A stretch of DNA of 64,000 nucleotides. Source: Cyanobacteria bacterium GSL.Bin1. Lineage in GTDB: Bacteria > Cyanobacteriota > Cyanobacteriia > Cyanobacteriales > Rubidibacteraceae. Position 1 is the first letter of the stretch. The number at the start of each line of letters is the position of its first letter. Below are positions 1-64,000 of this stretch, in pieces. The stretch covers positions 1-64,000 of the forward strand of contig JAAANX010000063.1 in NCBI GenBank assembly GCA_009909085.1, given 5' to 3'. The translations under genes were made by a program, and so were the position numbers. A model generated the notes under the pieces. The model searched no databases. It had not been told where the DNA came from and was given only the letters and a program-made list of their open reading frames with translations.

Positions 1-2
1 AA

Positions 3-200
3 CCAATTTTCCGCTCTCAAGAGGGGAAAGTGAGTTATGTGAATTTGCGCACCAGTAGCTTTGCTGATGATAATTATCAAACCCTTGTCGAAGAGATTCG
101 CGGGGGAGAGAGTCGCCGAACGCTCCGCGAAGAGGGGTTCTCAGGAGATGGTTGGGCTACTGGTGATGGGGTTGCCTTCCCCTTGTATGTTGGTTTGTGA
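3..200 (+). CDS. C-terminal end of an unidentified protein (partial)
   Basis: An open frame enters from the left edge and stops with TGA at 198-200, giving about 65 residues. The peptide contains an LRTSSFADDNYQTLVEEI stretch and ends in FPLYVGL. No start codon lies in the window, so the gene begins upstream. The frame is uninterrupted and has ordinary cyanobacterial codon use, which makes it a more credible coding frame than the overlapping one at 61-384. I do not recognise the family. It converges with the minus-strand gene ending at 285; the 84 bases between them show only a weak inverted repeat. Confidence 0.55.
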   Translation, partial: PIFRSQEGKVSYVNLRTSSFADDNYQTLVEEIRGGESRRTLREEGFSGDGWATGDGVAFPLYVGL

Positions 201-284
201 GTTGGTGCCCTCTAGGCATCTACTTGCTCACAACTTGGCATTATTGATTTTGACTGGAATTGAGCTTGAGTTAATTCAAGTTAC

Positions 285-1028
285 CTATTCACTTTCTGGA
301 GTGGGGGTAGGTTGTTTTTCCAGATATTGCAGAAATTCTAATAACTCTGCTTCTGAAAGAAGAGAGCGCGATCGCTTACCATAGGTTTCTTCTAAGAATT
401 TTCGCCCCTGTTCACTCGTCCAGTTCAGTCGCCGCAATTCGACATTAGTGCGAGCAATAACATCAGAGTTATCCATGATTGCTTCTTCCCTGAGATGACT
501 CGCCTCCTTCTCTCCTTGAGTTGAGACGGCCTCGATCTGATTCGCTTCAGAATCAGTGGTCTCGGTTTTCACATCTGTTTTTGTCATTGGGCTAGAAGCA
601 GAATCTTCTGATGAGGAAACGCTAGCTTGATTGCTGATATTAGCAAAACCGTTGGAAGCAGCAGCAGCACTCGGAGAAGACAGTGCTTTTTCTTCCTGGA
701 TTTTCACAGTTGAGGTTAAGGTTTCGGTTGCAGAGGAGTTAGAGTGTTTGCTCTGAGGAGGTGTTAGAGTGGCTGGTTGTTGATTTTCCTTGCGAGAGGG
801 AACATGAGGGGATGGTGTTGGAGAGAGGGAAATATTTAAAACAGCTAAAGCGCGAGTACGAGCCTTATCTTCTGCTTGTTCTACCGTCTCGGCTGCAGCG
901 AGTCCTGTGGCGAGAGTCAGCCCCTCACTTTGTACACTAGCGCGAACAATGTATTTTCCGTGGTCAATTTGGATTAATTCGCTAATAAGACTTCCTTGAG
1001 GAAAATGAGTGCGAAATTGCTCAAACAT
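285..1028 (-). CDS. conserved hypothetical protein with Ser/Thr-rich middle
   Basis: A 247-residue protein in three parts. Residues 1-70 look like a small alpha/beta fold, with a YIVRASVQSEGLTLATGLAAA strand-rich stretch followed by a helix rich in Ala and Glu. Residues 70-190 are low-complexity and rich in Ser, Thr, Glu and Gln, so probably disordered. The last 50 residues form a compact helical motif containing LNWTSEQGRKFLEETYGKRSR and LLEFLQYLE. There is no signal peptide or membrane segment, so it is probably cytoplasmic. The tail resembles one I associate with several cyanobacterial proteins, but I cannot assign a function. It diverges from the RNB gene across a 387-base gap. Confidence 0.7.
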   Translation of the reverse strand: MFEQFRTHFPQGSLISELIQIDHGKYIVRASVQSEGLTLATGLAAAETVEQAEDKARTRALAVLNISLSPTPSPHVPSRKENQQPATLTPPQSKHSNSSATETLTSTVKIQEEKALSSPSAAAASNGFANISNQASVSSSEDSASSPMTKTDVKTETTDSEANQIEAVSTQGEKEASHLREEAIMDNSDVIARTNVELRRLNWTSEQGRKFLEETYGKRSRSLLSEAELLEFLQYLEKQPTPTPESE

Positions 1029-1415
1029 AGTTATTTTTAGTGATTCATTACTCGTAATTGCTGCTTAGTCTTAGGGCAATTTGAAGGCAATTCCGAAAGT
1101 TTTATGATCAGATTCATTTCGGAATAAAGTCAAAAACCAGATAGAATGGATGGAAGATAGCACTACTTCTGTAGTTTAATCGTTATTGAGCGAATATGCT
1201 ATTAAAAGCAAAGCTAATTGATGCGCTCCGAAGACATCAGCAATTATGTGCCTTGCTTTCTTCTTAACGTTTACTATAGTTGCTGGATCGTTTTAATGAA
1301 TAACAAACAGCAGTAGTGTTTTTGTCGAGTACGATAGCAACTTCATGTTTGCTGTCTCTCGATGTAGAAGTCTGCACATTCTGCGTAAGTGAACCTAAAA
1401 AGATACTGATATCAG
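1029..1415. other. 387-base intergenic region with inverted repeats
   Basis: This gap separates two divergent genes and should hold both promoters. It contains a perfect 9-bp inverted repeat, ATTCCGAAA at 1090-1098 with TTTCGGAAT at 1117-1125, and a short hairpin, ACTAC at 1162-1166 with GTAGT at 1171-1175. Only very short open frames occur (the longest seen is 23 codons from 1197) and none looks convincingly coding. No tRNA or known riboswitch was recognised. A long 5' leader for the RNB gene is possible. Confidence 0.4.
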
Positions 1416-3683
1416 ATGGAATTTTCAATCGCTACAATCCTCTCTCATTTAAGTGATAATAAATTGGTCGCACCAAAAGTTCTCGAGAAAAAGCTTAATC
1501 TTCAAGACGAACAAAGTCTCGAACAATTACAAGTTGCTCTAGATGCGCTTGAACGCATCGGCGTTATTGTCAAAGAAAGGGGAAAATATCGCCGTCCGCC
1601 CCAAGAAGATGTTGTGGAAGCCAAACTTCGCTGTTCGAGTAAAGGCTTTTGTTTTGCCATTCAAGATCAAGAAGGAACGGATGATATTTATGTCCGCGAA
1701 TCTCATTTGGGCAGCGCTTGGAATGGCGATCGCGTTTTAGTGAAAGTGATTAAAGAAGCCAGTCGTCGTCGTTCTCCGGAAGGAGAAGTGCAAGTGATTC
1801 TCGATCGCGCTAATCCCTCCTTACTGGCACAAGTGCGACAAGCTGAGGATGACGACAAACCAGAGTATCATGCTGTTCCTTTAGATGATCGGCTGCTGTT
1901 TGAACTCAATCTCAGTCCTGATGGTGCTGACTTAAAAGAAGCGGTGGATCATTTGGTGCATGTGGAAGTATTACGTTACCCTCTCGGTGATCATCCGCCA
2001 ATTGGTCGCGTGACAAAAGTACTCGGCAGTGACGCGGAAGAAGCAGCGGATACCGATATTGTCTGCTGTAAACACGATTTACCCAGAACCTTCTCTCAAC
2101 ACGCTTTAGCCGAAGCCGCAGCCTTAACTCCTAGTTTCGATCAAAAAATATTAGAAAAGAGACAAGATTATCGGGATTTACTCACTATTTCCCTTGCAGA
2201 AACCCCACCCGCCAATGAAAACTCCCCCTTTGTGGAAAACGCCCTTACCTTAGACAAAACCAATAGCGGAAATTGGCGTTTAGGGATCCATATTGCCGAT
2301 GTTGCCCATTATGTGGCTTCCGATTCAGCGTTGGATAATGCAGCCAAGCAACGAGGAACAGCGGTATTTTTACGAGATCTAGTCATCCCCCTCTTCCCCA
2401 AAGAGGTGCAACAATGTGCGTCCTTGATTCCTGGAGAAGATCGCCTGGCGGTCAGTGTGATGTTAATGATTGACCAAATGGGCGAGATTCAAGATTTTTC
2501 CATTGACGAAAGTGTGATTCGTGTGGATCAACACTTTAGCTACCAAGAAGCGCAATCGCTGTTAGGAGAGAATCAAGACGTTGCGCCAGACCAGAAACCA
2601 GCAGTGGCACTGCTTAATGAACTCTTTTTTACCCTCAGTCCGCTGGTGAAAGCCCAACGGTTACAACGGGGTAGCTTTGATATTGAACTCCCCGAAGCCC
2701 AGGGTGGATTTCAAGATGAAGGGCGTTTAGGGGCAGTAGTTGTGGATTCTTCCCTACCGGTGCGTTCTTTGCTGACGGAGTTAATGATTCTGCCGGGACA
2801 AGTGGTGGGACGTCATTTACAAGCCCTTGGTGTGCCTGGAATCTATCGCATTCAACAGATTTCTGATTACACCGAAATTGAAGACTTGATGAAGTTGGGC
2901 AATAACTTGGAATTAGAACTAGAACTGGAAAATGAGGATGAGTTGCGTCCCCAAGATTACCAGAATTTCAGTCGCCAAATTTCTAAGTCGAGTGCCGATC
3001 GCGTTTTGATGTTTTTCCTGAAATCAACGCTGAAATTAGCCAAATATAGCACTAAACCTGGTGAACACTTTGGCTTAGCCGAAAATACGGCTTACAGTCC
3101 CTGTATTTCTCCCGGACAGCGCTATGCTGATTTGTGGGTCCAACGCATCTTAAAGGCGGTCTTTAATCAGGGGCGCGATCGCCGCCATAGTCGCGCCAAA
3201 GAGGGGGTCGATCTCCACAGCAGTAGCAGTCATGGCAAGATCAACTGGAATGTGCTTCCACCCCCAATGGCAACGGAGTATGAAGAACAAATTGCCAGCT
3301 TCATCCACCATCTTAACGAACGAGACAAAATGGTGGAAGACGCGGAAAATGACCTGAAAGGGCTGAAAAAAGCTGAGAAAATGAAAGAACGCACAGGAGA
3401 AGTTTTTTCAGGCTTAATTACTGGTGTTCAATCCTATGGCTTCTTTGTAGAAATTGAAGACCTACTGGTAGAAGGACTCGTTCATGTCAGTTCCCTCAAA
3501 GATGATTGGTATGAATATCGAGCCCGCCATGCCTGTTTAGTCGGTCGTAAAAACCGCATTGCCTACCGTTTGGGGTCGCGCGTGAAAGTCCAAGTCAAGA
3601 GTGTTGATTACTATCGTCAGCAAATTGACTTAGTAACGGTTTCTGGGGCAACACCTGCCACCGATGAAGACTTTGATAATTAA
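1416..3683 (+). CDS. zam: RNB-family (RNase II/R-like) protein, Zam-like, probably without nuclease activity
   Basis: A 755-residue protein with the RNase R layout: an N-terminal winged-helix-like region (about 1-60), a cold-shock/OB segment (about 65-135), an RNB domain (about 250-580) and a C-terminal S1 RNA-binding domain (about 658-742). The RNB core is recognisable by GNWRLGIHIADVAHYV at 285-300. The metal-binding aspartates usual in TIDGE...DFDDA are absent: residues 256-278 read LLTISLAETP...PFVENALTL. The usual TSPIRRY arginine motif reads ISPGQRY at 564-570. Known family: cyanobacteria carry a second RNB paralogue, Zam, linked to acetazolamide resistance in Synechocystis; the symbol is by analogy. 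Inference: an RNA-binding or regulatory protein rather than an exonuclease. The gene stands alone, preceded by a long leader. Confidence 0.8.
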   Translation: MEFSIATILSHLSDNKLVAPKVLEKKLNLQDEQSLEQLQVALDALERIGVIVKERGKYRRPPQEDVVEAKLRCSSKGFCFAIQDQEGTDDIYVRESHLGSAWNGDRVLVKVIKEASRRRSPEGEVQVILDRANPSLLAQVRQAEDDDKPEYHAVPLDDRLLFELNLSPDGADLKEAVDHLVHVEVLRYPLGDHPPIGRVTKVLGSDAEEAADTDIVCCKHDLPRTFSQHALAEAAALTPSFDQKILEKRQDYRDLLTISLAETPPANENSPFVENALTLDKTNSGNWRLGIHIADVAHYVASDSALDNAAKQRGTAVFLRDLVIPLFPKEVQQCASLIPGEDRLAVSVMLMIDQMGEIQDFSIDESVIRVDQHFSYQEAQSLLGENQDVAPDQKPAVALLNELFFTLSPLVKAQRLQRGSFDIELPEAQGGFQDEGRLGAVVVDSSLPVRSLLTELMILPGQVVGRHLQALGVPGIYRIQQISDYTEIEDLMKLGNNLELELELENEDELRPQDYQNFSRQISKSSADRVLMFFLKSTLKLAKYSTKPGEHFGLAENTAYSPCISPGQRYADLWVQRILKAVFNQGRDRRHSRAKEGVDLHSSSSHGKINWNVLPPPMATEYEEQIASFIHHLNERDKMVEDAENDLKGLKKAEKMKERTGEVFSGLITGVQSYGFFVEIEDLLVEGLVHVSSLKDDWYEYRARHACLVGRKNRIAYRLGSRVKVQVKSVDYYRQQIDLVTVSGATPATDEDFDN

Positions 3684-3703
3684 TTTCAGTCTTTTATAGA
3701 AGA

Positions 3704-3753
3704 AAGGGGGAATTGGGGAAACTTGGACAAATCAAGGGGGCTAATTCCCCCTT
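3704..3753. repeat. inverted repeat downstream of the RNB gene
   Basis: A perfect 11-bp inverted repeat, AAGGGGGAATT at 3704-3714 and AATTCCCCCTT at 3743-3753, lies 20 bases after the stop codon of the RNB gene. It could fold into a stable hairpin that protects the 3' end of the transcript, but no T-tract follows, so it is not a classical terminator. G/C-run inverted repeats of this type are common dispersed elements in cyanobacterial genomes. Confidence 0.5.
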
Positions 3754-3920
3754 GCCCATTAGGTAAAGAAGCGATTGATGGGATTAGTTGTATATCCAGC
3801 GCTGATTAGCCTTGGCAGCTCAAGCAAAACAGTTTGTAAAGCAAATTTCCTTCTCTAAGGACTAACTCCGTTAAAATCAGGGAGGATAACACAGTTTGGT
3901 CTTAACCAAAATTCATCACC

Positions 3921-4331
3921 ATGAAACCAGAACTGAATGCTTCCAAACATTTGTTGAAAATTTTAATTGGCGCCGCTTGGATTGATGGCAAATTTCAACC
4001 GGAAGAACGTCAATATCTGATCAAAACCGCAGAAAAACATCAATTAGCCAATGATCCCGAAATTCGTGCTTTACTTTATGAACTGAAAACGGTGCAGCCA
4101 GAAGAATGTTATCGTTGGTTAGAAGAATATTTTGGCGGTTCTCCCAGTCAACAACAATATGAAGATTTAATCGAAGCCATCAGCGGATTGATTTATAGTG
4201 ATGGCGAAATGGCAAGTGAAGAAGCAAAACTGCTGACGCAAGTTCAGCAATATGACCCAGCCAACATCTCTTCCTTGGATAAAGTGTTAAAAACTGTGCA
4301 AAAACTTTATCAGCGTTATGTAACAAGTTAG
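3921..4331 (+). CDS. TerB-family protein
   Basis: A 136-residue all-helical protein matching the TerB (tellurite-resistance B-like) fold. Two acidic metal-binding-type repeats are visible: AAWIDGKFQPEER near residues 17-29 and LIYSDGEMASEEAK near 90-103. Both show the D-G-x-x-x-x-E-E pattern of the family. There is no signal peptide. TerB domains are linked to metal sensing and stress responses, but single-domain cyanobacterial members are uncharacterised and nothing nearby suggests real tellurite resistance. It is followed after 32 bases by the DUF1537 kinase on the same strand, so the two may be co-transcribed. Confidence 0.75.
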   Translation: MKPELNASKHLLKILIGAAWIDGKFQPEERQYLIKTAEKHQLANDPEIRALLYELKTVQPEECYRWLEEYFGGSPSQQQYEDLIEAISGLIYSDGEMASEEAKLLTQVQQYDPANISSLDKVLKTVQKLYQRYVTS

Positions 4332-4363
4332 TCTGGTAATGGTATTGCCATGAACAAGAAACC

Positions 4364-5692
4364 ATGACCACGCAATCAAAAATTATTGTCCTTGATGATG
4401 ATCCGACGGGTTCTCAAACTGTACATAGCTGTTTATTACTGATGCAGTGGGATGAGGAAACGCTGCGCTTGGGATTGCAAGATGAAGTTTCCATTTTCTT
4501 TGTCCTAACGAATACTCGCGCTTTATCTCCGGAAAACGCTGCGCAACGAACGCGAGAAGTATGTCACAATCTCAAACGTGCCTTAGCAGCAGAAAATATT
4601 ACTGACTTTTTAGTGGTCAGTCGGTCTGACTCTACTCTTCGGGGACATTATCCCCTCGAAACCGATGTCATTGCTGAAGAATTAGGTCCCTTTGATGCCC
4701 ACTTTCTCACCCCTGCTTTTTTTGAAGGGGGACGCATTACTCGAGATAGCATTCACTACATTGTTTCTGAGGAGGGAGAAACGCCGGTTCATGAAACGGA
4801 ATTTGCAAAGGACTCCGTTTTTGGCTACTCCCACAGCTATCTTCCGGACTATGTTGAGGAAAAAACCAATGGCAAGATTCAATCGGAACAAGTAGAACGG
4901 TTTACCCTAGCTGATATTCGCCAAGGATCAAATAAAGAGCGCTTGTTGCAACTGAAAAATAATCAATGTGTTGCGGTAGATGCAGAAAAGCAAAGCGATT
5001 TAGATCAATTTGCCTCTGATGTCCTGGCTGCAACCCACACTGGAAAACGCTTCTTATTCCGGAGTGCCGCCAGTTTATTAACTTCTCTGGCACAACTGGG
5101 TCAACAACCCATTCCTGCCGAAGAAATGGGAAAATATGATGCAACGCCCAAGCCGGGAGTTGTACTCGTCGGTTCTCATGTTCAGAAATCAACCGCTCAA
5201 CTTTATGCCCTTTTAGAAGAACCAACTGTGAGGGGGATCGAAGTTGATGTCCGGCGTTTACGAGATTCTCCTCAAACCAGAGATGACCAATTAACCGAAA
5301 CTTTGCATGAAATTAAAGCGACTCATGAACAAAATCAAACCCCGGTTATTTATACCAGTCGCGAAGAATTACAATTCAATAATACTCAAGAGCGTCTCGA
5401 CTTTGGGGTGAAAGTTTCTTCTTTTTTGATGGATATTGTGCGGCGACTTCCTCGCAATATTAGCTTTCTCATTAGTAAAGGGGGAATCACCTCCAATGAT
5501 GTTCTCAGTGATGGTTTAAATCTACAATCAGCACGACTCCTCGGACAAATTCTGCCGGGTTGTTCGTTGGTTCGGACGCCGCAAAGCCATCCCCAATTTC
5601 CTCAACTGCCCGTCGTATTATTCCCCGGAAATGTGGGAGATAATCAAGGTCTTGTTACTGTTTACCGTCGTTTAAATAAGCATTATGGCTGA
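4364..5692 (+). CDS. four-carbon acid sugar kinase family protein (DUF1537/OtnK-like)
   Basis: A 442-residue protein. The N-terminus reads IIVLDDDPTGSQTVHS, the signature of the four-carbon acid sugar kinase family, and the motif VVSRSDSTLRGHYP near residues 84-97 is the substrate-binding segment. The C-terminal nucleotide-binding half contains SFLISKGGITSNDVL and VVLFPGNVGDN. Known members phosphorylate sugar acids such as D-erythronate or L-threonate on the way to central metabolism. Here the usual dehydrogenase and aldolase partner genes are missing, so the substrate is unknown. The 3' end overlaps the next gene by 8 bases, indicating translational coupling. Confidence 0.85.
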   Translation: MTTQSKIIVLDDDPTGSQTVHSCLLLMQWDEETLRLGLQDEVSIFFVLTNTRALSPENAAQRTREVCHNLKRALAAENITDFLVVSRSDSTLRGHYPLETDVIAEELGPFDAHFLTPAFFEGGRITRDSIHYIVSEEGETPVHETEFAKDSVFGYSHSYLPDYVEEKTNGKIQSEQVERFTLADIRQGSNKERLLQLKNNQCVAVDAEKQSDLDQFASDVLAATHTGKRFLFRSAASLLTSLAQLGQQPIPAEEMGKYDATPKPGVVLVGSHVQKSTAQLYALLEEPTVRGIEVDVRRLRDSPQTRDDQLTETLHEIKATHEQNQTPVIYTSREELQFNNTQERLDFGVKVSSFLMDIVRRLPRNISFLISKGGITSNDVLSDGLNLQSARLLGQILPGCSLVRTPQSHPQFPQLPVVLFPGNVGDNQGLVTVYRRLNKHYG

Positions 5693-6023
5693 AGATATTG
5701 ATCAGCGCAAACTTCTTTCTGCACTCGCTCATGGCTCGATTTTTTTTAGTGCCTTAGTGGTTGCCATTGGAATTCCAATTGTGATTCTTTTTGTCTCAGA
5801 TGATGAGGTGACTAAAGAAAATGCTAGAGAAGCTCTCAATTTTCATATTAATCTTTGGATCTATGGCGTAATCTTTGGTATTTTGACACTTTTATTAATT
5901 GGATGGCTGTTATTAGGGATTTTGGGTATTGTTAGTATTGTTATGCCAATTATTGGCATCCTGCAAGTGCTCACAAATCCTTATAAAGCTTATCGTTATC
6001 CTTTTATTTTTCGACTGCTTTAG
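5685..6023 (+). CDS. DUF4870/Tic20-like small membrane protein
   Basis: A 112-residue integral membrane protein with about three hydrophobic helices: roughly residues 15-35, 50-75 and 76-95. The pattern HGSIFFSALVVAIGIPIVI, then ENAREALNFHINLWIY, then the C-terminal YRYPFIFRLL is characteristic of DUF4870 proteins, which are related to Tic20. Function is unknown. Its start lies inside the end of the DUF1537 kinase gene, so it is probably expressed with it. It is followed after 20 bases by a Uma2-family gene with a good ribosome binding site (AAAGGAG). Confidence 0.8.
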   Translation: MAEDIDQRKLLSALAHGSIFFSALVVAIGIPIVILFVSDDEVTKENAREALNFHINLWIYGVIFGILTLLLIGWLLLGILGIVSIVMPIIGILQVLTNPYKAYRYPFIFRLL

Positions 6024-6043
6024 TTTGAAAAAAGGAGAATCCC

Positions 6044-6523
6044 ATGAAATGGCAAGAAGTAATAGAACATCCCAGCTTACAAGATTTGCCATTTAAAATC
6101 GAGCTGAATGAATATGGCAAAATTGAAATGAGTCCCGCGTCTAATCGTCAGGGCAGGCTACAAGTTCAACTCAGTTTTTTATTCAGAGAACAAAATCAAC
6201 AAGGAGAAATTTACCTAGAATGTTCAATTGATACGAGAAAAGGCGTAAAAGTAGCTGATATTGCTTGGAGTTCTCCAGAATTTTTTGCAGAATATGGAGA
6301 AGTGACGCCTCTACCCGTTGCCCCAGAAATTTGTGTAGAAATTATTTCTCCCTCTAATTCTCAAAGAGAAATGTCAGAAAAAATTGACCTTTATTTAGCG
6401 AAAGGGGCAAACGAAGTTTGGCTGTGTGATGATGAAGGAAATTTGACAATTTATGCCCCTCAAGGAAGAATCGAAGCGTCTCGTCTTTTCCCAAACTTCC
6501 CCAATAATATTCTAAAAAAGTAA
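6044..6523 (+). CDS. Uma2-family (DUF820) putative endonuclease fold protein
   Basis: A 159-residue member of the Uma2 family, a restriction-endonuclease-like fold greatly expanded in cyanobacteria. Visible motifs are the ELNEYGKIEMSPAS segment near 25-38, VKVADIAWSSPEF near 69-81 with the conserved Asp, and PEICVEIISPSNS near 95-107 with the conserved Glu, followed by the basic/acidic YLAKGANEVWLCDD segment. These fit the D...ExK-type core. No biological role is established for most members. The gene follows the DUF4870 gene closely and may end its operon. Confidence 0.85.
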   Translation: MKWQEVIEHPSLQDLPFKIELNEYGKIEMSPASNRQGRLQVQLSFLFREQNQQGEIYLECSIDTRKGVKVADIAWSSPEFFAEYGEVTPLPVAPEICVEIISPSNSQREMSEKIDLYLAKGANEVWLCDDEGNLTIYAPQGRIEASRLFPNFPNNILKK

Positions 6524-6757
6524 CTTGAATAACGCTCATTGAGGCAATAAAGTCAACTATGCTTCACCGTTCGGGTTCATCAGGCAAAGCTGGCACTACG
6601 CTAAGATGAAAATAAGGCAGAGTGACTCTAATTGCAGTTCTCCACCAATTAAGCTGTTTTAAGATTAAAATTTAAGTCTCCTCAGACAGCATTTGAGACA
6701 GGGTAATAACTCGCCAAATCCGAAAACTTAGACTGGAAACCTTGGGAGTGGAAAGAA

Positions 6758-7291
6758 ATGTCCGGTAAAATTGTCCCCCAAAGAAGTTATCCGACAGCGT
6801 ATGCTTTGTGGTGTTTTTGCTTTTTATCCGTTTGTGGAATTCACCGCTTATACGCCAGACGATACTTTTCGGGATTTTTCTATTTGATCACGCTGGGTTT
6901 TTTTGGGATTGGTCAATTTATTGACTTGTTTTTAATTCCTGGCATGATTGATGAAGAAAATTTGAAAATTAAAGCCCTTTACGGTTATCAACCCAACCAA
7001 GCAAGTTTTTACCAAACCCCAGAAAGTATTGTTGTTAATTTACCAAAAAGTGAAACGCCTCAAGCGAACTTAGAAGGGAAAACCAAGAAGCCACTAGCGG
7101 AAAAAGATATTGATCGCGCTATTTTAAGAACTTGTAAGGAATATGCGGGGGCAACCTTGGCGGAAATTTTTCTGGAAGTTGATGAGGAATATGAAAAAAT
7201 TGAAGCTCGTGTTGAATATTTAATGCGAAAGAATTTGCTGGCGATTGATAATCGCTCGGATGATGGTGCGGTGATTTACAAAATTAGTTGA
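6758..7291 (+). CDS. TM2-domain protein
   Basis: A 177-residue protein. Residues 10-65 form a TM2 domain: two membrane helices joined by a short turn containing the conserved GIHRLYARRYFSGF segment. The middle (about 80-115) is polar. The last 60 residues form a soluble helical domain, with ILRTCKEYAGATLAEIFLEV followed by EEKIEARVEYLMRKNLLAI, which resembles a small winged-helix fold. This joining of a TM2 domain with a cytoplasmic helical domain is common in cyanobacteria and is uncharacterised. It is preceded by 234 bases with no recognised gene and followed by a strong terminator at 7299-7331. Confidence 0.8.
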   Translation: MSGKIVPQRSYPTAYALWCFCFLSVCGIHRLYARRYFSGFFYLITLGFFGIGQFIDLFLIPGMIDEENLKIKALYGYQPNQASFYQTPESIVVNLPKSETPQANLEGKTKKPLAEKDIDRAILRTCKEYAGATLAEIFLEVDEEYEKIEARVEYLMRKNLLAIDNRSDDGAVIYKIS

Positions 7292-7298
7292 AGGCAAA

Positions 7299-7331
7299 AG
7301 TGGTGTTAGTTGTGCCAACACCACTGTTTTT
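7299..7331 (+). terminator. intrinsic terminator after the TM2 gene
   Basis: A perfect 9-bp stem, AGTGGTGTT at 7299-7307 and AACACCACT at 7317-7325, with a 9-base loop is followed by GTTTTT. It lies 7 bases after the TM2 stop codon and separates it from the convergent hli gene, whose stop is about 20 bases further on. Confidence 0.8.
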
Positions 7332-7352
7332 CAATTAATAATAGAAAATTGA

Positions 7353-7559
7353 CTAAAATTGACCGAATAGTCCATGTCCGGTCGCAATTTCTAGAATGAG
7401 TAAAGAGACAAAACCAATCATCGCTAAGCGACCGTTGAGGCGTTCGGCATAAGCGGTAAAACCAGCGCGGGATTCTTCCTGCACATAAATATCAGGTTCT
7501 ACGGCAAAGTTGTTCATCTTACCCTGATCATCAACAATAGAGCCTTTTCCTGTAGTCAT
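7353..7559 (-). CDS. hli: high-light-inducible protein (Hlip, one-helix LHC-like)
   Basis: A 68-residue protein with a single membrane helix at about 43-65. The chlorophyll-binding motif is ERLNGRLAMIGFVSLLILEI at 43-62, containing the conserved E...N.R.AM.G pattern. The N-terminal 35 residues are soluble and acidic. Known role: Hlips bind chlorophyll and carotenoid and protect photosystem assembly and chlorophyll synthesis under high light and other stresses in the thylakoid membrane. The gene is monocistronic. Its 5' region, shared divergently with the epimerase gene, is AT-rich, as is usual for stress-induced hli promoters, but no specific HLR1-type box was assigned. Confidence 0.93.
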   Translation of the reverse strand: MTTGKGSIVDDQGKMNNFAVEPDIYVQEESRAGFTAYAERLNGRLAMIGFVSLLILEIATGHGLFGQF

Positions 7560-7647
7560 TAATTTAATCCTTATTTCTAATACAGCTTACTAGATAGTGT
7601 AACTAAAAAATTAACTTTTGTAAAGATATATAACAAAAAATTTATAA

Positions 7648-8733
7648 ATGAAGCTGACTGCCGATCCCTTTACCGTCCAAAAACGCTTCCCTTTAACCAT
7701 TTCCCGAGGGACAACGACCGCAACAACTAATTTGTGGGTCAGAGTTGAAGATGAAGGCATCGCCGGTTGGGGAGAAGCGGTTCCCTTTTCCATTGGCGGT
7801 GGCGTGGGACAACCAACTGAGGGCTTACAGGAACAATTACAAGCGGTTATTCCCCAATTAGAACAACTGACTCCGTTAGCGCGATCGCGCATTCAATCTC
7901 AACTCAAAACTGCTAACATTTCTTCGGCACTCCGTGCTGCCATTGACGTTGCCTGTTATGACTGGCTGGGGAAACGCACTGGACTTCCCGTTTGGCAAAT
8001 TTTAGGACTGGATTTAAGTGAAACGGTCCCGATTTCGGTCACGATCGGAATTAGTTCTCCAGAAGATGGGAAAAAACGGTTAGAAAACTGGCAAAGCCTC
8101 ACGGGGGGAAAACGAATTAAAGTTAAATTGGGTAGCCCACAGGGGTTAGCAGCGGATCAAATGCTATTCCAAACCCTACAGCAAAATGCACCGGATGCAG
8201 AATTTACCATTGATGCTAATGGCGGATGGAGTTTAGAAGATGCCATTACCATGAGTCACTGGTTAGCCAACTATAATGTGGCTTATATTGAACAACCCTT
8301 GCCGGTAGCAGCAGATGAAAAACTGCCAATGTTGTCAGAGAACTCGCCGTTACCGATTTTTGCTGATGAAAGTTGCTTCACCAGTCAAGATATTCCCCGA
8401 CTGGCTGCCTTAAGGATTCACGGCATTAACATTAAACTGATGAAAGCCGGTAGCCTGACCGAAGTCTTAAAAATGGTTTACACCGCTCAAGCTTGTGGGT
8501 TACAAGTAATGTACGGGTGTTACTCCGACAGCGCGATCGCGAATACAGCAATGGCTCATCTGGGCAGTCTCGCTGACTATCTCGACTTGGATAGTCATCT
8601 CAACCTTAAAGACGATCCGTTTCGCGGGGCAGTGTTAAACAATGGATATTTACAACCCAACGCTTCACCAGGACTGGGACTCACTTATCATGCAGTTAAC
8701 AGCACAACATCGGGTGGCAATTTTACTCCATGA
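7648..8733 (+). CDS. dgcA: dipeptide epimerase / N-acetyl-D-glutamate racemase-like enolase-superfamily enzyme
   Basis: A 361-residue muconate-lactonizing subgroup enolase-superfamily enzyme. It has an N-terminal capping domain, a barrel with catalytic lysines in KRIKVKLGS, metal ligands in DANGGW, EQPL and FADES, and the second catalytic lysine in GINIKLMKAG. This pattern fits L-Ala-D/L-Glu epimerases (YcjG/YkfB). The next gene is DUF1611, and the same pair has been described in D-glutamate catabolism as DgcA (N-acetyl-D-Glu racemase) and DgcN. The symbol is therefore a context-based choice; murein-peptide epimerase is the alternative. The 3' end overlaps the next gene by about 44 bases. Confidence 0.8.
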   Translation: MKLTADPFTVQKRFPLTISRGTTTATTNLWVRVEDEGIAGWGEAVPFSIGGGVGQPTEGLQEQLQAVIPQLEQLTPLARSRIQSQLKTANISSALRAAIDVACYDWLGKRTGLPVWQILGLDLSETVPISVTIGISSPEDGKKRLENWQSLTGGKRIKVKLGSPQGLAADQMLFQTLQQNAPDAEFTIDANGGWSLEDAITMSHWLANYNVAYIEQPLPVAADEKLPMLSENSPLPIFADESCFTSQDIPRLAALRIHGINIKLMKAGSLTEVLKMVYTAQACGLQVMYGCYSDSAIANTAMAHLGSLADYLDLDSHLNLKDDPFRGAVLNNGYLQPNASPGLGLTYHAVNSTTSGGNFTP

Positions 8734-9745
8734 AGGCATTCGTGGGGAACATGGTAAAACTGGCTTAACCTTTTTACGATATAGCGAAGCCGCGATCGCG
8801 GCAGTGATTGATCAGCAATGTGTCGGGGAATCTTTAGCCCGTCTCAGAGGAATTGAGCGCGATGTTCCCATTGTAGAAAATGTCACCGCTGCCCTTGCCT
8901 ATCATCCTGATGTTTTACTGATTGGCATTGCCCCTTCTGGTGGGCAACTCCCTCCCGCTTGGCAAGAGGAAATTAAACAAGCGGTGCAAGCAGGTTTATC
9001 TGTGGTTAATGGGCTGCATACGCCAATCCGTTCGCTTTTTGCTGAGGACAATTTAATTTTACAATCGGGTCAATGGTTGTGGGATGTGCGGGAAGAACCC
9101 ACCGGCTTAGGAATTGCTAGTGGTAAAGCGCAATTTTTGTCTTGTCAAAGAATCCTCACTGTCGGAACCGATATGTCCATTGGTAAGATGTCCACCAGTT
9201 TGGAACTGGTAAAAATCGCTCAACAACGAGGGTATCGTGCTAAATTTTTAGCAACGGGACAAGGAGGCATGATGTTGAGTGGCAGTGGCATCCCCTTAGA
9301 TGCGATTCGGGTTGATTTTGCTGCAGGTGCTGTGGAAAAACTAGTCTTAGCCGCAGGAGATACCGATTATGATTTCTTATTTGTGGAAGGGCAAGGGTCA
9401 CTGCTTCATCCGGGTTCAACTGCTGTCTTACCGCTCTTACGCGGAAGTCAGCCCACAGACTTAATTTTAGTCCATCGTGCTGGACAAACTGAAATTAGAA
9501 ACTTTCCCGATCTCAAAATTCCTCCTCTCTCAGAGATTATTGAATTGTATGAGAAACTTGCCAGTGGGGTTGGCATCTTTGGGGAAGTTAAGGTCAGTGG
9601 AATTGCTTTAAATACATTTCACCTTGATGATGAGAGTGCAAAACAGGAAATAGAACGGGTCACCCAAGAAACCGGTTTACCCTGCAATGATGTGATTCGT
9701 TTTTCTGGAGAAAACTTATTTTCCAGTTTAGTTGCCTCTTCCTAG
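8690..9745 (+). CDS. dgcN: DUF1611 protein, DgcN-like D-glutamate N-acetyltransferase candidate
   Basis: About 351 residues from the ATG at 8690. An in-frame start at 8642 would add 16 residues lying wholly inside the preceding gene and is less likely, because the family begins near QHRVAILLHEG. The N-terminal half has a Rossmann-like part (PDVLLIGIAPSGG). The C-terminal half has a P-loop, VGTDMSIGKMSTSLEL, and a FVEGQGSLLHPGSTAV segment typical of DUF1611. Known context: DgcN acetylates D-glutamate and DgcA then racemises the product. The overlapping arrangement with the epimerase gene supports a joint pathway; substrate identity is inferred. Confidence 0.8.
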   Translation: MQLTAQHRVAILLHEGIRGEHGKTGLTFLRYSEAAIAAVIDQQCVGESLARLRGIERDVPIVENVTAALAYHPDVLLIGIAPSGGQLPPAWQEEIKQAVQAGLSVVNGLHTPIRSLFAEDNLILQSGQWLWDVREEPTGLGIASGKAQFLSCQRILTVGTDMSIGKMSTSLELVKIAQQRGYRAKFLATGQGGMMLSGSGIPLDAIRVDFAAGAVEKLVLAAGDTDYDFLFVEGQGSLLHPGSTAVLPLLRGSQPTDLILVHRAGQTEIRNFPDLKIPPLSEIIELYEKLASGVGIFGEVKVSGIALNTFHLDDESAKQEIERVTQETGLPCNDVIRFSGENLFSSLVASS

Positions 9746-9765
9746 AAAGATATGACACCTCAAGT

Positions 9766-10233
9766 TTAAGTGCGGAGGCGTTGTCGGATCACCGCTTGTA
9801 AATACATCACCACTGGAAATTGATAGTATTCAGTGATCAGCCACAGTAAAATTCCCAGATGAGTGAGTAATGTCAGAAGCGTCCAGGCTGTCGGTAACCA
9901 AGCCAGAGGGGTTCCGGGAACAGGTGGAAAAAGATAAGCCCCCGTGCCCACAATGAGAGGAGGAAGCACAAGAAACAGAACGGCTGCAATCGCGTATTCC
10001 CAACCGATCTCAATTCCTTTTCGTTGCGGACTACTCCACCGTTTTCCATTCCAATACCAACTTAAAGGAATTTCGCTATCCATCATTTTTAATAACTGTT
10101 GAGAAAAATCAGCTTGAAACAAATGCTGACAAAATTGACAGGAAAAGGTATCTTCCATCATGGGAAGAGCGCTGACTTCACCAGAACGACAAACTGGACA
10201 AGGATAAGTTTCATTGATATTGAATCGTTTCAT
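9766..10233 (-). CDS. zinc-ribbon membrane protein, hypothetical
   Basis: A 155-residue protein. The N-terminus carries a four-cysteine zinc ribbon, CPVCRSG at about 12-18 and CQFCQHLF at about 32-39. The second half has two hydrophobic helices, at about 80-100 and 115-137. The middle WYWNGKRW segment is polar. The order of zinc ribbon then two helices suggests a membrane-anchored protein with a cytoplasmic metal-binding head. I do not recognise a named family. It is transcribed with, and 21 bases downstream of, another conserved hypothetical gene. Confidence 0.7.
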   Translation of the reverse strand: MKRFNINETYPCPVCRSGEVSALPMMEDTFSCQFCQHLFQADFSQQLLKMMDSEIPLSWYWNGKRWSSPQRKGIEIGWEYAIAAVLFLVLPPLIVGTGAYLFPPVPGTPLAWLPTAWTLLTLLTHLGILLWLITEYYQFPVVMYLQAVIRQRLRT

Positions 10234-10254
10234 ACTGAACTCTAAATAAAGAAA

Positions 10255-10734
10255 TTAAGCAAAATTGGCTGGGGGTTGTTCGGTTTTAGCTTTTAGTTGT
10301 TGGAGTTTTTCTCGAATTGATTGTTGTAGTTTTTCTTTCGGAATCTCAGTTCCATTGTCGTAATTGCCTGAGTGATCAAAAAAGATCACGCTATCGACTT
10401 GGTCAAAGGCTAATAGTTCAAAGAGGATGTGCGTGATGGGAACAGGTAGCGCCATCAATTCAGGATCGTCACTATGCTGAGCAAAGGTTCTCGCATCTTC
10501 AAGGGTGGGGAAGCCATAAATAACCCGTTTCGTTAAATTTTGATCTTGCCGATGACGGAGTGTTGTTACTTGCCAATTTTCTTTTGTGTTTTGCAAGATA
10601 TAATAATCGTGATGTTGGAGCTGTTGGGCAATGACTTTTAAAATGGGCGCGATCGCGTACTCCATCACTTTCGGCATTCCCCGTTCCGTTGGGGCTTCTG
10701 CAATCAATTGTTCCAATTGTTGATCAATATTCAT
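10255..10734 (-). CDS. conserved cyanobacterial hypothetical protein
   Basis: A 159-residue soluble protein beginning with a helical segment, MNIDQQLEQLIAEAPTERG, followed by mixed alpha/beta sequence with VTTLRHRQDQNLTKRVIYGF and ILFELLAFDQVDSVIFFDHS, and ending in a charged helix (about 130-150). There is no signal peptide or membrane segment and no catalytic motif I can name. It is divergent from the TgpA-like gene with only 44 bases between, so the two share a promoter region, and is followed closely by the zinc-ribbon gene on the same strand. Confidence 0.7.
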   Translation of the reverse strand: MNIDQQLEQLIAEAPTERGMPKVMEYAIAPILKVIAQQLQHHDYYILQNTKENWQVTTLRHRQDQNLTKRVIYGFPTLEDARTFAQHSDDPELMALPVPITHILFELLAFDQVDSVIFFDHSGNYDNGTEIPKEKLQQSIREKLQQLKAKTEQPPANFA

Positions 10735-10778
10735 TGGTTTTGATGATTCCTTAACTCCGATTAATCTCTATTGCTATC

Positions 10779-13100
10779 ATGTCCACTTCTTCTCGCAAAA
10801 CGCAGGAGCAATTTTCTCTTTTTCAGCCCATTCGAGAACAGTTAAAAGCACCCCCTTCAACGCCACCTGAAGAATCGATTGCGCTCAGAATTTTGGTCCA
10901 ACTTTTAGTTGCCATTGGGATTATTGCGACTGATCTAGCAGCACAAACCAGTTTTAGCCTGTGGACAATTCCCATTAGTTTTGTCGGTGGCTTTTGGAGT
11001 TGGCAACAACGACACAAGGGTAACCTCGCGATTAAATTTCTGATCGCGATCGGAATGTTATTTGCCCTTGCCTCTTTCTTCCGCAACTTAATTGGCAGTC
11101 TCAATGATACCCGTCTCGTTTTAGCAGAACTCCTCATTCAATTACAAGTTTTACACAGTTTTGATGTACCCCGTCGTAAAGATTTAGGTTACTCGATGGT
11201 GATCGGGTTAATTTTGTTGGGGGTAGCCGGAACCCTCTCCCAAACCTTAGCCTTTGCCCCACTGTTGGTCATTTTCTTGATCATCGGTTTACCCGTTTTG
11301 ATCCTTGATTACCGATCGCGCTTAGGATTAGCTTTATCGGCAATTCAAGAGTCAACCAGCGTTGCTTCAAGACAGCAACTGTTTTCTCCCTCTGTTCTTC
11401 CCGTACGCCGCTTAGGCGTCTTCTTCCTACTGACCATTAGTTTTGGCTTACTGATTTTTGCATTGATGCCTCGGTTTCCAAGTTATCAAATTCAAACTTT
11501 TCCTGTCAGTGGTCCAGAAAGTTTGGAAAATCAAGGCTTTGATAATAATGACCGTCAAATTACGAATCCAGGATACGTGCAAGAAGGTGCAGGGGACAAC
11601 GATGGAAAAGGGGTCGGCAGCGGAACCAGTCCGGTGGAAGGTCCGGGAGATGTCGATGACCAGTTTTACTATGGGTTTAGCAATCAAATTAATCAGAACT
11701 TACGGGGTGAATTAACGCCCAAAGTTGTGATGCGGTTACGATCCCAAGCCAATGGTTGGATTAAAGTGCTTGCGTTTGATCGCTACACAGGACAAGGCTG
11801 GAAAATTGAAAAAGAAGAGCCCACCATTGATGTGAGACGTCCTCCTTGGTCGTATCGCTTTCGCTTAAACGAACCAGCAACTGCAGCAGAAACGGAAGAG
11901 ATTGTCCAAACTTACACGATTGTTTCTGACTTACCCAATTTAATCCCCGCTTTGCCCATGGCGGAAGATGTTTATTTTCCTACGCGAGAAATTGCCACCG
12001 ATCCCCATGGTGCGATTCAATCCCCCATCCCTCTAGAGGAAGGACTGACGTATACGGTCATTTCTGAAGTTCGTTATCGCGATCGCGCTCAATTACGAAC
12101 GGCTAGCACGAATTATCCCGACTCGATCCAAGAAACTTATCTGCAAGTTCCGCCGGCGATCCAAGCCAAAGTCCGTCAGCAAGCCGAAGCCCTTCTCGCC
12201 AAATCTTCAAAACCGCTCGACTCCACTTATGAAAAAGTGCTCTTTCTGGCACAAGCAGTGAAACAAACCTATCGTCTGCAACCGAATATTCCCTTCTTAA
12301 GCGACGAACAAGATTTAGTCGAAGCCTTTTTATTCGATTGGGAAGGGGGATATCCGGATCATTTTTCCACCACCCTAACAATCATGTTACGCTCTTTAGG
12401 GATTCCGGCTCGTCTTGCCACTGGGTTTAGTACCGGTCGTTTTAATCCTTTCACGGGACTCTATTTGATTCGCAATACCGATGCCTTTGCCCTAACAGAA
12501 GTCTATTTCCCCGACTATGGCTGGTTTCAGTTCGATCCAATCCCTGGACATGAATTGATTCCTCCTTCCATTGAAGAGTCACAAACGTTTACAGTTTTAC
12601 GTCAAATTTGGAATTGGATTGCCGGTTGGCTACCGTCTCCGGTTACAGGTGTTTTTAACTATCTTTGGAATGTTGTCATTGGCAGTGTAATTGGGATTAT
12701 TACCCGCTTGTGGCGATTGTTTTCTCAAGGTTGGGGCGGACTTTTCGCGGGTTTAAGCAGTCTTGTTGCCGTGACGTTTGCCGGTTGGTTAAGTTGGCAA
12801 CAATTTCAACGTTGGCGATATCAGCGATGGCTGGCACAATTGCCGCCAGTAGAAGGACTTTATCAGCAGATGTTGAAACTATTGGCACAGGAAGGAACAG
12901 CCAAACAACCGGCGCAAACCCCCTTTGAATATTTAGCAACAGTCGATACTAGCTTAGAAGCCCCCCAAGCGGAAGTGGTGAGAGAAATTTCTGAAGCCTA
13001 TGTCTCTTGGCGATATGGTAATTATTCAGCGAATCTAGATTATTTAAAGGATGGATTACGACGCTTGAAACGCAGCTATCAACGGCGGCAAAAAAGGTAA
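10779..13100 (+). CDS. TgpA-like transglutaminase-fold membrane protein (DUF3488/DUF4129)
   Basis: A 773-residue membrane protein. Residues 33-230 hold about five or six membrane helices (DUF3488/TgpA N-terminal). A large exported region follows, with a transglutaminase-like core at about 480-600, another membrane helix near 655-675, and a DUF4129 tail (about 690-760). The usual G-x-C nucleophile site reads GGYPDHFSTTLT at 523-534, with Pro at the Cys position. The usual HAW site reads TDAFALTEVYF at 567-577, so the His also appears lost. FDPIPG (585-590) keeps the Asp. It may act as a scaffold or binding protein in the cell envelope. I recall similar substitutions in other cyanobacterial homologues, so this is probably not a local mutation. 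Confidence 0.82.
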   Translation: MSTSSRKTQEQFSLFQPIREQLKAPPSTPPEESIALRILVQLLVAIGIIATDLAAQTSFSLWTIPISFVGGFWSWQQRHKGNLAIKFLIAIGMLFALASFFRNLIGSLNDTRLVLAELLIQLQVLHSFDVPRRKDLGYSMVIGLILLGVAGTLSQTLAFAPLLVIFLIIGLPVLILDYRSRLGLALSAIQESTSVASRQQLFSPSVLPVRRLGVFFLLTISFGLLIFALMPRFPSYQIQTFPVSGPESLENQGFDNNDRQITNPGYVQEGAGDNDGKGVGSGTSPVEGPGDVDDQFYYGFSNQINQNLRGELTPKVVMRLRSQANGWIKVLAFDRYTGQGWKIEKEEPTIDVRRPPWSYRFRLNEPATAAETEEIVQTYTIVSDLPNLIPALPMAEDVYFPTREIATDPHGAIQSPIPLEEGLTYTVISEVRYRDRAQLRTASTNYPDSIQETYLQVPPAIQAKVRQQAEALLAKSSKPLDSTYEKVLFLAQAVKQTYRLQPNIPFLSDEQDLVEAFLFDWEGGYPDHFSTTLTIMLRSLGIPARLATGFSTGRFNPFTGLYLIRNTDAFALTEVYFPDYGWFQFDPIPGHELIPPSIEESQTFTVLRQIWNWIAGWLPSPVTGVFNYLWNVVIGSVIGIITRLWRLFSQGWGGLFAGLSSLVAVTFAGWLSWQQFQRWRYQRWLAQLPPVEGLYQQMLKLLAQEGTAKQPAQTPFEYLATVDTSLEAPQAEVVREISEAYVSWRYGNYSANLDYLKDGLRRLKRSYQRRQKR

Positions 13101-13101
13101 A

Positions 13102-13139
13102 TCATTGGTCATTAGTCGTTAGTCCTTAGTCATTGGTAA
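13102..13139. repeat. short tandem repeat (TCATTAGT-type heptamer)
   Basis: Degenerate 7-base units of the form GTCATTAGT / GTCGTTAGT / GTCCTTAGT run between the TgpA-like gene and clpP. Related arrays occur at 25254-25300, 41581-41611 and 63914-63999, always between genes. This matches the short tandemly repeated repetitive (STRR) class known from cyanobacteria. Confidence 0.7.
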
Positions 13140-13222
13140 TAAAATGAAGGCGAAAATGACCCAGATTGAATTTCGTTACAATTAAGTCACCGAAGATAAT
13201 CACCAACTTAAGAACTGAATCT

Positions 13223-13822
13223 ATGATCCCTACCGTCATTGAAACCTCGGGTCGCGGAGAACGCGCCTTTGATATCTACTCTCGTTTACTGCGGGAGAGA
13301 ATCGTCTTTTTGGGACAACAGGTTGATGATGAAATTGCGAACCTGATTGTGGCACAAATGCTTTACTTAGAAGCAGAAGACCCAGAAAAAGATATTTATC
13401 TCTATATCAATTCTCCCGGCGGGTCGGTCAGTGCAGGACTCGGGATTTTTGATACCATGAACCAAATCCGTCCTGATGTCTCAACGATTTGCTTAGGACT
13501 CGCTGCCAGTATGGGCGCATTTCTCCTCAGTGCGGGAGAAAAAGGAAAGCGTCTCAGTCTTCCTCACTCTAGAATTATGATTCACCAACCCTTAGGGGGA
13601 GCGCAAGGTCAAGCCACAGATATTGAAATTCAAGCAAAAGAAATTCTTTATCTTAAACAGCAGTTGAACCACTACCTAGCCGAACATACCGGTCAACCTT
13701 TAGACCGCATTGCAGAAGACACAGAGCGCGATTTCTTTATGTCACCTCACGAATCAATGGAATACGGTTTAATTGATCGGGTAATTGAACGCCGCCCTTC
13801 TGCCAGTAACCCACCGGCTTAG
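13223..13822 (+). CDS. clpP: ATP-dependent Clp protease proteolytic subunit ClpP
   Basis: A 199-residue serine protease subunit from the ATG at 13223. A TTG 57 bases upstream in frame would add residues not typical of the family. The catalytic triad is visible: Ser96 in AASMGAFLL, His121 in IMIHQPLGG and Asp170 in TERDFFMS. Length is typical. It forms the barrel-shaped protease core that works with ClpX or ClpC ATPases in cytoplasmic protein turnover. Cyanobacteria usually have several clpP genes. This one stands without an adjacent clpX, so which paralogue it is cannot be decided here. A perfect 16-bp palindrome lies at 13854-13869 after the gene. Confidence 0.95.
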
Positions 13823-13853
13823 GCAATCAATTAACCGTTTCACAGAAAGCGAC

Positions 13854-13869
13854 GGGGGAAGCTTCCCCC
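13854..13869. repeat. 16-bp perfect palindrome between clpP and devA
   Basis: GGGGGAAGCTTCCCCC lies between the convergent clpP and devA genes. It could form a hairpin at the 3' ends of both transcripts, but the T-tract needed for an intrinsic terminator is missing. Confidence 0.45.
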
Positions 13870-13953
13870 TTCCAAGGAGAGGGAGCAAAAGTTACCCCGC
13901 CGCTTTAATTTTGGTAAAAATCAGGAATCCCCAAGAGTTTAAGAGTGGATCAG

Positions 13954-14649
13954 TTAATTTACCAAAGCGGTATCTCTTGCCAGACGACCATCTTCCATGT
14001 GAATGATCCGATCGGCAATGTCAAGGATGCGGTTATCGTGAGTGACCAGTAAGATCGTACAGTTTTGCTCTTTCGCCAGTTGCTCCATAATTTCAACCAC
14101 ATCGCGACCGGATTTGCTATCTAAGGCAGCAGTCGGTTCATCAGCGAGGAGGAGACGCGGTTGACTAACGAGGGCGCGCGCGATCGCGACCCGTTGTTTT
14201 TGTCCGCCCGACAATTTATTGGGATAGTAATCGACTCGTTCCCCCATGCCGACGGCTTCGAGGATGCCAATCGCTTGCTCTCTCCGTTCAGCGAGAGGAA
14301 TCTCCGGGTGAAGGCGCAGGGACATCCCCACATTTTGTTGAGCGGTGAGACAGGCTAATAGGTTATGGGCTTGAAAGATAAACCCAATTTGACGACGAAT
14401 CTGTACCAGTTCCTTTTTACGCGCGCCAAATAATTCTTGTCCCAAAACTTGCACTTTGCCAGACTGAATGGAGCGTAAGCCAGCAATAAGGGTTAAGAGC
14501 GTGGTCTTGCCGCTACCAGACGGTCCGGTTAGAATTACGATCTCGCCTGGGAAGATATCTAAATCGAGATCAAATAAGACCGGTTTGCGTAACTCTCCCT
14601 TGCCAAAGGCATGGTTCAGATCACGAATCGAGACAATAGGTTGCATCAT
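13954..14649 (-). CDS. devA: DevA-family ABC transporter ATP-binding protein
   Basis: A 231-residue ABC ATPase with Walker A GPSGSGKTTL near residue 39, Q-loop FIFQAHNL, signature LSGGQKQRVAIARAL, Walker B LLLADEPTAALD and switch His in LLVTHD. It powers export together with DevB and DevC. It is last in a tight minus-strand operon, devB-devC-devA, with 2- and 8-base gaps. Known family: DevBCA exports glycolipid in heterocyst-forming species, but close relatives occur widely in non-heterocystous cyanobacteria, so the symbol describes the family and not heterocyst function. Confidence 0.9.
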   Translation of the reverse strand: MMQPIVSIRDLNHAFGKGELRKPVLFDLDLDIFPGEIVILTGPSGSGKTTLLTLIAGLRSIQSGKVQVLGQELFGARKKELVQIRRQIGFIFQAHNLLACLTAQQNVGMSLRLHPEIPLAERREQAIGILEAVGMGERVDYYPNKLSGGQKQRVAIARALVSQPRLLLADEPTAALDSKSGRDVVEIMEQLAKEQNCTILLVTHDNRILDIADRIIHMEDGRLARDTALVN

Positions 14650-14651
14650 TG

Positions 14652-15836
14652 CTAAAACACATCTGCTGGGTCAGCAGATTGGAGTTTGCGCATCGCGATC
14701 GCGGCAGAGAGTAAACACATAACCAGGGTTACCGTAAAAACTTGTACCGCGACCCCGAACTTCATTGCCAGAGGAATGCGGGTCAGACTACCCAATAAGC
14801 CATACATTCCCACGGAAACTCCAAATCCAGGTAAAAAGCCCAATAACGCCAGCAAGATGCCCTCCTGAAACACAACAAGTAATAAGCGTCGGTCGGAATA
14901 GCCCATTGCTTTTAAGGTGGCGTATTCTGCAAGATGGTCATTGACATCGGAATAAAGCACTTGATTAACGATGACCACCCCAACCACAAACCCCATCACT
15001 GCACCAAAATTAAAAATGGTTCCAGCGGGATGCTCTGAAGACCAAAAGGCAATCTCATAATCGATATACTCCTCCCGAGTCATCACTTGTACTTCTGCTG
15101 GGAGTCTTGCCCGCAGGTGGTCTAAAACTTGCTGAGGATTTGCCTCTGGCTCTAAACTCAACACGCCAACGGTAACGCCATCTAAACTATCTGCACCAAA
15201 AAGGCGGAGATAATTCCAATCACTAGTGATGAGGTGTCCTTTGAGAAAAAAGCTACTGCCCAAAGTAAACAGTCCTCCTACCTTCACGCGCCGCCCTGAA
15301 ACTTCCGTTATAATCGTTTCCCCCTTGCTAAAGGTTTCTGAGACGGGTCCAGTTGTGGGTTGGGATTGACGGTCAAAAAGGACAATATTGGGTAGTTTGA
15401 TAGTTTCGAGTTGTTGATTCATTTCCGGTAAATCAAGAACGGGTTGCACGGGGTTAAAGGCAATCACTGCCACTTCTGTCACTTCCTTATTCCAAGGGTT
15501 AATCCAATACGCCCAAGAGTAATAAAGCGGACTGGCACTAGCAACACCGTCTACAGCATCGGCTTGATATAAATAATGTCGGGAAAAGGTCTGGCCATTC
15601 CCTAAAAAATCAGCCCGGTTACTAATGATGACTAAATCTCCTTCCAGGTTGCGATGAATCAAGGTTGCGCCATCATAAAGAAGATTTTTAAAGCCCAGTT
15701 GCATGAAAATCAAAATATCGGCAAAGGCAATGCCAGAGAGGGCAACCAAGAGGCGAACTTTTTGATGGCTCAGTTGTGCCCATCCTAAGGGCGGTTCATG
15801 AACCCAACGGCGCAAGAAACCCGGAACAGAAAACAT
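14652..15836 (-). CDS. devC: DevC-family ABC transporter permease
   Basis: A 394-residue MacB/FtsX-type permease. One membrane helix lies near residue 30 (LLVALSGIAFADILIFMQLGF). A periplasmic domain covers about 50-270. Three helices follow at about 275-300, 325-350 and 360-385. The start EPPLGWAQLSHQKVRLLVALSG is typical of DevC. It forms the inner-membrane channel with DevA and hands substrate to the DevB adaptor. The gene ends 2 bases before devA begins, pointing to one transcript. Confidence 0.9.
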   Translation of the reverse strand: MFSVPGFLRRWVHEPPLGWAQLSHQKVRLLVALSGIAFADILIFMQLGFKNLLYDGATLIHRNLEGDLVIISNRADFLGNGQTFSRHYLYQADAVDGVASASPLYYSWAYWINPWNKEVTEVAVIAFNPVQPVLDLPEMNQQLETIKLPNIVLFDRQSQPTTGPVSETFSKGETIITEVSGRRVKVGGLFTLGSSFFLKGHLITSDWNYLRLFGADSLDGVTVGVLSLEPEANPQQVLDHLRARLPAEVQVMTREEYIDYEIAFWSSEHPAGTIFNFGAVMGFVVGVVIVNQVLYSDVNDHLAEYATLKAMGYSDRRLLLVVFQEGILLALLGFLPGFGVSVGMYGLLGSLTRIPLAMKFGVAVQVFTVTLVMCLLSAAIAMRKLQSADPADVF

Positions 15837-15844
15837 GGTTCACC

Positions 15845-17047
15845 TCACTCGTTTTCAACATCAATCGTGATGCGGACTTGTAAATTGGTCAAACCGGCCA
15901 CTTTCTCGTTATCTTCTGGGTCAATGCGCACTTCCACTTCCACCACTCGCGCATCTTGATCGGCAGCCGGATCGGCATCAATCACGTCTTGCTTCTTAAT
16001 CTGCCTCCCCACCTGATCCACTGTCCCGTGAATTTCTCCCGTAAAGCCTCCATATTCACTAACAATGGTCACCCGTTGTCCCGGCTGTACCAAGTTAACA
16101 TCGGTTTCGTACACTTCCGCGATCGCGTACATTTGGTTGGTCTGTCCTAACTCGACAATCCCTTCACTGGTATTGACTTGCTCACCGACACGGGTATTAA
16201 TCTTCAAAATTTGTCCGGCAATGGGCACTCGGACATAGAAATCTTCTAATTCTGATTCAATCCGTTTCACTTGCGCGATCGCGTGGGCAAGTTCTGCTTG
16301 GGCTTCTTCCCGATCCACCGGACGCACTTCTTTTAGCGTTTTCAATAACGCTTCCTCTTGTCGAATCCGTTCTTGCAACGTTAAGCGGGTGGTTTCTAAA
16401 TGCGCTTGCGCTTCTTGCAACGCAGCCTGAGTGGTCTCAAAGGTTTCACGGCGATCATCACGGGCAGCTGTATCCACTGCCCCTTCTTGATGCAGCATCT
16501 GATATCGTTGATAGTTTTGTTTGGCATTGCGTAACTCCGCTTGAACGCTGGCAATCTCGGCTTCTCGCTCCCGGGTTTCGGTGCGAAGTTGTGCCTTCAG
16601 TTGGTTAATCACAGCTTCTTGCGCTGCAATCTCAGCCAGTTTCGCCTCCCCTGCTTCCACTTGCGCGAGTCTAGCTTGATAAATCTTCACGTTCTGCTGG
16701 GCTTGGGCTAACTCAGCCTGCTTTTGATCCAACCCCTGCAAGATCGCAATCATTTGTCCAGCTTCTACCCACTCGCCTTCTTCAACTTTGAGTTGGTTGA
16801 CGCGACTATCTTGGGCATTTGCCACCGAAAGTTTAATGACTTCTCCTTGGGGTTCGATCCGACCAAGAGCCGTCACAGTTTGGGGAGCACTCACCACAGT
16901 TGTTGTTTCCGGCGACGGATCATTCCCTTGAATTTGGGACACAATGAGATAAGTTCCGACAGAACCCATGAATAAGGCAATGGCCGTTCCCATGAGCCAA
17001 GGACGAGTTAAAGACTTGGGATGAAGGAAATTAATCATAGAAGCCAA
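15845..17047 (-). CDS. devB: DevB-family HlyD-like periplasmic adaptor
   Basis: A 400-residue membrane fusion protein. The single N-terminal anchor is near 15-35. The first half of the lipoyl-like domain contains TALGRIEPQGEVIKLS near 60-75, a long coiled-coil hairpin rich in Ala, Gln and Glu covers about 110-260, and a beta-barrel part contains VRVPIAGQILKINTRVGEQV. It links the inner-membrane DevCA transporter to an outer-membrane TolC-type channel. It is the first gene of the operon, so the promoter should lie in the 200 bases shared with the divergent pentapeptide gene. The natural cargo is unknown; a lipid or glycolipid is the family precedent. Confidence 0.9.
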   Translation of the reverse strand: MASMINFLHPKSLTRPWLMGTAIALFMGSVGTYLIVSQIQGNDPSPETTTVVSAPQTVTALGRIEPQGEVIKLSVANAQDSRVNQLKVEEGEWVEAGQMIAILQGLDQKQAELAQAQQNVKIYQARLAQVEAGEAKLAEIAAQEAVINQLKAQLRTETREREAEIASVQAELRNAKQNYQRYQMLHQEGAVDTAARDDRRETFETTQAALQEAQAHLETTRLTLQERIRQEEALLKTLKEVRPVDREEAQAELAHAIAQVKRIESELEDFYVRVPIAGQILKINTRVGEQVNTSEGIVELGQTNQMYAIAEVYETDVNLVQPGQRVTIVSEYGGFTGEIHGTVDQVGRQIKKQDVIDADPAADQDARVVEVEVRIDPEDNEKVAGLTNLQVRITIDVENE

Positions 17048-17248
17048 CCCTCTCCGTTACGCTGGTGTTGACTTTGTTTACAACTGAAATAATCTACTTT
17101 GATTCTAGGTTAGAGTAAAGGTAATTCAGAACGCTGCTTATCAAGTCTTATCACTTGCTTAAAATCCGCTCAATCTTCTACTTCTCCACTCTCATTTCAA
17201 GGACAAGACCTTGCAAAAAGTAGCAATCTAACGACAGAGGTCAGGCGT

Positions 17249-17785
17249 ATGGAACGCGAGGATCTACTACGACGTTATGCTCAGGGCAAAAGAGACTTTA
17301 GTAAAGTCAATCTCAGTGGTGTGAATTTAGCCCACACCAAATTAAGTGGCAGCAACTTCATCCGAGCGAATTTACAAGGAGTAAATTTGCAAGGGGCTAA
17401 TTTGAGTGGGGCTTTTTTAGTCATGGCAGATTTGAGCCAAGCTGATTTGCAAGGTGCAATTTTGATTGTTGCTAACTTAAGTGGAGCTAACTTACAAGAC
17501 GCGAATTTAGCCCAAGCCAATCTCGGCGAAGCCGTTTTAACGGGAACACTGATGACAAACGTTAATTTTTCAGGGGCGAGCCTCCAAGGATCCCTCCTTG
17601 CTGGAGCTAATTTAGGGCAAGCTAACCTGCAAAACGCAGATTTGCGCGGAGCCAATCTTTATGGCGCTGACTTACAAGGAGCCGATCTCAGGGAAGCCAA
17701 TCTCAGGCGCACCAATTTACGAGAAGCTAATCTTAACGGAGCAATCTTACCCGAAGGTCAGCTTCAGGGGGCAAAAATGAGTTGA
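17249..17785 (+). CDS. pentapeptide-repeat protein 1
   Basis: A 178-residue protein made almost wholly of pentapeptide repeats of the A(N/D)LxG/x type, about 30 units from residue 20 onward. These stack into a right-handed beta-helix. The N-terminal 15 residues (REDLLRRYAQGKRDFSKVNL) are the capping segment common in cyanobacterial members. There is no signal peptide, so it is probably cytoplasmic. No function can be read from the repeats. A second member with the same N-terminal cap follows 45 bases later, suggesting tandem duplication. Confidence 0.9.
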   Translation: MEREDLLRRYAQGKRDFSKVNLSGVNLAHTKLSGSNFIRANLQGVNLQGANLSGAFLVMADLSQADLQGAILIVANLSGANLQDANLAQANLGEAVLTGTLMTNVNFSGASLQGSLLAGANLGQANLQNADLRGANLYGADLQGADLREANLRRTNLREANLNGAILPEGQLQGAKMS

Positions 17786-17830
17786 TTCGAGATCCTAAAT
17801 TTTGAGAGTATTATATTTCAGTTAAAGCGA

Positions 17831-18460
17831 ATGAACAGCAACGACCTACTCCAGCAATACAGTGCCGGTGAGCGCAATTTCCAAAATATTGACCTCACAG
17901 GCATTAATCTCTATCGAGTTGATCTTCCTAATATTATTTTGAAAGGAGCAAACTTGGTGGGAGCTAACCTCAGTGGTGCTAATCTCGCCAACGCCGATCT
18001 CAGTGAAGCGAACCTGATTGGTGCCAATCTCAGCGGGGCTGACTTAAGGGCAGCCAACTTAAGCAGTGCCGAGTCAATTGGGGCAAACTTTAGCGGCGTA
18101 AGAGCGAGCGAAGCTAACTTGGCAGGGATTCGCTCAAATGGGGCTAATCTCAGCGGTGCCAATTTGAGGAGAGTCAATTTTAGAGCAGGAATCTTAAGTG
18201 GGGCTAACTTTTCGGGTGCCATCCTCAGTGAAGCTCAATTTCAAAACACCAATTTAGCTGGGGCGAATTTAAGCCGTGCGAGTTTGGTCGCAGCAGATTT
18301 GAGCAATGGGAACTTGAGCAGCGCTAATCTAGTGGGTGCTAATTTAGAGGAAGCTAATTTGTATCATGCTCTTCTCATCGATGCCAATTTGAAAGGAACC
18401 AATTTACAAGGAGTCGATATCACTCAAGCCGATTCTACTCTTAAAAATATGGTGGTTTGA
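17831..18460 (+). CDS. pentapeptide-repeat protein 2
   Basis: A 209-residue paralogue of the preceding protein. The start NDLLQQYSAGERNFQNIDLTG matches the cap of the first one, and about 35 A(N/D)LxG repeats follow, with some irregular units in the middle (residues 80-120). A right-handed beta-helix is expected. It probably forms a two-gene unit with its neighbour. Function is unknown. Confidence 0.9.
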   Translation: MNSNDLLQQYSAGERNFQNIDLTGINLYRVDLPNIILKGANLVGANLSGANLANADLSEANLIGANLSGADLRAANLSSAESIGANFSGVRASEANLAGIRSNGANLSGANLRRVNFRAGILSGANFSGAILSEAQFQNTNLAGANLSRASLVAADLSNGNLSSANLVGANLEEANLYHALLIDANLKGTNLQGVDITQADSTLKNMVV

Positions 18461-18607
18461 ATCCTTTATTTTCATCGTTGGTGCCAGGTCAAATTCTAGT
18501 AACCATTTCAATGTAACTAGAGATAGCAAATCGCCTCAGCTTGCTCAGAAAGCCTACGAGTTAAAACGTTAAGATAGAGTCTGAGTTCCAGTGAGCGAGG
18601 AAAAATT

Positions 18608-19759
18608 GTGCTACTCTGCAAAGGCTTTGAAGTTGAAATGTACACGGGCAGACCGGATGGAACCATTGTCGGTCTTTCAGATCGGATTGTAAGAGATTTA
18701 CAGGGATTTGTCCGTGAACCAGACACTCGGAATGTCGAATATACAACGGCTCCTTTGTGCTGTTATGATCGGCTCTTATGTGCCTTAGTGCGTCCCCGGG
18801 TGCAGTTACGCCACTATCTAAAAAAACAGGGAGATTATACACTGATTCCCGGTAGCACTTTAGCATTAGGCGGCAGCGATCGCTTTTATCGCTCGGATCC
18901 ACAAAATCCTTACCATGAGTATATTGAAAAGACTTATGGGACGAAAGTGGTTACGGCAAGCATTCACATTAATGTTGGGTTTGAAGACACCGAAAAACTG
19001 ATGCAGGCTTGTCGCCTGATTCGCTTGGAAGCTCCTTTGTACCTAGCACTCAGTGCTTCTTCGCCCTTTCTGGATGGTCAACCCACAGGGTATCACTCCA
19101 CGCGTTGGGCAGTGTTTCCGCAAACCCCTGCTTATGTGCCTTTATTTGAAGATCATGCGCATCATATCCGTTGGGTGAATCAACAGTTGGATCAGGGAAC
19201 GATGCAAAACGTTCGTCACCTCTGGTTATCGGTGCGCCCGAATGGGGAACACCGTCCCTATAACCTGAATCGATTGGAGTTACGGATTTGTGATTTGATC
19301 GTTGATCCGATCGCGCTACTCTCGGTGACGGCGCTTCTGGAAGCCCGTTTAACCCAGATGTTACTGACGCCAGATTTAGATCCCTTGCAGCAAAGTCAGC
19401 TACCCGCCCAGAGTCGGGCTGAAGATTTAGTGGCGATCGCGTATGAAAATGAACAAGCAGTTGCCCGTAAAAGCTTAGCTGCCGAAGTTCGCCACTGGCA
19501 AGATGGACGACCGATCATTGTCGAAGATTGGATCAAAGAGATTTATCGCCAAGTGCATCCCATCGCCAAAGCCAAAGGATTTAGCTGTTTCCTCTCGCCG
19601 GTTCAGAAAATTTTACGGGACGGGAATACCGCTCAACAATGGTTACGAGAGTACGAAAAAGGCACTAGTGTCACTGATATTGTCACTGAAGGCATCCGTA
19701 AAATGGCACACGAAGAAGCCGAATTAGAAGATAAAATTTGTCAACCCCTTGCTGTCTAA
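18608..19759 (+). CDS. gshA: glutamate--cysteine ligase, cyanobacterial type
   Basis: A 383-residue enzyme that makes gamma-glutamylcysteine, the first step of glutathione synthesis. The start LLCKGFEVEMYTGRPDG and the motifs FVREPDTRNVEYTTAPL and TASIHINVG identify the cyanobacterial GshA group, which is related to plant-type and EgtA-like ligases. A GTG start at 18608 fits the family N-terminus. Its TAA stop overlaps the ATG of the next gene (TAATG at 19757-19761), so translation of the polyphosphate enzyme is probably coupled. Confidence 0.88.
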   Translation: MLLCKGFEVEMYTGRPDGTIVGLSDRIVRDLQGFVREPDTRNVEYTTAPLCCYDRLLCALVRPRVQLRHYLKKQGDYTLIPGSTLALGGSDRFYRSDPQNPYHEYIEKTYGTKVVTASIHINVGFEDTEKLMQACRLIRLEAPLYLALSASSPFLDGQPTGYHSTRWAVFPQTPAYVPLFEDHAHHIRWVNQQLDQGTMQNVRHLWLSVRPNGEHRPYNLNRLELRICDLIVDPIALLSVTALLEARLTQMLLTPDLDPLQQSQLPAQSRAEDLVAIAYENEQAVARKSLAAEVRHWQDGRPIIVEDWIKEIYRQVHPIAKAKGFSCFLSPVQKILRDGNTAQQWLREYEKGTSVTDIVTEGIRKMAHEEAELEDKICQPLAV

Positions 19760-21234
19760 TGTTAAATCGACTGGATTTATCTCTCTCTTTAGATCGCGCT
19801 GAGTATCGGGAGAAAATGGATTCTCTCATGTACCAGCTGCGATCGCTGCATACTAAATGCTGGCAACAGCGCCTAACTCTCATTATTGTTTTGGAAGGTT
19901 GGGCAGCAGCCGGGAAAGGAACGATGGTAAAAAAACTCGCCACCTGTATGGATCCGCGCGGCTTTGCCCTCCACCCGATTGTTGCACCAACACCAGAAGA
20001 AGAAAAATATCCCTTTTTGTGGCGCTTTTGGCAATGCTTACCGGCACAAGGGAACGTTGCACTGTTCTACCACAGCTGGTACACCCATGTTTTGGAAGAC
20101 CGCTTACTGCAAAAAGTTCCGCCAGAACAGGTTTATCCGCGCCTCGAAGCGATTAATGGCTTTGAAAGAGAACTAAAGCGCGATCGCGTGGGAATTGCAA
20201 AGTTTTGGATTCATCTCAGCAAAAAAGAACTGAAAAAACGTCTGAAAAAATACGCTAACGATCCCCTTGACGCCTGGCGCGTCCGCCCGGAAGATTGGCA
20301 GCAACACAAATACTATAAAGAATATACTGCGCTGGCAGAAGAGATGATCAGCCACACCAATACCAATTGGGTGCCTTGGACGCTCATTGCTGGAGACTGT
20401 AAACGCTGGGCGCGTGTGCAATTGCTCAGCCACATTGTGGATCAATTGGCTTTATTATTAGAACATCAATCCGTTACCCTTCCCCTTTCCCTTCCCGAAA
20501 TTATTCCAGCCACAGAAACTCCTCATTATCTCTCCGCAGTTGATCTCACTCGGAGTTTAGCGAAGAAAAAATATAAAAAGCAACTGAAGCACCAACAAAT
20601 TGAACTGCGAAAATTACAGCGCAGTATTTATGAAAATAAGCTTCCCGTGTTACTCCTGTTTGAAGGATGGGATGCTGCCGGTAAAGGCGGGGCAATTAAA
20701 CGCTTAACTGAAGTCCTCGATCCGCGCAGTTATCAGGTGCATCCCTTTGCTGCCCCCACAGACGAAGAAAAAGCCCATCATTACCTCTGGCGATTTTGGC
20801 GAAAACTGCCTCCTGCGGGAACCATTGGCATTTTTGATCGCAGTTGGTATGGACGAGTTTTAGTGGAACGAGTAGAAGGCTTTGCCAGTGAAATCGAATG
20901 GCAGCAGGCTTATGATGAAATCAACGAATTTGAAACCCAGTTAGTCAATCGAGGCTATATCTTGCTCAAGTTTTGGTTACAGATTGACCCTGATGAACAA
21001 TTAAAACGCTTTCAGAAACGCCAAGTTGATCCGTTTAAGCAACACAAAATTACCGCTGAAGACTGGCGCAATCGAGAAAAATGGGATTTGTACGAAGTGG
21101 CAGTCAATCAAATGATTGCCCACACAGAAACCGCAGCACCCTGGACAATCATTCCGGCTAACGATAAATATTATGCACGAGTAAAAGTAATTGAAACCTT
21201 AACCAATGCCATTGAAGAGAAACTGATTTCCTAA
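19759..21234 (+). CDS. pap: polyphosphate:AMP phosphotransferase, two fused PPK2 domains
   Basis: About 491 residues from the ATG at 19759; a TTG 21 bases upstream lies inside gshA and is unlikely. There are two PPK2-type kinase domains, with Walker A at about 46-55 (EGWAAAGKGT) and 302-311 (EGWDAAGKGG). The C-terminal domain keeps the FDRSWYGRVLVERVEGF motif. The N-terminal copy reads FYHSWYTHVLEDRL and looks degenerate, as known for class II enzymes where the C-terminal half does catalysis. The predicted reaction phosphorylates AMP to ADP using polyphosphate. Coupling to gshA suggests a link between ATP supply and thiol synthesis, which is inference. Confidence 0.85.
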   Translation: MLNRLDLSLSLDRAEYREKMDSLMYQLRSLHTKCWQQRLTLIIVLEGWAAAGKGTMVKKLATCMDPRGFALHPIVAPTPEEEKYPFLWRFWQCLPAQGNVALFYHSWYTHVLEDRLLQKVPPEQVYPRLEAINGFERELKRDRVGIAKFWIHLSKKELKKRLKKYANDPLDAWRVRPEDWQQHKYYKEYTALAEEMISHTNTNWVPWTLIAGDCKRWARVQLLSHIVDQLALLLEHQSVTLPLSLPEIIPATETPHYLSAVDLTRSLAKKKYKKQLKHQQIELRKLQRSIYENKLPVLLLFEGWDAAGKGGAIKRLTEVLDPRSYQVHPFAAPTDEEKAHHYLWRFWRKLPPAGTIGIFDRSWYGRVLVERVEGFASEIEWQQAYDEINEFETQLVNRGYILLKFWLQIDPDEQLKRFQKRQVDPFKQHKITAEDWRNREKWDLYEVAVNQMIAHTETAAPWTIIPANDKYYARVKVIETLTNAIEEKLIS

Positions 21235-21406
21235 ACTTCACAATAATCTCTAATGAAGTGATTGGTGAATTTTCACTTAGACTCATTTTACCGCCAGATT
21301 GCGCTCTTGGTTTCCCTTTTTTTTATGGGCTAGGATTAGTCTAACCAGCCACTTAAAACCCCTTGCTTGTCCGACCAAAACCCACCATTTAAAAACTAAT
21401 GGACGA

Positions 21407-21775
21407 CTACTCTGTACCGCGCCAAGTTTTCCAAGCTACTTTTACCCCAGTAATCACCCCTCGGGTTTGCTTTCTCACGCCTTGGGCTTGATTTTTAGCC
21501 GTTATCACACCGCGATCAAGCTGTTTAGCGACTTGGGAGGCGCTTTTTACCCCTGTATTCACTTCATTAGTCAGTTCCGTCACTTCTTCGCCTGTGAGAC
21601 GAATGGCTTCTAAGGTTGACGGGAGTTCTTTTTCTAACGTATCAAACAATTTTTCTGCACTGCGAGCGACTCGCGCTAGTTCCAGAAAAGCAGGAAATGC
21701 CGCAACAAGCACAGCAGTCAGACTAATCGCAACGAGAAACAGGGACAACGCTAGCCACAATATCGGATCGCTCAT
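21407..21775 (-). CDS. DUF948 domain protein
   Basis: A 122-residue protein with one N-terminal membrane helix (about 5-28), then an amphipathic helical region with VARSAEKLFDTLEKELPSTLEAIRLTGEEV typical of DUF948. Residues 60-110 are rich in Lys, Gln and Gly. The topology suggests a bitopic inner- or thylakoid-membrane protein with a soluble helical tail. Function is unknown. It converges with the polyphosphate enzyme gene across 172 bases in which no gene was recognised. Confidence 0.8.
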   Translation of the reverse strand: MSDPILWLALSLFLVAISLTAVLVAAFPAFLELARVARSAEKLFDTLEKELPSTLEAIRLTGEEVTELTNEVNTGVKSASQVAKQLDRGVITAKNQAQGVRKQTRGVITGVKVAWKTWRGTE

Positions 21776-21837
21776 GCTCTATTTTCGATTATCGTTGCAT
21801 TGTACGACTAAAAAGTGATGTTATAGTAGGGAATCCA

Positions 21838-22098
21838 TCAACCATCAGAATCATCAGGAGTTTCATCCATTCCTAATCCTTGACGAGAGGATTTTAATCC
21901 TTTCCATAAGTCCTTAATTTGGTGATAAGCTTCTTCGGAGCTGATTTTACCATTGGTTTCTAAATTACAGATGTAGTTTATCTTCTGAGCAAACTCCTGT
22001 AAATTCGCGTTAAAGACAATATTTTTGGGGTAGGCTTTCCCCCGATAGGAATAATGGGGGTAAAGAAATTCATCTTTGCTCGGGTTAGATTCTGGCAT
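21838..22098 (-). CDS. small conserved cyanobacterial protein (DUF7219-like)
   Basis: An 86-residue soluble protein. The start DEFLYPHYSYRGKAYPKNIVFN is a strongly conserved-looking aromatic motif, followed by a helical segment with FAQKINYICNLETNGKISSEEAY and a KDLWKGLKSS end. Such proteins occur across cyanobacteria; I assign the DUF number from memory and am unsure of it. No catalytic motif is seen. The divergent purC gene begins 85 bases away. Confidence 0.75.
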   Translation of the reverse strand: MPESNPSKDEFLYPHYSYRGKAYPKNIVFNANLQEFAQKINYICNLETNGKISSEEAYHQIKDLWKGLKSSRQGLGMDETPDDSDG

Positions 22099-22182
22099 AC
22101 TATTAACGATTCCTCAGATATATTGTAACGATTCCTTAAATCTACTGACAGTTTACTTCTAACAATAAAATAAATTTCCCAA

Positions 22183-22920
22183 ATGGAAAAGCTATACGAA
22201 GGAAAAGCAAAAATCATCTATCCAACAGATGACCCACAAATTTTATTAACGCACTTCAAAGACGATGCAACGGCATTTAATGCCCAAAAAAAAGGGACGA
22301 TCGCGCAAAAAGGCCAAATCAATTGTCGCATTAGCGCGGCCTTATTTACTCTCCTTGAACAGCAGGGAATTGCCACTCACTATATTGATCAAATTGCGCC
22401 GAACCAAATGCGGGTCAAAGCCGTGACCATTTTGCCTTTAGAAGTCGTTGTGCGTAACATTGCTGCCGGAAGTTTGTGCCGACAAACGGGATTGGAAGAA
22501 GGAACAATTTTACCCTTTCCCTTAGTCGAATTCTATTACAAAAAAGACGAGTTAGGCGACCCCTTACTCACGCGCGATCGCGTTTTAATCTTGAACCTTG
22601 CGAGTCTCAATCAATTGGAACAGTTGCAAAGCAAAGCCCTCGCGATTAATACTCACCTAAAAACTTTTTTTGGCAATTGTCAGATTACCCTAGTGGACTT
22701 CAAATTAGAATTTGGTTTGGATGCTAATCAAAACTTACTTCTGGCTGATGAAATCAGTCCGGATACCTGCCGGCTTTGGGATCAAGCCCAAACCGATGAT
22801 CCCGAAGCCCGGGTTATGGACAAAGATCGCTTTCGGAAAGATTTAGGCAGTGTCGAAACTGCTTATCAGGAGGTGCAAAAGCGAATATTGTCACAAATTC
22901 AATTGACAAATAGCGAATAA
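22183..22920 (+). CDS. purC: phosphoribosylaminoimidazole-succinocarboxamide synthase
   Basis: A 245-residue SAICAR synthetase of typical length. The N-terminus MEKLYEGKAKIIYPTDDP is the nucleotide-binding signature, VVVRNIAAGSLCRQTG and LADEISPDTCRLWD are the two family signature motifs. It carries out the ATP-dependent addition of aspartate to CAIR in purine synthesis. It is on the same strand as, and 42 bases before, the Omp85 gene. This purC-Omp85-lpxC order is one I recall from several cyanobacteria. Confidence 0.96.
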   Translation: MEKLYEGKAKIIYPTDDPQILLTHFKDDATAFNAQKKGTIAQKGQINCRISAALFTLLEQQGIATHYIDQIAPNQMRVKAVTILPLEVVVRNIAAGSLCRQTGLEEGTILPFPLVEFYYKKDELGDPLLTRDRVLILNLASLNQLEQLQSKALAINTHLKTFFGNCQITLVDFKLEFGLDANQNLLLADEISPDTCRLWDQAQTDDPEARVMDKDRFRKDLGSVETAYQEVQKRILSQIQLTNSE

Positions 22921-22962
22921 AAAATAACTAATATTGCAAGTAGTCAATAACAAATTTGGTGT

Positions 22963-25242
22963 GTGGACGTGTTAAAAAATTTCAAAATCTCTCGCCTTTA
23001 CCCTGTGGTGGCAACAGCCTTTCTTTTCTCTGTCATTTACTCACAGGAGACCGTTGTTGCTCAAACAGCCACAGAGGCAGAATCGGAAACTCTTGAGCCA
23101 GAAGATAATTTAGATCCTTCTCCGGACACGCCGACTGCCCCAGAGGAGTCACCCGTCACGGAACCGGAGGATTTCGCCCCAGAAGATAATTTAGACCCTT
23201 CTCTAGAAATGCCGACTGCCCCAGAGGAGTCACCCGTCATGGAACCGGAGGATTTCGCCCCCGAAGACGCGGATCCTTCTCTAGAAATGCCGACTGCCCC
23301 AGAAGAAGCGCCTGTGACCGAACCGGAGGATTTCGCCCCCGAAGACAATGTGGATCCCTCTCCGGAAACTCCTTCTTCCCCAGAGGAGTCACCCGTCACG
23401 GAACCGGAGGACTTCGCGCCAGAAGGTGTTGACCCTTCTCCTGAAGCTCCTTCTTCTCAACAAGAAGAACCGCAAGTCCTGATTGTGGAAGTCGATGTGG
23501 AAGGCGTAGAAGGACGCTTAGCAGATATCATCTTTGAAACCACGAATGTGCAACCGGGGCGCTTGACCACGCGATCGCAGCTACAAGAAGATGTCAATGC
23601 CCTTTTTGCAACCGGTTTCTTCCGCAATGTGAGAGTGGTTCCCGAAGATACCCCCTTGGGAGTAAAGATCACATTTATTGTTGAACCGAATCCAGTTTTA
23701 GAAGAGGTACAAGTAAGCACGGTTCCGGAAGATGCAGAAACGCGAGTCCTACCGGAGTCGGTCGTTAATGACATTTTCAGTGAACAGTACGGAGAGATTC
23801 TGAACCTGCAAGAACTCCAACGGAATATTGAAGAACTGAATCAGTGGTATCAAGACAACGGTTATGATTTAGCACAAGTGGTCGGTTCTCCGGAAATTTC
23901 TCCTGATGGCGTAGTCACCTTAAACGTTGCGGAAGGGGTCATTGAAAAAATTCAGGTCACAACTTTTGATGAAGATGGCAACGAAATTGAAGGACGAACC
24001 CGCGATTTTATTGTCACCCGAGAAGTCGAATTATCCCAAGGAGATGTGTTTGAACGGGAAACGGCTCGCGCTGACTTAGAACGCATTTTTGGCTTAGGTA
24101 TTTTTGAGGATGCTAGTCTCTCCTTTACGCCCGGTGATGATCCCCGGAAAGTGGTTTTGAATTTTGAAGTTGTGGAAGGGAATACCGGTTCGATTGGGGC
24201 TGGTGCAGGGATCAGTTCTGACAGTGGTCTGTTTGGAACCGTGAGCTACCAAGAACAAAATTTAGGTGGAAATAATCAAAAGTTATCTGCGGAAGTCCAA
24301 GCAGGTGGACGAACACTCCTGTTTAATACCCGTTTTGTTGATCCGTGGATTGCAGGTGATCCCAATCGCACATCCTACGCTGTTGATTTGTTCCGTCGCC
24401 GTTCTCGTTCTGTGATTTTTGACGGCGGAGAAATTGACATTGATTTACCTAATGGGGATAATCCCCGAGTAGTGAGAACCGGAGGCGGGGTTACTTTTAG
24501 CCGCCCCCTTGCGCCCGATCCGTTTACTCGTCCAGATTGGACGCTTTCGGCAGGATTGGAATATAACCGCGTCCAAATCAAAGATGCTGATGGTGAAATT
24601 TCTCCAGAAGACGAGTTCGGCAATCAACTGGCGTTTGATGACAGTGGCGAAGATGACCTCTTTTTGCTGGAATTGGATGCGGTGCGCGATCGTCGCAACA
24701 ATCCCCGTCAACCGACTGATGGCTCTGTCTTACGCTTTGGGGTGGATCAATCTGTTCCCTTGGGTTCGGGCAATATTCTGTTTAATCGGGTGCGAGGCAG
24801 TTATAGTTATTTTATTCCCGTAGACATCACCAACTTTTCAGAAGAGGGGGGAGAAACTCTTGCCTTTAATTTGCAAGCGGGAACTGTCTTTGGCGATTTA
24901 CCGCCTTATGAAGCCTTCTCCCTGGGGGGAACAAATTCGGTGCGAGGCTATGACTTTGGCGATGTCGGTGCGGGACGCAGCTTTGTGCAAGCTACAGCCG
25001 AATACCGTTTTCCCATTTTTGCTATTGTTGGCGGTGCCCTTTTTGTGGATGTGGGAAGTGATTTAGGAACCGGCGACGATGTCCCTGGAGAACCGGCAGA
25101 AGTGCGCGATAAACCTGGAAGTGGTTTTGGTTACGGTCTTGGGGTGCGGGTGCAATCACCATTAGGACCGATTCGGATTGATTTTGGACTTAATGACGAG
25201 GGAGACAGTCGGATTCATTTCGGTATTGGGGAACGCTTTTAG
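22963..25242 (+). CDS. bamA: Omp85/BamA-family outer-membrane assembly protein with acidic repeat linker
   Basis: A 759-residue protein with a GTG start. An N-terminal signal sequence covers about 1-34 (cleavage near VVAQT). A low-complexity acidic linker of five 22-27-residue units lies at 45-171. POTRA domains cover about 172-415, and a C-terminal 16-strand barrel about 416-759 with the family motif VRGYDFGDVG and a final aromatic strand. It inserts beta-barrel proteins into the outer membrane. Cyanobacterial Omp85 usually has a Pro-rich N-terminal stretch, but repeats this regular are notable. The lpxC-fabZ-lpxA-lpxB genes follow, joining barrel assembly with lipid A synthesis. Confidence 0.92.
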   Translation: MDVLKNFKISRLYPVVATAFLFSVIYSQETVVAQTATEAESETLEPEDNLDPSPDTPTAPEESPVTEPEDFAPEDNLDPSLEMPTAPEESPVMEPEDFAPEDADPSLEMPTAPEEAPVTEPEDFAPEDNVDPSPETPSSPEESPVTEPEDFAPEGVDPSPEAPSSQQEEPQVLIVEVDVEGVEGRLADIIFETTNVQPGRLTTRSQLQEDVNALFATGFFRNVRVVPEDTPLGVKITFIVEPNPVLEEVQVSTVPEDAETRVLPESVVNDIFSEQYGEILNLQELQRNIEELNQWYQDNGYDLAQVVGSPEISPDGVVTLNVAEGVIEKIQVTTFDEDGNEIEGRTRDFIVTREVELSQGDVFERETARADLERIFGLGIFEDASLSFTPGDDPRKVVLNFEVVEGNTGSIGAGAGISSDSGLFGTVSYQEQNLGGNNQKLSAEVQAGGRTLLFNTRFVDPWIAGDPNRTSYAVDLFRRRSRSVIFDGGEIDIDLPNGDNPRVVRTGGGVTFSRPLAPDPFTRPDWTLSAGLEYNRVQIKDADGEISPEDEFGNQLAFDDSGEDDLFLLELDAVRDRRNNPRQPTDGSVLRFGVDQSVPLGSGNILFNRVRGSYSYFIPVDITNFSEEGGETLAFNLQAGTVFGDLPPYEAFSLGGTNSVRGYDFGDVGAGRSFVQATAEYRFPIFAIVGGALFVDVGSDLGTGDDVPGEPAEVRDKPGSGFGYGLGVRVQSPLGPIRIDFGLNDEGDSRIHFGIGERF
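23095..23475 (+). repeat. in-frame tandem repeat coding for acidic Pro/Glu units
   Basis: Five units of 66-81 bases, each coding for 22-27 residues of the pattern EPEDFAPED.(V)DPS.E.P(T/S)(A/S)PEESPVT. DNA identity between neighbouring units is high in the middle (units 2-4), indicating recent duplication. The units lie between the signal peptide and the first POTRA domain. Confidence 0.85.
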
Positions 25243-25253
25243 GTCAGTCACTC

Positions 25254-25300
25254 GTGACTAATGACCAATGACCAATGACTAATGACTAATGACTAATGAC
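25254..25300. repeat. heptamer tandem repeat reaching the lpxC start
   Basis: Six or so tandem ACTAATG / ACCAATG units. The ATG used by lpxC (25296-25298) sits in the final unit. Upstream ATGs in the array occur every 7 bases; the one in frame (25275) runs into a TAA after four codons. The array occupies the place where a ribosome binding site would be expected. Confidence 0.85.
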
Positions 25301-26132
25301 AAACCAACAAACGATCGCGCAATCTTTTACGCTAACAGGGGTCGGGCTACACTCAGGGCAAACTGTCACGGTAGCCGTTCAACCTGCAGCAGCAGATGAA
25401 GGGCGCTACTTTGTCCGCACTGATTTAGCAGAACAACCGATCATTCCAGCAACCGTGATGGCAGTCAGTCAAACTCAAATGTCAACGGAATTAGCCAAGG
25501 GAGAAGCGACGGTACGCACAGTGGAACACTTATTATCGGCACTAGTGGGTCAGGGGATTGATAATGCCAGAATTGAAGTAGATGGTCCCGAATTGCCTTT
25601 ACTAGATGGCTCAGCACAAGAGTGGGTCGCCGCACTCCAACAAGTAGAGCGAGTGAGTTGTCAAGTGCCTCAAAAATCAGCAATTCAAGTGACTCGTCCG
25701 ATTTGTGTGCAAGAGGAAGACGCCGTCGTTGCTGCTTTCCCAGCAACGACCACTCGCCTCAGTTATGGCATTGATTTTCCCGTGCCCGTAATTGGTCAGC
25801 AATGGTACAGTTGGGAAGCACAACAAGAAGCCTATCAAAGCGCGATCGCGCCGGCAAGAACGTTTGTCCTCGCTGAGCAAATAGATGCCTTGCGCCAAGC
25901 CGGACTGATTAAAGGAGGCAGTTTAGACAATGCCTTAGTTTGTAATCAAGAGGGTTGGTTAAATCCGCCTTTACGCTTTGCAAATGAACCCGTTCGTCAT
26001 AAACTGTTAGATTTAGTGGGTGATTTAAGCCTCCTGGGAACGCTTCCCCAAGCCCATATCGTGGCCTATAAAGCCAGTCATCGTTTACATATTCGTCTGG
26101 CAAAGCTCATCACCGAACATCACAATGAATAG
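25296..26132 (+). CDS. lpxC: UDP-3-O-acyl-N-acetylglucosamine deacetylase
   Basis: A 278-residue zinc amidase for the committed step of lipid A synthesis. The start [19 protein letters not shown], the zinc-ligand motif TVEHLLSAL (His78) and the second motif [12 protein letters not shown], which holds a His and an Asp ligand, are all present. Length is slightly shorter than the E. coli enzyme (305), as common in cyanobacteria. No Shine-Dalgarno is seen; the upstream region is a heptamer repeat array. The gene follows the Omp85 gene by 53 bases. Confidence 0.95.
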
Positions 26133-26360
26133 CTCATTGTTTATGCTGGGTAACTGCTGACGAATAAATGAAATGACCCCCTAACCCCTTAAAATTAACT
26201 TAAAAAGTGCGTTATTCTGAGGGCGCTAGTTCTGGGTTGCTTCACCATATTACTTGTCTCAATCCGGATTTTCTCAGAAATTAGACGTTCTCCTGGCAAA
26301 GCGTCACACTGGCGCCAAAACCATTTCACCCGTAAATCTAAATTTTTGTAAACACGACTT

Positions 26361-26870
26361 ATGTCTTCAGTAACTTCCGAACCCACTCATCTCGCATCTA
26401 CTTCTGATAACGCTTCCAATTCTGCCTCAGAAGTAGAGAAAACTGTTTATACGGTTGAGGAAATTCAAAAGCTACTGCCTCACCGCTATCCGTTTGCACT
26501 GGTTGACCGCATTATTGATTATGTTCCTGGTGAAAGTGCGGTCGGACTGAAAAATGTGACGTTCAACGAACCTCATTTTCAAGGACATATTCCCAATCGT
26601 CCCATTATGCCTGGTGTTTTAATCGTCGAAGCCATGGCACAAGTGGGGGGAGTCGTGTTGACTCAACTTCCCAGTGTCGAAGGCAGTTTTTTCGCGTTTG
26701 CTGGGATTGATAAAATCCGCTTCCGTCGTCCCGTTGTCCCTGGCGACCAACTCATCATGAGTGTTGAGTTATTATCTTTCAAGCGAGGGTTTGGCAAAAT
26801 GCAAGGACGCGCGACGGTTGATAACCAAGTGGCTGCCGAAGGAGTCATGCTGTTTTCCTTGTTCGAGTAA
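26361..26870 (+). CDS. fabZ: 3-hydroxyacyl-ACP dehydratase FabZ
   Basis: A 169-residue hot-dog-fold dehydratase. Residues 1-28 are a Ser/Thr-rich extension not needed for the fold. The core begins at [19 protein letters not shown]. The catalytic His76 is in [15 protein letters not shown] and the catalytic Glu90 in VLIVEAMAQ. It removes water in each round of fatty-acid elongation and competes with LpxA for hydroxyacyl-ACP. It lies 228 bases after lpxC, in a gap with no other feature, and 11 bases before lpxA. Confidence 0.96.
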
Positions 26871-26881
26871 GGAGAGGTTTT

Positions 26882-27679
26882 GTGGGTACATCATTAATTC
26901 ATCCCACTGCTGTGATTTCTGATCGAGCCGAGATCGCCCCAAACGTCCAAATTGGGGCTTATGCAGTCATTGGAGACAACGTCAAAATTGGTTCTCAGAC
27001 TACCATTGGTTCTCATGTCGTGATTGAAGGACCCACAGAAATTGGAGCCAATAACCGTATTTTTCCTGGGGCGGTCATTGGCTTAGAACCCCAAGATTTG
27101 AAATATCAAGGGGCAAACAGTTGGGTGAAAATTGGCGATGATAATCTCATCCGCGAGTATGTCACGATTAACCGGGCGACTGATGAAGGAGAAATTACAG
27201 AAATTGGCAATCATACTTTACTCATGGCTTGTGTTCATGTGGCTCATAATTGTGTCATCGGGAATGAAGTTGTCATTGCCAATAATGTCGCCCTCGCCGG
27301 TCATGTTCACATTGAGGAAAAAGCAACCATTGGTGGGGTATTAGGAATCCATCAATTTGTTCACATCGGTAAATTGGCAATGATAGGAGGAATGAGTCGG
27401 ATTGATCGCGATGTTCCTCCCTATACCTTAGTTGCAGGCAATCCTGCCCGGGTACGCTCCCTGAATTTGATTGGTCTGAAACGACGCGGTTACACTGGCG
27501 AAGACATTGCCCAACTCAAAAAAGCGTTTCGTCTGTTATATCGTTCCAGTTATCGCTTAGAAGAAGCGTTAGTGCAACTCGAATGTCTCTCTGATTCAGA
27601 AGCTCTACAACATTTATATCACTTTGTCAAAGCGTCTCGGAGTAGTAACCGTCGCGGGTTAACGCCTCAAGGAGGATAG
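26882..27679 (+). CDS. lpxA: UDP-N-acetylglucosamine O-acyltransferase
   Basis: A 265-residue left-handed beta-helix acyltransferase with a GTG start preceded by AAGGAG. Hexapeptide repeats run from residue 6 to about 185 (HPTAVISDRAEIAPNVQIGAYAVIG). The catalytic His lies in MACVHVAHNCVIGN. A C-terminal helical bundle follows. It transfers a hydroxyacyl chain to UDP-GlcNAc, the first lipid A step. The gap to fabZ is 11 bases and to lpxB 11 bases, so all three are probably one transcript. Confidence 0.96.
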   Translation: MGTSLIHPTAVISDRAEIAPNVQIGAYAVIGDNVKIGSQTTIGSHVVIEGPTEIGANNRIFPGAVIGLEPQDLKYQGANSWVKIGDDNLIREYVTINRATDEGEITEIGNHTLLMACVHVAHNCVIGNEVVIANNVALAGHVHIEEKATIGGVLGIHQFVHIGKLAMIGGMSRIDRDVPPYTLVAGNPARVRSLNLIGLKRRGYTGEDIAQLKKAFRLLYRSSYRLEEALVQLECLSDSEALQHLYHFVKASRSSNRRGLTPQGG

Positions 27680-27690
27680 GGCAAACGGTT

Positions 27691-28851
27691 ATGCCAAAGG
27701 TATTTATTAGCACGGGAGAAGTCTCTGGTGATTTACAAGGGGCGTTGTTAGTGGAAGCCCTTTATCGGCAAGCCAAGACTAAACAATTGCCATTAGAGGT
27801 GGTTGCCTTAGGAGGAGGACGCATGGCAAGCGCCGGGGCAACTTTATTGGGGAATACAACCAATATTGGCTCAGTGGGGATTTTAGAATCGCTGCCGTTT
27901 GTGCTGCCAACGCTTAAGGTACAACGACGTGCCAAGCAGTTTTTGCGAGAGTCGTCGCCAGATGTTTTAGTTTTAATTGATTATATGGGTCCTAATCTTG
28001 CCATTGGCAATTATGTCCGGAAACATCTCCCCCAGTTGCCGATTGTTTATTATATTGCTCCGCAAGCCTGGGTTTGGTCCCCCTTTCCTCAGGATGCCAA
28101 GGCAATTGCCAACGTTAGTGATCGCTTACTGGCCGTTTTTCCAGAGGAGGCTCGATTTTTTGCCGCAAAAGGAGTAAAGGTTACTTGGGTGGGACATCCC
28201 TTGTTAGATCGAATGGCAAATGCCCCAACTCGGTCTCAAGCGCGACAAAAACTCGATTTTGAGGAAGAAGAAACCCTTATTACTCTGATTCCGGCGTCTC
28301 GTCAGCAAGAAATTCAGTATTTGTTACCGGTAATTTTAGAAGCAGCAGTAGCTCTACAGGAAAAATTACCCCATGTCAAGTTTTTATTGCCGCTTTCTAA
28401 TCCCGAATTTTTGAGTACGATTCAAGCCGCACTTGCACGCTATCAGTTGGCAGTGGAAGTGATTGTAGAAGATACGCTCAGCGCGATCGCGGCAGCTGAT
28501 TTAGCCATTGCCAAGTCCGGAACCGTCAATTTAGAACTAGCGCTACTCAATGTTCCACAAGTGGTTTTGTATCGCGTAAATCCACTAACAATGTGGTTAG
28601 GACGACGCTTTTTAAACTTTTCCGTCCCGTTTATTTCTCCCACTAATTTAGTGGTTAACGAACCGATTGTTCCTGAATTATTGCAAGAAGAAGCAACGGC
28701 TTCTCGGGTGGTTACAGAAGCGATCGCGTTACTAAGCGAACCTTCAAAACGAGAGAGCATGCGAGAGGGATATCAGCGGGTGCGAGAGGGATTAGGAGAA
28801 GTGGGGGTGCGCGATCGCGCTGCCCAAAAAATTCTGTCGCTTTTGATGTGA
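27691..28851 (+). CDS. lpxB: lipid-A-disaccharide synthase
   Basis: A 386-residue GT19 glycosyltransferase. The start FISTGEVSGDLQGALLVEAL, the middle YYIAPQAWVWSPFPQDAKAIA motif and the C-terminal AIAKSGTVNLELALLNVPQVVLYRV identify it. It joins UDP-2,3-diacylglucosamine and lipid X at the inner face of the cytoplasmic membrane. It is the last gene of the outer-membrane cluster. lpxD and lpxH are not in the window. Confidence 0.96.
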   Translation: MPKVFISTGEVSGDLQGALLVEALYRQAKTKQLPLEVVALGGGRMASAGATLLGNTTNIGSVGILESLPFVLPTLKVQRRAKQFLRESSPDVLVLIDYMGPNLAIGNYVRKHLPQLPIVYYIAPQAWVWSPFPQDAKAIANVSDRLLAVFPEEARFFAAKGVKVTWVGHPLLDRMANAPTRSQARQKLDFEEEETLITLIPASRQQEIQYLLPVILEAAVALQEKLPHVKFLLPLSNPEFLSTIQAALARYQLAVEVIVEDTLSAIAAADLAIAKSGTVNLELALLNVPQVVLYRVNPLTMWLGRRFLNFSVPFISPTNLVVNEPIVPELLQEEATASRVVTEAIALLSEPSKRESMREGYQRVREGLGEVGVRDRAAQKILSLLM

Positions 28852-28992
28852 TGACAAAGTCTTAGATAGGTGGAAGGAAATGGGAAAAATGGTAGCTAAA
28901 ATGCTTACAGTATAATAATTTTAGCGATTTGAGGGACATTTGCAGAGGATTAGAAATCAGCAGGGGTATACTTTGTAAACAAGGAGGTTTTC

Positions 28993-29991
28993 GTGTTCAC
29001 ACTTGCTAAGGAAATCGCTCGTCAAGCGAATGAAGTCAATCGATTATCTCACTCGGTTCACACGGTCAAACTTTCGCTACAGCATCCCATCCGATTAGTG
29101 GGAATCGGTACATCCTTGCACGCCTGTCGGATCGCCGAGTGGTGGTTTTGCACGTTCAGTAGTGATTCCTGCGATGTGCGTGCTGTAGAAGCTCATTACT
29201 TTGCCCTACATCATGCAATCGATTCGAGGATGCAACTTGTAGTGGTCAGTCATCGCGGTACGAAGCGGTTTACTAATGAAGCCTTACGTCGAGCGAAAGC
29301 AGTTGGGGCACGAACAATCGTTATTACTGCTGATTCAGAAGTCACTCCAGATTCTGATGAAGTCCTTCGCACTTGTTCACCAGATGCAGTATCAACCCAT
29401 ACTGTTTCCTACACATCCGCACTAGTCGTCCTTGGTCAACTCGTGTCAAACTCTCTTGGCAGCACTGGTGCTAGCCTATTAGATGACCTTCAGCATGTTG
29501 GGGAATCAATTAAACACACCCTTGCAGTTGATCTCCCGGCAATGATAATCGACTCTGTGTGTGAACATGAGCGTCTACTTATTGTTGGCTTTGGTACTGA
29601 CGCAATTACAGCCGACGAAGCGGCGCTCAAACTGAAAGAAGGAACGTATAAGTGGGCTGAGAGTCTGACAACAGAATTCGCGTTACATGGACCTCCTGCC
29701 TCTTACGATAGCTCACTGTGTGCCCTAATCATTCAACCCAATATCAACGATGGTGGACGGACTGAAACGTTATGTCATCTAATGCGACAGCTTGGTACTG
29801 ACTGTTGGACGATTGGAAATAATGGTGATATCAAGATTCCGAATGTAGCGAGTTCTGTGAAGCCGTTGGTCGATATCATACCATTACAGCGAATTGTGAA
29901 CCAAGTGGCCGAACAAGTGGGGTCAAATCCCGACACAATTCGTACAGATAGAGAGCCGTGGAAGTCCGCCATGCTTGGGTTTCAGTTGTAA
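28993..29991 (+). CDS. GlmS-like double SIS-domain protein without amidotransferase part
   Basis: A 332-residue protein with two SIS (sugar isomerase) domains. The first has VGIGTSLHACRIAEW at 36-50, like the GlmS CGTS motif, and SHRGTKRFT at 86-94 where SxSGxT is usual. The second has VGFGTDAITADEAALKLKEG near 198-217 and AESLTTEFALHGPPASYD at 222-239, resembling the GlmS AE...GELKHGP segment. The N-terminal glutaminase domain of GlmS is absent, so it may isomerise or deaminate an amino-sugar phosphate or only bind one. A GTG start follows a perfect AAGGAGG, unusual among its neighbours. There is no HIP1 site in the gene. Transfer from outside is suspected. Confidence 0.75.
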   Translation: MFTLAKEIARQANEVNRLSHSVHTVKLSLQHPIRLVGIGTSLHACRIAEWWFCTFSSDSCDVRAVEAHYFALHHAIDSRMQLVVVSHRGTKRFTNEALRRAKAVGARTIVITADSEVTPDSDEVLRTCSPDAVSTHTVSYTSALVVLGQLVSNSLGSTGASLLDDLQHVGESIKHTLAVDLPAMIIDSVCEHERLLIVGFGTDAITADEAALKLKEGTYKWAESLTTEFALHGPPASYDSSLCALIIQPNINDGGRTETLCHLMRQLGTDCWTIGNNGDIKIPNVASSVKPLVDIIPLQRIVNQVAEQVGSNPDTIRTDREPWKSAMLGFQL

Positions 29992-30236
29992 AACGTAGTG
30001 TATAAACCTTGAAGTATTTTATTAATCCATGCAGTCACAGAATACACCTCCCGTTTAGTGAGGCACCTGCTGTGTAGAAGAGGGCACTGACAAACTTTCC
30101 TCAGTACAAAAGGTTTCGTGGCGCGATCGCGTCATTATCAATAGCCAGTCTAGGTATCAAGGTGTTGAACTAATGAGCGGTCTTAGTGTTTGTGATATAG
30201 TGAAGGACACTCTCAGAGATCAAAGAGGAGTCTTGA

Positions 30237-30926
30237 ATGCACCTATTAATCCCTGCTGCAGGACGGGGACAACGAATGGGCAGCGATCGCAATAAGTTAT
30301 TATTACCTTTACTGGGAAAACCCTTGCTGGCGTGGACGATCTTGGCAGCAGAGGCTTCAACAGCAATTAAATGGATTGGGATTGTGGGTCAAGCTTTTGA
30401 TTTTCCTGACTTTCAAGCCATTTTAGATGATTTAAATTTGGCAACGCCTGTGGTTTTTATTGAAGGCGGAAAAACGCGTCAAGAGTCAGTCTGTAATGGT
30501 TTGGATGCCCTCCCAGAAGGCGCAACGGAAGTGTTAATCCACGATGGGGCGAGATGTTTGGTAACGCGGGAATTATTTGACCGGTGTAGTGAAGCTCTCA
30601 GCACCTGTCAAGGATTAATTGCGGCAGTTCCCGTGAAAGATACAATTAAGGTTGTCGATGAAACGGGCTTTGTTAAAGATACCCCAGAGCGACGCCAAAT
30701 GTGGGCCGCGCAAACGCCACAGGGGTTTCAAGTAGAATTGCTCAAGTCCTGTCATCGCAAAGGCAAAGTATTGGGTTGGCAAGTGACCGATGATGCTGCG
30801 CTATTTGAACGATGTCAACTCCCCGTGAAAATTGTGGAAGGAGAAGAAACGAATCTGAAGTTAACCACGAAATTCGATTTGCAGTTAGCTGAATTTATCT
30901 TACTTCAACGATCAGGTGAGGCGTAG
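30237..30926 (+). CDS. ispD: 2-C-methyl-D-erythritol 4-phosphate cytidylyltransferase
   Basis: A 229-residue enzyme of the MEP isoprenoid pathway. The N-terminal nucleotide loop LLIPAAGRGQRMGSDRNKLLLPL and motifs VLIHDGARCLVTREL and AAQTPQGFQ are diagnostic. It makes CDP-methylerythritol, feeding carotenoid and phytol synthesis, including the crt genes further on. RBS GAGGAG lies upstream. The stop codon is inside a hairpin (30923-30951) shared with the convergent thiC gene. Confidence 0.96.
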   Translation: MHLLIPAAGRGQRMGSDRNKLLLPLLGKPLLAWTILAAEASTAIKWIGIVGQAFDFPDFQAILDDLNLATPVVFIEGGKTRQESVCNGLDALPEGATEVLIHDGARCLVTRELFDRCSEALSTCQGLIAAVPVKDTIKVVDETGFVKDTPERRQMWAAQTPQGFQVELLKSCHRKGKVLGWQVTDDAALFERCQLPVKIVEGEETNLKLTTKFDLQLAEFILLQRSGEA

Positions 30927-30951
30927 GGGAGGGTAAACCCTTTTCCCCTAC
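30923..30951. terminator. hairpin between convergent ispD and thiC
   Basis: GTAGGGGA at 30923-30930 pairs with TCCCCTAC at 30944-30951, with an inner GGG/CCC pairing across TAAA. The stem begins at the ispD stop codon and lies 14 bases from the thiC stop. It could end transcription from either side, but T-tracts are weak. Confidence 0.5.
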
Positions 30952-30964
30952 TTAGCAGCTCAAC

Positions 30965-32359
<1,395 letters not shown>

Positions 32360-32362
32360 TCA

Positions 32363-32443
32363 CAGCTTCCCTACGTCGGTGCTAGCCGATCTCAGGTTCT
32401 CGGGGTGTAATCTCAGCCTGTTTCAGCCCAGGCACCCCCAGCT
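32363..32443 (-). promoter_or_regulatory. TPP riboswitch (THI element) of thiC
   Basis: On the minus strand the leader contains GGGGGTGCC, then GCTGAAACAGGCTGAGA with the conserved CTGAGA, then ACACCCCGAGAACCTGA with the conserved ACC...GAACCTGA, and ends with GACGTAGGGAAGC. These are the key blocks of the TPP aptamer in the correct order. It lies about 20 bases before the thiC start, leaving space for a small translation-control element rather than a long terminator. Confidence 0.93.
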
Positions 32444-32498
32444 TATTCGCAAATCCTAGCATACGTAGTTGCGCGATCGTTACCAATCTGTTAAAAAT

Positions 32499-32639
32499 TT
32501 ATGCTTGCTGTTTATTAAAATCTAAATCATCAAGGTCATCGTCTCGATTAAAAGTCAAGACACCAAAAGAGAGGGCAATGATGATCAGCAAGCCAAGAAC
32601 AGAGAAAGCAATTAAAGAATTGACAAAATTCTGAAACAT
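32499..32639 (-). CDS. 46-residue single-helix membrane protein
   Basis: A small open frame from ATG at 32639 to TAA at 32499. The protein starts MFQNFVNSLIAFSVLGLLII, has one membrane helix at about 8-30, and ends in a very acidic tail, NRDDDLDDLDFNK. The hydrophobic-then-charged layout is that of small photosystem, cytochrome b6f or NDH-1 subunits, but it does not match PsbX, Psb30, PsbZ, PetN, PetM or PsaM as I remember them. It lies upstream of the thiC riboswitch on the same strand. Coding status is inferred from composition only. Confidence 0.55.
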   Translation of the reverse strand: MFQNFVNSLIAFSVLGLLIIIALSFGVLTFNRDDDLDDLDFNKQQA

Positions 32640-32861
32640 AATCACAAAACATAGATAAAAACATAAGATCATTATAAAATATGACTTAAATCATTTTAAT
32701 GATTGATTAATTTGTGTAAACAAAGTGATATAAAATCAGGACATTTCCCTGATGTCTTAATCGCCTTTTCTGGCTCACATTTTCACCTGTAGCAAGGGCG
32801 TCATTGAAAATCGTGTTTTTCGGTTCCGTATGCCATACAACGAGAGTTGGATTCGTAAACT

Positions 32862-33986
32862 TTACCGATTATTTATTCCGACTGCTGCTGATAAAGTGTC
32901 GAGTTGATGTTCGTTGAGTTTTTCGATTAGACCAGTCAGGACGTTCCGCACCATCATTGGTCCTTCATAAATCCACCCTGTGTACACCTGTAATAAACTT
33001 GCGCCAGCGGTAATTTTTTCCCAAGCATCATGAGCGGTGAAGATTCCTCCAACCCCCATAATTGGAAGTTGACCTTCAGTTTCTCGATAAATAAAGCGGA
33101 TAATTTCTGTGGCGCGATCGCGCAAAGGTTTGCCACTAATCCCGCCCGCTTCCTCACTTACCGGATTACCAGTTTTCGCTAAAACTTTGGTTTTCAATCC
33201 TTCTCGGGCAATCGTCGTGTTGGTAGCAATAATCCCAGCTAATTGATATTGAGTAGCAATGGTCAGCACTTCTCGAATCGCCTCCCAGGTTAAATCCGGT
33301 GCGATTTTCACTAAAATCGGTTTTTGGTTGGGATTATTGGCTTGGATGGCTTCTAGGATTAAACTGAGTTGAGAACTATCTTGCAGCGATCGCAGTCCGG
33401 GTGTATTCGGAGAACTGACATTCACCACGAAATAATCCCCCCATTCTTGTAATCGTAAAAAACTGGTTAAATAGTCCTGAGCTGCTTCTTCTAACGGGGT
33501 TACTTTTGATTTCCCGAGATTAATTCCCCAAGGGAGTTGCCGCTCTCTTTTGCCCTGTTTGGCTAAGCACTGAGCCAGGGCTTCACTCCCTTCATTATTA
33601 AATCCCATACGGTTTAAGGCAGCTTCATCTTTCAGTAACCGAAACAAACGGGGAGGTGGATTTCCCGGTTGGGGATGTTCCGTCACTGTTCCCAACTCAA
33701 CATAACCAAACCCAAAATAATTCCAAATACTCGCAGCAACCCCATTTTTATCAAAGCCCGCCGCTAAACCTAAGGGGTTGGGAAACGTCATGCCCCACAA
33801 AGTTTGGGCAAGTCTTTTTTCTGAGTAACAACATTGGGCAGAGAGTTGTTGCAAAATCAAATGTGCTAGCCATTGATCTTGATTTTTTTCTAACCATTGC
33901 AAAAGATTCATACTGTGGTTATGTAACCACTCCGGATCAGCTTTTAAACCAGAAAATAAAAGCGGACGAACCAACTGCTTATACAT
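32862..33986 (-). CDS. pyrD: quinone-dependent dihydroorotate dehydrogenase
   Basis: A 374-residue class 2 dihydroorotate dehydrogenase. An N-terminal amphipathic helical part ([21 protein letters not shown]) provides membrane association. The FMN barrel has [31 protein letters not shown], the active-site Ser in [12 protein letters not shown], and IATNTTI. It oxidises dihydroorotate to orotate in pyrimidine synthesis, passing electrons to plastoquinone or similar. It is transcribed with the upstream M28 peptidase gene on the same strand, 63 bases away. Confidence 0.95.
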
Positions 33987-34049
33987 TATCCTTGCTTAAT
34001 TTTTATGATCTAAATTCAACTCAAAAATCATCGTTCGATCTTAAACTTT

Positions 34050-34895
34050 TCACTGAGAAAAGGCTTTCAATCCAGCGATTAATCCTTCACAAACACCAGT
34101 TAAAAAATTCAAATCCAAAGTTTCAATGGTATCAGTCGGTTGATGGTAATGGGGATTCCGTAAAAAAGAGGTATCTGTGACCATTATTGCTTTATAACCT
34201 TGATCCCAAAACGGAGAATGATCACTTAACCGTGTTTCCGGAATCATCGTTCCTGAGAACGGAACGGATAACCACTCACTCGGTGTTCCACTATGGCGCA
34301 TTTGACGGGTGAAAAATCGGGTTTCCTGAGTTGTTCCTAAATTTCCAATAAAAGCAATAAAGTTACCTGCGTTGGGATAAAACTTTTCTAGGAAAGGCGG
34401 ATAACGCTGAGAATTCGCTTCTTGACAACAGTAACCTAGCATTTCTAAAGAAAACATGAGACGAATTTTTTCATTTTTCTGCTTTAATTCTTGGGCATAG
34501 ATTTCACTGCCCACCATCCCATATTCTTCTAAATCAAACGCAATAAATCTGAGGGGAATTGAAAGTGAATTTTCTGCAAATTCTCGTATTAATTCTAATA
34601 AAACAGCAACCCCCGTCGCATTATCATCAGCCCCTGGCGTTCCCGGAACACCATCATAGTGGGCGGCTAATAAAATTGGAGGTTGTTGGGTTCGTTGTGT
34701 CGCTGGAAAATTCAGAATGTAATTATGATGGGTTTCCCCTTCAAAAGTAAAATCATGGGTTTCTAGCCTACCCCATTTTTGAAATTGCTCACTAATATAT
34801 TGTTGAACATAAAAGTGTCCGCCGCTACTGAAATAAGGATGCCGATCGCGCACGATTTGTTCTAAATGTTCATGCAGTCGCGCTTTTAAACTCAT
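34050..34895 (-). CDS. M28-family metallopeptidase
   Basis: A 281-residue zinc aminopeptidase-like protein. Metal-binding segments are visible: LLAAHYDG near 76-83, PGADDNATG near 90-98, LEEYG near 127-131 with the catalytic Glu pair, and HYHQPTDT near 254-261. The protein lacks an obvious signal peptide, so it may be cytoplasmic, unlike many M28 members. Similar to glutaminyl-cyclase/aminopeptidase Y-type enzymes; the substrate is unknown. Confidence 0.88.
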   Translation of the reverse strand: MSLKARLHEHLEQIVRDRHPYFSSGGHFYVQQYISEQFQKWGRLETHDFTFEGETHHNYILNFPATQRTQQPPILLAAHYDGVPGTPGADDNATGVAVLLELIREFAENSLSIPLRFIAFDLEEYGMVGSEIYAQELKQKNEKIRLMFSLEMLGYCCQEANSQRYPPFLEKFYPNAGNFIAFIGNLGTTQETRFFTRQMRHSGTPSEWLSVPFSGTMIPETRLSDHSPFWDQGYKAIMVTDTSFLRNPHYHQPTDTIETLDLNFLTGVCEGLIAGLKAFSQ

Positions 34896-35024
34896 TTATC
34901 TGAATTAAATATAATTATAACTAATCCTAATCTAAGAGCATTCTAACGATAGATTTAGCGATTGACCAAATGTTGTAAAGCAGACCACACAATTTATTGA
35001 CAACTTATAGCTATTTTCTACCTG

Positions 35025-35053
35025 TGGACAGTTTCCCGAAAACAGTATATAAG
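35025..35053 (+). promoter_or_regulatory. candidate promoter of petF
   Basis: TGGACA at 35025-35030 and TATAAG at 35048-35053 are separated by 17 bases, close to a sigma-70-type consensus. The start codon is about 135 bases downstream. The leader includes a U-rich hairpin just after the -10 box (TTTTTCTTATTTAAGAAAA). A second box, TTGACA at 34997-35002, has no good -10 partner. Confidence 0.4.
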
Positions 35054-35190
35054 TTTTTCTTATTTAAGAAAAGATTAATTCTCTCATTTCTAATGCTCCC
35101 TGTACAAAGAGACATTATCTCTTAGTATCAGTAATGAGGCGATTTGAAATTTCAGCCAAATTATTGCTGTTATAAAGGAGAAACTAAAAA

Positions 35191-35490
35191 ATGGCAAGTT
35201 ACAAAGTAACCTTAATTAACGAAGAAATGGGACTCAATGAAACCATTGAAGTTCCTGATGATGAGTACATCCTCGACGTTGCCGAAGAAGAAGGGATTGA
35301 TCTGCCCTATTCTTGCCGTGCTGGTGCTTGCTCCACCTGTGCCGGTAAGCTCAAAGAAGGAGAAATTGATCAATCAGACCAGTCCTTCTTAGACGATGAC
35401 CAAATTGAAGCAGGCTACGTTCTCACTTGTGTTGCTTATCCTGCTTCCGACTGCACAATCATTACTCACCAAGAAGAAGAACTCTACTAA
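35191..35490 (+). CDS. petF: [2Fe-2S] ferredoxin, plant type
   Basis: A 99-residue ferredoxin with cluster ligands C42, C47, C50 and C80 in [12 protein letters not shown] and VLTCVAYP. It is highly acidic, as usual for photosynthetic ferredoxin I. It takes electrons from photosystem I and passes them to FNR, nitrite reductase and other partners. A strong ribosome binding site, AAAGGAG, lies 10 bases before the ATG. The gene is monocistronic with hairpins downstream. Note that the convergence of a long leader and strong RBS suggests high expression. Confidence 0.97.
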
Positions 35491-35808
35491 GTTCAAAATA
35501 GTTCGTTTCGCCTAAAAACGGAACTAAACTCCCCTGCATGAACGAGTGTGGGGGAAATTATTATGGCTGTATCTTTTTATAACTAGCTAACTATTGGGTC
35601 ATCAGGTTGGAATTTTCGATCTATGTCGAGAGATAGGAATTGAGCAGAATTTTTACATCCCCCCTAGGAGGATGGGTCTTTCTTGTTTTATGATGGGGGT
35701 AAATGCCTAAAAACTAGCAAATTCAATTGATTACGCTTTCAAAACGCGTTTGATCACTTGAAGCTTGCGTTGATAGACCGATTAGAAAACCTATCAGTCA
35801 TTAAAACT
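35491..35808. other. 318-base intergenic region between petF and sodN
   Basis: Two stem-loops follow petF: AGTTCGTTT at 35500-35508 with AAACGGAACT ending at 35525 (one bulge), and TCCCC at 35530-35534 with GGGGA at 35551-35555. Neither has a proper T-tract, but together they probably end or protect the petF message. The rest should contain the sodN promoter. An imperfect CATCC/GGATG hairpin lies near 35659-35675. No gene was recognised. Confidence 0.45.
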
Positions 35809-36279
35809 ATGTTGAAGCAAATTACTACAACTTTCAAAAGTTTATTCCCAGCAGAAGCAGTCCATGCCCACTGCGATGGTCCCTGTGGCGTCTATGATCC
35901 CTCTTCGGCTCGGGTTGCTGCAGAAGCTGTCCTCTCAATGACGAAAAAGCTCATTGATTTAGAGCCCGAAAACAACAGTAAAGAAGCGCAAATTGCTTAT
36001 CAAAATACCTTCTCTCGTTTCGTACAGATTAAAGAAGAGCAGGCGCAAATTGCCAAAGAAGAACTCTTAATTCTCTGGACTGACTACTTCAAAGAAAAGC
36101 ATTTACAACAATATCCTGATCTCCACACCACCTTCTGGAAAGCAGCAAAACTTTGCTCTGCTTGCAAAATGGAAGTTAACTTACAACATGCACAAGAATT
36201 AATGGATACTGTGCAAAAAATTCACAATATGTTCTGGCAAAGCAAAGAACGGGATATTCCTTGGTATCAAGCTAGCTAA
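35809..36279 (+). CDS. sodN: nickel-type superoxide dismutase
   Basis: A 156-residue precursor from the ATG at 35809. A possible TTG start 51 bases upstream would only lengthen the propeptide. The maturation site is clear: a 20-residue leader ending AEAVHA, then HCDGPCGVYDP, the nickel hook with the His1, Cys2 and Cys6 ligands once the leader is removed. The rest is a four-helix bundle ending KERDIPWYQAS. It converts superoxide to hydrogen peroxide and oxygen. The protease SodX, which usually removes the leader and is often encoded next door, is not adjacent here. Confidence 0.97.
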   Translation: MLKQITTTFKSLFPAEAVHAHCDGPCGVYDPSSARVAAEAVLSMTKKLIDLEPENNSKEAQIAYQNTFSRFVQIKEEQAQIAKEELLILWTDYFKEKHLQQYPDLHTTFWKAAKLCSACKMEVNLQHAQELMDTVQKIHNMFWQSKERDIPWYQAS

Positions 36280-36303
36280 CTCAATTCGTTTAATCTTACT
36301 CTC

Positions 36304-36349
36304 ACCGAGTTCTTGCTTCGTTTCGTAAGTAAAGGGCTCGGTTTTTTTT
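36304..36349 (+). terminator. intrinsic terminator after sodN
   Basis: ACCGAG at 36304-36309 pairs with CTCGGT at 36337-36342, and a run of eight T residues follows directly. The 27-base loop can itself form a second small hairpin. It ends the sodN transcript before the convergent hydrolase gene. Confidence 0.8.
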
Positions 36350-36384
36350 ACTGACACCAAACGATGATGATTTAACGAAACACT

Positions 36385-37275
36385 TCAACCACAAAGGGTG
36401 TAATAGGAAAGTAAACTGGTGACAACCGGCGGATTTTCAAGGTGGGGTAAAACTCCGGTTTGGGGAATGACATGAAACCCTTTAATCATATTCGGACTTA
36501 AATCAGCCAAGCGCTTGCCTTGTAAAGAACGACTAAAACGCGATTGCGCGCCCCACAGTAAAACAGTTGGTGTATTTAAATTGGGCATATATTCGGCTAA
36601 ATCAAAGCAGATGTCTCCTCTTAAAGAAGCGAGTGCCGCATATTCTGCATCAGGTTTCACGGCAGAAGCGAGATAGGCAGCAACAATTTCTTCGTTCAGA
36701 CGAGATGGATTGGCAAACAAAAATTGTTCTAAAAAGTTTCGTACCGCCCATTCATTGGCAGCACCAACCATATAAATTAAGGAATCTAACCCCGGTAAAC
36801 TCACCAGTTGTGAAGAGAGTTGTTGTCGATAATCTTCACTAAAATCGCGATAACCAGAGGGAGAAACTAAAAATAAACCCCGGAATAATTGGGGTTGTTC
36901 GATCGCTAAGCGAATAGTTAAGGCAGCGGTTAAAGAAGAAGCAATGACCCACGCAGGGGGATTAGCGACTTGTTCTAAAAGGGTGCGGATAATATTAAGG
37001 TAGTCTTCGGGGGAGTAGCGAATTTGAGGATGATGAGAGTCTCCCCAACCGATCAGATCAGGGGCGATGACTTGATGGGTGGTGGCAAAACTCGGATAAA
37101 CTTGCGACCATTCATAAGCAGACGATCCCCCGCCTAAACTATGCAAAAAGACCAGAGAATTGGGTTGAACAAAGTTTTGGGGATAAAAACCCGGATCGGG
37201 GACAGAATAAACCATCTGTCCTAATTTGGTGTTGAGAGTGCGCTGCTGAAAACCAACAGGCTGATACTGTCGCAT
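36385..37275 (-). CDS. alpha/beta hydrolase with atypical nucleophile elbow
   Basis: A 296-residue alpha/beta-hydrolase-fold protein. The oxyanion-loop HSLGGGSS lies at 45-52 and the strand VIAPDLIGWGDS at 69-80. The nucleophile elbow is VIASSLTAAL, so the usual G-x-S-x-G is A-S-S-L-T with Ser114 kept. The late Asp and His regions contain LLWGAQSRFS and LPHLENP. There is no signal peptide. Many cyanobacterial homologues share this elbow as far as I remember, so it may be a distinct subfamily. It is downstream of a conserved hypothetical gene. Confidence 0.82.
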   Translation of the reverse strand: MRQYQPVGFQQRTLNTKLGQMVYSVPDPGFYPQNFVQPNSLVFLHSLGGGSSAYEWSQVYPSFATTHQVIAPDLIGWGDSHHPQIRYSPEDYLNIIRTLLEQVANPPAWVIASSLTAALTIRLAIEQPQLFRGLFLVSPSGYRDFSEDYRQQLSSQLVSLPGLDSLIYMVGAANEWAVRNFLEQFLFANPSRLNEEIVAAYLASAVKPDAEYAALASLRGDICFDLAEYMPNLNTPTVLLWGAQSRFSRSLQGKRLADLSPNMIKGFHVIPQTGVLPHLENPPVVTSLLSYYTLCG

Positions 37276-37314
37276 ATTGCCGATACTAACTGAGACAAGG
37301 CTGACATCATCAGT

Positions 37315-37815
37315 TTAGCGCGAGCCGAGTTGTTGCCGTAAATGAGAGAGTTTTTCTCGCACCGATTCATGGCTATATTCATCGTCAGGGTGAGGGGCTT
37401 GACCCGGCTTTTGGAAATAGGGACGTTCTTTATACATTTGTCCCCATTGCAAATCCGCTTGTCGTACCATTTCATAGAAAAGTTCTTGGTTTTTCAAGAT
37501 TTTATCGATGATTTTGGCTAAGCCCGTCAGAGGAGATTCTAAGTGCTGACTGACAACAGAATCGGATTTGATCCACCGCTTTAATACAGCTTGTAAAGCG
37601 CCAGAAGAGTCGGATAGATTGTGATCAATGAAAAGATTAATTTCTGTGGTCACTTGCACCAGTTTGGGAACGGGAGATTCTCCTTTGAGAAAGTTTCCTC
37701 CTTCGCGCGCGATCGCGCTGGCGAGAGAGTATCGTTGTTCTGATAAAATTTCTTTTTGGATATTATTCTCGCGCTCTCGTTTTTGCTTGTCGTTATGATT
37801 TTCTGAGGCGTTCAT
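37315..37815 (-). CDS. conserved hypothetical helical protein
   Basis: A 166-residue soluble, mostly helical protein. The N-terminus (1-35) is highly charged (KQKRERENNIQKEIL). The central part includes LASAIAREGGNFLKGESPVPKLVQ, a segment with a conserved look, and the C-terminus carries QWGQMYKERPYFQKPGQAPHPDD. I do not recognise a family name. It is transcribed in the same direction as, and 39 bases before, the alpha/beta hydrolase gene, and diverges from dtd. Confidence 0.7.
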   Translation of the reverse strand: MNASENHNDKQKRERENNIQKEILSEQRYSLASAIAREGGNFLKGESPVPKLVQVTTEINLFIDHNLSDSSGALQAVLKRWIKSDSVVSQHLESPLTGLAKIIDKILKNQELFYEMVRQADLQWGQMYKERPYFQKPGQAPHPDDEYSHESVREKLSHLRQQLGSR

Positions 37816-37942
37816 AAGCTAAGATTAAAACCCAAAGATTCACTCTTGATTTCTTATTATGACATTTTGCGAGAGAACAAGGAGCAGATGCTTCCCGGTG
37901 TTATCTAACTGAAAAAGAAGTTTATTCACTAGCTAAAATCAC

Positions 37943-38404
37943 ATGCGAGTTATTCTTCAGCGAGTGCAATCCTCAAAAGTTGCAGTGGATGGCGAAATGA
38001 TTGGTGCCATTGGACGGGGCTTAAATTTACTGGTGGGAATTGCACCCTCTGATACAGAAACTGAAGTGGATTGGATGGTGCGCAAGTGTCTTGATTTAAG
38101 AGTATTTCCAAAAGAAAAAGGCGAGTCAGGTTGGCACTATTCCGTGCAAGATATCCAGGGAGAAATTTTAGTGGTCAGCCAATTTACCTTGTATGGAGAC
38201 TGTCGCAAAGGACGTCGTCCTTCGTTTAGTGATTCTGCCGGTCCAGAAACAGCAGAATTTTTCTATAACCTTTTTGTTAGTAAACTCAAGGAAAGTGGTT
38301 TACACATTGCCACCGGAAAATTTGGAGCCAATATGCAAGTCAGTATTGAAAATGAGGGTCCGGTAACACTCTTATTGGAACGAGAAAATTCAACCGATAG
38401 TTAG
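37943..38404 (+). CDS. dtd: D-aminoacyl-tRNA deacylase
   Basis: A 153-residue enzyme that removes D-amino acids wrongly attached to tRNA. Motifs: [18 protein letters not shown] at the start, [13 protein letters not shown]-type [19 protein letters not shown] near 79-97 (the SQFTL active-site motif), and [20 protein letters not shown] with the conserved NxGP. Family length is typical. The adjacent GltS-type gene converges 4 bases away. Confidence 0.96.
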
Positions 38405-38408
38405 TGAA

Positions 38409-39839
38409 TTACATTAAAGTCCGGGGCTTGACATGGAAATTAAATAAGCCAAATGTAATCCAAAAGGCTAAAACTCCTCCTGTTAAAATTAAGACCGGCG
38501 TTGCGCCTAATTGAAACACTAAAATAGGAGCCGCTGCGGTAAAGAAACCACCCCCCATAATTGGTTCAAATAATAGTTGTTTGTAGGCAAAACTTTCTAA
38601 AGCTTCTGTTTCATTACCCGGATCAACCATTTGTAGCAATAATAATCCCGTTGCTGTCACTCCCATTGATTGTCCGATATCGCCAAGTCCACGCTCGAAC
38701 CAATGGGTAGGAAGAATCCGAGGGGCAAAGAAGAGAAAGGCAAAAATATTCCAAGTAATACCAGCAACAGACAAGATTAAGAAGGGAATTAAATTTGTGC
38801 CAAGAACCGTCAGCGAAATTGACGCGATCGCGCTAAAGATAACAGCATCTAATGAAACGCCAGCAATATTTTTCTGTAGGGGTCTCAGGATTAAACTATC
38901 TAAACCAAGACGTTCCATCGTAATTTGAACAATTAATCCTCCAATTAATGCCATGGGAAATAAAGGAACATAGTTCATAATTTCAATTTCCATTTTTCCC
39001 CAAGTTAAGGCTTCTAACTCTTTTAAAACTTCTAAAATGAGCCAGCCTAAGGTTACCGCGATCGCGACAAATCCCAGATTAATGGATAACGGATCAATTA
39101 AAAGGTTTTTCTCTAAATGTTTATATTTCGTTTGTAATTGTTGTTCATCAAAATTTGAGGTGTTAGCACTCTGATCAAACGACAAACTTGTTTTGTGTCC
39201 GGAACTCAAATGACCGTTGCGGCGTCCCCAATTAATTAAAATTGTCCCGGTAACAACCCCGGAAATTAAGCCCACTGTTGCTAACCCTAAAGCAATTTCT
39301 CCTCCTTCTTCAAAACCAAAATCAGCTAACACACCTGCCATCCCAGCAGCAGTCCCATGTCCTCCTTCAAATGCCATTTCAATCAGCGCCCCTGCAATCG
39401 GGTTCATGTGAAATACAGGAGTGAGAATGAGTAACGTAATAGCTAAGCCAACCACATATTGTCCCCAAGCTAAAATCTGAGAAAATGCAACTTGCGGGGC
39501 AACTTTTTGCCAAATTTCTTTGGGACTCGGAATCGTTTCTCCTAAAAAAAGGGTTGCAAAAACCAGATTAATAAAAACACTGGGTGCTTGTGCCCAAACT
39601 GTCGCAATATTTTCTGGAAAAATGCCTTGATTGGCTAAGAAACTTGAAGCAGGAACCAGATTGCCCAAGCCTTCTTTTCCCAGTAATAAAGCCAGTCCTC
39701 CGGCGAGGATCGATTCCGGTAAATAAAGTAAGTCAAAAAGTTTAATTTTCTGCTTTAAAAATCGTCCAATGAGGAGGAATAGCCCTAAAACGATAAATGC
39801 GGCAAAAACATCTCCTAATTCAAAGCCAGTGGTGTTCAA
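38409..39839 (-). CDS. gltS: sodium/glutamate symporter family protein (GltS-type)
   Basis: A 476-residue membrane protein with about 10-12 hydrophobic helices. The start LGDVFAAFIVLGLFLLIGRFLKQ and the repeated GGHGTAAGMAG motif near 159-169 are those of GltS-type transporters, with a cytoplasmic polar loop at about 205-240. Known relatives import glutamate with sodium. The C-terminal half carries DIGQSMGVTATGLLLLQMVDP, a second re-entrant motif. The protein is longer than E. coli GltS (401), mainly in the central loop. Substrate in this organism is inferred. Confidence 0.85.
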   Translation of the reverse strand: MNTTGFELGDVFAAFIVLGLFLLIGRFLKQKIKLFDLLYLPESILAGGLALLLGKEGLGNLVPASSFLANQGIFPENIATVWAQAPSVFINLVFATLFLGETIPSPKEIWQKVAPQVAFSQILAWGQYVVGLAITLLILTPVFHMNPIAGALIEMAFEGGHGTAAGMAGVLADFGFEEGGEIALGLATVGLISGVVTGTILINWGRRNGHLSSGHKTSLSFDQSANTSNFDEQQLQTKYKHLEKNLLIDPLSINLGFVAIAVTLGWLILEVLKELEALTWGKMEIEIMNYVPLFPMALIGGLIVQITMERLGLDSLILRPLQKNIAGVSLDAVIFSAIASISLTVLGTNLIPFLILSVAGITWNIFAFLFFAPRILPTHWFERGLGDIGQSMGVTATGLLLLQMVDPGNETEALESFAYKQLLFEPIMGGGFFTAAAPILVFQLGATPVLILTGGVLAFWITFGLFNFHVKPRTLM

Positions 39840-40098
39840 TTGACTATGATCCTTCCTATTTCTGAACTACGACAAACGATAATCCCTACGTGAATTTCGT
39901 AGAGTAGAGACAGGTTACAGTGTGGGAGCTTTTGGATGACTCAGTAGTAGCGATTATTACATTTCAAAGATGCAAACCTTCAATCAAGCGTTGAATCTCA
40001 CCTAAGACAGAGAAGAGTTTCCTCTTTTTTTCTGTTTTTAGTGATTCATTATTTAATAAAAAAGCTTAAAGTCACCAGTTTATTTTATTAAGATCACT

Positions 40099-40551
40099 TT
40101 AATAATTCGCGTAACTTTGCCACCTCACCCGATCTCCAATCCGTACCTTGCCCCCAATGAGCACTTGACCACACGCCCCACCCCGCCAATGATGATAAAG
40201 TGCTCTTTTTAATCCCGGCTGTATTTCGTCCATCCGTTCACAGGGTTTAGCTTCAGTAAAAATTTGAATTCGACATTCACCCAACTGTAAGATTCGTTTG
40301 CGACTGTTGGCTAACTCCAGACCCCGCACCAGGAAGTTTGCCCGTCGCGCTGCCGGATCGATATTGACACCTAGTTCCATCATCACCGTTTCCCAAACTT
40401 CAGCATCAATAACAGTAACTTGTCGCCGCCCACCTTGATCGGCATTTCCAACTAATCCCCGTTGTGCCACCATTTCTGCTGCTGCCACAGCATCCATGGG
40501 ACCCCGCTTAAAGCGTTTGATCCAAATCGCTTCAATTCGTCCTGCTGCCAT
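40099..40551 (-). CDS. MOSC domain protein
   Basis: A 150-residue single MOSC domain. Recognisable features are RGLVGNADQGGRRQVTVIDAEVW near 31-53, DPAARRANFLVRGLEL near 66-81, and the conserved cysteine motif EAKPCERMDEI near 105-115. MOSC domains bind sulfur or molybdenum cofactor, as in YiiM and sulfurase C-termini. Stand-alone proteins of this size are thought to handle activated sulfur or reduce N-hydroxylated compounds, but the precise reaction is open. It is divergent from the DUF4434 gene. Confidence 0.88.
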   Translation of the reverse strand: MAAGRIEAIWIKRFKRGPMDAVAAAEMVAQRGLVGNADQGGRRQVTVIDAEVWETVMMELGVNIDPAARRANFLVRGLELANSRKRILQLGECRIQIFTEAKPCERMDEIQPGLKRALYHHWRGGACGQVLIGGKVRIGDRVRWQSYANY

Positions 40552-40616
40552 GTTTTGACCTTCCTCATCAAACCAACTAAACTAAATCCTCAGCCCCTCT
40601 CAGAACATAATGCAGA

Positions 40617-41552
40617 ATGATGAAACCAGCAATTACTGGCACTTTTCTTGATGAAATTACCCATGATATTCCATCTCAAAATTGGCGCGATCGCGCTTGG
40701 GAAGAAGATTTTGCTGCCATGCAACGGGTCGGGATTGATACAGTGATCTTAATCCGTGGCGGTTATAAAGAACAAGTCACTTTTGCTTCCCAGGTTTTAC
40801 AAAATCAAGTGGGGATTCTTCCGGTCTATACCGACTTAGTGGAGTTATTTCTCACCCTTGCCCAACGCTATGGCATGACGTTTTATTTTGGGACTTATGA
40901 CTCAGGGACGTATTGGCTTAATGGCGATTATCGAACAGAAACTGATATTAATAAAGCTTTCTGTGAAGAGTTCATTCAACGATACGGTCATCATTCTTCA
41001 TTTGGCGGCTGGTACATCAGTCATGAAATTAATACTTACAATGAAGGGATGATGCACGTGTATGAAGACCTTTCTCGTCACCTCAAGCAACTGCGAGATG
41101 TGCCAATTCTAATCTCACCCTACATTAAAGGGATTAAACAATTTGGTCATCGGGCAATCTCTCTGGATGAACATACCCGGGAATGGGAATCGGTGTTTGC
41201 ACGGTTACAGGGTATTGTCGATATTGTGGCGTTTCAAGATGGGAATGTGGCCTATCAAGATTTACCGGAGTATCTGCAAGCAAACCGTAAACTTGCCAGT
41301 AAATATGGCTTAACCTCATGGAGTAACGTGGAAAGCTTTGACCGTGATGTGGCATGGAAGTTTCCTCCACTCGATTTTCGTAAACTGCGCTATAAAATTG
41401 AACAAGCAGAAGCGGCAGCAATGGATAAACTGGTTACTTTTGAGTTTTCTCATTTTATGAGTCCGAATTCAATTTACCCCGCCGCACGCAATTTGCACCA
41501 GCAGTACTGGGAATGGATTTACGGTAGAGGGGGTGAGGAGGTGACAAGGTGA
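40617..41552 (+). CDS. DUF4434 TIM-barrel protein
   Basis: A 311-residue protein that looks like a glycosidase-type TIM barrel. Start PAITGTFLDEITHDIPSQNW matches the beginning of DUF4434 proteins. FGGWYISHEINTYNEG near 123-138 has a Glu at the expected end of barrel strand 4, and VTFEFSHFMSPNS near 274-286 ends the barrel. No signal peptide, so cytoplasmic. Function and substrate are unknown. A repeat array (41581-41611) follows. Confidence 0.82.
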   Translation: MMKPAITGTFLDEITHDIPSQNWRDRAWEEDFAAMQRVGIDTVILIRGGYKEQVTFASQVLQNQVGILPVYTDLVELFLTLAQRYGMTFYFGTYDSGTYWLNGDYRTETDINKAFCEEFIQRYGHHSSFGGWYISHEINTYNEGMMHVYEDLSRHLKQLRDVPILISPYIKGIKQFGHRAISLDEHTREWESVFARLQGIVDIVAFQDGNVAYQDLPEYLQANRKLASKYGLTSWSNVESFDRDVAWKFPPLDFRKLRYKIEQAEAAAMDKLVTFEFSHFMSPNSIYPAARNLHQQYWEWIYGRGGEEVTR

Positions 41553-41611
41553 CAAGGTGAATCTTGTTATTGCCTGTTCCCTAACGACCTAATGACTAAG
41601 GACTAATGACC
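41541..41611. repeat. short tandem repeats after the DUF4434 gene
   Basis: GTGACAAG repeated 2.5 times at 41541-41560 overlaps the last codons of the DUF4434 gene. Degenerate heptamers of the ACTAATG / CCTAATG type follow at 41581-41611. The second array is the same family as those at 13102, 25254 and 63914. Confidence 0.65.
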
Positions 41612-41729
41612 AGAATACCTATCTTAGGTTAGAAAAAGTTATGGTTTCCCTGTAACTTTTTCATTACTATCCTTAAAATAAAGTAAACAAGTGTAAAGTT
41701 TTTGGACTTGTTCGTAATTATTTAACAAA

Positions 41730-42569
41730 ATGTCGAAATTAAGCAGATATATAAAAATGTCTAATCCTTTCTTCCGTCGCTTCCTTATCCTCGTGATCAG
41801 CTGTTGTTTTGGTTTAACGGCATGGTTAGCGCAACCCTTAGCAGCGCAAGCCTATGATGACCCCTCTTTATTGCCGCAAGAAGAAACACCGATTATTGAT
41901 TTAGCGAATTTTCTACCAAAGCTACAGGAAGAATCGTTAATCGAGGAAATTGAGGATTTTGAAGCGGAAACAGGTTGGAAGCTACGTATTCTAACGCAAT
42001 ATGACCAAACCCCTGGTCGTGCGGTTAAAAACTATTGGGGATTGAATGACCAAAGCGTCTTACTGGTTGCAGATGCTCGTGGAGGGAATCTGCTAGCGTT
42101 TAACGTCGGAGATGATGTTTATGATGTTTTGCCTCGTACCTTTTGGGTAGAACTGCAAACCCGTTTCGGAAATATGTACTATGTGCGAGAAAATGGTGAA
42201 AATAACGCGATCGCGCAGTCGTTAGATACCGTGAAAGGATGTCTAGCCAAAGGCGGTTGTAGCGTCGTTCCCGGCTTACCGAGAGAACAATGGATTCTCA
42301 CCCTCATCACTTCTGTTGTCGGTGGTGTCGTTTTCGGTTTAGCTGCCCGTCCGCGCAAAGAAGACCAAGTGATTGCTTGGCAATGGGCCTTAATTTTCTC
42401 ACCCCTCTGGGGCATCCTCTTCATTGCCTTCGGCATTGGACCCGTTGTCACTCGGACTGCTGACTGGTTACCGCTGCTGCGGAATGTCCTCGGCTTTATG
42501 TTGGGCGCGTTAGTCGTGTATTTAACCCCAATTATCAGCGAATCTGCCCGATCCGAAGGGAAAACTTAA
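41730..42569 (+). CDS. psb32: Psb32-like TPM-domain protein
   Basis: A 279-residue protein. A second in-frame ATG at 41757 gives a cleaner signal peptide (FFRRFLILVISCCFGLTAWL, cleavage near AQA). The TPM domain follows at about 45-170, with LLVADARGGNLLAFNVGDDV and IAQSLDTVKGCL. Two membrane helices lie at about 188-208 and 218-240, with another near 250-270. Known homologues, Psb32 in Synechocystis and TLP18.3 in plants, help photosystem II repair in the lumen. A lumenal domain with membrane anchors fits that role. It converges with the hydrolase gene with a 4-base overlap. Confidence 0.85.
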   Translation: MSKLSRYIKMSNPFFRRFLILVISCCFGLTAWLAQPLAAQAYDDPSLLPQEETPIIDLANFLPKLQEESLIEEIEDFEAETGWKLRILTQYDQTPGRAVKNYWGLNDQSVLLVADARGGNLLAFNVGDDVYDVLPRTFWVELQTRFGNMYYVRENGENNAIAQSLDTVKGCLAKGGCSVVPGLPREQWILTLITSVVGGVVFGLAARPRKEDQVIAWQWALIFSPLWGILFIAFGIGPVVTRTADWLPLLRNVLGFMLGALVVYLTPIISESARSEGKT

Positions 42570-43465
42570 AGTAAGCCTTTTGAGCGATCAAAATAGTTTT
42601 CCACACTGGCAACTTCTAATCTGAAAAAATTTCGCACTTTTTCTAAATAGTGAGGTGCATCTTCTAGCATCGGGAAATGAGCTGTTTTGGGTAACTCAAA
42701 ATACTCAATACAATCAGGATTTAAACTGGCTGCTTTCAGGGCTAAGCGGGTAGGAATAATAATATCTTTTTCCCCTGCCACCAGTAGCGTTGGCACCGAA
42801 ATTTTGGCAAAAGCTTCAGGCATTACCGTTGCAGCGTGTTTACTCACGGCAGTGTATATGGTGCCTGCTGCTGCGGCTTCATCAGCTAAAACATAATCTT
42901 CTAAAAATGCTTTTCTTTCTTCTGCTGGAATGGGACGATGGAGAAATCTTGCCATGAACAACCGATCCATAGTCGGAATTTTGGATAACCAATCAAAACG
43001 CAGTTTGACGACATAAGTGCCAGCGAGATGGAAGAGATTAAAAGTAATGGGATTGTAAGTAAAAATGCCACTACAGGTTAAAATTGCCCGCTTCACTTTT
43101 TCGGGATAACGCGCGATAAAGAGCGTTGCTAGAGATGCTCCCATCGAATGAGCGTTGATATAAACTTGGTCTAAATTTAATTGGTCTAAGAGTAAAGCTA
43201 AATCTTCAGCATATTCCTCCATATCAAAAGAGAGTGGGCTTTTTTCCGGTAAGCGAGAACGCCCAAAGCCTCTGATGTCATAGAGTAAACAGTCAAACTG
43301 ATCGCTGAGTGCAGTGGCTGTACTTTTCCAATAGCGCCCTGAACCGCCCCAACCGTGTATAAAAACGAGTACTGGTTTCTTTTCGTTCTGATGAGGCTGA
43401 CACACCCATTCATAATAATGGTCAACCCCACGAATGTTAATCACCATACACTTTGCTAATTGCAT
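42566..43465 (-). CDS. alpha/beta hydrolase
   Basis: A 299-residue alpha/beta-hydrolase-fold protein. HGWGGSGRYWK near 35-45 is the oxyanion loop, DIRGFGRS near 63-70, and nucleophile Ser in AHSMGAS near 105-111. The acid residue is in VAGEKDIIIP near 229-238 and the catalytic His in TAHFPMLEDAP near 261-271. There is a lid region at about 140-200. The substrate cannot be inferred. The stop codon overlaps the end of psb32 on the other strand. Confidence 0.88.
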   Translation of the reverse strand: MQLAKCMVINIRGVDHYYEWVCQPHQNEKKPVLVFIHGWGGSGRYWKSTATALSDQFDCLLYDIRGFGRSRLPEKSPLSFDMEEYAEDLALLLDQLNLDQVYINAHSMGASLATLFIARYPEKVKRAILTCSGIFTYNPITFNLFHLAGTYVVKLRFDWLSKIPTMDRLFMARFLHRPIPAEERKAFLEDYVLADEAAAAGTIYTAVSKHAATVMPEAFAKISVPTLLVAGEKDIIIPTRLALKAASLNPDCIEYFELPKTAHFPMLEDAPHYLEKVRNFFRLEVASVENYFDRSKGLL

Positions 43466-43758
43466 TCATAATCGTGAACACAGTATAGCAAAGGCTCTCT
43501 GTTAAGCAGAACTCAGGGTGCGATTGGCTCTACCATTGCCCAAAGGCGCGATCGCGTCCTCCTAAGAAAAACCATGCCTCAGCAACCTGATGCCAAAATC
43601 ACTGCACTATTTTTATCAGCAAGACAAAGATGACTTCGGAGAAATCAACTCGATCTTCTGTCTCCTTCTTTCCAACAAATTGTGACGATTTTAAGAAATT
43701 GTAACTTTAGATACAGAAAAAAACTAAGATTAAAGTAAGGAGTTAGGGAGGTTTCATC

Positions 43759-43959
43759 ATGTCTGTTCAACAAAAAGCTCGCGCTCTGATGAGTCGTCAC
43801 CACTGCTTAATTCGTAACCGCGAACAATCCATGTTGCTCAGGGCAGTGGGAGAAATTGGCTTAGAAGCTGACGTTACTCGCTATCACAGCCAAGTTCAAG
43901 GGATGACACCCAATCGCTTTAGCCAAAGTTATGATCGGAGCCCGACAGCAATGAGCTAA
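43759..43959 (+). CDS. 66-residue conserved-type small protein
   Basis: A 66-residue, basic, soluble protein starting MSVQQKARALMSRHHCLIRN and containing MLLRAVGEIGLEADVTRYHSQ. A very strong ribosome binding site (GGGAGGT) sits 8 bases before the ATG, and the coding frame is free of rare-looking codons, which favours a real gene. I have no family name. The N-terminal helix with two Arg and His pairs could bind nucleic acid, but that is speculation. Confidence 0.7.
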   Translation: MSVQQKARALMSRHHCLIRNREQSMLLRAVGEIGLEADVTRYHSQVQGMTPNRFSQSYDRSPTAMS

Positions 43960-44004
43960 GCAGATCTCTTTTAGCAGAGCAAAGGTGATTTTAAGTCAGC
44001 TCAA

Positions 44005-45531
44005 TCACCGCTGCTTTGCCTCAATTTGGCGGACTGTTGTCAATGCCGAATAGCTCACACCAGCCGTACCTTCTCCCGGATGTGTACAGTCGCCTACTAA
44101 CCAGAGATTTTCCACAGGTGTCCGATTGGCAAACCCAAACGGACCAAAGGTTGAGATTCGTTGTCCTAATCCTCCCACATATCCCGCTTCCCGAGCAGTG
44201 AAACGCGCAAATGTTCTCGGAGTTGCCGCTTCTTGGTGAATCATTGTTTCTGGGGTAAGGTGAAAATATTGACTAAGACGTTGGATCGCTGTTTCAACAT
44301 AATCTTGCTTCAATGCCTCGTACTCCTCAGCAGTCGCAGTCCACCATTGAGTAACATCTGTAAAGGAAGAGGCAGTAAGAGTTGCTTTACCTTCTGGTGC
44401 CCGTCTATCTCCGGGCTGACTGACGGAAACAAATAAGGAATTTTTCTCGCCGATCGCGCCCTGGTAATTATAGAGAAACTGAAGATGAGGCGGACAATTT
44501 TGGGGAATAGCACGCCGATCTACACCTAAGTAAAGCACAAACGCACCATTAGCAGCCGGTAAGTTTTCCACTCGTCTTTGATACCCTCGTAAAAAAAGGT
44601 CAGAGGCACCAAACGAATTATCAGGGTCGGCTAATAACTTTAATAAATTCTGTACAGTCACATTTGCTACTACAACATCTGCTTCTTCTCGCCACACTGC
44701 CCCGGTTCGATCATTGCAAACCGTTACGCCAGTCATTTTTCCTTGTTGACAATGAACCCTTGTTACAGAATGGCGGAGTCGTATTTTACCGCCTTGTTTT
44801 CTTAATCCTTTCACTAAGCGCGTACTTAAAACCTGCATACTCCCTTGTAAATGCCATAACCCTTGCGGAGCCTGGGAAACGCCTAATGCAGTTGCCGCAT
44901 ACAATAAAGCGGTTTCATCTGCATTCACTTGGGAATAGAGCTTTAATTGCAGATCTAGAAACGTCCGTAATCGCTTGTCATCATATAGCCCCAAAACACG
45001 CAACAGATTGCCAACGGTCAGTACCGTAAACGGCAGCGTTATCAAAGTATCGGGACGGACTGCAGAAAGGAGTTGCCAAAAATCCCAGAGGTTACGAGGG
45101 GGAAGGACAGGCTCCCGTGCTTGAAAGCGCCAACTGGCTGCAAATAAAATTTCCATCAGTCGCCAAAATCGTTCGCTCCTTGGAAATTGCCGTCTTCGCT
45201 CTTCGCGCCATTGGGTCGGGTTGCGCCAAATATTAATGGGAGTGGTTTCGCCAGGAAGGTAAACGGCACAGGCTGGATCGCAAGGGGTTGCTGGAGGAAC
45301 CTCAATCCCTAATTCTGTAAAGATTTGTTCATGAATTCCCCCTTTTTCTAAGCCGGCGACTTGGGTGGCACCGACATCAAATGTCAAACCATGACGTTGA
45401 AATGTAGAAGCACATCCTCCGGCAACATACGCCTGATCATAGACAGTGACAGAATAACCGCGTTTAGCTAGTAACGCTCCTGTAGTTAGTCCACCAATTC
45501 CTGCACCGATAACAACGACTGAGTTTGACAT
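44005..45531 (-). CDS. crtD: carotenoid C-3',4' desaturase
   Basis: A 508-residue FAD-dependent oxidoreductase. N-terminal Rossmann motif VVVIGAGIGGLTTGALLAKRGYSVTVYD, then GGCASTFQRHGLTFDVGATQVAGLEKGGIH, a sequence typical of cyanobacterial CrtD, and C-terminal NLWLVGDCTHPGEGTAGVSYS, which is the FAD-binding end. It desaturates the C-3',4' bond in myxoxanthophyll synthesis. The gene ends convergent to the 66-residue gene, with a GGTGATT/AATCACC hairpin at 43984-44009 spanning its stop codon. crtP and crtB lie about 1 kb away on the other strand. Confidence 0.88.
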   Translation of the reverse strand: MSNSVVVIGAGIGGLTTGALLAKRGYSVTVYDQAYVAGGCASTFQRHGLTFDVGATQVAGLEKGGIHEQIFTELGIEVPPATPCDPACAVYLPGETTPINIWRNPTQWREERRRQFPRSERFWRLMEILFAASWRFQAREPVLPPRNLWDFWQLLSAVRPDTLITLPFTVLTVGNLLRVLGLYDDKRLRTFLDLQLKLYSQVNADETALLYAATALGVSQAPQGLWHLQGSMQVLSTRLVKGLRKQGGKIRLRHSVTRVHCQQGKMTGVTVCNDRTGAVWREEADVVVANVTVQNLLKLLADPDNSFGASDLFLRGYQRRVENLPAANGAFVLYLGVDRRAIPQNCPPHLQFLYNYQGAIGEKNSLFVSVSQPGDRRAPEGKATLTASSFTDVTQWWTATAEEYEALKQDYVETAIQRLSQYFHLTPETMIHQEAATPRTFARFTAREAGYVGGLGQRISTFGPFGFANRTPVENLWLVGDCTHPGEGTAGVSYSALTTVRQIEAKQR

Positions 45532-45668
45532 GGCAATGATGAGAAAAGACTGTTTCTATTGTAAACTTTTGTATCTTTATTCCGAAATAGAACAAATTAC
45601 ACTAAAATTATGTTGACAAAATCACGAAAAAATGCAAATTTATGAGCATATTTTTTAGCGATTGAAAG

Positions 45669-46343
45669 GTGTGGGGTATCGTGAAAAATTATGCAAGTGT
45701 GAATCAAAGCGGATTCAATCGAACGAACCAGCCGTTTTGGCAACAACCCCTAAGATTAAAATCACTATTATTAGGGATAACCGGGTTGAGTGCGATGGGG
45801 CTCTTTGCCGTCCTCACCCAATTGTCTGTCAATGCTCAAAATATTGCTCGCAATACACAACAAACAGGACAATGGCTCAATGCATCCTTCCCCGTTGAAA
45901 ACTTTCAAACCTATACTTCTCCTTTTGGCTATCGCCAATCCCCAATAACGGGAAAAACACAGTTTCATCGTGGACTGGACTTAGCCGCACCAATGGGCAG
46001 TTACATCCGCAACTGGTGGGGTGGGAAAATTACTCAACTCTCTGATCATACGGCTTGCGGAACAATGGTTGTTATTCAATCAGGACAGTGGGAACATATC
46101 TATTGCCATCTCAAAGGTCGGGTGCAGAAAACAAGTGCCGGTTTAGTCTTGATTGATCGAGAAGGGGGAATTCGTTTAAGACAAGGTCAACAAGTTGCTA
46201 CAGGAACTCGGATTGGGCGCGTGGGAATGACCGGACGCACCACTGGACCCCATTTGCATTGGGGCTTAAAGTATGCAGGAGAATATATCGATCCCGGCTT
46301 AGTATTACGGCAAATGTATCAAGAACAAGCCGCTGTGCAGTAA
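45669..46343 (+). CDS. M23-family (LytM-type) peptidase
   Basis: A 224-residue zinc endopeptidase with GTG starts possible at 45669 and 45681. One N-terminal membrane helix lies near 34-58 (LSAMGLFAVLTQLSVNAQ). The catalytic domain covers about 80-215, with FHRGLDLAAPMG (HxxxD ligands), HIYCHLKG and THLHWGL-type PHLHWGL. It cuts peptidoglycan peptide bridges or acts as an activator of amidases in the periplasm. Both zinc motifs look complete, so activity is expected. Confidence 0.9.
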   Translation: MWGIVKNYASVNQSGFNRTNQPFWQQPLRLKSLLLGITGLSAMGLFAVLTQLSVNAQNIARNTQQTGQWLNASFPVENFQTYTSPFGYRQSPITGKTQFHRGLDLAAPMGSYIRNWWGGKITQLSDHTACGTMVVIQSGQWEHIYCHLKGRVQKTSAGLVLIDREGGIRLRQGQQVATGTRIGRVGMTGRTTGPHLHWGLKYAGEYIDPGLVLRQMYQEQAAVQ

Positions 46344-46484
46344 TCAGAACCCTCATCATTTTCTTTGATGTGACGAATGACTGTCAACTGACTTTCAACG
46401 CTGATTTCTCATTTCAAGACTGGGTTCGCGATCGCGCAACCCCTATCCCTACTTATACAAGCTAAAATGTAACGAAATGCAAAG

Positions 46485-46490
46485 TATAAT
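46485..46490 (+). promoter_or_regulatory. candidate -10 box of crtP
   Basis: A perfect TATAAT sits 32 bases before the crtP start codon. No good -35 element was found at the right spacing (the region reads CTAAAATGT), so this may be an activator-dependent promoter. Confidence 0.35.
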
Positions 46491-46506
46491 GAGAACGGAA
46501 ACTTAA

Positions 46507-47949
<1,443 letters not shown>

Positions 47950-48023
47950 TTTTCTGTGTTCCAATGTATCGATTAATGGGACAATTTTCGTGTCTTAAAG
48001 TGAACCCTATTAGCCTGCGGTGA

Positions 48024-48953
48024 ATGCTGCAACTGCCTAACCCAGAACAGACTTGTTCCCACCCCTCCGTCGAATCCGCTTATGAGTTCTGCCGTCAAGT
48101 GACAGCGGAATACTCGAAGACGTTCTATCTCGGTACGCTTCTCATGCCCAAGGAGAAGCGCAAAGCAATTTGGGCCATTTACGTCTGGTGTCGGCGTACT
48201 GACCAACTGGTCGATGGCCCCGAAGCCGAGTTTACCACGCTCGATACCCTCGATCAGTGGGAAGAAACCTTAGAATCGATTTTTGCCGGTTATCCTGTGG
48301 AAAACCCGGATGTGGCCCTCGTAGATACCTTAGAGCGTTTTCCCTTAGATATTCAGCCCTTCCGAGATATGATTGCCGGCCAACGGATGGATTTAAAGCG
48401 CGATCGGTATGAAACCTTTGATGAGCTCTATCTTTACTGTTATCGCGTTGCCGGCACGGTCGGCTTGATGTCGAATGCGGTGTTAGGGGTGGAACCAGAG
48501 AAGGGAACGCCTCCTTGGCGAAAACAAGAACCGACTCATATTCCCACGGAAGAAGCTGTCGCACTCGGTATTGCTAACCAGCTCACTAATATTTTGAGAG
48601 ATGTGGGGGAAGATGCGGAACGTGGACGCATTTATCTCCCCTTAGAAGATTTAAGACGCTTTAATTATTGTGAGGAAGATCTCTTGCAAGGGGTAATCAA
48701 TGAAAATTGGCGACAATTAATGCAATTTCAAATTGAACGGGCACGAGGATTTTATACACAAGCTGAGAAGGGAATTTGTGATCTCAGCCGAGATTCGCGA
48801 TGGCCCGTTTGGACAGCATTAATGCTTTATCAGGGAATTTTAGATGTTATAGAACGGAACCAGTATGATGTATTTAATCAACGGGCGTATGTTCCGAAAG
48901 GCAAGAAATTTCTCTATTTACCTATTGCTTGGTTAAGAGCACAAGTGCTTTAA
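48024..48953 (+). CDS. crtB: 15-cis-phytoene synthase
   Basis: A 309-residue isoprenoid synthase of the squalene/phytoene group. Asp-rich motifs WCRRTDQLVDGP near 56-67 and TNILRDVGEDAERGRIYLP near 190-208 coordinate magnesium. It condenses two geranylgeranyl diphosphates into phytoene, the first carotenoid-specific step. It is probably co-transcribed with crtP. The precursor supply is linked to ispD elsewhere in this window. Confidence 0.97.
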   Translation: MLQLPNPEQTCSHPSVESAYEFCRQVTAEYSKTFYLGTLLMPKEKRKAIWAIYVWCRRTDQLVDGPEAEFTTLDTLDQWEETLESIFAGYPVENPDVALVDTLERFPLDIQPFRDMIAGQRMDLKRDRYETFDELYLYCYRVAGTVGLMSNAVLGVEPEKGTPPWRKQEPTHIPTEEAVALGIANQLTNILRDVGEDAERGRIYLPLEDLRRFNYCEEDLLQGVINENWRQLMQFQIERARGFYTQAEKGICDLSRDSRWPVWTALMLYQGILDVIERNQYDVFNQRAYVPKGKKFLYLPIAWLRAQVL

Positions 48954-49121
48954 TAATTGGGAGGGAATCTGGAAGAAAGGGAGATTAACAATGACCAGTG
49001 ACTATTTAACCGAGAGAGGATGAGAGGGCGACAAGGAGTTCAAGCACATCTTTATTCCCTACTCCTGATTGCCTGTTGGCTAAAGAACAAAGCATGAATA
49101 ACCAATCACCCTATTGGAAAG

Positions 49122-49919
49122 ATGATCAATTGGAAAACACTACCCACACAGCGGGGAATTTATCAGATCACCACTGGTAGTGTCAGTTACGTTGGCTTAT
49201 CAGACAATATTCAACTCCGCGTCAAGCAACATTTAGAAAGTTCTTCCTGTCGTTCTCGTATTATCCTCGATACCAAGAAAGCAAAAATTCAGATCTTGGA
49301 ATTACTCCCCAATAGTGATGATAAGACGCTTGCCTTGCGAGAGTGGTATTGGTTTTCCAAACTCAAGCGGAAAGGGCACATTATGGTCAATGACCCGAAA
49401 ACGTTGGGCAAAACTAAAAGCGGGCAGTTTTTTCCCTCTCAAGACGCGATCGCGCAAACCAATTCACCCTTTTCTTTTGGCTGTGGTGTCAAGCTAGCAG
49501 GAATAACAACAGTCGTTATCGGATTTTTCTGCGCTGGCTTTTTAGCAGCAGGAAATATGATTCAACATCGGGTCTCGAATCAACCAGATCCCCCAACCGA
49601 GAAGTCCTCACAAACCAACTCAGCCTCTCAGCGTCCCAGTCAGCAGGAAAAACAGGAAGGGACGAATCGTAACATCTCTGCCGAGTTAGAACCCTTAAGT
49701 GCTTGTATTACTCCTTTACAACGCGGCAGTGCCAAAGAAGCCATACAACTCTTACAACGTCAGTTACAGCAACTCGGCTATTACGAAGGAGAACAGGATG
49801 GCATGTATGGTCCGGGAACGGAAGGGGCTGTCGCAGAATTTCAACGGGATCACAATTTAGGGGTAGATGGTATTGTCGGTTGTCAGACCCAAGTTGCGAT
49901 TAATCAGGCATTACGTTAA
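49122..49919 (+). CDS. GIY-YIG domain fused through a membrane helix to a peptidoglycan-binding domain
   Basis: A 265-residue protein of unusual design. Residues 11-95 form a GIY-YIG nuclease fold: GIY at 12-14, YVG at 23-25, Arg33, Glu74 in LREWYW and Asn90 in HIMVND, so the catalytic set seems complete. One membrane helix lies at about 122-144 (AGITTVVIGFFCAGFLAAG). A Ser/Gln-rich linker (150-188) leads to a peptidoglycan-binding domain (PG_binding_1) at about 194-264, with LQRQLQQLGYYEGEQDGMYG and FQRDHNLGVDGIVG. The topology puts the nuclease fold in the cytoplasm and the wall-binding part in the periplasm. Role unknown; possibly DNA handling at the envelope. Confidence 0.85.
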   Translation: MINWKTLPTQRGIYQITTGSVSYVGLSDNIQLRVKQHLESSSCRSRIILDTKKAKIQILELLPNSDDKTLALREWYWFSKLKRKGHIMVNDPKTLGKTKSGQFFPSQDAIAQTNSPFSFGCGVKLAGITTVVIGFFCAGFLAAGNMIQHRVSNQPDPPTEKSSQTNSASQRPSQQEKQEGTNRNISAELEPLSACITPLQRGSAKEAIQLLQRQLQQLGYYEGEQDGMYGPGTEGAVAEFQRDHNLGVDGIVGCQTQVAINQALR

Positions 49920-50038
49920 TTGTTAGTTAGGGGTGACAACCTGGGTCGGATTGAGACTGGGGTTAGGTTTTCGGGATTCGGGGATCATGACGTCATCTAT
50001 TATGGGCAAGCAGTAACTTTTCAAGATTGGACTTTCCT

Positions 50039-51673
50039 TTAATCATTTCCCTTTTTTTCTGAGGGGTCACTATTCTGAGAAATCCATATTTTTTGATGCG
50101 GCAGGGAAAGATCAATACCGGCTTGATCAAAGGCAATTTTAAGCCGACGACGATATTCTCGGGCAATGGGCCACTGTTGTAAAGGTTTGGTTTTAATCCA
50201 CACGCGAATAATGACTCCTTGGTAACTAAACTCATCAACACCAAGCAGAGTTGGTGTTTCTAAAATATCTTTTTGCCAATGGCGATCGCGCATCATACTA
50301 TCGCTAATCTCTTCAATAATTCGGATCGCTTTTTCCACATCAGCCTGATAAGCAATGGGGATCTTTAAATCCACTTGTGACCAATTACTCGTGTAGTTTG
50401 TCACGGTCCGAATTTCACTATTAGGAATTGTAATTAAACGCCCTTCTGTATCTCGCAGTTGAGTAATTCTTAAATTGATTGCTTCAACAAAGCCGGTTGC
50501 ATCAGCAATACCAACCACATCTCCCACTGCATATTGATCTTCAAGAATAATAAAAAAGCCGTTAATGGCATCTCGAATTAAGTTTTGAGACGCAAAAGAA
50601 ATGGCAACCCCAATTAAGCCAGCACCTGCCAGTAAGGGGGCAATATTCACCCCAACGATAGACAAACCAATGAGAATACCAACGATTATCCAAGTCACAA
50701 CCATCACACTTTTAGCAACGCTAGAAATTGTAGAAATCCGAAGTTGTAAACGGAGATTTGCTTCTGGGGTTAGTAAGTAATTATTGGCGAGAGCCGCATT
50801 AAATTTATCAATTAAAATAAAGGAAAAACGGATCAAAAAATAAGTGATTAATCCTGCTACAAATAAACGGAAGGGAACGCGGAAAATATTAATAATATAA
50901 ACTTGGAGAAATCGTGTGTAAGGAAATAAACCAACCAAATAAAGCGTTCCTCCGACCCAAATGGTAACCCGGATAATTTTTGTGAGACGATATTTGATTT
51001 CTGCAATTTGTTGACGTTGATTTTGTGTCAGTTTCGTGGAAATTGCTTGTTGGGAGTTACTATCAAGACCAGCACGAATAGCAGTTTTTTGTTGATGAAA
51101 TCGCTTTTCTAAATAAAAGAGTGCAATTGTCAATACAAACAAAAGTAATAGCGCGATCGCGCCTTTTTGGGCTTGAGCGATTAAAAATTCCTCTTCTCGT
51201 TCTTGTCGTGCTTGTCGTAGCGCATTTTCAATTTCCCGAACCATTTCCTCTGCCCGGTGCTGAATGCTCATTGATTTCAGCGCTGCATCTTGACTGGTTA
51301 CACTCAGCAAGCGGGTATTCCATTTATCCACACTCACATAAATATCAACCAGTTGTCCTGCGGGTTCCTGGTACACATTTATGTCTGCAGACGGATTTTT
51401 TAAGTAGTAGCGAGTAATGTTAGCGAGTCGTTGCTCAATTTCCTCAATGCGAGTTGATAAAGTCGATTCACTACCTGCCAACTCGACCAGACAGCGTCCG
51501 TCTAAACGGATACATTTTGAAGTAACTTTATCGGTTGACGGAGAAAAAAGATTAGGCGAATTTCCGGAAAAATTGGGCAGAGAAGGGAATTGTGCTTTTA
51601 CAGAACCAGTAAGCGGCACGATAACGACCAAAATCGCTATCAAGCACGCTAACCAAACGTATTTTTGCTTCAT
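50039..51673 (-). CDS. MscS-family mechanosensitive channel
   Basis: A 544-residue membrane protein. A signal sequence or first helix covers about 8-28, a periplasmic helical domain about 30-165, then four or five membrane helices (about 168-190, 230-255, 262-285, 320-350). The MscS pore segment is at about 345-368 (APLLAGAGLIGVAISFASQNLIRD), and the beta domain with QYAVGDVVGIADATGFVEAINLRIT follows. It should open under membrane tension to release ions during osmotic downshock. The extended N-terminus is like larger MscK or YnaI-type proteins rather than the small E. coli MscS. Confidence 0.9.
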   Translation of the reverse strand: MKQKYVWLACLIAILVVIVPLTGSVKAQFPSLPNFSGNSPNLFSPSTDKVTSKCIRLDGRCLVELAGSESTLSTRIEEIEQRLANITRYYLKNPSADINVYQEPAGQLVDIYVSVDKWNTRLLSVTSQDAALKSMSIQHRAEEMVREIENALRQARQEREEEFLIAQAQKGAIALLLLFVLTIALFYLEKRFHQQKTAIRAGLDSNSQQAISTKLTQNQRQQIAEIKYRLTKIIRVTIWVGGTLYLVGLFPYTRFLQVYIINIFRVPFRLFVAGLITYFLIRFSFILIDKFNAALANNYLLTPEANLRLQLRISTISSVAKSVMVVTWIIVGILIGLSIVGVNIAPLLAGAGLIGVAISFASQNLIRDAINGFFIILEDQYAVGDVVGIADATGFVEAINLRITQLRDTEGRLITIPNSEIRTVTNYTSNWSQVDLKIPIAYQADVEKAIRIIEEISDSMMRDRHWQKDILETPTLLGVDEFSYQGVIIRVWIKTKPLQQWPIAREYRRRLKIAFDQAGIDLSLPHQKIWISQNSDPSEKKGND

Positions 51674-51786
51674 AGACTGTAAGGAAGTAGAACTTGATCT
51701 CAGGTTTAACTATCCCAAAAATTTTGACATCTGATCAATATGCAGTAACCTAGTAGAGATCGCAATGTAAAAATCAAGACTCGTAA

Positions 51787-53067
<1,281 letters not shown>

Positions 53068-53097
53068 TTAGCCTCTGGCTAGCTTGGTTTAATTTTG

Positions 53098-53123
53098 CCC
53101 CGATCGCGCGATCGGGGTTTTTT
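53098..53123 (+). terminator. intrinsic terminator of ahcY
   Basis: CCCCGATCG at 53098-53106 pairs with CGATCGGGG at 53109-53117 and is followed by TTTTTT. The inner stem is built on a GATCGCGCGATC palindrome that resembles the HIP1 repeat. Confidence 0.88.
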
Positions 53124-53139
53124 CCATTCTCGGTGACAT

Positions 53140-53167
53140 TAAAAAACAAGGGAATTGCTCCCTTGTT
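53140..53167 (-). terminator. intrinsic terminator of the ferritin gene
   Basis: On the minus strand AACAAGGGA, a 5-base loop and TCCCTTGTT form a perfect 9-bp stem, followed by a run of six T residues (plus-strand A residues at 53141-53146). It lies about 40 bases after the ferritin stop codon and back-to-back with the ahcY terminator. Confidence 0.85.
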
Positions 53168-53208
53168 CTACCTAGCGAATTGTTGTGACTATTTTCAACT
53201 CAAAGCCA

Positions 53209-53760
53209 TTAAACGGCTCCCGCTTCACTACTTTGCGGGGTTGTCAAGGCAGTAGATTCTTGTGTTTTTTGAGTTAACATTTGTCCGATTTCTTGATCAA
53301 TAAAAAAGATTCCTTGCCCTTGTGTACCAATCATTTCAATTTTATCAAGAATACTCTTAAATAAAAATTCTTCTTGATGTTGCTCAGCAACATACCACTG
53401 TAAAAACTGAAGCGTTGCATAATCCTTGTCAGTAGAAGCCTGATGCACTAACTCATTAATTTTTTGAGTCACTAACTGTTCATGGTGAAAGGTTTGTTCA
53501 AAGACATCTTTGATCGATTCAAACTGGGTGGGAGGTGCATCAATTTGCCCTAAAATAGCTAAGCCTCCTGTTTCATTAACATAAGCTAAGAGTTTCTGCA
53601 TATGCATTCTTTCTTCATTAGCATGTTCATTGAGAAAGGCAGCACAACCATCTAATCCCTTAAATGCACACCAAGAACTCATTTGTAAATATAAGTTAGA
53701 GGAATACATTTCCCAGTTAATTTGTTTATTTAGGGCATCTGTCATGGATTGAGATAACAT
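53209..53760 (-). CDS. ftn: ferritin (non-haem, FtnA-type)
   Basis: A 183-residue four-helix ferritin. Ferroxidase-centre residues can be placed: Glu in NKQINWEMYSSNLYLQ near 17, Glu and His in ANEERMHMQKLLAYV near 48-55, Glu near 94 in TFHHEQLV, and Glu/Gln in AEQHQEEFLFK near 128-133. It oxidises and stores iron in a 24-subunit shell in the cytoplasm. The C-terminus has an extra tail (about 163-183) of Gln, Thr and Ser. The upstream 129 bases have no recognisable Fur box by eye. Confidence 0.92.
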   Translation of the reverse strand: MLSQSMTDALNKQINWEMYSSNLYLQMSSWCAFKGLDGCAAFLNEHANEERMHMQKLLAYVNETGGLAILGQIDAPPTQFESIKDVFEQTFHHEQLVTQKINELVHQASTDKDYATLQFLQWYVAEQHQEEFLFKSILDKIEMIGTQGQGIFFIDQEIGQMLTQKTQESTALTTPQSSEAGAV

Positions 53761-53889
53761 AATTAAGTCCTCTAATTAAATACAGTGGGGGAATTGAAAC
53801 GAAAGTGATACTCGATGATAAAAGTAGCCTCTGATTTCCTTAAGCAAAAAGGTGGGTTAATTTTAATCTGATGCAAGCGGAGAAAACTG

Positions 53890-54201
53890 TTACCACTTCA
53901 ATAAATTAAATCGTTCCATATCAACGGTGTTGCGATTCCGATAAATAGCCAGAATAATCGCCAACCCGACTGCTGATTCTGCGGCAGCAACAATAATTAC
54001 AAATACAGAAAAAACTTGCCCTTTAATATCAACAGGATCGATAAAACTCGAAAAGCCAATTAAGTTTAAGTTAACTGCATTTAGTAATAATTCGATTGAC
54101 ATTAAAACCCGAACAACGTTCCGACTGGTGACGAGACCATAAATGCCTATACAAAATAAACCAGCAGCAAGAATTAAATAATATTCTAATTGTAATTCCA
54201 T
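53890..54201 (-). CDS. ndhE: NAD(P)H-quinone oxidoreductase subunit 4L (NuoK-like)
   Basis: A 103-residue membrane subunit with three helices (about 3-22, 28-50, 60-85), including conserved acidic residues in [13 protein letters not shown] and [17 protein letters not shown]. It is part of the proton-pumping arm of NDH-1 in the thylakoid membrane. It is the last gene of the ndhA-I-G-E operon, 20 bases after ndhG. Confidence 0.97.
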
Positions 54202-54221
54202 GATTACTCCCTTCTTTTAAG

Positions 54222-54839
54222 TTAATTTTCAGATTGATCTTGTCCTACCGAGATCAGTTCTCGGGGACGTTCTTGAAGTTGATAAGCTTCCGTTTGGGCT
54301 AAATCGGCTTGTTTTTCTTCTGGAATTAAATCACGGCGGGCAAGAATAATTGCCCCAACCATCGTAATTAATAACAAAACAGAAGCTAACTCAAAGGGTA
54401 AGAGGTAATCACTAAAGAAATGCTTACCAATTTTAATAATCGAGCCATCGGTAACGACACCAGCGCGATCGGCAATTGACCAGGGAGTGGAAATTGCCAT
54501 CGTTCCTAGTAGGGCAAATAAACCAATACAAACCAAAGCAGTTGCTCCAGTTCGGATCCAACTGCGACTCATGGCAGGAAAGGTTTCTTTTTTGTTGACC
54601 AACATAATGGCAAACAAAATTAAAACATTCACTGCACCGACATAAACTAAGACTTGAGAGGCGGCAACAAATTCAGCATTGAGTAATAAATACAGTCCTG
54701 AAATACTAATAAAAACGCCTCCTAATAAAAAGGCGGAATAGACAATATTTCTCAGAAGAACGACTCCAAGTGCAGCCGCAAACATCATCGTTGCTAAAAC
54801 GAGAAATGAGACAAATTGAACGCCTTGTGCTAGATCCAC
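54222..54839 (-). CDS. ndhG: NAD(P)H-quinone oxidoreductase subunit 6 (NuoJ-like)
   Basis: A 205-residue membrane subunit with five helices and a polar C-terminal tail. The core contains VYSAFLLGGVFISISGLYLLL and VYVGAVNVLILFAIML, the latter matching the pi-bulge helix region of NuoJ. It lies 190 bases after ndhI, an unusually wide spacing for this operon, with a hairpin in the gap. It helps form the quinone-coupled proton channel of NDH-1. Confidence 0.96.
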   Translation of the reverse strand: MDLAQGVQFVSFLVLATMMFAAALGVVLLRNIVYSAFLLGGVFISISGLYLLLNAEFVAASQVLVYVGAVNVLILFAIMLVNKKETFPAMSRSWIRTGATALVCIGLFALLGTMAISTPWSIADRAGVVTDGSIIKIGKHFFSDYLLPFELASVLLLITMVGAIILARRDLIPEEKQADLAQTEAYQLQERPRELISVGQDQSEN

Positions 54840-54888
54840 GATTACTTTCCTTAATTCTCTACATGATTGGCAATGGATTCAGAGATGA

Positions 54889-54941
54889 CGCCTTCTGTAA
54901 CCGCGGAGTGCGGTGTCCCTTTCCTGTCGGCACAGAAGGCG
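54889..54941. repeat. stem-loop in the ndhI-ndhG gap
   Basis: CGCCTTCTGT at 54889-54898 and ACAGAAGGCG at 54932-54941 form a perfect 10-bp inverted repeat around a 33-base G/C-rich loop. It sits inside the operon, between ndhI and ndhG. A weaker second stem, TCATCC/GGATGA, follows near 54950-54967. It may process or stabilise the message, or be a small inserted repeat. Confidence 0.6.
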
Positions 54942-55029
54942 CGTACTCTCATCCTAAGTGAGGGATGACACCAGAATTGGATGCCAGGTCGCTTTTCTAT
55001 CCCAGGGAATCTTCGACTGGAACGGTTAG

Positions 55030-55662
55030 TTAATTTTTACTGGCTTCTTCTTCCTGATTGTCTTCTTCTTGCTGATTTTGCAGTTCCTCAAGAATATCTT
55101 GGGGATAACGACCGGCTCTTAGCGAGCCTTCTGGTAAATCATGGGGATCGGTAACCCCTTTCGGCAGATAACCAAACTCTCTAAGAGGAGTCACCATTGG
55201 ATCTTGAGTAACTTTATAAGGAATGCGTCCCATGGCAACGTTATCATAATTTAGCTCGTGACGATCAAAGCTCGCCAGTTCATAATCTTCCGTCATGGAA
55301 ATGCAGTTAGTGGGACAATATTCCACACAATTGCCACAGAAAATGCAAACACCGAAGTCAATGCTATAGTGTTTGAGTTTCTTCTGTTTTTTCTTACCAA
55401 CTTTTTCAAACTCCCAATCGACAACAGGGAGATTAATCGGACAAACTCGTACACAGACTTCGCAGGAAATACATTTATCAAATTCAAAGTGAATGCGACC
55501 GCGATACCGTTCAGACGGAATCACTTTTTCGTAAGGATATTGAACGGTAACGGGACGACGTCGGAGGTGATCAAAGGTTACAGATAGCCCTTGACCAATA
55601 TATTTAGCCGATTGCCAAGACGTTTTTGCGTAGTCGCCAACTTGTTGGAGAATTTTAAACAT
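55030..55662 (-). CDS. ndhI: NAD(P)H-quinone oxidoreductase subunit I (two [4Fe-4S] clusters)
   Basis: A 210-residue iron-sulfur subunit. Cluster ligands are C64, C67, C70, C74 ([12 protein letters not shown]) and C106, C109, C112, C116 ([12 protein letters not shown]). The C-terminus carries a long acidic tail ([16 protein letters not shown]). It passes electrons toward quinone in the peripheral arm of NDH-1 and takes electrons from ferredoxin in cyanobacteria. It is 51 bases after ndhA. Confidence 0.97.
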
Positions 55663-55713
55663 AAGTTTTGTTGTTGTTGCTTCAAAAAATATTGGCAGAA
55701 AGTGACAAAGCAG

Positions 55714-56832
55714 TTAGCCGCCAAAGAAAGCAGGAAAAGCAAGTTTTAGTCCTGCTGTCAGGAGTAAGTTAACGAGTGATACCGGAAGGAGGAATTTCCA
55801 GCCTAGATCAAGGAGTTGGTCAATGCGAACCCGGGGCACTGTCCACCGTAATAAGATAGCAATAAATACCAAGAAGTACGCTTTAACCAACGTCATCGTA
55901 ATTCCTAAAGAAGCGGTTAAAACTTGCAACCAAGGGGTATCTTGACTGACGCCAAACCAATTTGCCAGTTGACTCAGCGGCACCGGGAATTCCCAACCGC
56001 CTAAATAGAGAATGGCAACTAAGACTGCGGAGAGGACAAGGTTCACGTAAGACCCGAGATAAAATAGAGCAAATTTCATGCCCGAGTATTCGGTTTGGTA
56101 ACCGGCAACTAACTCTTCTTCAGCTTCGGGTAAGTCAAAGGGCAAACGCTCACATTCAGCAAGGGCAGCGATCCAGAAAATGATAAATCCTAAGGGCTGT
56201 CGCCAAACATTCCAGCCTAAGATACCGTAACCGGCTTGTTGTTCCACAATGTCAATCGTGCTTAGACTATTGGACATCATCACGATCGCGAGCACCGACA
56301 GAGCAAGAGGAATTTCGTAACTAATGGATTGCGCTGCCGCTCTCAGTCCACCAATCAGGGAGTATTTATTGTTGGAGGCATAACCTGCCATCAGCAAGCC
56401 AATCGGGGCAATACTAGAAAGGGCAATCCAGAGAAAAATACCCATTCCCACATCCGTGATGATGAGATTCTGGCCAAAAGGAACAATCAGATAGGAGAGA
56501 AAGACGGGAATCACCACTAAAACCGGACCCAAAGTAAAGAGCAAGGGATCCGACTTAGCGGGCGTGATGTCTTCTTTAAAGACGAGTTTAATGCCATCAG
56601 CGACCGGTTGCAGGACTCCCAAAGGTCCGGCATACTCGGGACCAATGCGTTGTTGGGCGGCTGCAGAAATTTTCCGTTCTAGCCAAACGGTAACCAGCAC
56701 ACCCACTGTCGCAGCAATGATCATTAAAAACATCGGTAAGGGCATCCACAGGGCTTTCGCAGCACCTGCAGGAACACCAAATGTTTTAAGGGATTCAATA
56801 AAACTTGCTCTGAGATCAATTCCTGAATTCAT
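55714..56832 (-). CDS. ndhA: NAD(P)H-quinone oxidoreductase subunit 1 (NuoH-like)
   Basis: A 372-residue membrane subunit with eight helices. Conserved segments are [27 protein letters not shown] near 49-75, [29 protein letters not shown] near 222-250, and [22 protein letters not shown] near 328-349. It docks the peripheral arm to the membrane and lines the quinone cavity. It is the first gene of the operon; the 165-base gap to gltA upstream should carry the promoter. Confidence 0.97.
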
Positions 56833-56997
56833 GCGTTTTGCGGATTAAATTTACAGTATGATTGAGATCAATCGAGGCATCGATTTTCCCAAAAAAGTTA
56901 ACCATGCTTAATTAAGATTTGTTTCCTACCGATCAGTATATCGTTCTCCCTGGTAACTTCTAGCAGGGTTAGAGGATGGTTCTGCTTATCGATGCGA

Positions 56998-58134
56998 TTA
57001 TCGTTTCTCAATCGGTACATAAGCTCGGTTGTGTTCTCCCACATAGTCTTGTGTCGGTCGGAAAATGCGATTCACCGCTAATTGTTCTTTCCAATGGGCT
57101 AACCAACCGGCAACACGAGCAATGGCAAAAATCGGAGTAAATAAGTCAGTGGGGATGCCAAGATGGCGATACACTAAGCCGGAATAAAAATCGACGTTGG
57201 CATAAATTCCCTTATGACCGAGTTTTTCTTCAATGACTCTTTCTAATTCCAAAGCAATAAAGTAGTAATGGTCATAGCCTAGTTTTTCAAAGAGTTTTTC
57301 CGCGAGTTCTTGTAAAATCACCGCTCTGGGATCTTTGACTTTATAAACGCGATGACCAAAGCCCATAATTTTTTGTTTGTTCGCGATCGCGTTTTCAATA
57401 TAGGGGCGCACATTTTCCACAGAACCAATCTCTTCTAACATGGTAATCACTTCTTCATTCGCACCACCATGAAGCGGTCCAGCGAGCGTGCCTACCGCAG
57501 ATGCCATTACCGCATACGGATCAGTCAGCGTCGAAGCAGTAACCATTGCAGAAAAAGTGGAAGCATTGATGGTATGTTCAGCATGGAGCGTTAAACAAAC
57601 ATCAAAGACTTGCGCGGCAAAGGGATCGGGTTCACGCTCAGTGAGCATATATAAAAAGTTACTGGCGTAATCGAGATCATCTCGCGGTTGGACCGGATCA
57701 TTCCCTTTACGCATTAATTGAAACGCTGCGACCATTGTGGGAATTTTCGCCAGGAGACGAACCACAGCTTCTCGGATATATTCTGGGTTATCAAGGGCGC
57801 GTCGGGAGTAGAATAAGCCTAAAGCTGCTGCTGAAGCTTGCAAGGCATCCATGGGATGTCCACTTTCAGGAAAACACTTCATCATATCCCGAATGTGATA
57901 TTTAATTCGGCGATGATAGCGAATTTCAGTTTCAAAGCTTTCTAGTTCCGCTGGCGAGGGTAATTGTCCCCAAATCAGGAGATAAGCTGTTTCTAAGAAA
58001 TGACTGTGATTTGCGAGTTCTTCAATGCGAATTCCTCGATACTCTAAGATTCCCTGAGTCCCATCAACATAGCTGACTTCGGAACGGGCTGCAGGAATTC
58101 CTTCTAAACCAGGTTGGTACTCGCAGACTTTCAT
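56998..58134 (-). CDS. gltA: citrate synthase
   Basis: About 378 residues from ATG at 58134. A longer frame starting at 58230 would add 32 residues of unusual Cys/Lys-rich sequence; the family normally begins near MKVCEYQPGLEGIPAARS, so I choose the shorter form. Catalytic residues are in HTINASTFSAM, GPLHGGANEEV, FGHRVYKVKDPRA (His and Asp regions). It condenses acetyl-CoA and oxaloacetate, the entry to the (branched) tricarboxylic acid pathway. It lies upstream of the ndh operon on the same strand. Confidence 0.94.
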   Translation of the reverse strand: MKVCEYQPGLEGIPAARSEVSYVDGTQGILEYRGIRIEELANHSHFLETAYLLIWGQLPSPAELESFETEIRYHRRIKYHIRDMMKCFPESGHPMDALQASAAALGLFYSRRALDNPEYIREAVVRLLAKIPTMVAAFQLMRKGNDPVQPRDDLDYASNFLYMLTEREPDPFAAQVFDVCLTLHAEHTINASTFSAMVTASTLTDPYAVMASAVGTLAGPLHGGANEEVITMLEEIGSVENVRPYIENAIANKQKIMGFGHRVYKVKDPRAVILQELAEKLFEKLGYDHYYFIALELERVIEEKLGHKGIYANVDFYSGLVYRHLGIPTDLFTPIFAIARVAGWLAHWKEQLAVNRIFRPTQDYVGEHNRAYVPIEKR

Positions 58135-58309
58135 AGAACAATTACCTTTCTTAAAACAGAGTGAATCTGAAAATAATTTATCGCAAAATTGCTGATCATA
58201 GTTCAACTTCTTAGTTGTTTGAGCCGTCAATTGTTACGAAAATTCTAGATAATGGAGAAATGTCCCTCTACTTGAAAAAACGCTTTTCACTCTTTTTGGA
58301 GTCTCTTTT

Positions 58310-59188
58310 ATGTCTTGGAGTCGCCTCATTAGCGCCATTATTGCCATCACAGTTGCCCTGGGAATGATTATCTTGGGAGGATGGTATTTTACTGCCGGAT
58401 TCTGTGTGATTGTTTTTTTAGGACAACTGGAATATTTTCAGTTAGTGCGCGCGAAAGGGATTGAACCAGCGGCAAAGACGACATTGGTTGTTTCACAATT
58501 ACTCTTGATCACCGCAGCGATCGCGCCGAATTTGACCGATGCCATGTTTCCAGTAGCGGGCAGCTTAATTTGCTTTTACTTACTGTTTCTCCCCAAAATG
58601 TCCACAATTGCTGACATTGCAACCTCTCTCCTTGGACTTTTTTATGGCGGTTATTTACCCAGTTATTGGATTCGGTTGCGGGTGGGAATTGATCAGAATG
58701 TAGAAACCATCTTACCCCTAAATGGCTATTGGCCAGAGTCTTGGTTGGATTTAGCCAATTGTCCGCAAGGATTGACATTAACCTTTCTCGCCTTTGGTTG
58801 TATTTGGGCAGCAGATATTGGGGCATATGTGATGGGAAAATTTTTAGGAAAAACCCGCTTGTCTGAGATTAGCCCCAAAAAAACAGTTGAAGGGGCAATT
58901 TTTGGCTTTCTGGGTAGCATGATGGTTGCTGTCTGGGGGGCGTGGTATTTGCATTGGCAATTGTGGTGGATCACAGGGCTTTTTTTGGGAGTCATGATTG
59001 GCATTAGCAGTTTGTTAGGGGATTTAACCGAGTCGATGATTAAGCGCGATGCTGGGGTTAAAGATTCCGGACAGTTGATTCCAGGACATGGGGGAATTTT
59101 AGACCGCACAGATAGTTATGTATTTACGGCGCCGTTGGTTTATTACTTTGTGACGCTCTTATTGCCCTTATTAGATATGACAGTTTGA
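58310..59188 (+). CDS. cdsA: phosphatidate cytidylyltransferase
   Basis: A 292-residue membrane enzyme with about eight helices. The signature near the C-terminus, [28 protein letters not shown], is diagnostic of CdsA. It makes CDP-diacylglycerol, the precursor of phosphatidylglycerol, which photosystems need. It is transcribed divergently from gltA, sharing an intergenic region of about 175 bases when gltA starts at 58134. It is followed by a purine-rich repeat and a MITE-like element. Confidence 0.95.
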
Positions 59189-59227
59189 GAGAGAGAGGGT
59201 TAGGGAATAGGGAACAGGGAATAAAGG
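59189..59227. repeat. purine-rich degenerate heptamer repeat after cdsA
   Basis: GAGAGAGAGGG then GTTAGGGAATAGGGAACAGGGAATAAAGG, i.e. degenerate 7-base AGGGAAT/C-type units, begin directly after the cdsA stop codon. This is a second family of short tandem repeats, different from the TAATGAC type. Confidence 0.6.
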
Positions 59228-59237
59228 ATGTACTTCA

Positions 59238-59337
59238 TATAGCAATCAGGAGTCAGATGTGAGAAACTAATTCCCTCGTCCCTGTACTCGTCGCCTCGAA
59301 TGTGGCTTCTTCTCATGAATCATTCCTGACTGCTATA
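59238..59337. mobile_element. MITE-like element of about 100 bases
   Basis: The left end TATAGCAATCAGGAGT and the right end ACTCCTGACTGCTATA-like sequence (plus-strand ATTCCTGACTGCTATA at 59322-59337) are inverted copies with two or three differences over the outer 16 bases, and similarity continues inward to GAGAA/TTCTC. There is no open frame inside. A partial further copy, TTGCTATA, follows at about 59350. These are features of a non-autonomous transposable element, although no clear target-site duplication beyond TA was seen. Confidence 0.6.
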
Positions 59338-59383
59338 AGAATTAAGAATTGCTATATTTTTCTCCTAATTATCTTCCGATGCC

Positions 59384-60538
59384 CTAAAACCGACTGGTAA
59401 TTCCCAAACATAACGCTGGTAAAACGAGAAAAATGCTAATAAGATATCCCAAGGCAGCAAATTTATATTGAACGGCTAATTCAGCTAAAAAACGCGCTCC
59501 TCGAAGCGGGATTTCTCGCACAATCGGTAAGGAATAAATAATGACAACACCTAGAGAATTATACAGTAAATGGACGAGCGCAATTTCTAAGCCGGGGAAA
59601 GCTGCATCGCCAGTGAAAGCAGTTGCTGCAAAAAGAGCAGTTAAACAAGTTCCAATATTAGCCCCTAAAGTAAACGGATAAATTTGTTCTAAAGTAAAGA
59701 TACCGTTACCTGCAAGGGGAATCATTAAACTAGTCGTCGCTGAAGATGATTGGATTAAACAAGTAATCCCGGTTCCAGCTAAGATACTCACGATTGGATT
59801 ACTTCCTATTGCCTGATGTAAAATCTTTCTTGCTTTTCCTACCAACAAAAATTTTAAGACTTTACTCAAATAAAAAATACTTCCGAAAATTAAAATTGCC
59901 CCCAAAAGGGCGAAAGCAATTCCATTTAGTCTTGCTGGTAACGTATGACTTGCTATAAGCAATTGATTCAGCAACGGTTGAATTAAAAAATCTAAAATAT
60001 TAAAAGAAAATAAGTTCCAACTTTGCTCAGGATTGAGTAAAAGGTTGGCAAGGTATTTGGCACTATTTTCTAAGCCATGAAACGTTATTTCTAAAGGAAA
60101 AAATAAGAGTAAACAACATAAATTAAAGCAATCATGAACCGTTGCAGCCGCAAAGGCTCTTTTAAATTCATCAGATCTGTTTAGATGCCCTAAACTAACA
60201 ATTGTATTGGTGATTGTTGTACCGACATTTGCCCCCATAATGATGGGAACTGCTGTGGCAACGGGTAACCCCCCTGCGACTAAACCTACAACAATTGAAC
60301 TAACGGTACTTGAGGATTGAATTAAAGCTGTAGCTAAAATACCAATAATTAGTCCGAGAAAAGGATTCGTAGCGAATGTAAATAAGGCTTCTGCTTCTTC
60401 TCCAAGGGCAATTTGAAAGCCAGTGCTAATGACACGAACTGCAACTAAAAGAAAATATAAAAATGCAATAACGGCAAGCCAATTAAAAACTGCACTTTTA
60501 CGCCATTTTTCCCAAAAATTTAGCAATAAATTACTCAC
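59384..60538 (-). CDS. Na/Pi cotransporter family protein
   Basis: A 384-residue membrane protein with eight or nine helices and the inverted duplicate QSSSTVSSIVVGLVAGG near 71-87 and QSSSATTSLMIPLAGNG near 262-278. The paired QSSS motif and the ANVGTTITNTIVSLGH / ANIGTCLTALFAA repeats mark the NptA / SLC34-type fold. It should import phosphate with sodium. The gene start overlaps the upstream Uma2 gene by 4 bases (ATGA type), indicating coupling. Confidence 0.9.
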   Translation of the reverse strand: MSNLLLNFWEKWRKSAVFNWLAVIAFLYFLLVAVRVISTGFQIALGEEAEALFTFATNPFLGLIIGILATALIQSSSTVSSIVVGLVAGGLPVATAVPIIMGANVGTTITNTIVSLGHLNRSDEFKRAFAAATVHDCFNLCCLLLFFPLEITFHGLENSAKYLANLLLNPEQSWNLFSFNILDFLIQPLLNQLLIASHTLPARLNGIAFALLGAILIFGSIFYLSKVLKFLLVGKARKILHQAIGSNPIVSILAGTGITCLIQSSSATTSLMIPLAGNGIFTLEQIYPFTLGANIGTCLTALFAATAFTGDAAFPGLEIALVHLLYNSLGVVIIYSLPIVREIPLRGARFLAELAVQYKFAALGYLISIFLVLPALCLGITSRF

Positions 60539-61113
60539 TCGAAGGTTACTTGATCATAAATATTAGCAAGGGGAGTCGTTATCTTACCCACTGCTAAAGT
60601 CAGAATAGAATCTAACCCATGATACTCGGTAAATAACCATTGATTCGTATCCGTTTTCCGGTAATGTTCAATTTGTGGAGAAGATTGGTCAATTAAGACA
60701 TATTCCTGAAAAGAGGAGAGACTGCGATAGGCTTTGAATTGTTCATTTTTATCGTAATCTTTCGTTGAGTTGGATAAAACTTCTGTAATTAAACACGGAT
60801 TCGTAATTGTATCTTTGCGTCCTTCCTGAAGCTGTAATTCTCCTTGGATGACCATTAAATCAGGATAGGTATAAATATTTTTTTCTGGAATCCATAGTCG
60901 TTGTTCACTAAAGAAAATATCATACTTGCTTCCTTGGAGTGCCAACTTAAAAGCAAAGTAAGTATTACCAATAATTCGGTTATGATTCGGGGTGCCACCT
61001 ACCATGGATCTAATTTCACCATCAAGATATTCGTGACGTTCCGGAGAGTTAACTTCAAAATCAAGATACTCTTGGCAGGTATATTTTTTTTGTTCAACTG
61101 GTTGGCTAACCAT
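60535..61113 (-). CDS. Uma2-family (DUF820) protein
   Basis: A 192-residue Uma2 protein of full family length, starting with EYLDFEVNSPERHEYLDGEIRSM. The core motifs are YTYPDLMVIQGELQL near 86-100 (Asp) and PCLITEVLSNSTKDYDKNEQFKAYRSL near 105-131 (Glu...K). The central catalytic-type residues are kept. Sits between the UPF0182 gene (4 bases before) and the transporter (4-base overlap), an odd insertion into a transport-gene cluster. It is only distantly like the Uma2 protein at 6044-6523. Confidence 0.88.
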   Translation of the reverse strand: MVSQPVEQKKYTCQEYLDFEVNSPERHEYLDGEIRSMVGGTPNHNRIIGNTYFAFKLALQGSKYDIFFSEQRLWIPEKNIYTYPDLMVIQGELQLQEGRKDTITNPCLITEVLSNSTKDYDKNEQFKAYRSLSSFQEYVLIDQSSPQIEHYRKTDTNQWLFTEYHGLDSILTLAVGKITTPLANIYDQVTFE

Positions 61114-61117
61114 AACG

Positions 61118-63877
61118 TTACTCCTGCTGATGCAGTTGCTCTAAAATGCCCTCTAATTCTTTGATTTTATCGCCATATTCTCCCCAATTTCCCGCTTGGG
61201 CAGCTTGTTGGGCGTCTCGATAAACATCGATCGCGCGTTGGGTTAAATTATCAGGGATTGGGGTTTGGGCAGTGGGTTGCTCTTGCGCCGGTGGCGGTGG
61301 AACTGTTTCTTCTCCAAAAACAGCTGAGATGGCTGATTGTAAAGTCGGGCGCATCACTAAGTTATCTCCATGGGCAACCACAACTCGCTTGAGTTGGGGT
61401 AATTCTCCTTGTTCGGCCCGTAAATAAATCGGTTCGACATAAAGAATGGATTCTTCAATGGGAATGACGAGTAAGTTGCCGCGAATCACTCTTGAACCTT
61501 GTTGGTCCCAAAGACTTAACTGTTGCGAAATCTCTGGGGTTTGATCAATTCTTGCTTCAATTTGACTGGGGCCATAAATGAGTTCTTGTTTTGGAAATTC
61601 ATATAACAATAATTTGCCATAATTTTCCCCATCGGACCGCGCTGCCATCCAAGCAATCATGTTATCTTTATTAATAGGCGTAAAGGGTAAAATTAGTACA
61701 AACTCTGCTCTGTCCGCCTCGGGTAAGCGCATAATAGTGTAATAGGGTTCGACTAATTGCTGATTGCCTTCATAAGTTTCTGTTGCAAATCGCCATAAGT
61801 CTTCCTGGTTATAAAACACTTCCGGATTACTCATGTGATAGGCCAAATACATTTGAGTCTGGATTTTGAATAAATCTAAAGGGTAGCGGAAGTGAGATTG
61901 CACTTCTGGAGAAACCTCACTCATGGAAGTGAATAAGCTAGGAAAGATTTTTTGATAGGTTTGAATCAGCGGATCGGATTCATCGGTAATGACAAACCGT
62001 AATGTGCCATCGTAAGCATCAACAATCACTTTGACCGAGTTCCGAACATAATTAAATCCACCGGCAAGCAGTTGGGTATTTTGTCCCTGTTGTAAGATGG
62101 TTCCCGCATTATTAATCGCGGAAACCGGTTCAGAATAAGGATAATAATCGCTGACCGTATAGCCTTCCACGATCCACTTCATACGACCATTAATTAAGGT
62201 TATGTAAGGGTCGGCATCTAAGCGTAAAAATGGCGCGACATGGTTGATGCGTTCGCGAATATTGCGATAATAATGAATCCGAGATTCCGGTTGAAACTGA
62301 GTGGAAATAAGAACTTTGAGACTGCCCAAATCATACGCATAGAGTAAGCGATGCCAAAAGGAACCAATGTCAACCCCCCCAGCACCGTCATAACGGTTGC
62401 TGGCATTATCTTCTCCCAGGGGGTAATCAAACTCATCTTCCACCATGCCGGTAAAAATATAGTTATTGGTTTCCTCACCGTAATAAATACGCGGTTGTTC
62501 CACTTCTAAATTGACACTAGAAACTGGCGGAATATCTTTAATCAGTAATTCTGGCAAGCCTTGTGAGGTGACTTGATTCACAGGACTCATCACTAAGCCA
62601 TAACCGTGGGTATATTTGAGACGTTGACTGACCCAGCGATCTTGCGGGGCGCGAGATAATTCTCGTGGGGATAACATCACTTGGCGGTAGGTATCATTGA
62701 TGGTGTAGCGGTCAATGTCTACATCGCGGAAGTTATAGTAGGGACGAATTTCCTGCAGTTGTCCATAAGTGGTGAGGAGTGGACGATAATCCCAGAGGCG
62801 AATGTTGCGGATGGTGCCTTGGTTATCTTCAACGGCAGCGCGATCGAGCATTCCTTGGGCGGGATAATTATCTCGTTCCACGCCACTAAGGTTATAAGCA
62901 TCTCGGGTGAGGGCAATATTATTTTCAATGTAGGGTCTTTCTTTCGCCAGTTCATTCGGTTCAACGATAAACTGTTGTTGAAATCCTGGATAAGCCTGAT
63001 ACAACAGGATATAAATCACCAGATATAAAGTAATTCCTGTTATCGGTAGCGTGAGGCTATTCTGCCCAGCTGAAGCGATGAAAACAACGGCTAAGGCTAA
63101 CGCCATAAATCCCATGCCGGTTAAGGCAGTGAGACGGGCATGAGTATCGGTAAATCCCGCCCCGGAAACAACACCTTCAGTCGAGTAAAGTAAATCGTAA
63201 CGCTGTAGCCAAAACTGAAACGCAATTAAAAAAGCTAATCCTGCCAGGAGTAGACAAATGTGGGCTTTCGCTTCGCCATAAATTAAGTACTGCCACCCCC
63301 GACTGAGATTAATGGTTCCTTTTAATATATAAACTGCACCGGCAACTAGTAATCCCGTTAGAAACAGGGCAAATAACCAATCCTGTAGCCCTTCATAAAA
63401 CGGAAGCTGAAAGAGATAAAATCCAATATCCCGTTCGTAGATGGGATCAGTGCGATTAAATTCCGTGGTGTTCAGAAATTTGAGTAGCGTATCCCAAGCG
63501 GTGATACTTGCCCCAGCAGCGGATAAGGAGATAAAAAAGATAATGATCGGTGCAATATATTTGGGGAGGCGATCCGCATAAAAAGATAAATCGCTGCCTT
63601 CTAAAAGACGAATTGTGGAGTAGCGAGTCACGCGCATCGCAAACCAATAGTTTAACCCTAAAAAGAGGGCAAAAATAAGAAAACTGCCGACCCAAGTAAT
63701 GCCTCGCCATGTCAGCAGTGTCCAGAAAACGTCAGAAAACCCAACCGCGCTAAACCACCAAGATTCAGTCGTTAAATGCACTAAGGTTCCTGAAAAGATC
63801 AAAATCAGGATGAGGGCGACCAAAGGAGGAATCAGCCACCGCCAGTTGGGAATTGCATTCGGTCGTTTCGCTACCAT
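61118..63877 (-). CDS. UPF0182 family membrane protein
   Basis: A 919-residue protein. Seven membrane helices lie in the first 320 residues (for example WRWLIPPLVALILILIFSGTLV at 13-34). A large extracytoplasmic region follows to about 860, with conserved blocks AYNLSGVERDNYP, RLWDYRPLLTTYGQLQEIRPYY, KYTHGYGLVMSPVN and RMPEADRAEFVLILPFTP. The C-terminus is an Ala/Gln-rich helix. UPF0182 proteins occur in actinobacteria and cyanobacteria and have no settled function. It is the first gene of the minus-strand cluster; the start is close to a repeat array. Confidence 0.9.
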   Translation of the reverse strand: MVAKRPNAIPNWRWLIPPLVALILILIFSGTLVHLTTESWWFSAVGFSDVFWTLLTWRGITWVGSFLIFALFLGLNYWFAMRVTRYSTIRLLEGSDLSFYADRLPKYIAPIIIFFISLSAAGASITAWDTLLKFLNTTEFNRTDPIYERDIGFYLFQLPFYEGLQDWLFALFLTGLLVAGAVYILKGTINLSRGWQYLIYGEAKAHICLLLAGLAFLIAFQFWLQRYDLLYSTEGVVSGAGFTDTHARLTALTGMGFMALALAVVFIASAGQNSLTLPITGITLYLVIYILLYQAYPGFQQQFIVEPNELAKERPYIENNIALTRDAYNLSGVERDNYPAQGMLDRAAVEDNQGTIRNIRLWDYRPLLTTYGQLQEIRPYYNFRDVDIDRYTINDTYRQVMLSPRELSRAPQDRWVSQRLKYTHGYGLVMSPVNQVTSQGLPELLIKDIPPVSSVNLEVEQPRIYYGEETNNYIFTGMVEDEFDYPLGEDNASNRYDGAGGVDIGSFWHRLLYAYDLGSLKVLISTQFQPESRIHYYRNIRERINHVAPFLRLDADPYITLINGRMKWIVEGYTVSDYYPYSEPVSAINNAGTILQQGQNTQLLAGGFNYVRNSVKVIVDAYDGTLRFVITDESDPLIQTYQKIFPSLFTSMSEVSPEVQSHFRYPLDLFKIQTQMYLAYHMSNPEVFYNQEDLWRFATETYEGNQQLVEPYYTIMRLPEADRAEFVLILPFTPINKDNMIAWMAARSDGENYGKLLLYEFPKQELIYGPSQIEARIDQTPEISQQLSLWDQQGSRVIRGNLLVIPIEESILYVEPIYLRAEQGELPQLKRVVVAHGDNLVMRPTLQSAISAVFGEETVPPPPAQEQPTAQTPIPDNLTQRAIDVYRDAQQAAQAGNWGEYGDKIKELEGILEQLHQQE

Positions 63878-63913
63878 AAGTGTCCAGTTCGGGCTACGAC
63901 TTCTATTGTAGGA

Positions 63914-63999
63914 TTGTCATTGGTCATTGGTCATTAGTTGTTCGTCTTTCGTCATTGGTCATTAGTTCTTTGTTCACTCGTCACTCACTGAGTCTTCAG
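63914..63999. repeat. heptamer tandem repeat at the right edge
   Basis: Degenerate units of TCATTGG / TCATTAG / TCGTCTT type run to the right end, with about 11 units visible. Same family as the arrays at 13102, 25254 and 41581, in the opposite orientation to the 25254 array. The array may continue beyond the window. Confidence 0.75.
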
Positions 64000-64000
64000 T

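Follow-up and report, generated by a model that had tools for sequence, protein, structure and literature searches.

The open reading frame at positions 49122..49919 (+ strand) of the stretch of DNA analyzed here, a 64,000-nucleotide sequence from Cyanobacteria bacterium GSL.Bin1 (hereafter designated the window), raises the question of what a GIY-YIG nuclease fold would do when joined, across a membrane, to a domain that binds the cell wall. GIY-YIG nucleases are known as soluble enzymes of repair, restriction, homing, and recombination. A conserved member of this superfamily that is wired to the wall would, if true, couple murein directly and physically to DNA processing.

Domain layout and predicted topology

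The whole gene, found exactly at the coordinates given in a first-pass annotation of the window, encodes a protein of 265 residues, which was divided by ORF and Pfam analysis into a GIY-YIG head, a membrane helix, a linker, and a PG_binding_1 domain. The GIY-YIG domain (Pfam PF01541) spans residues 12–83 (49155..49370, +) with a score of 27.1 bits against a cut-off of 22.6, and the PG_binding_1 domain (Pfam PF01471) spans residues 206–258 (49737..49895, +) with 66.8 bits against a cut-off of 23. Both domains exceeded their cut-offs in all seven proteins of the family; the GIY-YIG scores, 26.6–29.7 bits in the six other orthologues, did so by only 4–7 bits. Outside the head, PG_binding families alone were matched in the Pfam scan of the protein, and this protein gave the sole PF01471 match found in its own genome. 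The motif residues named in the first-pass annotation (G12-I13-Y14, Y23-V24-G25, R33, E74, and N90) are all there; Y14, Y23, R33, E74, and additionally H37 lie inside the Pfam domain, and N90 lies just beyond it.

The structure prediction that had been suggested as a check gave a GIY-YIG fold. The head, modeled with AlphaFold from nine sequences, of which six were added phage GIY-YIG homologues, was obtained as a three-stranded sheet with flanking helices, like I-TevI and UvrC (pLDDT 85.6; pTM 0.81), the phage sequences in the alignment leaning the model toward this fold. In a Foldseek search with the head model, the best 11 PDB matches were to I-TevI, UvrC, and R.Eco29kI only, followed by noise (probability 0.51–1.00; best E 1.7e-3); the top match was 1ln0 (I-TevI), and the UvrC matches were 1ycz and 1yd3. 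The named matches among viral structures were mostly GIY-YIG or intron endonucleases. Profile score, active-site residues, and I-TevI/UvrC-like predicted fold all agree with PF01541, and by these three lines the head is a member of the GIY-YIG superfamily.

Following the head, the hydrophobic segment at about residues 123–148 (49488..49565, +) is the sole one in the protein (Kyte-Doolittle mean of 1.94 over 21 residues; next best, 0.44) and is predicted from hydropathy, in 7/7 proteins, to form a single transmembrane helix. A helix also appeared at residues 123–151 in a full-length AlphaFold model from three sequences, a low-confidence model with a pLDDT of 35. The linker (residues 149–194; 49566..49703, +) is low in complexity, with 72% polar or charged residues, and is predicted to be disordered from its composition, low identity, and weak constraint. 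The order of domains proposed at first pass is therefore upheld by Pfam and hydropathy in all seven orthologues. Two cysteines, Cys195 (49704..49706, +) and Cys254 (49881..49883, +), frame the wall domain and are invariant in the alignment of seven, whereas in the head only a single cysteine is conserved.

No signal-like segment was seen at the N-terminus; the single helix comes only after about 120 residues, and the wall domain lies beyond it. Because of this lack of a signal start, and of the single internal helix followed by a wall domain with an invariant Cys pair, we infer a type II topology (N-in/C-out), predicted from hydropathy and logic, in which Cys195 and Cys254 would be linked by an extracytoplasmic disulfide. 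As for the charge distribution, residues 80–122 contain 7 K/R versus 2 D/E, and the counts in the 25-residue flanks of the helix give a mixed positive-inside signal. This mixed signal could be taken to favor the inverted topology, in which the head lies in the periplasm and breaks down extracellular DNA, serving competence or scavenging, and wall-bound nucleases are indeed known outside the present family. A single pass, however, places the two domains on opposite sides of the membrane, and PG_binding_1 must face the wall; together with the missing N-terminal signal and the confinement of the invariant cysteine pair to the C-terminal part, this makes the inverted arrangement very improbable.

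Distribution and conservation of the family

Each of the six genomes examined from the genus (Halothece type) encodes a full-length orthologue, as does that of a second genus in the family (G007); the gene is present in a single copy in every case. Outside the genus, a search of 386 genomes across the phylum with the sequence of the head and its profile gave nothing beyond weak matches of a UvrC-like or generic kind, and the sister genera G006 and G008 had no orthologue. Two PG_binding matches in G006 and G008 were examined in case they were truncated orthologues, but neither qualified: one belongs to a PG protein with a signal peptide, and the other is a partial sequence at the end of a contig, in a genome where no head to match it was found elsewhere. 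A scan of genome contigs, which reaches close relatives only, detected just two relatives, on contigs of G003 and G005. Moreover, the combination of helix and wall domain was absent among the sampled larger GIY-YIG ORFs of the order, those read being UvrC, phage-like, or other fusions. The first-pass expectation of many homologues was thus borne out for retention of the nuclease residues and the helix (7/7) but not for breadth, which is limited to one genus and one sister genus. The family is narrow and is found in salt-loving cyanobacteria of one family; with this restriction, it cannot serve a general bacterial need.

During these searches, two other GIY-YIG proteins were seen. A 480-residue ORF (L099:826-2265, on G488:C212) has a GIY-YIG domain (43.5 bits) inserted between FtsK/TrwB-like ATPase matches and may resemble a DNA pump that carries its own GIY-YIG nuclease. 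In the genome of the window itself, a 286-residue protein with a C-terminal GIY-YIG domain (L003:258-2137, contig C21) is flanked by two SNase-domain ORFs that resemble copies of each other.

Among the seven family members, Y14, Y23, R33, H37, E74, and N90 are invariant. Of these, H37, located four residues past R33, completes a six-residue active site as in I-BmoI, in which it consists of Y6, Y17, R27, H31, E74, and N87 (PMC3161791). When the family was aligned with phage I-TevI-type endonucleases from viral contigs, the sole invariant columns were G12, Y14, I16, Y23, G25, R33, H37, and E74. Just past the GIY-YIG domain, there is a near-invariant head tail (residues 89–102; 49386..49427, +), reading VNDPKTLGxTxSGQ in most members and including N90; V89, N90–G96, T98, G101, and Q102 are invariant in the seven sequences, and the stretch was seen here in this family alone. 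The head has a net charge of +10. In pairwise comparisons, for which several dS values were saturated, constraint was strongest in the head (dN/dS about 0.05, range ~0.04–0.07), intermediate in the wall domain (0.08–0.33), and weakest in the linker (0.4 or more where computable). Indeed, the linker of the window protein is only 11–36% identical to those of its orthologues. With seven full-length orthologues, purifying selection, and both Pfam domains in each, the objection that the frame is a chance fusion fails.

The same data bear on whether the head cuts DNA at all. It is conceivable, if improbable, that the GIY-YIG fold serves only to hold DNA, tying the nucleoid to the envelope with no cleavage; a basic head combined with a wall anchor would suit such a tether, and a permanently active membrane nuclease would be risky. 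A pure binder would nevertheless be expected to lose some catalytic residues, and all six are invariant despite divergence of the head, which is 60% identical in the window protein and its G007 orthologue.

Gene setting and proposed function

In the window, the gene is preceded on the same strand by crtP, encoding 15-cis-phytoene desaturase (46522..47949, +; NCBIfam TIGR02731), and directly by crtB, encoding phytoene synthase (48024..48953, +; NCBIfam NF045686), and is followed by a convergent gene for an MscS-type mechanosensitive channel (50039..51673, −; Pfam) and by ahcY, encoding adenosylhomocysteinase (51793..53067, +; TIGR00936). In five of the seven genomes, the gene lies behind a co-directional crtP-crtB pair, with a gap from crtB of ~35–50 bases in four genomes and 168 in the window, and four of these five also have the convergent MscS gene and ahcY further downstream. 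Conservation of the neighborhood, which had been proposed for checking, was accordingly partial: crtB lies directly upstream in 5/7 genomes, but G005 and G007 show a different setting. No division or DNA-processing genes were linked to the gene, its neighbors being carotenoid genes, and scans for promoters and terminators gave nothing above chance. Three further features of the region were observed. An M23 peptidase gene (murein endopeptidase-like; window 45669–46343) lies just upstream of crtP and was dropped as a candidate wall-related partner, as it is not beside crtP in other genomes. In G004 (L062:11108-12698), the MscS-type gene next to the GIY-YIG orthologue is split over two ORFs and may be a pseudogene or frameshifted. 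In G003 (L061, between 7423 and 12016), ~4.5 kb absent in the other genomes separates the MscS and GIY-YIG genes.

The MscS gene might hint at envelope stress and hence at a sensor or signaling protein, in which wall strain or turnover outside the cell controls the head inside. In its favor are a layout like that of one-pass sensors, the convergent MscS gene in 4/7 genomes, and the high-salt life. No sensor with a GIY-YIG head is known, however, and the neighborhood is not kept in G005 and G007, so that this role appears quite improbable.

An envelope-located defense nuclease, which would cut phage or other foreign DNA on entry at the membrane, was also considered. Its location at the point of DNA entry would be suitable, and GIY-YIG domains do occur in restriction enzymes (PMC1564403). 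Defense genes are, however, patchy and fast-changing, in contrast to the presence of this gene in 6/6 genomes of the genus, its mostly stable chromosomal synteny, and the slow evolution of its head. PADLOC gave no match for the protein, its one match being desaturase-like and to the neighboring crtP only, and the surroundings were neither mobile nor defense-related: the neighbors are housekeeping genes, and no modification enzyme adjoins. Furthermore, no relatives were found in phage, plasmid, and viral-contig collections, PHROGs gave no match, and a UvrC-profile scan of the viral contigs yielded none. A role in defense is thus considered unlikely. Housekeeping is favored over it because of the genus-wide presence, single copy, mostly stable position, slow change, and lack of a match to defense models.

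Since the layout, nuclease residues, and helix hold in 7/7 orthologues, the best-supported reading is the one first proposed from the sequence, a head that cuts or binds DNA in the cytoplasm and is moored to the wall. More specifically, the protein is probably a wall-tethered, cytoplasm-facing GIY-YIG nuclease, which would cut DNA only at the cell edge and most likely serves chromosomal housekeeping. Presumably, the basic N-terminal head acts in the cytoplasm as a catalytically competent, metal-dependent DNA nuclease and would be kept at the inner membrane by the helix (single-pass, type II), while the flexible linker would span the periplasm and the disulfide-framed PG_binding_1 domain would grip murein. 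Such a wall tether would limit cutting to DNA lying against the cell envelope. One such task could be the cleavage of branched or trapped DNA close to the closing septum. This septal role, taken by itself, is a guess and rather doubtful; among candidate substrates, septum-trapped DNA is the most attractive, with LEM-3 setting the precedent for a division-site GIY-YIG enzyme (PMC5820297). A single genus could show whether wall tethering confines a nuclease to the envelope, and for which DNA.

Comparison with known systems

In line with the initial statement that no described protein of this layout was known, no description of the GIY-YIG and PG_binding_1 pair was found in the open-access literature. 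A survey of the GIY-YIG superfamily in 2006 recorded fusions to NUMOD, UvrBb, LEM, RVT, ExoIII, EndoIII, and other domains, and no membrane or wall-binding partner among the bacterial fusions (PMC1564403). The protein is apparently a rare new domain architecture within a known superfamily, to be called not found elsewhere rather than unique. It shares its wall domain with ordinary cyanobacterial PG_binding_1 proteins (L012–L034), which on examination mostly had a signal peptide-like start; of 22 others examined from the order, the majority appear to be exported, carrying a hydrophobic stretch close to the N-terminus, and in none does an evident cytoplasmic domain stand ahead of an internal helix. 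Two secreted PG_binding_1 proteins, L118 (G001) and L034 (G006), contain long tandem repeats between the signal peptide and the wall domain.

Several relatives resemble the head alone. The cyanobacterial proteins L057 and L058 match it by profile with 93% probability but have no Arg at the position aligned with R33 and no wall domain. The GIY-YIG domain of chloroplast AtGRXS16, the sole PDB entry reached by sequence profile (weakly; E 0.15), is fused in the plant to glutaredoxin. The N-terminal domain of UvrC has the same fold (1ycz and 1yd3), a profile similarity of 93% probability, and the same catalytic set except for Tyr in place of His. The family protein, however, is without the C4, UvrBb (UvrB-binding), EndoV-like, and HhH parts of UvrC, only PG_binding families being matched outside the head, and the genome has a separate UvrC (L002). 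I-TevI and I-BmoI of phage group I introns share with the family the fold, the six active-site residues, and the spacings from Y to R (10) and from R to H (4). Instead of their NUMOD DNA-binding part, for which the Pfam scan gave no match, the family has a membrane helix and PG_binding_1, and its gene sits outside introns and mobile elements, in a chromosomal crtP-crtB setting unlike that of homing endonucleases.

LEM-3/ANKLE1 of animals (COG3680) share no evident sequence kinship with the family beyond the superfamily level: they have ankyrin and LEM parts, neither of which was matched in the Pfam scan of the present protein, and no membrane helix or wall binding. The catalytic set of ANKLE1, in which cleavage is weakened or lost when the two tyrosines, His, Glu, or Asn are mutated, largely matches the six active-site residues of the family (PMC10287932). 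LEM-3/ANKLE1 is a GIY-YIG nuclease held at the division site, where it cuts DNA bridges (PMC5820297, PMC10287932), and thus provides an analogy in the way of working. By this analogy, the present protein could be, with rather low probability, a functional, non-homologous counterpart of LEM-3/ANKLE1, that is, a septal-wall nuclease that cleaves chromosomes trapped as the division plane closes, with the wall positioning the enzyme.
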